Below, one piece after another: positions 1 to 40,255 of a DNA stretch of 40,255 nucleotides; within the stretch, counting starts at the first letter, position 1, and each line of letters begins with the position of its first letter. The position numbers and the translations under genes were made by a program. Origin of the DNA: an uncultured Thioclava sp. (GTDB lineage: Bacteria; Pseudomonadota; Alphaproteobacteria; Rhodobacterales; Rhodobacteraceae). The notes below the pieces were generated by a model, which worked only from the letters and a program-made list of their open reading frames with translations, made no database searches and had not been told where the DNA came from. The stretch is taken from NCBI RefSeq assembly GCF_913064665.1, contig NZ_CAJYBT010000033.1, positions 1 to 40,255 of the forward strand, in the 5' to 3' direction.

Positions 1-252
1 GAGATCCGCAATGGCAGCAACTCGGCCTTTGTGACGGGCGATGCGATCGTCAATCACTACCTTGCCTTTGCTGCGCCGGGTATGGCGGCTGGCTCAGATC
101 AAGATCCCGAACTGGGGGCCAAGACCCGCGTCGCCCTTCTGGATCAACTGGCCTCCGAGAAAATGCCGATCATCGGCTTCCATCTGCCCGAAGGCGGGTT
201 GGGTCATGTCGAACGTCAAGGCGACGCTTACCGCTATGTTCCCGAGGCGTGA
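1..252 (+). CDS. MBL-fold metallo-hydrolase, C-terminal end (partial)
   Basis: The frame is open from the first base and ends at TGA 250-252, so only the last 83 residues are visible. They contain GDAIVNHYLAFAAPGM, SDQDPELGAKTR and IIGFHLPEGGLGHVER, which match the C-terminal part of a common proteobacterial subgroup of zinc-dependent metallo-beta-lactamase-fold hydrolases, where a late histidine in the GFHLP context belongs to the metal site. The catalytic HxHxDH motif would lie upstream of the window. The stop is one base before the ATG of the next gene, another MBL-fold protein, so the two are very likely co-transcribed. The substrate cannot be inferred. Confidence 0.75.
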   Translation, partial: EIRNGSNSAFVTGDAIVNHYLAFAAPGMAAGSDQDPELGAKTRVALLDQLASEKMPIIGFHLPEGGLGHVERQGDAYRYVPEA

Positions 253-253
253 C

Positions 254-1210
254 ATGAAAAACCTGTTCATTGCCAGTGCATTGGTAGCGCTTCTTAATGC
301 AGCGCCCGTCTTCGCCTCCGAAGATATTCCCGATCAATATCCGGGCTCGGTGCTGTATTCCAAACCCTATGAGGTGATCCCCGGCATCTGGTCTGCCGTT
401 GGTGCCACCGCGCCGCCAACTTACGAAAATGCGGGCCATAACAACAACCTCTCCTTCATCGTGACAGGCGAAGGCGTCGTCGTGGTCAATTCGGGTGCGT
501 CTTACAAGCTGGCCGAGGCTTTGCATAACGAAATCAAGGCTGTAACGGACGAACCTGTCAAACTGGTCATTAATGAGAACGGCCAGAACCACGCGATGTT
601 GGGCAATAATTACTGGATCGCGCAAGGCGTTCCGGTTCTGGGCCATGTCGATGCGGTGGCCGAGTTTGAACATGGCATTGGCTCGGCGCTCGCTGGCTTG
701 CAACGCTATGCCAAGGAAAACGCCGAGGGCACCGACCCGATGGGTCCGACCGAGACGTTTGAAGACGAGCGCGTGATCACGATGGGCGATTTCGAGATTC
801 ATGTGATGCATCTGGGCCCTGCCCACAGCCCCGGCGACACGCAGGTCTGGATGCCCAAGCAAGGCTTTATGATTGCCGGTGACATCGCGTTCTCTGAGCG
901 CATGATGCCCATCTTTTCAGGGACTTGCACGAGTTGCTGGATCGATACGTGGGAAACCAAATTCATGCCGCTCAACCCGACCTTTATTATCCCGGGCCAC
1001 GGTCACCCCACGAACCTCGCCCAAGTCACCCGCTACACCCGCGACTATCTTGTGTATTTGCGCGGCAAGATAAGTGATCATATCGACGAGGGTGGCGATC
1101 TGGCGGGTGCTTATTACGTCGATCAAAGCCCCTACGAGCACCTCGACACGTTTGAGGAATTGGCGACGAAAAACGCGGGCGTCGTCTATGAGGAAATGGA
1201 ATTCGAATAG
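254..1210 (+). CDS. Secreted MBL-fold protein with degenerate HxHxDH motif
   Basis: A 318-residue protein with a Sec-type signal peptide (MKNLFIASALVALLNAAPVFA, cleavage near residue 21), so probably periplasmic. The fold is that of a metallo-beta-lactamase: beta-strand hydrophobic repeats, GPAHSPGDT (His191), IAGD (Asp210) and IIPGHGHP (His249). Where family members carry HxHxDH, this one reads ENGQNH (108-113), leaving only the final histidine. It also has a close cysteine pair, C225 and C228 (GTCTSCW). Related periplasmic MBL proteins with an N-GQ-H type motif are, to my memory, found near sulfur-oxidation and quinoprotein genes, which would fit the persulfide module downstream, but the substrate is unknown. 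The ATG at 254 was chosen because it gives the signal peptide; a longer open frame from position 41 only reads through the upstream gene in another phase. Confidence 0.8.
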   Translation: MKNLFIASALVALLNAAPVFASEDIPDQYPGSVLYSKPYEVIPGIWSAVGATAPPTYENAGHNNNLSFIVTGEGVVVVNSGASYKLAEALHNEIKAVTDEPVKLVINENGQNHAMLGNNYWIAQGVPVLGHVDAVAEFEHGIGSALAGLQRYAKENAEGTDPMGPTETFEDERVITMGDFEIHVMHLGPAHSPGDTQVWMPKQGFMIAGDIAFSERMMPIFSGTCTSCWIDTWETKFMPLNPTFIIPGHGHPTNLAQVTRYTRDYLVYLRGKISDHIDEGGDLAGAYYVDQSPYEHLDTFEELATKNAGVVYEEMEFE

Positions 1211-1218
1211 GAGCCCCT

Positions 1219-1773
1219 ATGGCCGTCACCCCCCCTGTCTGCGATTTCGGCTGGAGCGCGCCGGGATTTTCCCTGCCCGGCACCGATGGCAAGACCTACA
1301 GCTTAGACGACATCCGCGGCCCCAAGGGCACGTTGGTGATGTTCATCTGCAATCACTGCCCCTATGTGCAATCCATCCTCGACCGGATTTTGCGCGACGC
1401 GGCAGCGTTGCAAGCGGCTGGTATCGGGGTGGTGGCGATCTCGGCCAATGATGTTGCCGATTACCCCGAGGACAACTTTGAAAACATGGCGAAATTGGCG
1501 GCCAAGCGCGGCTTTTCCTTCCCCTATCTTTACGATGAAAGCCAAGCGGTCGCCAAAGCCTATGGTGCGGCCTGCACCCCTGACTTCTTTGGGTTCAACG
1601 CCCAAGATGAGCTGCAATATCGCGGCCGACTTGATGCTTCGGCCCGGCAAGCGGGGCCTGCAGATGCCAAACGCGAACTCTATGAGGGCATGATGATGGT
1701 TGCCAGAACCGGTGTTGGTCCGCGCGATCAGATTCCCTCGATGGGCTGCTCGATCAAGTGGAAATCCGCATGA
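1219..1773 (+). CDS. Thioredoxin-fold (AhpC/TSA-like) protein
   Basis: A 184-residue protein of the thioredoxin-like superfamily. It starts with the peroxiredoxin-type lead APGFSLPGTDGKTYSL and carries the dithiol motif CNHC (44-47, MFICNHCPYV), where classical thioredoxins have CGPC. It continues with VVAISANDVADYPEDNF and the PDFFGF segment near the cis-proline. No signal peptide is seen, so a cytoplasmic thiol-disulfide or peroxide-related role is likely. The substrate cannot be named. The gene starts 8 nt after the MBL gene and its TGA overlaps the ATG of the phosphatase gene (ATGA at 1770), so all are in one transcript. A plausible RBS (AATAGGAG) precedes the ATG. Confidence 0.8.
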   Translation: MAVTPPVCDFGWSAPGFSLPGTDGKTYSLDDIRGPKGTLVMFICNHCPYVQSILDRILRDAAALQAAGIGVVAISANDVADYPEDNFENMAKLAAKRGFSFPYLYDESQAVAKAYGAACTPDFFGFNAQDELQYRGRLDASARQAGPADAKRELYEGMMMVARTGVGPRDQIPSMGCSIKWKSA

Positions 1774-2429
1774 GCGCGCCTTGCGTCATCTTCGATCTCG
1801 ACGGCACGCTGATCGATTCCGTGCCTGCGATTCATGCCGTCTCGAACGCGGTGCTGACGGATATGGGGTTTGAGGCGCTGTCGCTGCCGATGATCCGCAG
1901 CTTCGTGGGCAAAGGCGTGCCCAACCTTGTGCGCCAATTGCTGATTACCTCGAACGAAGACCCGGATGGTCCGCTATTTCCGCGGGTCGAGAGCGCGTTG
2001 ATCGCGCGCTATGAGACCGATGTGGATGGCAATATTCTTTATCCCGGCGTGCTTGAGGCGCTGGATCAACTGGCCGATCGCGGTTGCAGAATGGCGATTT
2101 GCACCAATAAACCCTACGCCCCAGCAGAGGCCGCCTTGCGCCATGTCGGGCTGTGGGATCGTTTTGACGTCGTGCTCGGGGGCGATAGCCGTCCAACTCG
2201 CAAGCCAGACCCGGAAATGCTGCATCATTGCCATGTGCTGCTTGGCGGTGGCGCGATGCTTTATGTCGGCGATAGCGAGGTGGATGCCGAGACGGCGGTG
2301 AATGCGGAGGCGAAATTTGTCCTTTATACCGAAGGGTATCGCCAGACCCCGGTGCATGAGATGCCCCATCATGTGGCGTTTTCCGATTTCAAAATGCTGC
2401 CCGCAATCGTGGAGCATTTCGAATGGTAA
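1770..2429 (+). CDS. gph: HAD hydrolase, phosphoglycolate phosphatase-like
   Basis: A 219-residue haloacid-dehalogenase-superfamily hydrolase. HAD motif I is FDLDGTLIDS (nucleophile Asp9, acid/base Asp11), motif II is CTNKP, motif III is the Lys in RKPDPEM, and motif IV is GDSEVDAETA. Length, cap position and the sequence around motif I agree with phosphoglycolate phosphatase (Gph/CbbZ), which turns 2-phosphoglycolate into glycolate; other small phosphate esters are possible. The ATG at 1770 overlapping the upstream stop is preferred over an in-frame GTG at 1758. The next reading frame opens inside its last codons (2423) and begins as another HAD protein, recalling gph-cbbY pairs; that partner is broken here. 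Confidence 0.78.
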   Translation: MSAPCVIFDLDGTLIDSVPAIHAVSNAVLTDMGFEALSLPMIRSFVGKGVPNLVRQLLITSNEDPDGPLFPRVESALIARYETDVDGNILYPGVLEALDQLADRGCRMAICTNKPYAPAEAALRHVGLWDRFDVVLGGDSRPTRKPDPEMLHHCHVLLGGGAMLYVGDSEVDAETAVNAEAKFVLYTEGYRQTPVHEMPHHVAFSDFKMLPAIVEHFEW

Positions 2430-2557
2430 GCGCGCTGATTTTTGACGTCGATGGCACCTTGGCCGAAACCGAAAAGGCCCATCCCCGCGCGTTCAACGAA
2501 ATCTTTACCGCCCACGGGATCACCAAGGCACTGGGACACAGCGTCACAATGTCATAA
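2423..2557 (+). pseudogene. Truncated CbbY-like HAD phosphatase (44-codon stump)
   Basis: An open frame starts at ATG 2423, overlapping the end of gph, and translates to an obvious HAD N-terminus: MVSALIFDVDGTLAETEKAH followed by PRAFNEIFTAHG. This is the start of a CbbY-type phosphatase (xylulose-bisphosphatase or beta-phosphoglucomutase-like, usually about 220-230 residues). Similarity stops near residue 33 and the frame ends at TAA 2555-2557 with unrelated residues (ITKALGHSVTMS). The cap domain and motifs II-IV are missing. It is best read as a gene cut by a deletion or rearrangement whose breakpoint lies near 2520, just before the blh module. It is too short to be an enzyme. Confidence 0.75.
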
Positions 2558-2603
2558 ATTTCAGCCCGGACCATATGGTCAGGGATCGTTAACGGAGGCC
2601 ATC

Positions 2604-3470
2604 ATGATCAAACCTGACGTCAAAGCCTTTTTCGACACGGCGACTTTTACCGTTTCCTATGTCGTGAAAGACCCCGGTAGCAGCGCCTGTGCCATCGTCG
2701 ACAGCGTGCTGGATTTCGACTATTCCTCTGGGCGCACAGATACCAAATCCGCCGATGAGGTCATCGCCTATGTCAAAGAGCAAGGCCTTGATGTCACGTG
2801 GATTTTGGAAAGCCATGTGCATGCTGATCACCTCTCCGCAGCGCCCTATATTCAAGAACGGGTCGGGGGCAAAATCGGTATTGGCGACCGCATTCAGGTG
2901 GTGCAGGAAACATTCGGTAAAATCTTTAACGAAGGCACCGAGTTTCAGCGCGATGGCAGCCAGTTCGACCAGTTGTTCAAAGAGGGCGACACGTTCGAAG
3001 TGGGGGCCTTGAAAGGCCGCGTCATGCACACGCCCGGCCATACGCCCGCCTGCCTGACCTATCTGATCGGCGATGCGGCCTTTGTGGGCGACACGCTGTT
3101 TATGCCCGATTTCGGCACGGCGCGCTGCGATTTCCCGGGGGGCTCGGCGGAAACGCTGTATGCCTCGATCCAGAAAATCCTGACCCTTCCCGATGAGACG
3201 CGGATTTTCGTGGGCCATGATTACAAGGCACCGGGACGTGACGATTACGCTTGGGAGACCAGTGTGGCCGAGGAAAAGACCCGCAACATTCACATTGGCG
3301 GTGGCAAATCCGAGGCCGATTTCGTCAAGATGCGCTCGGAACGCGACGCAACCTTGGCGATGCCGAAGTTGATCATTCCCTCGTTGCAGGTGAACATGCG
3401 CGCAGGTCAAATGCCGCCCAAGGATGATGAAGGCAATACCTATCTCAAAGTGCCGGTGAACGGGCTGTGA
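2604..3470 (+). CDS. blh: Persulfide dioxygenase-like MBL protein (Blh/ETHE1 type)
   Basis: A 288-residue metallo-beta-lactamase-fold protein of the ETHE1/Blh branch. It has the intact metal motif HVHADH (71-76, H71, H73, D75, H76), the following HTPGHTPACLTY, the VGDTLFMPDFGTARCDFPGG block that is diagnostic for persulfide dioxygenases, and GHDYKAPG. Enzymes of this group use a mononuclear iron to oxidise glutathione persulfide to sulfite in sulfide detoxification. A good RBS (ACGGAGG) lies 6 nt before the ATG at 2604. It is followed by a DUF442 protein and a SulP carrier, the usual company of Blh; the ArsR-type repressor BigR that often controls such operons is not in the window. Cytoplasmic, no signal peptide. 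Confidence 0.88.
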   Translation: MIKPDVKAFFDTATFTVSYVVKDPGSSACAIVDSVLDFDYSSGRTDTKSADEVIAYVKEQGLDVTWILESHVHADHLSAAPYIQERVGGKIGIGDRIQVVQETFGKIFNEGTEFQRDGSQFDQLFKEGDTFEVGALKGRVMHTPGHTPACLTYLIGDAAFVGDTLFMPDFGTARCDFPGGSAETLYASIQKILTLPDETRIFVGHDYKAPGRDDYAWETSVAEEKTRNIHIGGGKSEADFVKMRSERDATLAMPKLIIPSLQVNMRAGQMPPKDDEGNTYLKVPVNGL

Positions 3471-3476
3471 GAAACC

Positions 3477-3500
3477 GGGGCGGGCGCGAACACCCGCCCC
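3477..3500 (+). other. Intercistronic hairpin between blh and the DUF442 gene
   Basis: A perfect 8-bp GC stem (GGGGCGGG / CCCGCCCC, loop CGCGAACA) begins 6 nt after the blh stop. There is no run of T after it, so it does not look like a simple terminator. It could stabilise the upstream message or lower expression of the downstream genes. The role is inferred from structure only. Confidence 0.5.
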
Positions 3501-3536
3501 CAGCACTATGACATGACAGGACAGACAGGAAACCGC

Positions 3537-3980
3537 ATGGACCCTCGTAAACTTTCCGACCATTTTTCCGTGGCCCCGCAGATCGAACCCGAAGACGTGG
3601 CCAAGCTTGCTGAGATGGGCTTTCGCACGCTGATCACCAACCGCCCCGATGAAGAGATTGAGGACGAGGACCATCGCTCGGCCAATATGGCCAAGCTCGC
3701 CGCCAAGGCCGGGATGAATTACCACTACCTGCCCTATTACCCCGGCGAGATGACCTTTGATCTGGTGGCGGATTACGAAGCGATCATGAAATCCGCGCCC
3801 AAGCCTGCCTTTGGTTATTGTCGCTCGGGCACGCGCAGCTCGCATCTTTGGGGGATGAGCCAAGCGGGTCGGATGGAGCTCGACAAGATCGTCGAAACCG
3901 CCGCCAATGCCGGTTATGACCATTCTTCCTTGATGCCCGTGTTGAAATTTTACGCCACGCGTCGTGGTAAGAACGGCTGA
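3537..3980 (+). CDS. DUF442 / TIGR01244-type sulfurtransferase-like protein
   Basis: A 147-residue protein of the beta-lactamase-hydrolase-like/DUF442 family, which has a dual-specificity-phosphatase/rhodanese-like fold. Visible marks are MDPRKLSDHFSVAPQI, TLITNRPDEE and the active-site loop YCRSGTRSS with Cys95. The family is usually fused to, or next to, Blh persulfide dioxygenases, where it is thought to handle persulfide sulfur. The ATG at 3537 is preferred (AGGAAA RBS 4-9 nt upstream, family-typical MD start) over an in-frame ATG at 3513. It ends 9 nt before the SulP gene, so the three genes form one unit. Confidence 0.82.
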   Translation: MDPRKLSDHFSVAPQIEPEDVAKLAEMGFRTLITNRPDEEIEDEDHRSANMAKLAAKAGMNYHYLPYYPGEMTFDLVADYEAIMKSAPKPAFGYCRSGTRSSHLWGMSQAGRMELDKIVETAANAGYDHSSLMPVLKFYATRRGKNG

Positions 3981-3989
3981 TAACACTTT

Positions 3990-5741
3990 ATGCTCAAAAG
4001 ATATTTTCCGATCCTCACTTGGGGTCGCGCCTATAATCGCATCACCTTTGAGGCGGATCTTATTGCGGCTGTGATCGTGACGATCATGCTGATCCCGCAA
4101 TCGCTGGCCTATTCGCTGCTCGCGGGGATGCCGGCGCAATACGGGCTGTATGCGTCGGTGCTGCCACTGCTGATCTACGCGGTGTTTGGCACGTCGCGCC
4201 CGCTGGCTGTCGGCCCCGTCGCGGTGATCTCGCTGATGACGGCAGCAGCGGTGAGCAAGGTTGCGGCGCAGGGAAGCGCTGAATACATCACTGCAGCGGT
4301 CGCGCTGGCCTTTCTGTCGGGTGTGATGTTGGTGGTGATGGGGCTGCTGCGCATGGGGTTTATCACTGCGTTCCTCAGCCATCCGGTGCTGTCGGGGTTC
4401 ACCTCGGCCGTGGGGATCTTGATCGCAGCGGGCCAGATGAAGCATTTCTTCGGGGTCAAGGCCGATAGTGGTGGGATCATTGATATCCTCTCGAGCCTCT
4501 GGGCGCATCTGCCCCAAACCAACGTGCCCACGGTCGCAATCTCGATCCTGTCGCTGGGGTTCCTGTTCTGGGCGCGGCGCGGGATGAAACCGCGGCTGCT
4601 GCGCGCTGGGGTTTCGCCGCGCATCGCCGATATTCTCAGCCGCGCCTCACCGGTTTTCGCGGTCGCGGTGACGATCATGCTGACTTGGGTCTTCGGACTT
4701 GAAAGGCGTGGCGTCTCGGTTGTGGGAACGGTGCCGCTGGGCTTTCCCGCGCCCACCCTGCCCTCATTTGACCCAACGCTCTGGCAAGAGCTGTTCATCC
4801 CGGCGCTGCTGATCGCGATCATCGGCTATGTCGAGACGATCTCGGTCGCACAAACCTTGGCCGCCAAGAAACGTCAGCGTATCGACCCGGATCAGGAATT
4901 CATCGCCCTTGGGGGCGCCTCGATCGGCTCGGCGATTTCGGGGTCCTTCCCGATCACGGGCGGCTTTGCGCGCTCGGTTGTCAGCTATGAGGCCGGGGCC
5001 AGCACCCCCGCCGCAGGGGCCTTCACGGCCATCGGCGTGGCGCTTGCGACCTTCACGCTGACGCCTGCGCTTTATTTTCTACCGCAAGCGACGCTGGCCG
5101 CGACAATTTTCGTTTCTGTGCTGACATTGGTGGATTTCACCGCCCTCAAGCGCACCTTCAGCTACGCGCCGCGCGAAGGGATTGCGATGGCGCTGACGAT
5201 CCTTGTGACGCTGGTGCGCGGTGTTGAGGATGGGATCGCCTTTGGTGTGATCTTGTCCATCGGCTTGCAGCTGTGGCGTAGCTCGCGCCCCCATGTCGCC
5301 GAGATGGGTCAGGTGCCGGGCACTGAACATTTTCGCAATGTGCAACGTCATCGCGTCATCAGCGCGCCGGGCGTGCTATCGCTGCGTGTCGATGAGAGCC
5401 TGTGGTTTCCCAATGCACGCTTTATTGAAGAGCTGATTTATGATCGCATCGCTGCGGATCAATCGATCAAGCATGTCGTGCTGAACTGCCCTGCCGTCAA
5501 TCATATCGACAGCTCGGCGCTGGAGGCTTTGGAAGAGGTCAACGATCAACTCAAGGATGCAGGCGTGCGCCTGCATCTGTCCGAGGTTAAAGGCCCGGTG
5601 ATGGATGCGTTGACGCGCTCAGATTTGATCACCCATCTGGGCGGACAGATCTATCTGACCCATCACGATGCTCTGGTCGCTTTGGCACCTGAACTGACCC
5701 AACAAACCGCGACCCAGGGTCGTTGTGAAACTCACCGATAA
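3990..5741 (+). CDS. SulP-family anion transporter with STAS domain
   Basis: A 583-residue inner-membrane protein of the SulP/SLC26 family. Residues about 1-430 are strongly hydrophobic with the signatures LIPQSLAYSLLAGMPAQYGLY, FGTSRPLAVGPVAVIS and SGSFPITGGFARSVV; the C-terminal part is a cytoplasmic STAS domain with NHIDSSALEALEEV. The family moves sulfate, bicarbonate and other anions. In blh operons the likely role is movement of sulfite or sulfate made by persulfide oxidation, which is inference from position. It starts 9 nt after the DUF442 gene. The C-terminus is slightly extended past the STAS domain. Confidence 0.88.
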   Translation: MLKRYFPILTWGRAYNRITFEADLIAAVIVTIMLIPQSLAYSLLAGMPAQYGLYASVLPLLIYAVFGTSRPLAVGPVAVISLMTAAAVSKVAAQGSAEYITAAVALAFLSGVMLVVMGLLRMGFITAFLSHPVLSGFTSAVGILIAAGQMKHFFGVKADSGGIIDILSSLWAHLPQTNVPTVAISILSLGFLFWARRGMKPRLLRAGVSPRIADILSRASPVFAVAVTIMLTWVFGLERRGVSVVGTVPLGFPAPTLPSFDPTLWQELFIPALLIAIIGYVETISVAQTLAAKKRQRIDPDQEFIALGGASIGSAISGSFPITGGFARSVVSYEAGASTPAAGAFTAIGVALATFTLTPALYFLPQATLAATIFVSVLTLVDFTALKRTFSYAPREGIAMALTILVTLVRGVEDGIAFGVILSIGLQLWRSSRPHVAEMGQVPGTEHFRNVQRHRVISAPGVLSLRVDESLWFPNARFIEELIYDRIAADQSIKHVVLNCPAVNHIDSSALEALEEVNDQLKDAGVRLHLSEVKGPVMDALTRSDLITHLGGQIYLTHHDALVALAPELTQQTATQGRCETHR

Positions 5742-5854
5742 AAGACTTACGTTAAGATTTGATTTATGTAGACTTGCCACGAACCGGGCCGGAGAAGGAG
5801 CCCGAAACCAATAAATTCAGTGAAACCAATGCAATTTCTGCGGGGACTTGATTG

Positions 5855-6631
5855 ATGTTAGCCTTTTGTGAGGCAGTGCTGAATTCAAGAGATATCAAGA
5901 TGATATGGGATCTGCACTGTCAGGAGATGGCGCAGTACGGGTTTGATCGACTCATCTACGCCTTTACCAGTTTTCGAACCGCTAAGATTGGCGATTTGAG
6001 TGACGTTCTGGTCTTGTCCAACCATACGCAAGCTTATCTTGATGAATTTCTTCACGCCGGGAAATTCCGCGATGCCCCGATGGTGAATTGGGCTGCCAAT
6101 CATGATGGGCCGATGTCATGGCGCCACACGGCCGAGCGCATGAACCGGGGGGAGATGACCCCCGCCGAGATTGAGGTGATGGAGCTCAACAAACTTCATG
6201 GCGTGTGCGCAGGCTACTCGATTGGCTTTGGCGATATGTCGAGCCGCGCCCATGGTGCGATCGGGCTGGTTGGGCAGCACGGGCTGAGCCAAGATGACGT
6301 GGACCGGATTTGGGACGAAAACGCGCGCACGCTGCTGACCATGAACCGCTTGGTACATATGCGGATTTCCAACATGCCCTTCGCGACCTCGCATCGCCCT
6401 CTGACAGATCGTCAGCGCGAGGTTCTGGAATGGGTGGCCGATGGCAAAACGACTGCCGATATAGCGCTGATCATGGGGCTGACGCCGTCAACGGTCGAGA
6501 AACATCTGCGACTGGCGCGCGAGGCGCTTGATGTCGACACAACAGCGCAGGCGGTTATGAAAGCCTCGCTGCAGAAACAGATTTTTATGACCGCGCTCCC
6601 CTATCGCGGTGGCGTCATTTATCGGCAATAA
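5855..6631 (+). CDS. LuxR-family regulator, quorum-sensing type, orphan
   Basis: A 258-residue transcription factor. The N-terminal about 170 residues look like an autoinducer-binding domain (conserved spacing HTQAYLDEFLHAGKFRDAPM, and GYSIGFGDMSSRAHGAIGL). The C-terminus (183-245) is a LuxR helix-turn-helix: LTDRQREVLEWVADGKTTAD and MGLTPSTVEKHLRLA. The canonical ligand-pocket pattern W...Y....DP of TraR/LuxR is changed here to Y61, F65 and D73-A-P75, so ligand preference may differ. No luxI-type synthase is visible in the window, making it a LuxR solo as far as can be seen. The ATG at 5855 is preferred over a TTG one codon earlier. It is convergent with tsf. Confidence 0.82.
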   Translation: MLAFCEAVLNSRDIKMIWDLHCQEMAQYGFDRLIYAFTSFRTAKIGDLSDVLVLSNHTQAYLDEFLHAGKFRDAPMVNWAANHDGPMSWRHTAERMNRGEMTPAEIEVMELNKLHGVCAGYSIGFGDMSSRAHGAIGLVGQHGLSQDDVDRIWDENARTLLTMNRLVHMRISNMPFATSHRPLTDRQREVLEWVADGKTTADIALIMGLTPSTVEKHLRLAREALDVDTTAQAVMKASLQKQIFMTALPYRGGVIYRQ

Positions 6632-6641
6632 CTGCGCCATG

Positions 6642-6680
6642 AAAAATGCCGCCCCCCTTTGCAGGAGAGCGGCAGCTTTT
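6642..6680 (-). terminator. Rho-independent terminator of rpsB-tsf
   Basis: Read on the minus strand, a 10-bp stem (GCCGCTCTCC / GGGGGGCGGC with two G-U pairs, hexanucleotide loop TGCAAA) is followed by ATTTTT, starting 24 nt after the tsf stop. On the plus strand the same sequence forms a weaker stem (two mismatches) followed by GCTTTT, so it may also serve the convergent luxR gene. Confidence 0.8.
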
Positions 6681-6696
6681 CAAACGAAGATCAGGA

Positions 6697-7578
6697 TCAG
6701 GCGCCAGCGGCGGTCTTGGCGACCTCAGCGGCGAAATCTTCTTCTTTTTTCTCGATGCCTTCGCCCACTTCCATGCGCACAAAGCCCGTCACTTCAACGC
6801 CAGCCTCTTTGGCAGCTTGCGCCACGGTCAGGTCGGGGTTGATGACGAATTGCTGGTTGAGCAGGGTCACTTCGGCGACGAATTTCTTCATCCGGCCTTC
6901 GAGCATCTTCTCGATCACGGCCTCGGGCTTGCCCGATTCGCGTGCGATGTCCATCTGGACCTGCTTTTCCTTCTCAACGACGGCCGGGTCGAGATCGGCT
7001 TCGGACAGAGCGGCCGGGTTGGTCGCTGCGATATGCATCGCGATCTGTTTGCCGATGCCATTGTCAGCACCTTTCATCGCAACCAGAACGCCGATTTTGC
7101 CCATGCCATCGGTGGCGGCATTGTGGACGTAATGCACGATCTCGTCGCCTTCCAGCATGTGCATCCGGCGCAGCGTCATGTTTTCGCCGATCCGTGCGAT
7201 GGCGCCGGTCAGCACGTCTTCAACGGTCTTGCCGTTCAGATGCGCAGCCTTCACCACTTCGACCGACTCACCGGTTTCCAGCGCCACTTCGGCGATGTCG
7301 GCGACGAGTTTCTGGAAGTCAGCGTTCTTGGCAACAAAATCGGTTTCCGAGTTCACCTCGATGGCGACCCCTTTGCCATTGCTGACAGCGACGGCCACAA
7401 GACCTTCGGCAGCCACACGGCCCGATTTCTTGGCCGCTTTCGCAAGCCCTTTGGTACGCAGCCAGTCAACGGCGGCTTCCATATCGCCATCCGTTTCGGT
7501 CAACGCTTTTTTCGCGTCCATCATGCCTGCGCCGGTGGATTCGCGCAGTTCCTTAACCTGAGCGGCAGTAATCGCCAT
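6697..7578 (-). CDS. tsf: Translation elongation factor Ts
   Basis: A 293-residue EF-Ts, the nucleotide exchange factor that recharges EF-Tu with GTP. The N-terminus has the family signature [19 protein letters not shown], with [31 protein letters not shown] directly after it in two blocks, and the core has SETDFVAKN. Length is normal. A strong RBS (AAGGAGAT) precedes the ATG at 7578. It follows rpsB on the same strand with a 72-nt gap that holds a strong hairpin. Confidence 0.97.
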
Positions 7579-7604
7579 GGTCGGATCTCCTTAATGAAGT
7601 CTTG

Positions 7605-7626
7605 GAGGGCGGGGTATCCCGCCCTC
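7605..7626 (-). other. Intercistronic hairpin between rpsB and tsf
   Basis: A perfect 9-bp stem GAGGGCGGG / CCCGCCCTC with a 4-nt loop lies between rpsB and tsf. On the minus strand no T-run follows; the tsf RBS comes 10 nt later. It is therefore a candidate attenuator, partial terminator or RNA-processing site that sets the S2 to EF-Ts ratio. Seen directly; function inferred. Confidence 0.6.
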
Positions 7627-7650
7627 ATGTCAACTGAGTGACAGCGTGGC

Positions 7651-8427
7651 TCAGGCTTCTGCCGGGGCTTCGGTCACGTCCAGGGTCTCTTCAACCGGGG
7701 TGTCGGTCAGAGCGCCCAGATCAACGCCAGCAGCGCCCATCTGTGCGGTCATGCCGTCAAGTGCCGCGCGCGACACCAGATCGCAATAAAGCGCAATCGC
7801 ACGCGCCGCATCGTCGTTGCCCGGAATGATGTAATCCACGCCCTTGGGCGAGCAGTTGGTGTCAACCACAGCCACAACCGGAATGCCCAGCTTCTTGGCT
7901 TCGGCGATAGCGAGGTCTTCCTTGTTAACGTCGATCACGAACAGCAGGTCCGGCAGACCGCCCATTTCGCGGATCCCGCCAAGCGAGGCCTGCAGTTTCG
8001 TCTGATCGCGCTCAAGACCGAGACGCTCTTTCTTGGTCAGACCGCCTGCACCGTTTTCCAGCTTCTCATCGATCTCGTTGAGACGTTTGATCGACTGCGA
8101 AACAGTTTTCCAGTTGGTGAGCGTGCCGCCCAGCCAACGGTGGTTCATGTAATACTGTGCGCATTTCTCGGCAGCATCCGCGATCGGCTTGGCCGCTTGA
8201 CGCTTGGTGCCCACGAACAGCACGCGGCCGTTCTTGGCGACCGTGTCGCGCACGATTTGCAGCGCTGCGTCCAGCATCGGGACGGTTTGCGTCAGGTCGA
8301 GAATGTGGATGCCATTCCGCTCGCCATAGATGAACTCGCCCATGCGGGGGTTCCAGCGTTGCGTTTGGTGACCGTAGTGAACGCCAGCTTCCAAGAGCTG
8401 ACGCATGGAGAATTCAGGAAGCGCCAT
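7651..8427 (-). CDS. rpsB: 30S ribosomal protein S2
   Basis: A 258-residue ribosomal protein S2 of the small subunit. Clear signatures are [46 protein letters not shown] and [14 protein letters not shown]. The C-terminal tail is acidic and Ala/Glu-rich, as is common in alphaproteobacteria. The ATG at 8427 fits the family start [12 protein letters not shown] and has the RBS AAAGGAAATT; a TTG two codons further upstream is less likely. It is first in the rpsB-tsf operon. Confidence 0.97.
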
Positions 8428-8470
8428 GTCCAATTTCCTTTTCCGGTTTGCGCCTGAGCAGAGGATTTCA

Positions 8471-8482
8471 GGGCATATGCCC
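8471..8482 (-). promoter_or_regulatory. Palindrome in the rpsB 5' leader
   Basis: GGGCATATGCCC is a perfect 12-bp palindrome 44 nt upstream of the rpsB ATG and about 55 nt downstream of the predicted start site. As RNA it could only form a short hairpin; as DNA it could be a protein site. S2 genes of some bacteria are autoregulated through leader structures, so the leader deserves attention, but no known motif is recognised. Confidence 0.3.
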
Positions 8483-8544
8483 CAACCGGTGGACCTTTGG
8501 GGATGTCTCTCCCATTGGCCCGCCTCCGCCTGTGAAGTGCGCGC

Positions 8545-8573
8545 GATATAGACGCTGTGCGCAGGCTTGGCAA
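8545..8573 (-). promoter_or_regulatory. Sigma-70-type promoter of rpsB-tsf
   Basis: On the minus strand TTGCCA (8568-8573) and TATATC (8545-8550) are separated by exactly 17 bp. This is a good housekeeping -35/-10 pair, and it leaves a leader of roughly 110 nt before the rpsB ATG. It is the best promoter match in the gap between rpsB and the histidine kinase gene. Confidence 0.6.
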
Positions 8574-8630
8574 GCCAAATGGGCGACTCTGCCCCGATTA
8601 AGCGCCAAACGGGTCAAAGTGGGGCGCGCT

Positions 8631-9683
8631 TCAGGTTTCGGGCAGGATGATGGTGAACTTGCTGCCCTCGCCCGGTGTGCTTTCGATCCGCATCCGGCCA
8701 CGATGGCGCGCCACGATATGCTTGACGATCGCAAGCCCCAGACCGGTGCCGCCTTTCTCGCGCGAGCGATGGGTGTCGACACGGTAAAACCGTTCGGTCA
8801 GGCGCGGCAGTTGCAGCGGATCTATCCCCTCGCCGCGATCAGTGACTTCGATGCGCAGGGCCCGACCGCGCAGCACTGGCTCACTGGCCAGACGGCTCAC
8901 GGCGACACGTACCTCACCGCCCTGCCCGCCATATTTGATCGCATTCTCGATCAGGTTGGTGAAGACTTGGGTCAACTGATCGCAATCGCCGGGCACTTTC
9001 ATCTCCCCGCCCTCGCCCTCACGGATCAGGGTCACCGATGCCGATTGCGCGCTATGTTCAAGCGTTTGCATCACCGAGCGCAACACAGCGCTGATATCGA
9101 CCATGCCTGTTGGGCGCATCCGCTCTTCGCCCTCAACCCGGCTGAGCGACAAAAGATCGCCCACCAAACGGTTCATCCGCGCCGCCTCCCGCTCCATGAT
9201 ACTCAGGAAACGGTCGCGCGCGGCGGGATCATCGCGCGCGGCGGTGCGCAACGTCTCGATAAAGCCCATCAAGGCGGTCAGCGGCGTGCGCAATTCATGG
9301 CTGACATTGGCCACAAAATCGCGCCGCATCTCGACTGCCGTTTCCAGCGCCGTGATATCTTCAAAGCTTACCAACACCCCGCCCTTGCCGCTCGACAACT
9401 CTGGCGCGAGCGCTACCACGCTGGCCAATTGCACGCTGTGCCCGCCGTCCCGCGCGATCAGACGCAAGCGCACACGGTCTGGTTGTTCGCCCCGAAGCGC
9501 GCCTTCAACAGCGACACCAAAATCGGGTTGCCGCAAAATTGTAACATAAGACCGTGCCAGCGCATGCGCGCCAAAGATCCGCCGGGCCTCGGGGTTGATC
9601 GCCACGATACGTTCATCATGCCCGATGACCAGCGCTGCATGGGGCAAAATCTCAATCAGCGCAGAGATATTTGGATCGCTCAT
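8631..9683 (-). CDS. phoR: PhoR-like sensor histidine kinase, soluble form
   Basis: A 350-residue histidine kinase. Residues about 1-112 form a PAS domain (LIEILPHAALVIGHDERIVA, FEDITALE). The dimerisation/phospho-acceptor helix has FVANVSHELRTPLTALMGF with His129, and the catalytic domain shows NLIENAIKYG (N box), DRGEGI (G1), FYRV and GGTGLGLAIVKHI (G2). The order PAS-HisKA-HATPase and the sequence around the H box resemble PhoR, the phosphate-starvation kinase, but no membrane segment is visible, so it is probably cytoplasmic. No pst, phoU or phoB gene is next to it, hence the name is tentative. The ATG at 9683 has GGAG 9 nt upstream; a GTG at 9710 is possible. Confidence 0.8.
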   Translation of the reverse strand: MSDPNISALIEILPHAALVIGHDERIVAINPEARRIFGAHALARSYVTILRQPDFGVAVEGALRGEQPDRVRLRLIARDGGHSVQLASVVALAPELSSGKGGVLVSFEDITALETAVEMRRDFVANVSHELRTPLTALMGFIETLRTAARDDPAARDRFLSIMEREAARMNRLVGDLLSLSRVEGEERMRPTGMVDISAVLRSVMQTLEHSAQSASVTLIREGEGGEMKVPGDCDQLTQVFTNLIENAIKYGGQGGEVRVAVSRLASEPVLRGRALRIEVTDRGEGIDPLQLPRLTERFYRVDTHRSREKGGTGLGLAIVKHIVARHRGRMRIESTPGEGSKFTIILPET

Positions 9684-9933
9684 TGAGGCTCCATTCAAGA
9701 CTTTGTGCACAGTTGATGAAAAATCTGTTAAGTGTAAACGGGTCGCGGCGATTCCATAGTCACCTGTTTAGTATTTCTTAAGCCTTTAGTGTGACATTCA
9801 TTTTGCAGACTGCGAAACTGCGCTTGAGGCCCGCAAAGGGGCGGGCTAAACCCTAGCGTGTAATCCGGGTGAAAGACATAGATCCGCCACGCCAGACGAC
9901 ACGTGTATTGAGTCAAGAAAGTGTCCGAATTCG

Positions 9934-10341
9934 ATGTCCCAACTGCCCTATTCTCGTCAGGCATTGCGCGCAGTTTTCCTGCATTCCAAAGCGCTCAGCA
10001 ACTGTCGAAGAATGCTGTTGGTCGATCCAGTGCGCGAATTGCCAATCGCGCTGCACGGGATTGAGGGGCTCAGCCTAAACGTGGTGCAGTTTGAATCGAT
10101 CTCGTCGGAACTGCTTGCGGATATTGCCCCAGAGATGGTTCTTGCACCGCTTTTATCGGTGCGCTTCGATATACTCGATCTGGCGCGGCTTTTGACCGAT
10201 CTGGGCTATCAGGGCGCGGTGCGGGCCTATTGCGCGCCGGTGCCCAACGCGAAAGTGATCTGCACCGAGGTGAAGTCAGAATTCCCCAAACTTGATTTCC
10301 ACATCTTCGAAGTGCCACCGGGATCCGAGCGCGATCATTAG
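9934..10341 (+). CDS. Hypothetical protein, possible degenerate receiver fold
   Basis: A 135-residue protein I do not recognise. The pattern of predicted strands and helices resembles a CheY-like receiver: [11 protein letters not shown], a second strand LNVVQFESI, a third [10 protein letters not shown] where receivers carry the phosphorylated Asp, a helix [15 protein letters not shown] and a fourth strand AVRAYCAP. The expected acidic pocket and the Asp on strand 3 are missing, so it would be a pseudo-receiver. The start at 9934 lacks a good RBS. The gene is divergent from the kinase gene (250 bp) and its stop overlaps the stop of the convergent carbonic-anhydrase-like gene. Confidence 0.55.
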
Positions 10342-10859
10342 CTGATCGGTCGCATCCCCGCGCCAAAGCGCGCCGCGTTTTCGCGATAGTGAACGGCCGA
10401 TTGCAAAAGCTGGTCCTGCGCCGCCGCATCAAGCTGGCGCACCACCTTGCCCGGCGCGCCCATAACCAAAGACCCGTCGGGGATCTCCTTGCCCTCGGTG
10501 ATCAACGCGCCCGCCCCGATCAAGCAACCTCGCCCGATCTTGGCGCCGTTCAACACCGTCGCGCCCATCCCGATCAACGAGCCGTCCCCGATCACGCAGC
10601 CATGCAGCATCGCCTTATGGCCAATCGTGCAATTCGCCCCGATCACCAAGGGAAACCCCATATCGGTATGGCACACCACGTTTTCCTGCACATTCGAGCC
10701 CGCGCCAACACGGATCTCTTCATTGTCGCCGCGCAGCGTCGCGCCAAACCAGACCGAGGCCGCGCCCTCCAGTACCACTTTGCCAATCAGGTTGGCATCG
10801 GGGGCGACCCAGGCATCGGGTGAAATTTGCGGGGCAATCCCATCAAGCTCATAAATCAT
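10338..10859 (-). CDS. Gamma-carbonic-anhydrase family hexapeptide-repeat protein
   Basis: A 173-residue left-handed beta-helix protein of the gamma-carbonic anhydrase family (YrdA/PaaY-like). Hexapeptide turns run through residues about 12-130, and the three zinc ligands are in place: His64 (VCHTDMG), His81 and His86 (GHKAMLHGC). [10 protein letters not shown] is the usual contact region. Homologs hydrate CO2 or act as acetyltransferase-like proteins; activity varies. The C-terminal helix is [19 protein letters not shown]. The ATG overlaps the gmk stop (10856-10859), so they are translationally coupled. Confidence 0.88.
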
Positions 10860-11500
10860 CGCGCATCAAACTCCGCATTGAGGGCGCGAACGAATTCGTT
10901 CAGGCCGGGTTGGCGATCCGCACGGGCACGCTCGGCGGTGAGAATGGTTTTCAGCTCGGCTTCGGCGGCGTCCACATCGCGGTTGATGATAACATAATCA
11001 TATTCGCCCCAATGGCTAATCTCATCGCGCGATTTCGCCATGCGCGCTGCGATCACCTCGTCGCTATCTTGCGCGCGGGTGCGCAAGCGCGACTCGAGAT
11101 CGGCAATCGAGGGCGGCAGGATAAAGATCGATACCACATCCTTGGCCAAGCTCGAACGGCGGATCTGCTGGCCACCCTGCCAGTCGATATCAAACAGCGT
11201 ATCGCGCCCCTGCGCCATCGCAGTTTCCACCGGGCCTTTGGGCGTGCCGTAAAAATTGCCAAACACCTCGGCATGTTCGAGCATCCCATCCGCTTCGACC
11301 AATGCCGCGAATTCTGAACGCGTCTTAAAGAAATACTCCACCCCATCCGTTTCGCCGCTGCGCGGTTGGCGAGTGGTGGCGGACACCGAAAAGCGCAGTG
11401 TCGGGTCCCATTGCATCAAGCGACGCGCCAAGGTGGATTTGCCCGCGCCAGAGGGCGAAGACAGGATAATCAGCAGGCCACGACGGCGAGGCGTTTGCAT
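10856..11500 (-). CDS. gmk: Guanylate kinase
   Basis: A 214-residue guanylate kinase (GMP + ATP to GDP + ADP). Marks are the P-loop [10 protein letters not shown] near residues 13-22, the GMP-binding segment [21 protein letters not shown], and the lid/[10 protein letters not shown] region. IFILPPS and [15 protein letters not shown] are also typical. Length is normal. It starts 4 nt downstream of the yicC stop, as in many proteobacteria, and overlaps the gamma-carbonic anhydrase gene by 4 nt. Confidence 0.96.
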
Positions 11501-11504
11501 CAGC

Positions 11505-12431
11505 TTACTCCACGTTCTGAATCTGTTCGCGCATCTGATCGATGGCGTATTTCAGATCAAGCCCGATCGCCGTCAACGCCGCATCATTTGATTTCGAACA
11601 TAATGTATTGGCCTCGCGCACGAATTCTTGGGTGAGAAATTCAAACTTGCGCCCCACCGCGCCGGGATCAGCCAGCAAGGCCCAGGCTGCGGCGATATGG
11701 GCGCGCAGCCGGTCGATTTCTTCGGTGATGTCGGCCTTCACCGCCAAAAGCGCAAGTTCTTGGGAAACGCGTGCCTCATCAGCGCCATGCGCCCCCTCCA
11801 TCACCCGCGTAAGGCTGTCACGCAAGGCGCGCGCAACCTCGGGGCGGCGGGCGGCGGCGGCGTGTTCGGCCGCTTGCGTCAGTTCGGTGATCCGCTCGAT
11901 CTGGGTGGCGATCACCTGCCCCAATTCGGCCCCCTCTGCCATCCGCATCGCCAGAAAATCCGTCAGCACCGTTTGCACATCGTCCAGCAGCGCATCACAC
12001 AGCGCTTTGGGGTCTGACAGAGGGGGGAGCGATTGTTCCAACACGCCCCGCATCGCCAAAATCTCGACGGGATTGGGCGCGACAATCGTGACGCCGCGAT
12101 CTTTGGCCGCCACTTCTGCGGCCATCACCGCATCAAGGGCGGCTTCAAGTGCAGGATGATTGACGCGCAACGTCTCGCCCCCGCCTTGGCGGCTCAGACG
12201 CAGGGTTAATTGAATATTGCCCCGCGTTGCCACGGCTGCGACCTCGCGGCGCACCCCTGCCTCTAGCCCCTCCAGCTCTGGCAGGCGCAGGCGCAAATCC
12301 AACCCCTTGCCATTGACTGAACGGATTTCCCAACTCCAGTCATGATCGTGCCCCGCCCCTTGGCCAGAGGCGAAACCCGTCATCGAAACGGTGCGGATGG
12401 CGGCGCGGGGAGGTTGGGGCTGCTTAACCAT
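11505..12431 (-). CDS. yicC: YicC-family endoribonuclease
   Basis: A 308-residue YicC protein. The N-terminal signature [10 protein letters not shown] starts at residue 16, and [19 protein letters not shown] follows. The C-terminal DUF1732 part has [30 protein letters not shown] and [17 protein letters not shown]. The family are RNases linked to stationary phase and small-RNA decay in E. coli. The N-terminus is about 15 residues longer than usual ([15 protein letters not shown]); the ATG at 12431 is kept because no closer start in frame gives the SMTGFA lead, but the RBS is weak. It is coupled to gmk. Confidence 0.9.
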
Positions 12432-12615
12432 TTAAAGGTTTTGTTCTCCATTTAGCGAAAAATAGGCGTATTAAGAGTTCAGTAACAATTCAGCCCCGCC
12501 GGTCAAGCCAAACGATTGGAACAGGTCACCGAACGGGACGGTTCAGATAACAGCAAAACGGCAATATCGTGTTATGATGACACCGCCGATACGCGCTCGC
12601 AATGGCAGGTATGAT

Positions 12616-13338
12616 ATGGAAAACGACAGCGATAGTAGAGTGATTACTATAGGTTCTGGAACAGGGCGTCGGGTCAGCAATGAGTTGCGCGCCTATTGGG
12701 AAGCGCTGCGCAAAGGGCGCGCGGTGCCGCCGCGCTCTGAGGTCAACCCCCGTGGCATTGAGCGCGCGCTGGAGTTCTCGTTTGTTCTGGAACGCGTGGC
12801 GCCGGGCATGGGGCGGTTTCGCCTCGCCGGGATGCATCTGAACGATTTGATGGGCATGGAGGTGCGCGGCATGCCACTCAGTGCGCTGTTTGCCCCCGAG
12901 GGGCGCAAGCAGATTGCCAAGATCACCGAAGCTGTCTTTTCCGATCCCGCGATTGCCGAGGTTGAGCTATGCGCCGAGACCAGCATCGGCAAGCCCGAGA
13001 TGATGGCGCGTTTGCTGATTTTGCCGCTGACCTCGGATTTCGGCGATGTCAGCCGGGCCCTGGGTTGTTTCGTGGCAGAAGGCGAAATTGGCCGCACGCC
13101 GCGTCGTTTTGAGGTTACCGGTGTGCGCATGACGAAGATCGAGATCCAAGCGCAACCCGCCACCGAAACCCCGGCCCCGTTGCGCCCCAATTTGCAGGGA
13201 TTCTCGGAAACCCAAACGCCCTTTGGCAAGAGCCCAATGCAAAACGTCAGCGCGCCCAAATCACCGCGCGAGCATCTTGCCGAGATGACACCAGATGAGC
13301 GGCGCGCGATGTTTCGCATCGTGCGCGAGCCGAACTGA
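12616..13338 (+). CDS. PAS_5-type PAS-domain protein
   Basis: A 240-residue protein whose N-terminal half (about 25-165) matches the PAS_5 domain found in alphaproteobacteria: LRAYWEALRKGRAVPPRSEV, GRFRLAGMHLNDLMGMEVRG and MPLSALFAP. No output domain is seen. The C-terminus is Pro- and Ala-rich with a conserved-looking end (LAEMTPDERRAMFRIVREPN). Such proteins probably sense a signal and act by protein contact; the partner is unknown. The ATG at 12616 (GGCAGGT upstream) is preferred over the in-frame ATG at 12574. It is divergent from yicC and convergent with hflX. Confidence 0.75.
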   Translation: MENDSDSRVITIGSGTGRRVSNELRAYWEALRKGRAVPPRSEVNPRGIERALEFSFVLERVAPGMGRFRLAGMHLNDLMGMEVRGMPLSALFAPEGRKQIAKITEAVFSDPAIAEVELCAETSIGKPEMMARLLILPLTSDFGDVSRALGCFVAEGEIGRTPRRFEVTGVRMTKIEIQAQPATETPAPLRPNLQGFSETQTPFGKSPMQNVSAPKSPREHLAEMTPDERRAMFRIVREPN

Positions 13339-13398
13339 CCCTCTGAAAGGATGCAGGATCAAGCCGCACTGCGTTGAACTACGCCCAGCAAGCACTTG

Positions 13399-14685
13399 TT
13401 AAAGCGCGCGAAAACGATTTCGCTGCTCAGCGCTCCATTCGACATCACAGCGCCAGCCGGTTTTTGTCTGACGCTCGGCGCGCACCACGTTCTGTTCATG
13501 CAGCCACGCGTGTTTGCGCCCCTGTTCAAAGGTCAGATCCAAGGTCTCAAACAGCTTTTCTTCCGCCAAACGGCTGTCAATTGCACTCAGCAGGTCATCA
13601 AGCCCTGCCCCGGTCAGCGCCGAAATCGCCTCAATCTCGGGCTCACGGCTGGCTTGCACTTGCAGAGCCGCGCGTTGATCGGGCTCGAGCGCGTCGATCT
13701 TGTTCCAGACCTCCAATGCGACAACATCCTCATCCACGCCCAACGTGGCCAGAATGTCGTTTACATCGGCTGCCTGTTCCTCGGTTTCGGGATGGGCGAT
13801 GTCGCGCACATGCAAGATCAGATCTGCCTCGAGCACCTCTTCGAGCGTGGCGCGAAAGGCCGCGACCAGTTCATGGGGCAAATCGGAAATAAACCCCACC
13901 GTATCCGACATAATCACCTTGCGCCCCGAAGGCAGTGTCAGGCCGCGCATCGTCGGATCGAGCGTGGCAAACAGCATGTCCTTGGCCAGAACATCCGCCC
14001 CGGTCACGGTGTTGAACAGCGTCGATTTGCCCGCATTGGTATAGCCCACCAGTGCGACAATCGGGAACGGGATCTTACGGCGCGCGGCCCGGTGCAGCTC
14101 GCGGGTTTTCACAACGCGCGCCAATTGCCTGCGCAGACGCACCATCTGATCATCAATCGCACGCCTGTCCGCCTCGATCTGGGTTTCGCCGGGACCACCG
14201 ACAAAGCCAAGCCCGCCGCGCTGGCGTTCCAGGTGGGTCCAGGCGCGCACCAGACGCGTACGCTGATAGCTAAGCGCGGCCAGTTCCACCTGCAAAACGC
14301 CCTCACGGGTGCGCGCGCGATCAGCAAAGATTTCGAGAATCAGCCCGGTGCGATCAAGCAGCTTGACGCCCCATTCCTTCTCCAGATTGCGCTGCTGCAC
14401 CGGCGAGACCGGTCCGTCGACCAGCACCAACTCAATTTCATCTGCCTCAAGCTGCGCTTTCAGCTCGGCCATTTTGCCGGTGCCAAACAGATGGCCCGGA
14501 TGGGGTTTGGGCAGGCGCACGATCTGCCCGCCGATCACCTCAAGACCGGGCAACGCATGCGCCAAAGACACCGCCTCGGCGAGCGCAAATTTCGGCAAAT
14601 GACGAGGCCCCTCTCGCGACGGGATGTCGGGATGGAGGACGAAAGCGCGCGTGGGCGCGCGTTCAGAGGAATGTAGATCGCTCAA
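13399..14685 (-). CDS. hflX: GTPase HflX
   Basis: A 428-residue ribosome-associated GTPase HflX. The N-terminal nucleotide-binding part has GHLFGTGKMAEL and ELVLVDGPVSPVQQRNLEK, the glycine-rich linker is RQRGGLGFVGGPGETQIEAD, and the GTPase domain has G1 GYTNAGKST, G3 DTVGF and G4 NKID. HflX rescues stalled or stress-split ribosomes. The predicted start is a TTG (14683-14685), because the conserved region begins soon after and no ATG lies between it and the hfq stop. It follows hfq by 11 nt, the classical hfq-hflX pair. Confidence 0.93.
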   Translation of the reverse strand: MSDLHSSERAPTRAFVLHPDIPSREGPRHLPKFALAEAVSLAHALPGLEVIGGQIVRLPKPHPGHLFGTGKMAELKAQLEADEIELVLVDGPVSPVQQRNLEKEWGVKLLDRTGLILEIFADRARTREGVLQVELAALSYQRTRLVRAWTHLERQRGGLGFVGGPGETQIEADRRAIDDQMVRLRRQLARVVKTRELHRAARRKIPFPIVALVGYTNAGKSTLFNTVTGADVLAKDMLFATLDPTMRGLTLPSGRKVIMSDTVGFISDLPHELVAAFRATLEEVLEADLILHVRDIAHPETEEQAADVNDILATLGVDEDVVALEVWNKIDALEPDQRAALQVQASREPEIEAISALTGAGLDDLLSAIDSRLAEEKLFETLDLTFEQGRKHAWLHEQNVVRAERQTKTGWRCDVEWSAEQRNRFRAL

Positions 14686-14696
14686 TTGCGGCGCAC

Positions 14697-14930
14697 TCAG
14701 TCTTCGCCTTCATAGAGCGAGATCGGTTGACCCGGCATGATCGTGGAAATGGCATGCTTATAGACAAGCTGCGATTGACCATCGCGACGCAAAAGTACGC
14801 AAAAATTGTCAAACCAGGTGATCACACCCTGCAGTTTTACCCCATTGATCAGAAAGATCGTCACAGGCACTTTGGTCTTGCGGACGTGGTTAAGAAACGC
14901 GTCCTGAAGGTTCTGTTTATCGCCAGCCAT
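14697..14930 (-). CDS. hfq: RNA chaperone Hfq
   Basis: A 77-residue Sm-like RNA chaperone. The Sm1 motif ([20 protein letters not shown], then [16 protein letters not shown]) and the Sm2 motif [10 protein letters not shown] are intact, with the proximal-face residues Q8, D9, F39-like and K56/H57. The C-terminal tail is very short ([11 protein letters not shown]), as in alphaproteobacteria. It forms hexamers and helps small RNAs pair with mRNAs. The RBS AAGGGC is modest. It lies between trkH and hflX on the same strand, with 141 bp upstream. Confidence 0.97.
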
Positions 14931-15071
14931 TGTTCTTGCCCTTATTATTGTCGCGCATGCAGCAGCCCCGTTGACCTGCTCGTCCTAAAATATGCAGTGC
15001 TGAGCCAAAGATTCCAGCCCAAAAAACATATTGTTAGGAGAATGAGCGGATTTTGCGCAATTTCTTTCCGA

Positions 15072-16595
15072 TCAACCGCGCCAAAACTCGGGGTTGAACA
15101 GCGCGATAATCGCCAATGTCTCTAGTCGACCCAGCACCATTGCGAGCGCAAACACCGCTTTGACAGGCTCGCTCAGCGTCGCCCAGCTAAGCGGAATATC
15201 AGCGGCAATTTGCGCCAGCGGCCCGGTATTGGACAGCGCCGCGATGCTCAGGATCGTTGCAGGTTCAAAGGATAGTCCGAACAGCGAGACCAGCATCATC
15301 ACGACCGCAATCGAAATCGCAAACAGCATGAAGAAAATCCAGCTGATATAGGCCCCGTCGCGACGCAGCTTGCGCGCCATCGCACCGCCCCCCGCCACCG
15401 AGGTCGGGTAGATCAGCTTGTCGAGTTCACGTTCGCCGTGACGCAGCAGTGCATAAACGCGCAACAGACGCACGCCCCCTGCCGTGGTCGCCACCCCACC
15501 TCCAATGATCGCCAGCCCCGCCAAAATCAGCCCCGGCGTGCCCAGCCCTGACCAATCGCGCGCATCATGCCACGCGGTGGATTCAAACCCCGTCGTGGTC
15601 AGGAAGGAGAGCGAGGTAAACAGGCTGCCCCAGATCGAGCGAAAGATCGCGCCAAAATTGGCCGGCATCTTGACCTCAAGCGCGGCCAGCCAATGGCGCA
15701 GAAACAGAAATAGCGGCACGATCACTACCAGAAAGGCTGCCAGTCGCAATTCGGGATCGTTGCGAATCTTGTCCGAGGCGCGCAATTCGCCACCGCCGGG
15801 CCAAAGGCGGCGCGACAGCGCGGGGATGAAAAACAGAAAGATCAGCATCTCGCCTGGCAACCCGGACGAACTGCCCGACATCCCCCCCACGGGCGAAATC
15901 CCCGAGGTCGACAGCGTGGACATCGCGTGAATCAACCCCACAAGGGGCGGATCGCCTGCCATCAACAATCCCAGCCATAACAGCCCCGTCAGCCCGACAT
16001 AGGCCGGGGCGATCCGGGTGGCGTAATGGGCGATACGATCGCCTGTTTGTGCGCCGCCATCGGCTGCTGGGGCGTTCGCACTTGGCGCACCTGACGGGCC
16101 GCCCGAAAAGAACACCTCAAACCCACCCAGCCGCATCGGCGCAAGCACCGCAATCGCCATCACGAGCATGTAAAACCCGCCCATCCAGGCCACCAAACCA
16201 CGCCACAGATGCAGCGATCCGGGCAGGCGCGCGGGGTCGTAAAGCGTGCCCCCGGTGGTGGTGAGCGAGGACACCATCTCCCACCAGCTATTGAAAAAAC
16301 TGGTGTCGGGCAGCGATTGATCAAACGGTATGGCCAGCATCATCGGCAAGATCAGAAACACCGCGAGCATGCTTAAAAGGCTTGCTCGGCCAGACCGGCG
16401 CGGGCGGGTATTGGCGGCATTGGCCAGCGCCACCAGCACCGACACAAACAAGAACAACACCCCGGAATAAAAGAATGACCGCGAGATCTCGTGATGATGG
16501 GTGATCAGCGCGTGGGTAGCGGGCAAAAACATCGCCAAGGACGAAACCAGCATCAGCTGGATCGGCACCGGCAAGCCCTTGAGCACACGTTTCAT
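15072..16595 (-). CDS. trkH: Trk potassium uptake membrane protein
   Basis: A 507-residue multi-pass membrane protein of the TrkH/TrkG family. The selectivity-filter repeats appear as SSLTTTGGTL, STLSTSGISPVGG, LSFLTTTGFEST and ALSNTGPLA. A long hydrophobic N-terminus and a cytoplasmic loop with Gly/Ala-rich sequence (GGPSGAPSANAPAADGG) follow. With TrkA it takes up K+. Its ATG overlaps the trkA stop by one base (TGATG), so the two are coupled. No potassium ATPase genes lie nearby. Confidence 0.93.
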   Translation of the reverse strand: MKRVLKGLPVPIQLMLVSSLAMFLPATHALITHHHEISRSFFYSGVLFLFVSVLVALANAANTRPRRSGRASLLSMLAVFLILPMMLAIPFDQSLPDTSFFNSWWEMVSSLTTTGGTLYDPARLPGSLHLWRGLVAWMGGFYMLVMAIAVLAPMRLGGFEVFFSGGPSGAPSANAPAADGGAQTGDRIAHYATRIAPAYVGLTGLLWLGLLMAGDPPLVGLIHAMSTLSTSGISPVGGMSGSSSGLPGEMLIFLFFIPALSRRLWPGGGELRASDKIRNDPELRLAAFLVVIVPLFLFLRHWLAALEVKMPANFGAIFRSIWGSLFTSLSFLTTTGFESTAWHDARDWSGLGTPGLILAGLAIIGGGVATTAGGVRLLRVYALLRHGERELDKLIYPTSVAGGGAMARKLRRDGAYISWIFFMLFAISIAVVMMLVSLFGLSFEPATILSIAALSNTGPLAQIAADIPLSWATLSEPVKAVFALAMVLGRLETLAIIALFNPEFWRG

Positions 16596-17971
16596 CAGAA
16601 GAAATCGATGGAGACCTGCAACAGGCGCTCCACCTCCGGGACATCCGCGCTCAGCGCAAACAGCACTACGATATCGCCCTCATCAACGCGGGTGTTGCCT
16701 GAGGGTTTGATCAGCGTATCTCCCTTGCGGATCATCCCGATCAGCACGCCCTCGGGGAAATCAATGTCGCGCACCATACGCCCCGACATCGGCGAGGTGC
16801 CCATGACCTGCGCCTCGATCACCTCGGCCTCGGCATCGCCAATCGAATAGATCGCGCGCACACGCCCGTGGCGAATATGGCGCAGGATCGAGGACACGGT
16901 GGTGGCGCGCGGGTTGATATAGGCGTCGATATCCAGCGCATTCAGCAACGGCGCCAGCGTGGGATCATTGATCAAACAAATCGCCATTTTGCAGCCCGCC
17001 TGCTTGGCGCGCACCGAAACGAGAATGTTGGTCTTGTCGTCATCGGTCACCGCAAGCACTGCATCGGCATTGGCGATATTGGCCTCTTCAAGCAATTCCG
17101 AACTCATCCCGTCGCCATTGAGAACAATCGTGCGATCCAGAGCATCGGCAGCCTGCTCGGCGCGCTCGCGGTTGGCCTCGATGATCTTGGCGCGTACCCG
17201 GTCGGTTCGAGCCTCCAACGCGCGCGCCACGCCCAGCCCGACATTGCCCCCGCCAATGATCACTATACGCTCTTGTTTGCGCGTGGATTTGCCAAAGATA
17301 TCAAGCGTGCGCGACGTGTCCTCGATATGGGAGAACACATAGATCTGATCGCCCGCAAACAACTGATCGCCCGGCTCTGGCGCGAACAACCGCCCCTCGC
17401 GACGTATCCCCACGACCAGCGCGCGCAGCGTCGAAAACAGATCAGTCAACTGACGCAGTGGCGTTTCCAGCACCGGACAATCGACATCCAGATCAATCCC
17501 CAAAAGCTGCAATTGGGAATCCAGAAAGCTTTCGGTATCAAAGGTCGAGGGCGCGGCAAGACGCTGCAACGCGGCGTCCGCGACCTCGCGTTCGGGGCTG
17601 ATCACGACGTCAATGGGCAGGTGATCGCGCCGATAAAGATCGGAATATTGCGGCGCAAGATAGGCCTGCGCCCGAATGCGCGCGATCTTGCGGGTGATGC
17701 CAAAGACCGACATGGCAACCTGACAGGTCACCATATTCACCTCATCGGAATGGGTCGCGGCAATCATCAGATCGCAATCGCGCGCGCCCGCGCGTTCCAG
17801 CACATCGGGATGCGAGGCAAAGCCCACTACGCCCTGAACATCCAGCGTATCCGCCGCACGGCGCACCAGATCGGGATTGGAATCAACCACCGTCACATCG
17901 TTGCGCTCGCCCGCAAGATGGCGCGCGATCTGCCAGCCAACCTGACCCGCCCCGCAGATGATAACTTTCAT
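16595..17971 (-). CDS. trkA: Trk system regulatory protein TrkA
   Basis: A 458-residue cytoplasmic regulator with two tandem RCK units: NAD-binding VIICGAGQVG (3-12) and IVIIGGGNVGLG (near 240), each followed by a TrkA-C domain. It gates TrkH in response to nucleotides. Length and arrangement are standard. It is the first gene of the trkA-trkH pair; 220 bp of upstream sequence carry a family-type inverted repeat that probably ends the transcript from the MttB-like gene on the same strand, further from trkA. Confidence 0.94.
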   Translation of the reverse strand: MKVIICGAGQVGWQIARHLAGERNDVTVVDSNPDLVRRAADTLDVQGVVGFASHPDVLERAGARDCDLMIAATHSDEVNMVTCQVAMSVFGITRKIARIRAQAYLAPQYSDLYRRDHLPIDVVISPEREVADAALQRLAAPSTFDTESFLDSQLQLLGIDLDVDCPVLETPLRQLTDLFSTLRALVVGIRREGRLFAPEPGDQLFAGDQIYVFSHIEDTSRTLDIFGKSTRKQERIVIIGGGNVGLGVARALEARTDRVRAKIIEANRERAEQAADALDRTIVLNGDGMSSELLEEANIANADAVLAVTDDDKTNILVSVRAKQAGCKMAICLINDPTLAPLLNALDIDAYINPRATTVSSILRHIRHGRVRAIYSIGDAEAEVIEAQVMGTSPMSGRMVRDIDFPEGVLIGMIRKGDTLIKPSGNTRVDEGDIVVLFALSADVPEVERLLQVSIDFF

Positions 17972-18087
17972 GCGTCTTCTCCGCGCCGCTCACTGGCCCC
18001 TATCTAGGCTGCCTTTGGCCACAGGGTCAAACAGGAAGCGCGTCAAACTCGGACCTTGCGCCAAGTGCACCCAAACTTGCCTCCGGC

Positions 18088-18149
18088 GGGGATATTTAAG
18101 TCAAGAGGAAGACCAAGGCGGCCTGCTTCCTCTTGATCGAAATATCCCG
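18088..18149. repeat. Long imperfect inverted repeat (Rhodobacteraceae-type intergenic element)
   Basis: Arms of 24 bp, one reading GGGGATATTTAAGTCAAGAG plus GAAG and the other its reverse complement with three mismatches, flank a 14-bp loop. The left arm is preceded by GCCTCCGGC. The CCTCCGGCGGGGATATTT core is, from memory, frequent in intergenic regions of Rhodobacteraceae near gene ends. As RNA it would fold into a long hairpin after the MttB-like gene; as DNA it may be a REP-like element. Function unknown. Confidence 0.6.
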
Positions 18150-18166
18150 GGGTGAATTTGCGCAGC

Positions 18167-18190
18167 AAAGAGGGGCAGCGCCCCCCTTAA
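18167..18190 (-). terminator. Probable terminator after the MttB-like gene
   Basis: On the minus strand, directly after the stop at 18195, a GC hairpin GGGGGGC-GCT-GCCCCTC (7 bp with one G-U) is followed by TTTG. It stands just before the long inverted repeat, and together they probably end transcription of the agl-mttB unit before trkA. Confidence 0.5.
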
Positions 18191-18194
18191 CCGT

Positions 18195-19751
18195 TCATAA
18201 AAACGCGTCGGGCACGGCGGCTTTCTTCTGTGCCACATAGGCGTCAAGCGCCTCTGCAATAGCTGGGTCCAACGCGGGGGGCTGGTAGTCGGCTAACAGC
18301 TTGGCAACGCGCTTTTCGGCCAGCGCCATCGTGTCAGGCGCGCCTTGCTCGTCCCATGTCTCGAATGGGCGATAATCGAGCAGGTTGGTGCGCCAGAACG
18401 CATCTTTGTAATTGGCTTGAGTGTGTTCACAGCCCAGAAAATGCCCGCCCGGACCGATTTCGCGCAGTGCGTCCATCGCCTGACCATTTTCGCTCATATC
18501 GATGCCGGCGGCGAGGTTGTGCAGATAGCCAAGCTGATCGGAGTCCATCACGAATTTCTCGTAGGATGCCACCAGCCCGCCTTCAAGCCAGCCGCAGGCA
18601 TGCAGCATGAAATTCACCCCCGAGAGAAGCCCGGTATTTAGCGTATTCGCACTTTCATAGGCGGCCTGCGCATCGGGCAGTTTCGAGCCGGTAAACCCGC
18701 CCGCCGAGCGGTAAGGCAGCCCAAGACGGCGCGCGAGTTGTCCTGCGCCCAACGTGATTTGCGCAGCCTCGGGTGTACCAAAGGTCGGCGCGCCGGAATT
18801 CATATCGATTGAGGTCACGAAGGCGCCGAAAATCACTGGCGCGCCGGGACGGATCAGCTGGCTATAGGCTACGCCTGCCAGCACCTCGGCGAGCACCTGA
18901 GTCAGCGTGCCCGCAACCGAGACCGGCGCCATCGCCCCCCCCACGATAAAGGGCGAGATGATGCAGGCCTGACCCGCGCGCGCATAAATCTCCAGCGCGC
19001 CCATCATCGTGGAATCAAAGGTCAGGGGCGAGTTGATATTGATCAGCGAGGTCATCACCGCATGCTCATCAACGAATTGATCGCCAAAGAGAATTTTTGA
19101 CATCTCGACGCTGTCGGCGGCGCGCGAGGGTTCCGTGACCGAGCCCATATAGGGCTTGTCGCTTAGCGTCATATGGGCGTGCAGCATGTCGAGATGGCGC
19201 TTGTTCACCGCAACATCGGTGGGTTCGCAGACTGTGCCGCCCGAGTGATGCAGCCATTTTGACATTTGCCCGAGTTTCACGAAATTGCGGAAATCAGCGA
19301 TCGTGGCGTAGCGCCGCCCGCCCGCGCTGTCGCGCACGAAGGGGGGGCCATAAACCGGGGCCAGCACGAGGTTGCGCCCGCCGATCTCGACATTGCGCTC
19401 GGGGTTGCGGGCGTGTTGGGTGAACTGGCTGGGCGCAGTGGCACAGAGCTTGCGCGCCAGCCCGCGCGGAATGCGCACGCGCTCGCCGTCGATATCGGCC
19501 CCGGCTTCACGCCACAGCGCCAGAGCGGAGGGATTTTCGACGAAATTGACGCCGATCTCTTCGAGAACCGTTTCGGCATTGGCCTCGATGATCTGCAAGG
19601 CCTCTTCGTTGAGGATTTCGAGATCGGGGATGTTGCGCGTGATGTAGCGGGAAAACTCCACCCGCACCGCGGTGCGTTCAGCACGCCGTGCAGCCCCACC
19701 ACCGCCGCGTGCGCGCCGAGCCGTACGTTCACCCAAATCCGAATCGGCCAT
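18195..19751 (-). CDS. MttB-superfamily methyltransferase, non-pyrrolysine
   Basis: A 518-residue member of the trimethylamine methyltransferase (MttB) superfamily. Visible blocks are LNEEALQIIEANAETVLEEI, GVNFVENPSAL, SGGTVCEPTDVAVNKRHLDM, and FGAFVTSIDMNSGAPTFGTP. The frame runs through without an amber codon, so it is a homolog lacking pyrrolysine; characterised relatives (MtgB) demethylate glycine betaine, transferring the methyl to a corrinoid protein. No corrinoid protein or MtgA-like partner lies nearby, so the substrate is open. The ATG at 19751 has a strong RBS (GGCGGAGGC); the frame extends to 19826 without a better start. It follows aglK by 71 nt on the same strand and may be read from the agl promoter. 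The N-terminus is Arg/Gly-rich. Confidence 0.82.
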   Translation of the reverse strand: MADSDLGERTARRARGGGGAARRAERTAVRVEFSRYITRNIPDLEILNEEALQIIEANAETVLEEIGVNFVENPSALALWREAGADIDGERVRIPRGLARKLCATAPSQFTQHARNPERNVEIGGRNLVLAPVYGPPFVRDSAGGRRYATIADFRNFVKLGQMSKWLHHSGGTVCEPTDVAVNKRHLDMLHAHMTLSDKPYMGSVTEPSRAADSVEMSKILFGDQFVDEHAVMTSLININSPLTFDSTMMGALEIYARAGQACIISPFIVGGAMAPVSVAGTLTQVLAEVLAGVAYSQLIRPGAPVIFGAFVTSIDMNSGAPTFGTPEAAQITLGAGQLARRLGLPYRSAGGFTGSKLPDAQAAYESANTLNTGLLSGVNFMLHACGWLEGGLVASYEKFVMDSDQLGYLHNLAAGIDMSENGQAMDALREIGPGGHFLGCEHTQANYKDAFWRTNLLDYRPFETWDEQGAPDTMALAEKRVAKLLADYQPPALDPAIAEALDAYVAQKKAAVPDAFL

Positions 19752-19822
19752 GCTTGCCTCCGCCCGTTGCTTTCCCCTGAAACTAGCCGGGGCGCGCGGT
19801 TCGGCATGGCCTGCTTGCGACA

Positions 19823-20911
19823 TCAACGGTAAAGAAGCGACCGCCCGTCCGCGAAGAGATGGATCTTTTCGGGATCAGCGGCCAGCGTGACCGTGCTGGC
19901 GCGCAGCCCGTTATGGATACCGGGCAGCTTGGCAATCACCGCATCTCGCCCGCTTTGCGGTTCGAAATACAAAAGCGTCACCTCACCCAGTTTTTCGGTG
20001 ATCGCGACCTTGCCGGTAAAGCAGCAATCCTGCTCTCCACCCGGTTTGAAATCTTCGGGACGCACGCCGATATTGACCTCGCGGCCCAGATCGCCCTCTT
20101 GCGTGGGCACTGCGGAATAGGCCTTGACCCCGTTTTCCAGCGTCACCTCGGTGCGTGCCCCCGTCGCGGTGATCTTGCCGGGGATCAGGTTCATGGCCGG
20201 GCTGCCGATAAACTGCGCGACGAACTCGTTTTCGGGGCGTTCATAGAGGTCCAGCGGAGAGCCGACCTGCGCGATGCCTTTATTGGCGAGCACCACGATC
20301 CGGGTCGCCAATGTCATCGCCTCGACCTGATCGTGGGTGACGTAGATCATCGTGCGGTCGGGCATGGATTCCTTGAGCTGCGCGATCTCGATCCTTGTGG
20401 CCACGCGCAAGGCGGCATCGAGGTTCGAAAGCGGCTCGTCAAACAGGAACACCTTGGGATCGCGCACAATAGCACGGCCAATCGCAACCCGCTGACGCTG
20501 CCCGCCCGAAAGCGCCTTGGGCAAACGGTCGAGATAGTCGGTCAGCTGCAGCATCTTGGCCGCCTTCTCGACGGCGGTATCGATCTCCTCTTTGCTTTGC
20601 TTAGCAATTTTGAGCGCAAACGCCATGTTATCGCGCACCGTCATATGCGGATAAAGCGCATAGGATTGGAACACCATCGCGATGCCGCGATTGGCGGGGG
20701 GCACATCGTTCACGCGCACCCCGTCGATATCGAGTGACCCGCCGGTGATCTTTTCCAGCCCCGCGATCATGCGCAACAGGGTGGATTTACCGCAGCCCGA
20801 GGGCCCGACAAACACGATCAACTCGCCCGATTGAATGTCGAGATTGATGTCCTTGAGGACGCTCACCTCGCCATAGGATTTCGAGACATTTTCCAGTTTC
20901 AGATCGGCCAT
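19823..20911 (-). CDS. aglK: Alpha-glucoside ABC transporter ATP-binding protein
   Basis: A 362-residue ATPase of the MalK/UgpC type. Walker A is GPSGCGKST, the Q loop is VFQSYALYPHMTV, the signature is LSGGQRQR, Walker B is VFLFDEPLSNLD, and the switch is VTHDQVEAMT; a C-terminal TOBE/OB regulatory part begins near residue 240 (FIGSPAMNLIPG). By position, as the last gene of an aglEFGAK order known from Sinorhizobium meliloti, it is AglK and drives uptake of sucrose, maltose, trehalose-type alpha-glucosides. Gap to aglA is 19 nt. Confidence 0.9.
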   Translation of the reverse strand: MADLKLENVSKSYGEVSVLKDINLDIQSGELIVFVGPSGCGKSTLLRMIAGLEKITGGSLDIDGVRVNDVPPANRGIAMVFQSYALYPHMTVRDNMAFALKIAKQSKEEIDTAVEKAAKMLQLTDYLDRLPKALSGGQRQRVAIGRAIVRDPKVFLFDEPLSNLDAALRVATRIEIAQLKESMPDRTMIYVTHDQVEAMTLATRIVVLANKGIAQVGSPLDLYERPENEFVAQFIGSPAMNLIPGKITATGARTEVTLENGVKAYSAVPTQEGDLGREVNIGVRPEDFKPGGEQDCCFTGKVAITEKLGEVTLLYFEPQSGRDAVIAKLPGIHNGLRASTVTLAADPEKIHLFADGRSLLYR

Positions 20912-20930
20912 ACTTTTCCCCCTCTGCCCC

Positions 20931-22562
20931 TCATGTATCGAGATGCAGGATGCTTGGCTGCCACGGACCCAGATGCAGCGTGTGATCGCTCATCGGACGG
21001 ATCGAGCCCAGCTCTCCCCCGACCGTAACCCAGTTGCCCGGCGGCACGGCGGCAGTCACCGGCTGATCGGACAGATTGAAATAACATAGGATCGTCTCAT
21101 TCGCGTTTTTGCGCGTGAACACCAGCAGATCGCCCGAGACATACATGTCTTCAAGGCTTCCGTCGCGCAGCACCTGATGGTTGCGCCGAAACGCGATGGC
21201 GCGGCGATAATGATGCAGCAGCGAGGCCGGATCGTGTTCCGCCTGATCGGCGGCAAGGTTGAAATGCTGCGAGGGCACGGGCAGCCAAGGCCGCACGGGT
21301 GAAAACCCGCCATGCGCGCCGTCGCGCTCCCAGACCATGGGTGTACGACAGCCATCGCGGCCCTTGAACTCGGGCCAGAATTCCTTGCCATACGGGTCTT
21401 GCAGATCCTCAAAGGTCAGCTCTGCTTCGGGCAGCCCCAGCTCCTCGCCCTGATAGAGACAGATCGAGCCTTTGATGCACATCATCAGCGTTGTATAAAG
21501 GCGCGCAGCCGCAGGCGAGAGATCCCAGCGGGTGATGTGGCGTTCCACGTCATGGTTGGAATAGGCCCAGCAGACCCAGCCATCCGCGGCGACCTTTTCC
21601 ACCTTGGAAAACAGATCGTATAAGAACTGCGCCTTGAGCGGCTCATGCCCCGACAGCAGCTCGAACGCGTAAGACATCTGCATCTTGTCATCGCCCGAGG
21701 TGTATTCACCCAAGATCTCAAGCCCGCGCTGACTGTCGCCCACCTCGCCCACCGCGGCGGCGTTGTAATTGTTCATCAGCGTGCGCAGCTTGCGCAGAAA
21801 GCGCAGGTTCTCGGGATTGTTCTTGTCATAGATATGGCGCTGGTGATTGTAGGGGTTCACCTTGGGTGCGGTCTGATCGTTGCGCTCTGCGATTGGCAGG
21901 GGCGGATTGTCGCGCAGTTGATCATCATGCATGTAGAAGTTGATCGTATCAAGACGGAACCCATCCACGCCGCGCTCTAGCCAGAACTGCGCCACATTGA
22001 GCAATTCCTGCTGCACTTCTGGATTGTGAAAGTTCAGATCGGGTTGCGACACAAGGAAGTTGTGCATGTAATATTGCTCGCGCCGCGCATCCCATTGCCA
22101 GCCTGACCCGCCAAAGATCGACAGCCAGTTGTTGGGCGGCGTGCCATCGGGTTTGGGATCGGCCCAGACATACCAATCCGATTTCGGATTGTCGCGGCTG
22201 ACACGGCTTTCCTTGAACCAAGGGTGCTGATCAGACGTGTGGCTCAGCACCAGATCGATCAACACTTTCAAGCCCAAAGCATGCGCCATCGCAATCACCT
22301 GATCGAAATCGGCCAGATTGCCAAACATCGGATCGACGTCGCAATAATCGCTGACGTCATAGCCGAAATCTTTCATCGGCGAGGTGAAGAAGGGCGAAAT
22401 CCAGATCGCATCCGCCCCGAGGCTGGCCACATGGGGCAGCCGGCGTACGATGCCCAGCAGATCGCCCACACCGTCGCCATTGCTGTCTTGAAAGCTGCGC
22501 GGATAGATCTGGTAGATCACCGCTCCGCGCCACCAGTCGTCATTTTTAGATAGGGAATTCAT
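20931..22562 (-). CDS. aglA: Alpha-glucosidase (GH13)
   Basis: A 543-residue cytoplasmic glycoside hydrolase family 13 enzyme. The start WWRGAVIYQIYPRSFQDSNG is typical of oligo-1,6-glucosidase/alpha-glucosidase. Catalytic residues are Asp205 (GFRLDTINF), Glu273 (VGEVGDS) and Asp338 (YSNHDVERH). No signal peptide, as expected for an enzyme acting on imported alpha-glucosides. The ATG at 22562 overlaps the aglG stop (TGATG); a longer frame upstream would run inside aglG and is rejected. Middle gene of aglEFGAK. Confidence 0.92.
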   Translation of the reverse strand: MNSLSKNDDWWRGAVIYQIYPRSFQDSNGDGVGDLLGIVRRLPHVASLGADAIWISPFFTSPMKDFGYDVSDYCDVDPMFGNLADFDQVIAMAHALGLKVLIDLVLSHTSDQHPWFKESRVSRDNPKSDWYVWADPKPDGTPPNNWLSIFGGSGWQWDARREQYYMHNFLVSQPDLNFHNPEVQQELLNVAQFWLERGVDGFRLDTINFYMHDDQLRDNPPLPIAERNDQTAPKVNPYNHQRHIYDKNNPENLRFLRKLRTLMNNYNAAAVGEVGDSQRGLEILGEYTSGDDKMQMSYAFELLSGHEPLKAQFLYDLFSKVEKVAADGWVCWAYSNHDVERHITRWDLSPAAARLYTTLMMCIKGSICLYQGEELGLPEAELTFEDLQDPYGKEFWPEFKGRDGCRTPMVWERDGAHGGFSPVRPWLPVPSQHFNLAADQAEHDPASLLHHYRRAIAFRRNHQVLRDGSLEDMYVSGDLLVFTRKNANETILCYFNLSDQPVTAAVPPGNWVTVGGELGSIRPMSDHTLHLGPWQPSILHLDT

Positions 22563-23719
22563 CAGCCGCCTTTCACCGAGCCTGCCAACAGGCCCCGCAC
22601 AAGATATCGTTGCATCGAGAAGAACACCAAGAGCGGCACGGCGATCGACACGAAGGCGGCTGCGGCCAGAATGCCCCAATCCCCTCCGCGCGACCCCAGC
22701 AGATCATCGGCGATCTTCACGGTCATCACTTTGGACCCGTCATTGGCTGGTAAAAACACCTTGGCCACCAAAAGGTCGTTCCAAACCCAGAGAAACTGAA
22801 AGATTGCAAAAGAAGCGAGCGCCGGGAATGACAAAGGCAGCACAATCTTCATGAATATCTGGAAATCGGTCGCACCATCGACCTTGGCGCTCTCGATAAT
22901 ATCGCGCGGCAGGCCGACCATGTAGTTGCGCAACAAATAGATCGCGAGTGGCAGACCAAACCCGGTATGGGCCAGCCATATCCCAAGGAAGCTTTGGCCA
23001 ATCCCGATATCCTGATGCAGACGCAGCAGCGGCACCAGCGCCAGTTGTAGCGGCACGACCAGCAACCCGACCACGGCCGCAATCAGCAAGCCACGCCCGG
23101 GAAACTCCATCCACGCCAAGGCATAAGCCGCAAACGCCGCCACCAGGATTGGGATGATCGTGGCCGGAATCGTGACCGTCAGCGTGTTCATGAACGCCTG
23201 CCCCATACCGTCGGAAAACAGGACCTCTTTGTAATTCGAAAGCGTGAAGGCGGGCGGCATATCGGCCACAAAATAGACCCTTGGGCCGCTGCCCTCAAAA
23301 CTGGTCGTGCTGGTGGCGGTGTAGCTGCCGTCTTTGTTCACAACCAACGTGCCGCCATCGCCCAGATCGGCGGTCTCTCCGGCCTTGTATTTGCTGGGCT
23401 TGATGCCCGAGGTGCCAAAAGCCTTGATCACCGTGCCTGGTTTCAGATCGGCTGCGTTTTGCCCATTGGTCAGCAGATCGCCCGTCAGCACATATTTGCC
23501 ATCCGCCTGCGTTTCGCCATCGCCCGGAATACGGTCACGAAACGCCTTTTCCACCGGGAACGCCGCGTCCCACCAACCCGATTGGCTGATTTGATCGGTG
23601 GTGCGAAACGACGAGACCAACAACCCCACCGTCGGGATCAGCCACGCCACGACCATGATCACAACCGAGATATTCACCGCCCAAGTCAGGCGCGATTTCT
23701 GTCCAGCGATAGCGGCCAT
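22562..23719 (-). CDS. aglG: Alpha-glucoside ABC transporter permease AglG
   Basis: A 385-residue inner-membrane permease. The first membrane helix (about 12-35) is followed by a roughly 130-residue soluble insert (RIPGDGETQADGKYVLTGDL, and DLGDGGTLVVNKDGSYTATS) before the core of five helices. The permease signature is ESAKVDGATDFQIFMKIVLP, the EAA loop that docks on AglK. The periplasmic insert is a known feature of AglG proteins and recalls the P2 domain of MalF, which contacts the binding protein. Start and stop overlap aglF and aglA by one base each. Confidence 0.9.
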   Translation of the reverse strand: MAAIAGQKSRLTWAVNISVVIMVVAWLIPTVGLLVSSFRTTDQISQSGWWDAAFPVEKAFRDRIPGDGETQADGKYVLTGDLLTNGQNAADLKPGTVIKAFGTSGIKPSKYKAGETADLGDGGTLVVNKDGSYTATSTTSFEGSGPRVYFVADMPPAFTLSNYKEVLFSDGMGQAFMNTLTVTIPATIIPILVAAFAAYALAWMEFPGRGLLIAAVVGLLVVPLQLALVPLLRLHQDIGIGQSFLGIWLAHTGFGLPLAIYLLRNYMVGLPRDIIESAKVDGATDFQIFMKIVLPLSFPALASFAIFQFLWVWNDLLVAKVFLPANDGSKVMTVKIADDLLGSRGGDWGILAAAAFVSIAVPLLVFFSMQRYLVRGLLAGSVKGG

Positions 23720-24696
23720 CAGCGCAACTCCTTGCGGGCTTGAACGATGTTCCAGATCATCACCGGCAGCACGATGATCATGATGACAAAGGCCACCGCC
23801 GTCGCGCGCCCGTCATCGCGGAACATATATTGCATCATGTAACTGGGCAGGATCTGCGTGCCGAAATTGCCCCCCGTCGTGGCGTAGACGATGTCAAACA
23901 CCTTGAGCACAAGGATCGTGATCGTCGTCCAGACCACGATGATCGTGGACATGATCTGGGGCACTTTGATCTTGAAAAACAACTGGAAGGAATTGGCCCC
24001 GTCCAGCACCGCTGCTTCAACCGTCTCCTCGGGAATGCCACGCAGCGCGCCCGACAAGATCACCATCGCAAAGCCGGTCTGAATCCAGATCAGGATCACC
24101 ATCAGGAAGAAGTTGTTCCAAAACGGAATTTGCAGCGGATCGACCGGGATTAGGTGGAAATAATCGCGCACCGCATTGATCATACCGATCGTGGGATTGT
24201 TGGCGTAAACGAATTTCCAGATCAGCGAGGCACCAACGAAGCTGATCGCCATTGGCATGAAAATCAGGGATTTCGCGAAATTCCCCCATTTCAGCCGATC
24301 TGTCAGCTGCGCCGCCATCAGCCCGAAAAACGTCGCCAGCGCAGGCACGAACAGCACCCAAAGGAAGTTGTTCAGTACCGCTTGGCGAAACGTGTCGTCG
24401 ACCGCGAGTTTTTCGTAATTGCCTAGGCCGATGAATTGCGAGCCATCGCGATTAAACAACGACCGCCAGAACGAGCCCACAACCGGATAGGCCAGATAGG
24501 TCCCCAGGGCCAGAATGGCAGGCAACATGAAAAGCCACGGGCGTACCATATTTGCGCGGTTGATATTGCGCCCCGGATTGGCCCCCTTTGGCGGGAAGAT
24601 AACTTTGTCGAGGATCAGGTTCGAGGTGTAGAAATAGGCCACACAGCCCCCTACCCCCAGCACGATCGTGATCAACCCTTGCAAGATCGGCGACAT
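23719..24696 (-). CDS. aglF: Alpha-glucoside ABC transporter permease AglF
   Basis: A 325-residue inner-membrane permease. It has an extra N-terminal membrane helix (about 5-30), a short cytoplasmic stretch FPPKGANPGRNINRANMVRP, then six helices. The EAA signature is EAAVLDGANSFQLFFKIKVP. It pairs with AglG to form the channel. The stop overlaps the AglG start. It starts 67 nt after aglE, with a strong hairpin in the gap. Confidence 0.91.
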   Translation of the reverse strand: MSPILQGLITIVLGVGGCVAYFYTSNLILDKVIFPPKGANPGRNINRANMVRPWLFMLPAILALGTYLAYPVVGSFWRSLFNRDGSQFIGLGNYEKLAVDDTFRQAVLNNFLWVLFVPALATFFGLMAAQLTDRLKWGNFAKSLIFMPMAISFVGASLIWKFVYANNPTIGMINAVRDYFHLIPVDPLQIPFWNNFFLMVILIWIQTGFAMVILSGALRGIPEETVEAAVLDGANSFQLFFKIKVPQIMSTIIVVWTTITILVLKVFDIVYATTGGNFGTQILPSYMMQYMFRDDGRATAVAFVIMIIVLPVMIWNIVQARKELR

Positions 24697-24727
24697 CCGG
24701 CACTCCCCCGAAACCGTTTAAGAAGAC

Positions 24728-24754
24728 GCCCCCGGACTGCAAAACCCCGGAGGC
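24728..24754 (-). other. Stem-loop after aglE, before aglF
   Basis: On the minus strand an 8-bp stem GCCTCCGG / CCGGGGGC (one G-U pair) with an 11-nt loop lies 9 nt after the aglE stop. No T-run follows. Such hairpins after binding-protein genes usually protect the upstream message or stop part of transcription, so that the binding protein exceeds the membrane subunits. Confidence 0.6.
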
Positions 24755-24763
24755 GCGCTTGGC

Positions 24764-26128
24764 TTATTTCTCGATGCTGTCCCAGCGCTTTTGGATGGCA
24801 TCGGCGGCTTGCTCGGCGGTTTCATCGCCGGTGGTGTAAGCAACCATGTTTTTCCAGAACGCATCGGTGCCGATTTCGCCGGGCATCTGGTCAGACCCGT
24901 CAAAGCGGAAGGTGGTCGCATCCAACAAGATCTTGTTCATATTGCGCTGAACGTCATTGGCGAATGCCGCAGGATTTACGCTTTTGAGCGGTGTCAGGAA
25001 GCCCGATTGCGCCATCCAGATTTCAGACGCGATCGGCGTTTCGAGGAACTTCACAAAAGCCTCGGCGGCCGGGCTGTCTTTGGTAATCCCAAACAACGTG
25101 CCTGCGCCCAGAACCGGCTTGCCCAGATCTTTGCTTGCATAGGCGGGGAAGTAGAAGAAGTTCACATCCTTACCCACTTGCGTGCCATCGGGGAAGAAGG
25201 TCGGGATAAAGCTGGCCTGCTTGTGCATGTAGCATTTGGGCGGGAAATCAAACAGACCTTTGGGGCTGTCGCGGAAGTCGGTGGTGGCAACGGCCTGTTC
25301 GCCACCTTGGGCATAGCCCTTGGTTTTGGCAAACCAGCCGTAATCCTTAATCGCGTCGACGACGCGAGGGTCGTTGAACTTCACAGTGTTCTTGACCCAG
25401 CCATCATAGACCTCGGGGGGCTGGGTGCGCAGCATAAAGTCCTCGACCCAGTCGGTTGCCGGCCAACCCGTGGCCGCACCTGATCCCAGACCGATACACC
25501 AAGGCGTGCCGCCATCTGCGACGATCTTCTTGGTCAGCGCCTGCAACTCTTCCATGGTCTCGGGCACTTTATAGCCCGCTTCCTTGAAATTTTCGGGCAC
25601 ATACCAGACCAGCGATTTCAGATCGGCCTTAAACGGGAAGGTGTAGGTTTGTTTCTGACCATCCTTGCCCATATAGGTCGACAAATCTTCCCAGCTTTGA
25701 CCGGCGGCGTAATTGTCTTTGATCCAAGCGCCGGTGCCTTTGGGCATCGGGGTCAGGTAGCCTTGCTTGGCCAGATCGGCCGCCAGACCGGGCTGCGGAA
25801 AGACCGCGATATTGGGGGGCGTGCCCGCCTTGGCGGCGATCACGATATCTTGCTCAAAGCTTTCTGAGCCGGAGTAATTCACCTTGGCCCCGGTCGCGGC
25901 CTCAAAATAGGCCAGCACACTTTCGAATAGCTTTTTGTCATTGCCCGTCCAAGGGCCGGTGAGCGTCAGCGTTTGCCCGCTCAGATCGGTGTCCTTGGCG
26001 AATTGGTCATAGCTTTGCCAATCAAAGCGATTGGGCTGATCGCCCGGCTTGAACATAAGGTCCTGCGCCGAGGCGAGCCCCGAGCTAAGCGCAAGCGCCG
26101 CGATGCCAAGCATCAGATGTTTGATCAT
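24764..26128 (-). CDS. aglE: Alpha-glucoside ABC transporter substrate-binding protein
   Basis: A 454-residue periplasmic binding protein with a signal peptide (MIKHLMLGIAALALSSGLASA, cleavage near residue 21). It is a family-1 extracellular solute-binding protein: LTLTGPWTGNDKKLFESVLA, FEAATGAKVNYSGSESFEQD, GTPPNIAVFPQPGL and FLETPIASEIW. Tryptophan- and tyrosine-rich loops suit sugar stacking. The RBS is strong (GGGAGGAATTC). First gene of the operon; its promoter region holds LacI-type palindromes. Confidence 0.92.
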   Translation of the reverse strand: MIKHLMLGIAALALSSGLASAQDLMFKPGDQPNRFDWQSYDQFAKDTDLSGQTLTLTGPWTGNDKKLFESVLAYFEAATGAKVNYSGSESFEQDIVIAAKAGTPPNIAVFPQPGLAADLAKQGYLTPMPKGTGAWIKDNYAAGQSWEDLSTYMGKDGQKQTYTFPFKADLKSLVWYVPENFKEAGYKVPETMEELQALTKKIVADGGTPWCIGLGSGAATGWPATDWVEDFMLRTQPPEVYDGWVKNTVKFNDPRVVDAIKDYGWFAKTKGYAQGGEQAVATTDFRDSPKGLFDFPPKCYMHKQASFIPTFFPDGTQVGKDVNFFYFPAYASKDLGKPVLGAGTLFGITKDSPAAEAFVKFLETPIASEIWMAQSGFLTPLKSVNPAAFANDVQRNMNKILLDATTFRFDGSDQMPGEIGTDAFWKNMVAYTTGDETAEQAADAIQKRWDSIEK

Positions 26129-26179
26129 GAATTCCTCCCAGTATGTGGCGCTTCACGACCGAGACGACTCGCCATTGGA

Positions 26180-26193
26180 CCAAAGCGCTTTGG
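26180..26193. promoter_or_regulatory. AglR/LacI-type operator 1
   Basis: CCAAAGCGCTTTGG is a perfect 14-bp palindrome with the central CG expected for LacI-family operators. It sits 52-65 nt upstream of aglE, just downstream of the proposed aglE promoter, where a bound repressor would block transcription. A related near-palindrome lies before aglR. Confidence 0.7.
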
Positions 26194-26201
26194 ACCTTCA
26201 A

Positions 26202-26230
26202 ACCGTTTCAGAGCCCGTTGCGCTTGTCAA
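26202..26230 (-). promoter_or_regulatory. Putative aglE promoter
   Basis: On the minus strand a consensus -35 TTGACA (26225-26230) is followed 17 bp later by AACGGT (26202-26207), a poor -10. The -10 overlaps a partial operator-like motif (AAACCGTTT at 26200-26208). The -35 is convincing; the exact -10 is uncertain. Confidence 0.4.
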
Positions 26231-26330
26231 TCCAAGCGGCGATAGGCGAAATCAAATTTGCTTTATTTCCCCTACAATTGCACGACACCAAATGCTGCGA
26301 CGCAGAAATTACGTTGCTGCACGCACAGCA

Positions 26331-26359
26331 TTGACGCCCGTGCCAAGCGCCTCTAACGT
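26331..26359 (+). promoter_or_regulatory. Putative aglR promoter
   Basis: TTGACG (26331-26336) and TAACGT (26354-26359) are 17 bp apart, and the second operator begins 10 bp further on. This would give aglR a very short leader, and AglR binding there would repress its own gene and the bgl-glk genes behind it. Confidence 0.45.
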
Positions 26360-26368
26360 CGTTGATAT

Positions 26369-26382
26369 CCAAAGCGGTTTGG
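26369..26382. promoter_or_regulatory. AglR/LacI-type operator 2, at the aglR start
   Basis: CCAAAGCGGTTTGG is a palindrome with one mismatch, sharing CCAAAGCG with operator 1. It ends 4 nt before the aglR ATG, covering the RBS and leader. The placement suggests autoregulation. Inference from sequence only. Confidence 0.6.
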
Positions 26383-26386
26383 GGCG

Positions 26387-27418
26387 ATGAATCTCAAGAC
26401 ACTGGCACAAAAATTGGGGCTTTCGCCCACAACGGTGAGTCGCGCACTCAACGGCTACCCCGAGGTATCCGAGACCACGCGTGCACGCGTCAGCGCTGCT
26501 GCAAAAGCGGCCAATTATCACCCAAATACACAGGCCAAACGCTTGGCAACCGGGCGTGCGATGGCTATCGGCCATATCATCCCGATTTCGGATCGCCACG
26601 AAATTGTGAACCCGGTTTTTGCCGATTTCATCGCGGGCGCTGGCGAGGTCTATGCGCGCAAAGGATACGACATGGTGTTGACCATCGTGCCCGATGACGA
26701 AGAGGCACGTGCCTATGGCGAGTTGCGCTCCAAGGGCAATGTCGATGGCGTGCTGATCCACGCCCCGCGTGTCAATGATCACCGCGTCACGATGCTGCAA
26801 TCGCTTGGCCTGCCCTATGTGCTGCATGGGCGGATCAGCGGCATCGAAACCTCTTATAGCTGGGTCGATGTGAACAATGTGCGCGCGTTTGAGCGGGCAA
26901 CGAATTTCCTGCTTGATCTGGGGCATCAAAGGATCGCCTTGATCAACGGCATTTCCGATATGGATTTCGCCCGCAGACGCAGGCGCGGCTATGAGCGCGC
27001 GCTGGAAAGCCGCGACATTCCGATCGATGCGCAGTTGATCACCGAGGGCGAGATGACCGAGGCGCAGGGCCATGATCATGCCCGCGCGATGCTGGCGCTT
27101 CCCAATCCCCCGACCGCGTTTCTGACCGCCTCGCTGTTGTCGGCGATGGGCACCCGACGCGCCGTCGAAGAGGCGGGGTTGGTGATGGGGCGCGATGTGT
27201 CAATCGTGACCCATGATGACGAGTTGGGCTATTTGAAAAACGGCACCGCGCAAGAGCCGATCTTTACTGCTACGCGGTCTTCGGTGCGCGAGGCCGGACG
27301 GCGCTGTGCGACGATGTTGATTGCACAGATCGACAGCGGCAATCGCCAACCCATATCTGAGTTGATGGAGACAGTTCTGGTGCTCGGACAATCCACGGGG
27401 CCCGCCCCCTCTCGTTAA
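26387..27418 (+). CDS. aglR: LacI-family regulator of alpha-glucoside use
   Basis: A 343-residue repressor. The N-terminal helix-turn-helix and hinge read LKTLAQKLGLSPTTVSRALN and NTQAKRLATGRAMAIG; the rest is a periplasmic-binding-protein-like sensor domain with SYSWVDVNNVRAFERATNFL. It is divergent from aglE and precedes a beta-glucosidase and glucokinase, so it probably controls both directions in response to a glucoside. Named after the AglR of Sinorhizobium meliloti by position and family. The ATG at 26387 gives the standard LacI start. Confidence 0.88.
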   Translation: MNLKTLAQKLGLSPTTVSRALNGYPEVSETTRARVSAAAKAANYHPNTQAKRLATGRAMAIGHIIPISDRHEIVNPVFADFIAGAGEVYARKGYDMVLTIVPDDEEARAYGELRSKGNVDGVLIHAPRVNDHRVTMLQSLGLPYVLHGRISGIETSYSWVDVNNVRAFERATNFLLDLGHQRIALINGISDMDFARRRRRGYERALESRDIPIDAQLITEGEMTEAQGHDHARAMLALPNPPTAFLTASLLSAMGTRRAVEEAGLVMGRDVSIVTHDDELGYLKNGTAQEPIFTATRSSVREAGRRCATMLIAQIDSGNRQPISELMETVLVLGQSTGPAPSR

Positions 27419-27432
27419 GACAAAGGTTTAAG

Positions 27433-28761
27433 ATGCTTCCCAAACGCGCTGATTTCCCCAAAGATTTTCAATTCGGGGTTGCGACCTCTTCCTATCAGAT
27501 CGAGGGCCATGCCCAAGGCGGTGCCGGTTCCACCCATTGGGACACCTTCGCCGCCACGCCGGGCAATGTGGTCCGCGCTGAAAATGGTGATCTGGCCTGT
27601 GATCACTACAATCGCTGGGAAGAAGACCTCGATTTGATCGCGGGCGCGGGGTTTGATCTTTATCGTTTTTCGACCTCCTGGGCGCGGGTGATGCCCGAGG
27701 GGCGCGGCGCGGTGAATGCGCAGGGTCTCGATTTCTACGACCGGCTGGTCGATGGGATGTTGGAGCGCGGGTTGAAACCGGCGCTGACGCTGTATCACTG
27801 GGAATTGCCTTCGACGTTGGCCGCTTTAGGAGGCTGGCAAAACCGCGATATCGCGGGCTGGTTTGGCGATTTCACGCAAGTCATCGCGGATCGTCTGGGC
27901 GATCGCCTCTGGTCGGCTGCCCCGATCAACGAGCCATGGTGCGTCGGCTGGCTTAGCCATTTTCTGGGCCACCACGCTCCGGGCCTGCGCGACATCCGCG
28001 CGACGGCGCATGCGATGCATCACGTCCTGCTGGCGCATGGCACGGCGACACAGGTGATGCGCAGCAATGGCATGACCAACCTCGGCGCAGTTTGCAATTT
28101 CGAAGCCGCCCTGCCCGCCGATGACAGCCCCGAAACCCAAGCCGCTACGCGCCTGTATGACGCCTATTACAACCGATTCTTCGTCGAAGGTATCTTCAAG
28201 GGCGCCTATCCCGATGAGGTGATGGAGAGTTTCGCCCCCCATATGCCCAAGGGCTGGCAGGATGATTTCGCCACCATCCAGACGCCGCTCGACTGGTTCG
28301 GGCTCAATTACTATACCTGCAAGCGGATCGCACCCTGCGGCGGCGCTTGGCCCGCCCATCACGAGGTCGAAGGTCCGCTGCCCAAAACCGCAATGGGATG
28401 GGAGATTTACCCCCAAGGCCTGTCAGACTTCCTGACCCGAGTTGCGCGCGATTATACCGGCGATTTGCCGCTCTATGTGACCGAGAACGGTATGGCCTCG
28501 CCCGATCAGGTCAGCGCAGGCGCCGTCCACGACCCCGCGCGCATCGCTTATTACGCAGATCACCTCAAGGCGGTTCAAACCGCTATCACCAACGGCGCGC
28601 CGGTGAAGGGCTATATGGCGTGGTCCTTGATGGACAATTACGAATGGGCTTTGGGTTATGAAAAGCGCTTTGGGCTGGTGCATGTCGATTTCGAAACCTT
28701 GCAGCGTACCCCCAAAGCGTCCTATCTGGCGTGGAAAAACGCGCTGAGGACAGGCTCATGA
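27433..28761 (+). CDS. Beta-glucosidase (GH1)
   Basis: A 442-residue glycoside hydrolase family 1 enzyme, cytoplasmic. Signatures: FPKDFQFGVATSSYQIEG, FSTSWARVMPEG, the acid/base Glu167 in INEPW, and the nucleophile in YVTENG (near residue 351). The C-terminal YEWALGYEKRFGLVHVD is typical. It cleaves beta-glucosides such as cellobiose to glucose. It lies 14 nt after aglR and overlaps glk by 4 nt (ATGA), giving the set beta-glucosidase plus glucokinase next to an alpha-glucoside importer. Confidence 0.92.
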   Translation: MLPKRADFPKDFQFGVATSSYQIEGHAQGGAGSTHWDTFAATPGNVVRAENGDLACDHYNRWEEDLDLIAGAGFDLYRFSTSWARVMPEGRGAVNAQGLDFYDRLVDGMLERGLKPALTLYHWELPSTLAALGGWQNRDIAGWFGDFTQVIADRLGDRLWSAAPINEPWCVGWLSHFLGHHAPGLRDIRATAHAMHHVLLAHGTATQVMRSNGMTNLGAVCNFEAALPADDSPETQAATRLYDAYYNRFFVEGIFKGAYPDEVMESFAPHMPKGWQDDFATIQTPLDWFGLNYYTCKRIAPCGGAWPAHHEVEGPLPKTAMGWEIYPQGLSDFLTRVARDYTGDLPLYVTENGMASPDQVSAGAVHDPARIAYYADHLKAVQTAITNGAPVKGYMAWSLMDNYEWALGYEKRFGLVHVDFETLQRTPKASYLAWKNALRTGS

Positions 28762-29723
28762 GCACGGAAGATCGCTATACATTGCTGGCCGATATCGGGG
28801 GCACCAACACCCGCGTGGCGTTGGCGCTGGGCAAGAAGATGCTGCCCGCCTCGATCAAGCGCTATTCCAATAGCGGGCGTGCCTCGCTCGAAGAGATTTT
28901 GGCCGACTATATAGCGGCTGAGAACGTTCATGATCTGGCGGGGGCTTGCGTGGCGGCGGCCGGGCCTGTGCGCGATGATGTGGCCAGCATGACCAACCTG
29001 TCCTGGGTGATCGAGGCGCAAAATATTGCGCGCGTCACCGGGGCCGAACAGGTCTTTGTGCTCAACGATCTGCAGGCACAGGGCCATGCGCTGGGCCATC
29101 TGGCGGCAGATGCGTTGCGTTTGCTGGTGCCTGGACAGCCAGCGCGCGCCGATGCGGCGCGTCTTGTGGTCGGGGTGGGCACCGGGTTTAATGCAGCCCC
29201 CGTGCATGAGGGCCCCGGCGGGCGCGTCGTGCCGCCCTCGGAAGCAGGTCACACCACCCTACCCTGTCAGTCTGACGAAGATTTCGCCCTCAAGCGCTAC
29301 CTTGAGGCCAAGCATGATTTCGCCAGCATCGAGCATGTCGTGTCCGGGCGCGGACTGGAGCGGCTCTATGCTTATATGGCGGGCCAAGACGAGGCCACAG
29401 TGCCGGGAATTGAAATCCTTTCCGCAATCTCGCGCGGTGATGCCACTGCGCGCGCGGCGGGTCAGATGTTCGTGCAGACCTTGGGCCGTGTGGTCGGGGA
29501 TCTGGCGCTGACGCATCTGCCTTTTGGCGGCATTTACTTGATCGGTGGTGCTGCACGCGGCGTGGTGCCATGGCTTGAAGAGTTCGGCTTTCGCGCGGCG
29601 ATGCATGCCAAGGGTCGGTTCTCGGACTTTCTGCGGGCTTTCCCGATCTATGTGATCGAGGATGACTACGCAGCGCTGCATGGTTGCGCCGCTTTTTGCC
29701 AATCGCGGATCGCCGCGCAATAA
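28758..29723 (+). CDS. glk: Glucokinase
   Basis: A 321-residue ROK-unrelated bacterial glucokinase (Glk family). ATP-binding ADIGGTNTRVAL (11-22), catalytic Asp104 in VLNDLQAQGHAL, VGVGTGFNAAPVH, and PSEAGHTTLP near 160-169 are visible. It phosphorylates glucose released by AglA and the GH1 enzyme to glucose-6-phosphate. The ATG at 28758 overlaps the upstream stop. Last gene of the aglR-bgl-glk unit. Confidence 0.92.
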   Translation: MSTEDRYTLLADIGGTNTRVALALGKKMLPASIKRYSNSGRASLEEILADYIAAENVHDLAGACVAAAGPVRDDVASMTNLSWVIEAQNIARVTGAEQVFVLNDLQAQGHALGHLAADALRLLVPGQPARADAARLVVGVGTGFNAAPVHEGPGGRVVPPSEAGHTTLPCQSDEDFALKRYLEAKHDFASIEHVVSGRGLERLYAYMAGQDEATVPGIEILSAISRGDATARAAGQMFVQTLGRVVGDLALTHLPFGGIYLIGGAARGVVPWLEEFGFRAAMHAKGRFSDFLRAFPIYVIEDDYAALHGCAAFCQSRIAAQ

Positions 29724-29834
29724 TTCCAATTCCGTCAAGCCTATTTTAACCGCTGGGCGCTAAACCTCTTTCATCACCGTATGAAAGGGGATGCTCGTGC
29801 GTCAACATTTCACAAAGACTGTCGAGGTCAGCCG

Positions 29835-30110
29835 ATGAGCGCGCTCGTGCTCCCGGCCAAGCTCGACCTGTCCACTGTCGCAGACCTTGGCGCAACCATC
29901 AGCGCGCGCAAAGGCGGCGATCTTGAGCTGGACGCAGGGGGCGTGACGCTGCTCGGCGGGCTTGGCTTGCAAGTACTGGCGGCGGCCGCGGCACAATGGC
30001 GCCAATCGGGCCATTCGTTCTGCATCACCCCGAGATCAGAGTCTTTCAACGCCGCGCTCGATCATCTCGGCGTGTCCCTCAACGATTTGCAATCCACGGA
30101 GGCCGCATGA
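29835..30110 (+). CDS. STAS-domain protein, first gene of the che operon
   Basis: A 91-residue STAS-domain protein (anti-sigma-factor-antagonist-like). The pattern LVLPAKLDLSTVADLGATI, LELDAGGVTLLGGLGLQVL and SFCITPRSESFNAALDHLG fits the fold, but the usual phosphorylated Ser-Thr is replaced by V-T-L-L-G. In Rhodobacterales a STAS protein often opens che operons; its role is not well known. The ATG at 29835 has the RBS GAGGT. It overlaps cheY by 4 nt. Confidence 0.8.
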   Translation: MSALVLPAKLDLSTVADLGATISARKGGDLELDAGGVTLLGGLGLQVLAAAAAQWRQSGHSFCITPRSESFNAALDHLGVSLNDLQSTEAA

Positions 30111-30472
30111 GCCTGAAAGTTCTCGCGGTCGATGACAGCCGCACAATTCGTGACATGCTCAAGCTCGCGCTCAATGATGCGGGGTTTGAACTGTATCTTG
30201 CCGAAGACGGGCTGCACGGGCTTGAGGTTCTTGAGGGGATCGAGCCTGACGCCATCATCTCCGATATAAATATGCCGCGCCTTGATGGCTTTGGCTTTAT
30301 CGAGGCGGTGCGCGGGCAGGACAAACATCGCGCAACCCCAATCCTCGTGCTCACCACCGAATCTGCCCCCGAGTTGAAGGCTCGCGCACGCGCTGCCGGG
30401 GCCACGGGCTGGATCGTAAAACCCTTTGATCCAAGCAAACTTGTAAAAGCGCTCAATATGGTCGCTGGCTAA
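30107..30472 (+). CDS. cheY: Chemotaxis response regulator CheY (first copy)
   Basis: A 121-residue single-domain receiver. Acidic pair AVDDS, phospho-acceptor Asp in IISDINMPRLDG, switch Thr in LTTES and conserved Lys in VKPF are all in place. It is phosphorylated by CheA and binds the flagellar motor or acts as a phosphate sink. ATGA overlap with the STAS gene; cheA starts 10 nt later. Confidence 0.92.
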   Translation: MSLKVLAVDDSRTIRDMLKLALNDAGFELYLAEDGLHGLEVLEGIEPDAIISDINMPRLDGFGFIEAVRGQDKHRATPILVLTTESAPELKARARAAGATGWIVKPFDPSKLVKALNMVAG

Positions 30473-30482
30473 GGAGAGAGCG

Positions 30483-32690
30483 ATGTCCACGGACCCGATG
30501 GCAGAAATTAAGGCCTCATTCTTTGTTGAATGCGATGAGCTGCTCGAAAGCTTGCAAGATGCGCTCACCGATATGGATGAGGGTAACTATGACAGTGAAA
30601 CGATCAACGTGGTCTTTCGGGCTGTGCATTCAATCAAGGGCGGCGCGGGCGCGTTTGGTCTTGATGCGCTGGTCGCCTTTGCCCATCGCTACGAAACCGT
30701 CATGGATGAGGTGCGTTCGGGGCGGCTCGAGATCGACCATGACTCGCTCAAATTGTTTTTTCACACCGCCGATTTTCTAGCCGATCAAGTTTCGGCCGCG
30801 CGCGATGGTTTACCCGAACCCGACGGCTCCGAGGCCTGCTTGCAAGAACTAGAGGCGTTGATGGGAGATGCGCTCCCTGCGCCGGTCGAAGAGGACGTAA
30901 GCGATTTCCAACCGATGGGGCTAAGCCTTGATCTGGGGATCACCGATGCCGAGTTCGGCGATTTTGGGCTGCCTTCGCTCGATGACGGCGCTTCAGAAAA
31001 CGATGCCGCATGGTCACTGACCTTTACACCCAGCGATGCTCTCTATGCTTCGGGAAATGATCCGGCGCATTTGTTGCGCACTTTGCGAGAATTGGGTGAT
31101 GTAACGGTGCGATGCGACTTGACGGCGCTACCAGAATTCGACGCTCTCGATACGCCGCAGTCCTATCTAAGCTGGCACGCAACCCTCCCGGGTGAGTTGG
31201 ACGAAAGCGATATTCGCGAAGTTTTCGATTTCGTCGAAGACGTCTGCACTCTTGAGCTGACGCGTGAAACGCAGACAACGCCCGAAGCAGATGATAATTT
31301 GTCCCTTGCGGACCTAGCGCCACAGGTCGAAGCCCCCCCAAATTCCGTCGCGCCTACAGATATTGTCCCAACAGAGCCGCCTGAATCCGAGCCAAACAAC
31401 ACTGCGCCCGCAGATAACCCGGCCGCGGCCCCTGCCCCCGTCACCCCCCCACTCAAGGGCGCCCCCCAAGCCAATGCAACCGCTGAACCGGGGGCTACGG
31501 TGCGCGTCGATCTCGAACGCATCGACAGGCTGGTGAACCTTGTGGGCGAATTGGTGATCAACCAGGCAATGCTGGCACAATCCGTCGCCGAGGCCGGATT
31601 GCCGCAAAATTCAAAGGTGATGACCGGTCTCGAAGCCTTCATGATGCTCACACGCGACATCCAAGACAGCGTCATGATGATCCGCGCCCAACCCGTGAAA
31701 CCTTTGTTCCAGCGCATGGGCCGGATCGTGCGCGAGGCATCTGCCGCCGTGGCAAAAGAGGTGCGCCTGCGCACTGAAGGTGAGGCGACCGAGGTCGATA
31801 AGACGGTTATTGAACGGCTGGCAGACCCGCTGACCCACATGATCCGCAATGCCGTTGATCATGGGCTCGAGACCCCTGACATTCGTGAAGCTGCCGGTAA
31901 ACCGCGTGAAGGGGTCATCACCCTCTCTGCGCAGCACCGATCGGGCCGCGTGGTCATCGAGATCACCGATGACGGTGCAGGCATCAATCGCAAAAAGGTT
32001 TTGGAAAAAGCAATTTCCAAAGGATTGGTACCGCCCGAAGCAAACCTGTCTGATGGCGAAATCGACAATCTTCTCTTCTTGCCCGGGTTTTCAACAGCGG
32101 ATCAAATCTCTGCCCTTTCGGGTCGTGGGGTCGGCATGGATGTTGTGCGCAGCTCCATTCAGGCGCTGGGCGGGCGGATTGCGATCACGTCCGAGCCCGG
32201 CAAAGGCACCCGCTTCTCAATATCGCTGCCCCTTACTCTCGCTGTGCTTGATGGGATGGTGATCAATGTCGCAGGAGAGACGCTGGTTGTCCCACTTTCT
32301 GCCATTATCGAAACTGCGACACTGACGAGCGACGACATTCGATCGCTCGGGCCACAGACCAATGTCATTCATGTGCGCGGCGATTTCGTCCCTCTCTACG
32401 ATCTCGGGGCAGAACTCGGCTACCGGGCACCGAAATCATCCTATGAAGGCGGCATTGTCTTGCTCACAGCACAAGACGATGGCGAACGCTCGGCCCTGGT
32501 CGTTGATGCGATCATGGAACAGCGCCAAGTGGTCATCAAAGGGCTGCAACAGTCCTACGGCCATATTCCAGGCGTCGCTGCCGCCACAATTCTTGGCGAT
32601 GGGCAAATCGCCCTGATCCTCGACCCCGCCGACCTCGTCCAAAACGCATCTGGTCGCACCCGCGGCTTTGATATCGCCCTTGCAGGATAG
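30483..32690 (+). CDS. cheA: Chemotaxis histidine kinase CheA
   Basis: A 735-residue CheA. P1 is an HPt domain with FRAVHSIKGGAGAFG (His49); residues about 130-330 are variable and acidic, ending in a Pro/Ala-rich linker; P3 dimerisation (RIDRLVNLVGELVINQAML) is followed by the P4 kinase domain with HMIRNAVDHGLE (N box), DDGAGI and SGRGVGMDVV; the C-terminal P5 is CheW-like (LAVLDGMVINVAGETLVVPL). Good RBS (AAGGAGAGAG). Autophosphorylates on His49 and passes phosphate to CheY copies. Confidence 0.95.
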   Translation: MSTDPMAEIKASFFVECDELLESLQDALTDMDEGNYDSETINVVFRAVHSIKGGAGAFGLDALVAFAHRYETVMDEVRSGRLEIDHDSLKLFFHTADFLADQVSAARDGLPEPDGSEACLQELEALMGDALPAPVEEDVSDFQPMGLSLDLGITDAEFGDFGLPSLDDGASENDAAWSLTFTPSDALYASGNDPAHLLRTLRELGDVTVRCDLTALPEFDALDTPQSYLSWHATLPGELDESDIREVFDFVEDVCTLELTRETQTTPEADDNLSLADLAPQVEAPPNSVAPTDIVPTEPPESEPNNTAPADNPAAAPAPVTPPLKGAPQANATAEPGATVRVDLERIDRLVNLVGELVINQAMLAQSVAEAGLPQNSKVMTGLEAFMMLTRDIQDSVMMIRAQPVKPLFQRMGRIVREASAAVAKEVRLRTEGEATEVDKTVIERLADPLTHMIRNAVDHGLETPDIREAAGKPREGVITLSAQHRSGRVVIEITDDGAGINRKKVLEKAISKGLVPPEANLSDGEIDNLLFLPGFSTADQISALSGRGVGMDVVRSSIQALGGRIAITSEPGKGTRFSISLPLTLAVLDGMVINVAGETLVVPLSAIIETATLTSDDIRSLGPQTNVIHVRGDFVPLYDLGAELGYRAPKSSYEGGIVLLTAQDDGERSALVVDAIMEQRQVVIKGLQQSYGHIPGVAAATILGDGQIALILDPADLVQNASGRTRGFDIALAG

Positions 32691-32694
32691 GACC

Positions 32695-33165
32695 ATGACT
32701 GAAAACACAAACAAAAAAACCAGCGCCTCTGAAGTCGAACTACTTTCTTTCCGACTTGGCGAAGAGGAATACAGCGTCGATATCATGTCCGTACGCGAAA
32801 TTCGCGGCTGGACGCGTGCAACGCCGTTGCCGCACGCCCCCGACTTTGTACGCGGAGTGATTAACCTGCGCGGCACGGTATTGCCGGTTGTGGATCTCTC
32901 TGTGCGCCTTGGGATGGCTCCGGTCATGGGGGATGCGCGCAACGTCATCATCGTCGTGCAGATGGGGGCACAAACCGCTGGGCTCCTTGTTGATGCTGTA
33001 TCCGACATTTTGAATTTGCCGCGCACGGATTTGCAGCCCCCCCCCGATCTCGCCGCCGACTCCGCACATAGCTATATTTCGGCACTCACCATTGTCGAAG
33101 GCCGGATGATCCGCGTTCTTGATCTTGCATCGGTTCTGCCCGAAGACGCTGTCGAGGCGGCATGA
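32695..33165 (+). CDS. cheW: Chemotaxis coupling protein CheW
   Basis: A 156-residue CheW. LLSFRLGEEEYSVDIMSVRE, RGVINLRGTVLPVVDLSVRL and MIRVLDLASVLP are the family marks. It bridges CheA and receptors. ATG at 32695 lies 4 nt after cheA; the stop overlaps the cheR start (ATGA). The N-terminus (MTENTNKKTSASEVE) is short and charged. Confidence 0.94.
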   Translation: MTENTNKKTSASEVELLSFRLGEEEYSVDIMSVREIRGWTRATPLPHAPDFVRGVINLRGTVLPVVDLSVRLGMAPVMGDARNVIIVVQMGAQTAGLLVDAVSDILNLPRTDLQPPPDLAADSAHSYISALTIVEGRMIRVLDLASVLPEDAVEAA

Positions 33166-34049
33166 ATACGCAAACTCCTCTCCCTCCCGGATCGCTCAGG
33201 CAGATTGTACCAAGCGAAGCAGAACTGAATACTATTGCCACGATCTTGCACGAAGCGGCCGGGATCGTCATTGCACCGGGAAAAACGTCAATGGTGCAAT
33301 CGCGCCTCGCCAAACGGCTCCGCGCGCTGCAACTTAATGATTATGCGAGTTATATCGCACTCGTGCGCTCAAGTGAGGGTGTCGCGGAACGTCGTGAAAT
33401 GATCTCAGCGCTTACGACAAATGTGACACATTTTTTCCGCGAAAAGCACCATTTTGACACGTTGCGCACTAATGCTCTGCCTCCGCTGATTGCGCGGGCG
33501 CGTGCAGGTGGTCGGGTGCGCATCTGGTCGGCGGGAAGTTCGAACGGACAAGAGGCCTATACAATTGCGATGGTTCTGGCGGAGTTGGCGCCTGATTTCG
33601 ACCGCCTCGACATCCGCATCCTTGCCTCGGATATTGACCCCCTGATGATCGCTCGCGGACGCTCAGGCATCTATCCCGAAACGGCGATTGAACCGATCCC
33701 GACCGACTTGCAACGAAAGTATTTCAGCGCCTGCGATGCCGGCGCCGAGGTGATCGCGCCATTGCGGAAACTGGTGTCGTTCAAAGAATTGAACTTGCAC
33801 AATCCATGGCCAATGTCGGGTAAATTCGACGTAATTTTTTGTCGCAATGTGGTGATCTATTTCGATCCCCCAGCACAAGCGAAACTTTGGCAAAGATTTG
33901 AAAACCAACTTGCCCCAGGAGGTTGGCTTTTCCTAGGGCATTCTGAACGCATCACACCCGTTCCTGGCAGTCAACTGACCTCTGCCGGAGTGACTACATA
34001 CCGCTTGCCCGAGTCGGGCCCCAAGTCCGGAGACACAACATGGCCCTAA
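33162..34049 (+). CDS. cheR: Chemoreceptor methyltransferase CheR
   Basis: A 295-residue CheR. The N-terminal helical domain is followed by the SAM-binding site RIWSAGSSNGQEAYTIAM (usually SAGCSTGEEPY, so slightly changed), ILASDIDPLMI, and FDVIFCRNVVIYFD. It methylates glutamates of chemoreceptors with S-adenosylmethionine. Its partner esterase CheB is not encoded next to it, which is unusual. It overlaps the following receiver gene by 10 nt. Confidence 0.93.
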   Translation: MNTQTPLPPGSLRQIVPSEAELNTIATILHEAAGIVIAPGKTSMVQSRLAKRLRALQLNDYASYIALVRSSEGVAERREMISALTTNVTHFFREKHHFDTLRTNALPPLIARARAGGRVRIWSAGSSNGQEAYTIAMVLAELAPDFDRLDIRILASDIDPLMIARGRSGIYPETAIEPIPTDLQRKYFSACDAGAEVIAPLRKLVSFKELNLHNPWPMSGKFDVIFCRNVVIYFDPPAQAKLWQRFENQLAPGGWLFLGHSERITPVPGSQLTSAGVTTYRLPESGPKSGDTTWP

Positions 34050-34426
34050 GAGACCAGATACGTATTATGGTCGTTGATGACATGTCCACCAGTCGGGGAC
34101 TGATCACCCAAGCGCTGGATGCGATGGGGGTTCGCCAGGTTGGCTCTGCAACCGACGGCCACGGCGCAATGCAAATCCTCGAAAAGTCGCCCGTTCATTT
34201 GGTTATCTCAGATTACAACATGCCGGGTATGGACGGGCTACAACTACTACACGCTCTTCGCACCCACCCAAAATCGAAATCGGTAGGATTTATCTTGATC
34301 ACTGGTCGCGCAGATCGTGAAATTATCGAGACTGGACGAAAACTAGGAATGAATAACTTCCTCAAAAAACCGTTCACTCCACAAGAGCTCAAAGCCTGTA
34401 TTGAAGCAGTTGTGGGGCGTTTGTAA
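34040..34426 (+). CDS. CheY-like response regulator (second copy)
   Basis: A 128-residue single-domain receiver with VVDDMSTSRG, phospho-acceptor Asp in VISDYNMPGMDG, switch residue Thr in LITGRAD and Lys in KKPFTP. It differs clearly from the first CheY, so it is not a recent copy; one of the two probably binds the motor and the other drains phosphate. It begins inside the end of cheR and is followed 3 nt later by the DxxxQ protein gene. Confidence 0.9.
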   Translation: MALRDQIRIMVVDDMSTSRGLITQALDAMGVRQVGSATDGHGAMQILEKSPVHLVISDYNMPGMDGLQLLHALRTHPKSKSVGFILITGRADREIIETGRKLGMNNFLKKPFTPQELKACIEAVVGRL

Positions 34427-34429
34427 AAA

Positions 34430-34813
34430 ATGGAATCACGCCAAAAAAAAGATCAAATGTCGCGTCACGCAATGGCGCTTGATACGCTGGCTGCGCGCGT
34501 TGGTGACGAACTTGAGACACTGGCGCGCCTTTCAACGGATGTGCAGCGAGCGCTTTCAAATTGCTCCTTGCCTGCTGATACCGATGCACAAGTCATCCGT
34601 GGCCTGCAAGGCATCGACCGTATCACGCAATCTCTTGAGGATTTGGGGCGGTTAATGTCAGATGTTGCGGTCGAGATCCCCAAAGGCATACCGCTGCAAG
34701 CAGAGCCAATATTGTCGCGACTGCGTCTACATGAGTTGGTTGACAGCCTTAATCCCGCTCACGAAAAAAAAGTGATGCCACGCGAAGATGATGGTGAGAT
34801 CATATGGCTTTAG
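34430..34813 (+). CDS. Small helical protein with DxxxQ motif, CheZ/CheT-like candidate
   Basis: A 127-residue, probably all-helical protein at the end of the che operon. It contains GIDRITQSLEDLG, giving D63-R-I-T-Q67, the DxxxQ pattern of CheZ phosphatases. Sinorhizobium meliloti CheT, the small last gene of its che operon, is reported to be a CheY phosphatase with the same motif, so a CheY dephosphorylation role is plausible. The rest (ARVGDELETLARLSTDVQRA) fits a long helix. The TAG stop lies at the first base of the left inverted repeat of an IS5-like copy, so the natural C-terminus might have been altered. RBS weak. Confidence 0.65.
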   Translation: MESRQKKDQMSRHAMALDTLAARVGDELETLARLSTDVQRALSNCSLPADTDAQVIRGLQGIDRITQSLEDLGRLMSDVAVEIPKGIPLQAEPILSRLRLHELVDSLNPAHEKKVMPREDDGEIIWL

Positions 34814-35792
34814 GCTCAGGCCCCATTCCTCGGCTTGCGATGACCTTTGCGAGGTGTTTCACTCTCTCCATCTAGAGGGGAGTATAATGAACTTTTTTTC
34901 TGGCTGACCGACGAGCAGATGGAGCGGCGTGGATCGTATTTTCCGAACAGCAACGGCAAGCCACGGGTCGATGACAGGCGTGTTTTGAGCGGGATAGTAT
35001 TCGTCAAGCGCAATGGGTTGAAGTGGCACAATGCGCCCAGGGAAAATGGCCCGCGCAAGAGGCTCACCAAGCGCTGGAGCGGGACGGGCGTGTTCGCCAG
35101 GAACTTCGAAGGATTGGCGGTCAAGGCGACAGTGCCGGGGCCGATCATACTCCCTCTCATTAACTGCTGCGCAATCAATGAGAGGGCAACGGACGAGCGC
35201 TATCCACTGCCCGGCAGTTGTTTGCATGCAAATCACGAGACGGTGCAAGATGCACCGCACCGCGAAAAATATAGGCGAGAAAAAGGGGGGGCGTGGGCGA
35301 CTGTTCCATTGCCCAGAAGAGCAATGCACTGCAATGGCCCGAGAGGGACCAAGCTGCATGCCGTGCGTGACGGCCAGGGCCGGCCCCTCAGTCTATGCGT
35401 CACTGCTGGCCAGGTCAGTGATTACATCGGAGCGCGGGCATTACTGAGCAATTCGCCAAAGGTCGAGTGGCTTCTCGGGCCCTCTCTTCGAAACTGCGAC
35501 TCGGCTGCCGGACAGCGGATCGCGTATACTACGCCGACTGGTTTAGAGAAGCATTGAAAGACAAGGGCATACTCGCTTGTATGTAGGGTCGCAGACAACG
35601 CAAGACGCCCGTGAAATACGACAAGCGGCGATACAAACACCGTAACCACATCGAGATCATGTTTCGCAGGCTCTAGGACTGGCGCCGCGTTGCAACGCGG
35701 TATGATCGCTGCCCAAAGGTCTTCCTTTCGGTTATCGCCCTCGCTGCAACCCTCATTTATTGGCGATGAGATGCTATAACGGGGCCTGCGTC
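34813..35792 (+). mobile_element. Decayed IS5-family (IS427-like) insertion sequence
   Basis: A 980-bp block framed by imperfect terminal inverted repeats: left GGCTCAGGCCCCATT (34813-34827) and right AACGGGGCCTGCGTC (35778-35792), 12 of 15 matching when one is reversed. Between them lies a broken IS5-type transposase. No convincing target duplication was recognised. It sits directly against the end of the che operon. Confidence 0.75.
34889..35771 (+). pseudogene. IS5-family transposase remnant
   Basis: Pieces of an IS427-group IS5 transposase appear in order but in three frames: FFWLTDEQM, FPNSNGKPRVDDRRVLSGI and FVKRNGLKWHNAP near 34895-35040; KMHRTAKNIGEKKGGRGRLF near 35245-35310; GTKLHAVRDGQGRPLSLCV and TAGQVSDYIGARALL near 35345-35445; DWFREALKDKGILACM, then a stop, TPVKYDKRRYKHRNHIEIMF, a stop, and DWRRVATRYDRCPKVFLSV to 35771. 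A run of seven T near 34892 shifts the start. With at least three frameshifts and two internal stops it cannot make a working protein. Confidence 0.85.
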
Positions 35793-35871
35793 GCGTAATG
35801 CCCGTTGCCGCTTGCAAGATAAGAGGCAAGCTGTCGCCGTTCCCGTATTGGATCCACACGGAGGACTACGG

Positions 35872-36378
35872 GATAAGACGGTTTGTAGGACTGGACGTAT
35901 CACTGGCCAAAACCTCGATCTGCGTGATCCGCGAGCATGGCAAAATCATCAAGTTAGCCGAGGCTCCGAGTGAACCTGCGGCTTTGGCGGTTTGGCTGGA
36001 TGACTTGGATGGCACAATTGCGGCGGTCGGTCTTCAACCGATCCGTTATCACAGTGGCTGCATCGTGACCTGACTGAAGCGGGGATGGATGCTGTGGGGA
36101 TAGAAACAAGCCAAGGTAAAGCAGGCGCGCAATGCCCTCGGCGTCTCGCCGGTCCGTCTTGATCGGCATGGCCTTCAAGGCACCCGTCCCTTGCCGGGTT
36201 CCGGCCCGTTCACTGCAAATCCGTTTCGGCGCAAGAAGTCCGTGCCGTGCTCGGTGCCCACAAGGCCGTCCAGCAGGGAATGATCGCCTTGGCCCGGCGT
36301 ATCGGTGTGATCCTTCATCGGATGTGGATCGATGATACCCACTTCCAGTCTGACATGATCGTGCCACATGCAGCCTGA
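35872..36378 (+). pseudogene. IS110-family transposase remnant with internal inversion
   Basis: The start IRRFVGLDVSLAKTSICVI and HGKIIKLAEAPSEPAALAVW is the N-terminus of an IS110-type transposase (Asp in GLDVS is the first catalytic acid). A frameshift near 36030 moves to SQWLHRDLTEAGMDAVGIET. Then 36121-36184 encodes the next block on the opposite strand (GALKAMPIKTDRRDAEGIAR). The plus strand resumes with VHCKSVSAQEVRAVLGAHKA and jumps by deletion to a C-terminal piece MIALARRIGVILHRMW, ending at TGA 36376-36378. About 160 of the usual 330-400 residues remain. It is dead. Confidence 0.8.
36121..36184 (-). other. 64-bp micro-inversion inside the IS110 remnant
   Basis: Reading the minus strand gives GALKAMPIKTDRRDAEGIAR plus L, exactly the segment missing between IETSQ and VHCKSV on the plus strand. 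The two junctions are clean: GGTAAA before, CGTCCC after. So this piece was flipped in place after the element inserted. Confidence 0.7.
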
Positions 36379-36840
36379 AGACTTGAGTTTCCAACCGTTG
36401 TCTGCCGAACAGCAGGCCATCGAGGTCCCCCCAGGGACGCGGTTCCGATGATGCCGTGGTCAGGACTGTTGCCGATCCAAATCGAGCACGCCAATGAGAT
36501 GGGCACGTCGGAATTGCATTGAACCAGCATCATGTTGGCAGCCAGGCGCTGCCAACGGACCGAAGCATGCACCCGGGAGGATCTCAAACGAAGGCGGTGG
36601 TGACAGCAGGGCGGCCTAGAAAGAACCAAAGTAAAAACTGCACACCAGCGGCTGGCCGCCCATGTGCAAAATCACTTGACTGGGACGGCCCTGTTACCGA
36701 AGTCCTAAGCCTGATTTTATGCGGAATTTCCCATCAACCGCCTTCCACTTGGGCGCACTATCCTGCATCAATCCGCTGCTACCCGCATCTGCGCGAGCGG
36801 GTGCGCATCCGCGCCGACCGGCTGTTCTAAGCGCGCGCCG
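36379..36840. other. Non-coding scar between the IS110 remnant and the flavin module
   Basis: No credible gene is seen in these 462 bp. Open frames of 70-105 codons exist on both strands but show no recognisable motif, no RBS and skewed residue content. The stretch is probably further eroded mobile-element or host DNA. Nothing resembling a tRNA or attachment site was found. Confidence 0.5.
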
Positions 36841-38358
36841 TCAGCCAAATCCCGGGAACAGGTCGGTGTGTATTCGGCGGCGCGATGCCCCACAACTGCG
36901 CAAGGCCTTGCGAAAGGTCGATACCATGGAGGTGGGCCCCGACACATAGATATAGCGTTCCGCGATATCGGGCACTTCCCGCGCCATCAATTGCGCATCG
37001 ATCCGACCGGGATGAAGATTGTCCAACCTTGCCTCGGCTTGTGACACAGCATGAATGACTCGCAGCCCCAACTCGCGCTCGGCACGCGCAAGCAACGGCA
37101 TGTACGCAATATCCTCGGCCTGCCGATTGCCATAAAGCAAGATGATGTCACGCTGCTCGCCACGGTCGAGCAAATCCTGAATCATGCTGCGGAACGGGGT
37201 GATCCCGATCCCGCCGGCGATTAGCAGAATTTTGCGGCGCGGATTGCGTGGCAAGGTGAACGTTCCCGCGATTTGTGAGCCGTAAATAGCATCGCCGGGC
37301 GACATCTCGCACAGATGTTGCTTGAAGGCGCTGGGACCGGAGTAGAATTTCACCCCCAGACGAACGTGATCTTCCGACGGGGACGAGGCAATGGTGAAGG
37401 TCCGCCGATTGCCGCGATTGTCGGGTTTGCGCACGCCCAACGTCCAATCCAGATATTGCCCGGCGCGGAAGTTCAAACGCCGATCTGACCGAAAGACGTA
37501 ATCGTAGCAATCAGCCGCGATACGCTCGACATGAAGAAGCTCGAGGCGGAACCGTCCCTTGGGGCTGGCCGCCCATGCGTAGAGATTGGCCACAAGGAAG
37601 GCGAGCTCGGGCGAGAAGTAATAGTTGGCGATGTGAATATTGGGCGAGGACAACGCCCCAACGAGGATCGCGTAGATATGGCGCGACCAGCGCCCATGCG
37701 CAGCGGTCAGCGGCTCGGTCAGCATCGCAAAACCGGCAAAGAACAGCGGCGAATAGATCAGGCCCTGCTGAAGCCCCATCCCCAGCATCTCTGGCGGGGT
37801 CGTCAGCACAACGGCTGCGAGATTTGCCAAAAGGTAGCTGGCGATCATGCCGAGGCGCTGGACCTTATGGGTCACCAGCAGCCCTCCGATCACGACCAAA
37901 GGCAACAAGGTCGGACTGCCGCCAACCCACCAGACCGCCGGCTGATTGACCAAAAGGCCCGCCGCCACAGCCCCGATCGCCACCGGGTTGAAGATATGCT
38001 TATGCCCGATGGTCAGAACGAATTTCGACCCGATCGCCACAACTGAGGCTACAACAACTCCAAGGATAGACATCGGGTCGCTCGGCACTGCTGGCGGCAT
38101 GATCAACACCAGGATCAGCGCCGTGATATGCACCGATTCCGCGTTAAGCGGCAGCCTGAGGACATAGCCGAAAAGACGATTGGTTCCCCAAGCACTGACA
38201 AAGGTGACGACAAGTGAGAATAGCAAGGAGGACGGGGTCATGAACGTGGCGCCGGCCACAGCAAGGCCGAGACCTGCGACAAACAATGCGCCGAGATAGT
38301 AGATCATCAAGCGATACATAGTCGTGCCATTCAGCACGCGTGAAATCAGGGTCATCAT
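36841..38358 (-). CDS. NqrB/RnfD-like membrane domain fused to FAD/NAD(P)H reductase
   Basis: A 505-residue fusion. Residues about 15-265 form some ten membrane segments of the NQR2/RnfD/RnfE type, including GHKHIFNPVAIGAVAAGLLV. No SGAT-type flavinylation site is present in this part. Residues about 270-505 are a ferredoxin-NADP+ reductase-like module: FRAGQYLDW, the FAD motif RTFTIASSP (319-327), the nucleotide motif AGGIGITPFRSM (381-392) and YVSGPTSM, ending HTDLFPGFG. No [2Fe-2S] domain is seen, unlike NqrF. It would take electrons from cytoplasmic NAD(P)H and pass them through the membrane to the flavoprotein encoded upstream. ATG at 38358 overlaps the apbE stop (TGATG). Confidence 0.85.
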   Translation of the reverse strand: MMTLISRVLNGTTMYRLMIYYLGALFVAGLGLAVAGATFMTPSSLLFSLVVTFVSAWGTNRLFGYVLRLPLNAESVHITALILVLIMPPAVPSDPMSILGVVVASVVAIGSKFVLTIGHKHIFNPVAIGAVAAGLLVNQPAVWWVGGSPTLLPLVVIGGLLVTHKVQRLGMIASYLLANLAAVVLTTPPEMLGMGLQQGLIYSPLFFAGFAMLTEPLTAAHGRWSRHIYAILVGALSSPNIHIANYYFSPELAFLVANLYAWAASPKGRFRLELLHVERIAADCYDYVFRSDRRLNFRAGQYLDWTLGVRKPDNRGNRRTFTIASSPSEDHVRLGVKFYSGPSAFKQHLCEMSPGDAIYGSQIAGTFTLPRNPRRKILLIAGGIGITPFRSMIQDLLDRGEQRDIILLYGNRQAEDIAYMPLLARAERELGLRVIHAVSQAEARLDNLHPGRIDAQLMAREVPDIAERYIYVSGPTSMVSTFRKALRSCGASRRRIHTDLFPGFG

Positions 38359-39101
38359 CAGGCTACAAACTCCTTGAAACCGGTTGTTGCCAGCGCAGTG
38401 CCATCGGGGGCAATTGCATAGCCTTCAAGGCCAGCCATGGCCTCGATGTGATAGATACCGCGTGCGCCCATTGCGAAACCTGCGGTCGCGTGCAGGTCAG
38501 CGGTGAGAACGTCTGGAGCAATAACAGTCAATGAGACGACTTCGGTTATAGGCTCGGACGGTTGATGCGGGTTGTAGATGTGGTTCCCGCGCACATAGCT
38601 GCCAGAGGTCGCCATGCCGCCCCCTTTCGGCGTCACCACCTTGACGACGTGATCTGGATTGAACGGACTTTGAATGCCTATCCGCCAGTCCGCGCCATGC
38701 GCATCCTTGCCGGCACATTGGATATCACCCCCCGCATTCACGCAGAAATTCGTCTGTCCTGCCGCCACAATCTGGCGTGCGGCACGCAAGATCGCCCAAC
38801 CTTTGACCACCCCGGATGGATCGAGATCTCCATCCGGACGCAGCGGGTCGAAATAACCGCCCGTCTCAGCCGATATGTCGCGGGCAATCTCGAGAACTTC
38901 GCGCATCTGCGCGCTGATCTCATCGGCGCGCAAAGCCCCCGCATTGAGACGGCTCAACTCGCTGTCATCGCGATAGGGGCTAAAGCGTGCATCCACTCTG
39001 GCGAACTCGGAAAAGACCTCATCGATCAGGTCGGTCTCTTCAAGATCAGGCAGGTCTATGGAAATCGGCATTCCCATCATGAGCCGGGTGATTTTGGTCA
39101 T
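38358..39101 (-). CDS. apbE: FAD:protein FMN transferase (ApbE family)
   Basis: A 247-residue ApbE. Family blocks are ARFSPYRDDSELSRLN, GYFDPLRPDGDLDPSGVVKG, the FAD-binding VNAGGDIQCAGK (121-132), ATSGSYVRGNHIYNP, and the Mg-site region TADLHATAGFAMG (200-212). It transfers FMN from FAD onto Thr of the SGAT motif in target proteins. It is shorter than the usual 300-350 residues and starts MTKITRLMMGMPISIDL with no signal peptide or lipobox; only 11 nt separate it from the upstream gene, so a longer N-terminus is unlikely. Its target is almost surely the FMN_bind protein just upstream. Confidence 0.9.
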   Translation of the reverse strand: MTKITRLMMGMPISIDLPDLEETDLIDEVFSEFARVDARFSPYRDDSELSRLNAGALRADEISAQMREVLEIARDISAETGGYFDPLRPDGDLDPSGVVKGWAILRAARQIVAAGQTNFCVNAGGDIQCAGKDAHGADWRIGIQSPFNPDHVVKVVTPKGGGMATSGSYVRGNHIYNPHQPSEPITEVVSLTVIAPDVLTADLHATAGFAMGARGIYHIEAMAGLEGYAIAPDGTALATTGFKEFVA

Positions 39102-39112
39102 ATCCCCTCAGA

Positions 39113-39526
39113 TCAGTTCAGAGATTGCAGAAGAGCCGCGTGCGTGGAGGCGAGGAAGGCATCGCTCGTCAAGGTCGCGCCCGAAACATTCGAAACATGG
39201 GTATTCTGTGCCTGAACAATTTCGGATTTCAGACGCGGAAGGGCAATCGAATTGATGTATCGGCTTGTCCGCCGATCAGTAGGAGAGCGCAGGATATCGA
39301 TTGCGACAATCTTTCCGTTTTTGATATGGGCTTGGGCCTGAACATATCCGTAATACTGGCGCACTGAGGGGCCGCGATAGGTGCCATCGTGGTAATGCAG
39401 CGCGCTGCTTGACGTTTTTGTGGCGGCAGAGGGCGCCCAGAACAGACCCGCAGATGCGCTGCCAGCGCTCCAGATCACGACCAGTGCAGTGGCTGCGAGA
39501 GTGCGAATGGTAATAGTGGTTTGCAT
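39113..39526 (-). CDS. Secreted FMN_bind protein with SGAT flavinylation motif
   Basis: A 137-residue protein with a signal peptide (about 1-26, ending SAGSASA) and one FMN_bind domain as in NqrC and RnfG: YHDGTYRGPSVRQYYGYVQA, GKIVAIDIL, and VSNVSGATLTSDAF with Thr118 in SGAT as the expected site of covalent FMN. It should sit in the periplasm, or be anchored there, as a one-flavin electron carrier. First gene of a three-gene operon with apbE and the NqrB-reductase fusion. The upstream 500 bp carry no gene. Confidence 0.9.
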   Translation of the reverse strand: MQTTITIRTLAATALVVIWSAGSASAGLFWAPSAATKTSSSALHYHDGTYRGPSVRQYYGYVQAQAHIKNGKIVAIDILRSPTDRRTSRYINSIALPRLKSEIVQAQNTHVSNVSGATLTSDAFLASTHAALLQSLN

Positions 39527-40038
39527 TTTAACCTCATGACTTTTCTTGGGGACGACGCCTTATGCGAAGGCATGTCGCAGATAAGTTGACTGTCAGAGGC
39601 AAACCAGCCGCCCGCAAATCCCGCTTGCGTGATATTCATTGCACGAACCTGAAGCTGGCCAGCAACGGATTGAAAAAAAAGAGCTTTAGAGAATTTTCAA
39701 CTGAATCTGAGGCTCTGCAACTTTAGTTCTAACTCCCCAAATCAACTGCAAGACGTATGCGGTTTTATGGATCGGGAACGGCACTTTTGCAGAACTCACG
39801 CTTGAGGCGTGACATCCCCTTTCCCCACTGACGTCCTGCGATGCGAGCGATTGTGGCAGGCCGATGTCGGAGGAACTTTCATGATCGCGATGCGGATATG
39901 GATTTCGGCGTTCAGGCGTGCGTCTCTCTGAATAGCCCCTTGAGGCGCCTTGAGAGCACGCCGCAGCAAATTGTAAGGTGCGGCTGCTCGCGGAACATTT
40001 TCATTTAGCGCGTAGGTTTCGAGCGAAGGAGATGTTCA
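39527..40038. other. Long intergenic region upstream of the flavin operon
   Basis: These 512 bp hold no convincing gene. Two small dyads are visible: GCCTTATGCGAAGGC (39557-39571, 5-bp arms, about 30 nt before the FMN_bind ATG, a possible operator) and TCACGCTTGAGGCGTGA (39796-39812, perfect 6-bp arms). A 16-codon frame with a good RBS starts at 39881 but has no known counterpart. The stretch is more AT-rich than its surroundings around 39670-39760. Confidence 0.4.
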
Positions 40039-40158
40039 ATGATCAAGGATCAACGCGAGATTCAGCGCATCCTTCGCCGTATCGGTATGAACCGGCTTCC
40101 GCGCGGGTCCCGTCGTGCGCAAACATTTGAGAGTGTCAGATCTTCTGTGTATGAGTGA
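40039..40158 (+). CDS. Small 39-residue basic peptide, possible transposase fragment
   Basis: ATG 40039 to TGA 40156-40158, with a strong RBS (AAGGAGAT, 6 nt spacing). The product starts MIKDQREIQRILRRIGMNRL and is basic. The pattern QRILRRIGMNRLPRG recalls the DNA-binding helix region of IS481-type transposases (VLRRxGLNRL), so it may be a short remnant of one; it may equally be an independent small gene. It lies 32 nt before the IS256-type transposase. Confidence 0.35.
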   Translation: MIKDQREIQRILRRIGMNRLPRGSRRAQTFESVRSSVYE

Positions 40159-40190
40159 TCCGGTCCATGCTTCATCGAAAGGAAGCATGC

Positions 40191-40255
40191 ATGACGATCT
40201 CCAAGGAACTGCTGGACGAACTGCTGAAGGGCGTTGAGCGCCCCGAGGACCTGCT
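40191..40255 (+). CDS. IS256-family transposase, N-terminus (partial)
   Basis: The last 65 bases encode MTISKELLDELLKGVERPED followed by L and the window end. This is the characteristic N-terminus of many IS256/Mutator-type transposases. RBS AAAGGAAG precedes the ATG. The rest, and whether the element is intact, lies outside the window. Confidence 0.75.
   Translation, partial: MTISKELLDELLKGVERPEDL

Follow-up and report, generated by a model that had tools for sequence, protein, structure and literature searches.

A compact FMN_bind, ApbE and NqrB/RnfD-reductase operon in an uncultured Thioclava probably belongs to the NQR/RNF-like systems and encodes an ApbE without a recognisable export signal

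The window, by which we mean the whole 40,255-nucleotide stretch of DNA analysed here, is a complete contig of an uncultured Thioclava sp. Its minus strand carries, in transcription order, a gene for an FMN_bind protein (39526-39113), an ApbE gene (39101-38358) and a gene for a 505-residue protein in which an NqrB/RnfD-like membrane domain is fused to a reductase module (38358-36841). The open reading frame list places all three genes where the initial annotation had put them, and their Pfam domains are those that it named. They had been described as overlapping or nearly so; indeed, 11 nt separate the FMN_bind and ApbE genes, and the ApbE and fusion genes overlap by one base. On the upstream side of the operon the contig ends at 40255. 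A scan of 34800-40255 for promoters and terminators returned a number of sites that was not above that of shuffled sequences. The features of the operon are as follows.

39113..39526, minus strand: FMN_bind protein, 137 aa, with a single FMN-binding domain at residues 58-132 (open reading frame; PF04205, 2.6e-7)
39449..39526, minus strand: residues 1-26 of the FMN_bind protein, a signal peptide of Sec type without twin arginine, cleavage placed by eye between SASA and GLF (sequence; hydropathy peak 2.1 over 12 residues)
39173..39184, minus strand: SGAT, residues 115-118, with Thr118 as predicted FMN carrier (sequence; motif definition from PMC12052999)
39108..39110, minus strand: in-frame TGA, third codon upstream of the ApbE ATG (sequence)
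38358..39101, minus strand: short ApbE, a predicted FAD:protein FMN transferase of 247 aa, without export signal and with about 50 residues of helical insertion missing (PF02424, 2.1e-41; profile; alignment to E. coli ApbE)
37573..38358, minus strand: membrane domain of NqrB/RnfD type within the fusion, roughly residues 1-262, modelled with about ten helices (PF03116; profile; AlphaFold2)
36841..37560, minus strand: reductase module of FNR type, binding FAD and NAD(P)H, at roughly residues 267-505 of the fusion (PF00175; NCBIfam; Foldseek; motifs)

The combination of a membrane domain and an FAD/NAD(P)H module in one protein, proposed earlier, was recovered: the 505 residues match both PF03116 (NQR2_RnfD_RnfE; 5.3e-7, and barely above the cut-off, with 29.7 bits against 27.7) and PF00175 (NAD_binding_1; 1.6e-16). 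Among solved structures, a profile of the membrane domain built from 14 sequences matched RnfD (8ahx_D, 1.1e-6) and NqrB (9lrr_B, 6.6e-5), and as judged by these sequence comparisons the membrane half is a real but distant NqrB/RnfD. An AlphaFold2 model of the fusion, made from seven sequences (mean pLDDT 77, pTM 0.54), places about ten helices ahead of the reductase fold. When this model was submitted to Foldseek, the reductase half dominated: the matches were FNR folds such as 2r6h, no NqrB or RnfD appeared among the best 50 matches listed, and where alignments ran longer, to flavohaemoglobins and to NADPH oxidases, the rmsd was 11-18. The reductase half also resembles flavin reductases and NqrF-type modules among the sequences of solved structures, and it matches flavin-reductase- and NqrF-type NCBIfam families, all under their cut-offs among the matches listed. 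It carries RRTFTIASSP and AGGIGITPFRS, which we take to be the FAD and NAD(P)H binding sites of the FNR-type fold. No Fe-S domain was found among the Pfam matches of the fusion, in agreement with the initial annotation.

The closest solved relatives of the FMN_bind protein are 8p2a_A (3.3e-7) and 8p2b_A (0.0042). Export through Tat is not supported, the twin arginine being absent from its signal. Its SGAT motif lies exactly where it had been read, so that the Thr in question is Thr118, while the Asp usually found three residues ahead of the first Ser of the motif is a Ser here. Among 32 FMN_bind domains compared, the FMN site was Thr or Ser in all 32, strict [ST]GA[ST] was absent from three (L039, L042 and L071), and the Asp position held D in 14, S in nine, N in six, R in two and H in one. 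Such variation counts against the predicted path but may be tolerable, because the effect of an Asp-to-Ala change was minor in one system (PMC12052999). No other protein in the genome matches the FMN_bind family, so that this one would be the only FMN_bind target for the ApbE of the operon.

The transferase role of this ApbE is predicted from its match to PF02424 (142.6 bits, cut-off 25.6), which covers positions 1-74 and 125-256 of the family. Positions 75-124 are unmatched, as is about the same stretch in ten Patescibacteria copies; the missing stretch belongs to the helical insertion known from the ApbE of T. maritima (PMC12052999). The AlphaFold2 model of the protein, from five sequences, was unusable (pLDDT 49). 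Canonical exported ApbEs carry a lipoprotein or other export signal, and none was found in the window's ApbE; the in-frame TGA at the third codon before its ATG leaves no room for a signal peptide. This lack of a signal had escaped the initial annotation. A read-through fusion of ApbE and FMN_bind in the window is not supported, given an in-frame stop between the two.

An "NQR/RNF-like system" has been defined by sequence, with a proposed one-way transfer from NAD(P)H to extracytosolic FMN (Meheust 2021, PMC8238504), and a model of such a complex, in which the NqrB flavinylation site is not conserved and the FMN_bind subunit is placed against the membrane subunit with outward electron flow, has since been presented (Huang 2024, preprint PMC10979944). 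In the window, N-terminal PF03116 and C-terminal PF00175 stand in one protein, as in the former definition; an ApbE/FMN_bind gene lies within five genes, at least one of them with a signal peptide (by hydropathy and by eye); and, as in the latter model, the flavinylation Thr of NqrB/RnfD is not conserved in the membrane subunit, a scan of all 505 residues finding no [ST]GA[ST]. Since the published definition fits, the operon is not a new kind of system, an idea that we rejected. We consider it likely, from its sequence features, that the three-gene unit is a member of the NQR/RNF-like class and uses the electron path proposed for it, a judgement that covers class and path and excludes the side of flavinylation.

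Gene content, domain make-up, motifs, the conserved gene order and the lack of an ApbE signal were observed directly; cofactors, direction and electron path we infer from the published model of the family. The first step would be reduction of FAD by NAD(P)H in the C-terminal, cytosolic part of the fusion, and the electrons would then pass a flavin held non-covalently in the NqrB/RnfD-like membrane domain. The next carrier would be FMN bound covalently to Thr118 of the exported FMN_bind protein, where the short ApbE would have attached it, and from this FMN the electrons would go to an acceptor outside the inner membrane. The path predicted in the initial annotation is thus one already in print for NQR/RNF-like systems, as described in the available text of PMC8238504 and PMC10979944.

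The fusion is rare among the Alphaproteobacteria sampled. At 1e-40 it was found in 7 of 101 close relatives, all seven within the genus of the window, and in the genus the short ApbE and the fusion occur in the identical 7 of 16 genomes. Two wider searches, which scored no more than three first-look candidates per genome, found it in three of 385 class members (G299 matches over the membrane half only) and in 10 of 398 members of the phylum; the window's own genome is included in all three fusion counts. The fusion also occurs in MAGs of Beijerinckiaceae and Hyphomicrobiales and on a plasmid of Mesorhizobium; on this plasmid it is annotated as "RnfABCDGE type electron transport complex subunit D". 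Another copy, on a Pseudomonas-labelled plasmid (L042), has diverged so far that its long branches prevented placement in the trees; its ApbE is not of the short form, nor is its sequence close (26% identity over 121 residues). A Doudnabacteria locus (L010) led to a larger set: in its phylum, which we take to be the Patescibacteria, 53 of 239 genomes match the fusion at 1e-30, 34 over the full length and 19 over the reductase half only.

The initial annotation had made its proposal depend on the co-occurrence of the three genes around homologues. This held among the Alphaproteobacteria: the order FMN_bind, ApbE, fusion was observed in 18 of 19 loci, and the nineteenth (L008/L040) ends at a contig edge inside ApbE. 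The fusion of L006/L023 stops at 411 residues, at the contig end; L006/L023, L008/L040 and L009/L045 are pairs from the same place, each counted once, and because L019-L022 and L046/L047 are near-copies the counts are of loci, not of independent events. At a further locus, L039, ApbE is followed by a longer FMN_bind protein and then by a protein that shares 37% identity with the membrane half of the window's fusion along 249 residues; this protein has no reductase half and no Pfam match. The Patescibacteria agreed in part. There, 17 loci were hand-picked, mostly by best score, from the 34 genomes with a full-length match, and FMN_bind was sought in the flanks of the locus. All three genes were found at 10 of the 17, including L074 with ApbE in two pieces; at L065, FMN_bind adjoins the fusion and a fragment of ApbE lies at the contig end; and at the remaining six the fusion stands without FMN_bind and ApbE nearby, so that here the expected co-occurrence failed. 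A genome-wide search agrees, finding ApbE in 10 of the 17 genomes, although absent genes may reflect genome incompleteness.

Five of the six partnerless loci (L010, L063, L064, L068 and L070) form one clade of the fusion tree (support 100/100), and L066 stands apart; the ApbE tree was built without L065, L074 and the PepSY-type ApbE of L030. In three loci of this clade (L010, L068 and L070) an immediate neighbour of the fusion is a cupredoxin gene, on the same strand in L068 only. This neighbour is suggestive of a carrier swap in the clade, and the clade and its cupredoxin genes together hint that the membrane reductase may be able to serve other carriers.

The ApbE and its substrate appear, from their N-termini, to lie on opposite sides of the membrane, and this counts against the electron path set out above in its complete form, ApbE step included. 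Both genes could be read at 31 loci (18 alphaproteobacterial, L039, L042 and 11 from Patescibacteria), and export signals were judged by hydropathy over 12 residues with one positive control, E. coli ApbE (2.68). A hydrophobic N-terminus is absent from 30 of the 31 operon ApbEs (values up to 1.60), the exception being the L065 fragment (2.26), whereas a hydrophobic segment precedes the domain in all 31 FMN_bind proteins (1.58 to 3.03). The two ranges touch: the ApbE value of 1.60 is that of L044 and lies inside the domain, and the FMN_bind value of 1.58 is that of L042, a lipoprotein by eye. A hidden upstream start of ApbE is not supported. At most six open codons precede the gene in 19 of the 31 loci, and among the other 12, with 13-54 open codons, only the contig-end fragment of L065 has a hydrophobic stretch there.

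With an ApbE that lacks an export signal, attachment of the flavin is less straightforward here than in canonical systems. On the present analysis, and because of the missing signal, the short ApbE probably attaches FMN in the cytosol, before or during export. A seven-residue tag is sufficient for flavinylation (PMC12052999), so that a precursor could plausibly be modified while still unfolded; for PceC, by contrast, flavinylation outside by a lipid-anchored enzyme has been proposed (PMC5928378). More specifically, and with somewhat less than an even chance of being right, signal-less short ApbEs of NQR/RNF-like systems would load FMN onto the unfolded FMN_bind precursor in the cytosol, with Sec export or anchored insertion to follow. 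Loading a covalent cofactor ahead of Sec export would invert the sequence of events described for substrates of ApbE, and no statement of flavinylation before export was found in the article text searched.

A less probable arrangement keeps the same electron path and puts flavinylation outside the membrane, the ApbE being exported without a recognisable signal or the other ApbE of the genome doing the work. Most characterised ApbEs are indeed periplasmic lipoproteins, and an early test found that ApbE had to be in the periplasm (PMC12052999). The genome does encode a second ApbE (L030:7278-8243); however, this protein also lacks a hydrophobic N-terminus, and its gene overlaps that of a PepSY_TM-flavodoxin-reductase protein, which is likely its own partner. 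Together with the 30 of 31 operon ApbEs that have no hydrophobic N-terminus, this argues against flavinylation outside the membrane.

The acceptor may be considered separately. No acceptor gene was found among the eight window ORFs scanned. Across the neighbourhoods no constant acceptor gene emerged, and no neighbour is common to all loci. Genes for PepSY, a histidine kinase and a response regulator lie beside all six Mesorhizobium-type loci; less similar two-component genes are close to L043 and L044, and cytochrome b561 genes are close to L006, L041 and L049. Such neighbours give weak hints on function. VIT1, which adjoins the operon in three of the six Mesorhizobium-type loci (L041, L048 and L049) and is present in six published clusters (PMC8238504), raises the doubtful but, as a statement about the acceptor, compatible alternative that the unit serves iron handling, as a reductase of ferric iron or another metal, and is not a respiratory or general exporter. 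Against it, the search that covered the alphaproteobacterial loci detected VIT1 neither in the window nor in the remaining loci, and the neighbours vary from locus to locus. Cytochrome b561 was likewise not detected in the window by this search.

The initial annotation had also stated that the rest of Nqr or Rnf is missing. Our genome search covered three families: PF03116 and FMN_bind have one match each, both in the operon, which supports the claim, and a single PF02508 (Rnf-Nqr) match elsewhere, the tail of a chimeric-looking frame whose start resembles another gene, qualifies it. A full NQR or RNF complex was rejected, as the genome has no second PF03116 or FMN_bind protein. It is very improbable that the unit derives from a Na+-pumping NQR or RNF, as a remnant or a variant, and still couples electron flow to ion transport: the membrane domain is homologous to NqrB/RnfD, but this single set of genes comes with a membrane subunit that has no covalent-FMN motif and a fusion with no Fe-S domain among its Pfam matches.

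All together, the operon extends a described class, with its predicted function, into the Alphaproteobacteria, and there also onto a plasmid of Mesorhizobium. What deserves most attention is the pairing, in two bacterial groups that are far apart, of a signal-less ApbE with exported FMN_bind proteins. Should loading come before export, Sec would carry a covalently flavinylated chain, FAD would not be required beyond the membrane, and ApbE counts that filter on signal peptides would overlook the short ApbE.

Compared with known systems, the operon is closest in make-up to the NQR/RNF-like systems (PMC8238504, PMC10979944), with which it shares an NqrB/RnfD domain and PF00175 in one protein, an FMN_bind partner, an ApbE, a membrane subunit without covalent-FMN site and a proposed outward one-way flow from NAD(P)H. 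The set of Meheust 2021 is primarily from Actinobacteria and candidate phyla, whereas this operon is alphaproteobacterial; the partner in the model of Huang 2024 is membrane-anchored, whereas the window's FMN_bind protein looks cleaved and soluble; and no mention of a missing ApbE signal was found in the available text of either source. Na+-NQR and RNF have in common with the operon a homologous NqrB/RnfD domain, an FMN_bind domain with SGAT and an NqrF-like reductase fold. In contrast to them, no six-subunit complex was found, the fusion lacks an Fe-S domain and its membrane part lacks SGAT. The canonical ApbE/Ftp lipoproteins of E. coli, V. cholerae and D. hafniense match the same ApbE family, but the window's ApbE has no lipoprotein signal and is missing about 50 residues of the helical insertion. 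The cytosolic ApbE of Klebsiella pneumoniae likewise has no signal peptide; it acts on a fumarate reductase that is itself cytosolic (PMC12052999), whereas the substrate of the window's ApbE is predicted to be exported.

Five of the loci compared (L010, L063, L064, L068 and L070), all carrying the NqrB-reductase fusion, form one Patescibacteria clade in the fusion tree. FMN_bind and ApbE were not found in the flanks of the fusion at these loci, and genome-wide searches found no ApbE in the corresponding genomes. At L010, L068 and L070, the fusion is adjoined by a cupredoxin gene.

Variant loci were also observed in the Alphaproteobacteria. The FMN_bind protein of the Mesorhizobium-type loci (L041 and L046-L050) is longer (281 residues in the L041 annotation) and consists of an N-terminal membrane segment followed by a Pro-rich linker and then the FMN domain; by its length, it could perhaps span the periplasm. 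Another alphaproteobacterial locus (L039:6500-9094) combines ApbE and FMN_bind with a membrane protein that resembles the membrane half of the window's fusion and lacks the FAD/NAD(P)H module, and no electron donor for this protein was apparent at the locus.

Insertion-sequence traces lie beside the fusion gene of the window, between this gene and the chemotaxis genes (34847-36629):

34847-35557, IS4/5-family transposase remnant (PF13340 match)
35798, 91-residue ORF

The ORF resembles an IS110-type start and had no Pfam match.

A 19-kb plasmid labelled 'Pseudomonas sp. DR48' (L042, NZ_CP081947.1) carries an FMN_bind lipoprotein, ApbE and the fusion, adjoined by argS-like and lysA-like genes; with gene names assigned by eye, its content looks like a segment of chromosome from an actinobacterium. 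The sole match to PF02508 (Rnf-Nqr family) in the window's genome (L094, contig G000:C59) falls at the end of a 187-residue frame located after an uppS-like gene. The start of this frame resembles CdsA by eye, and the frame is possibly an assembly chimera.

The window's genome encodes a second ApbE, whose gene overlaps that of a 735-aa PepSY_TM-flavodoxin-reductase protein (both genes within L030:7278-10431, contig G000:C12). Hydropathy analysis revealed no hydrophobic N-terminus in this ApbE either, so that signal-less ApbE may occur outside NQR/RNF-like systems as well.
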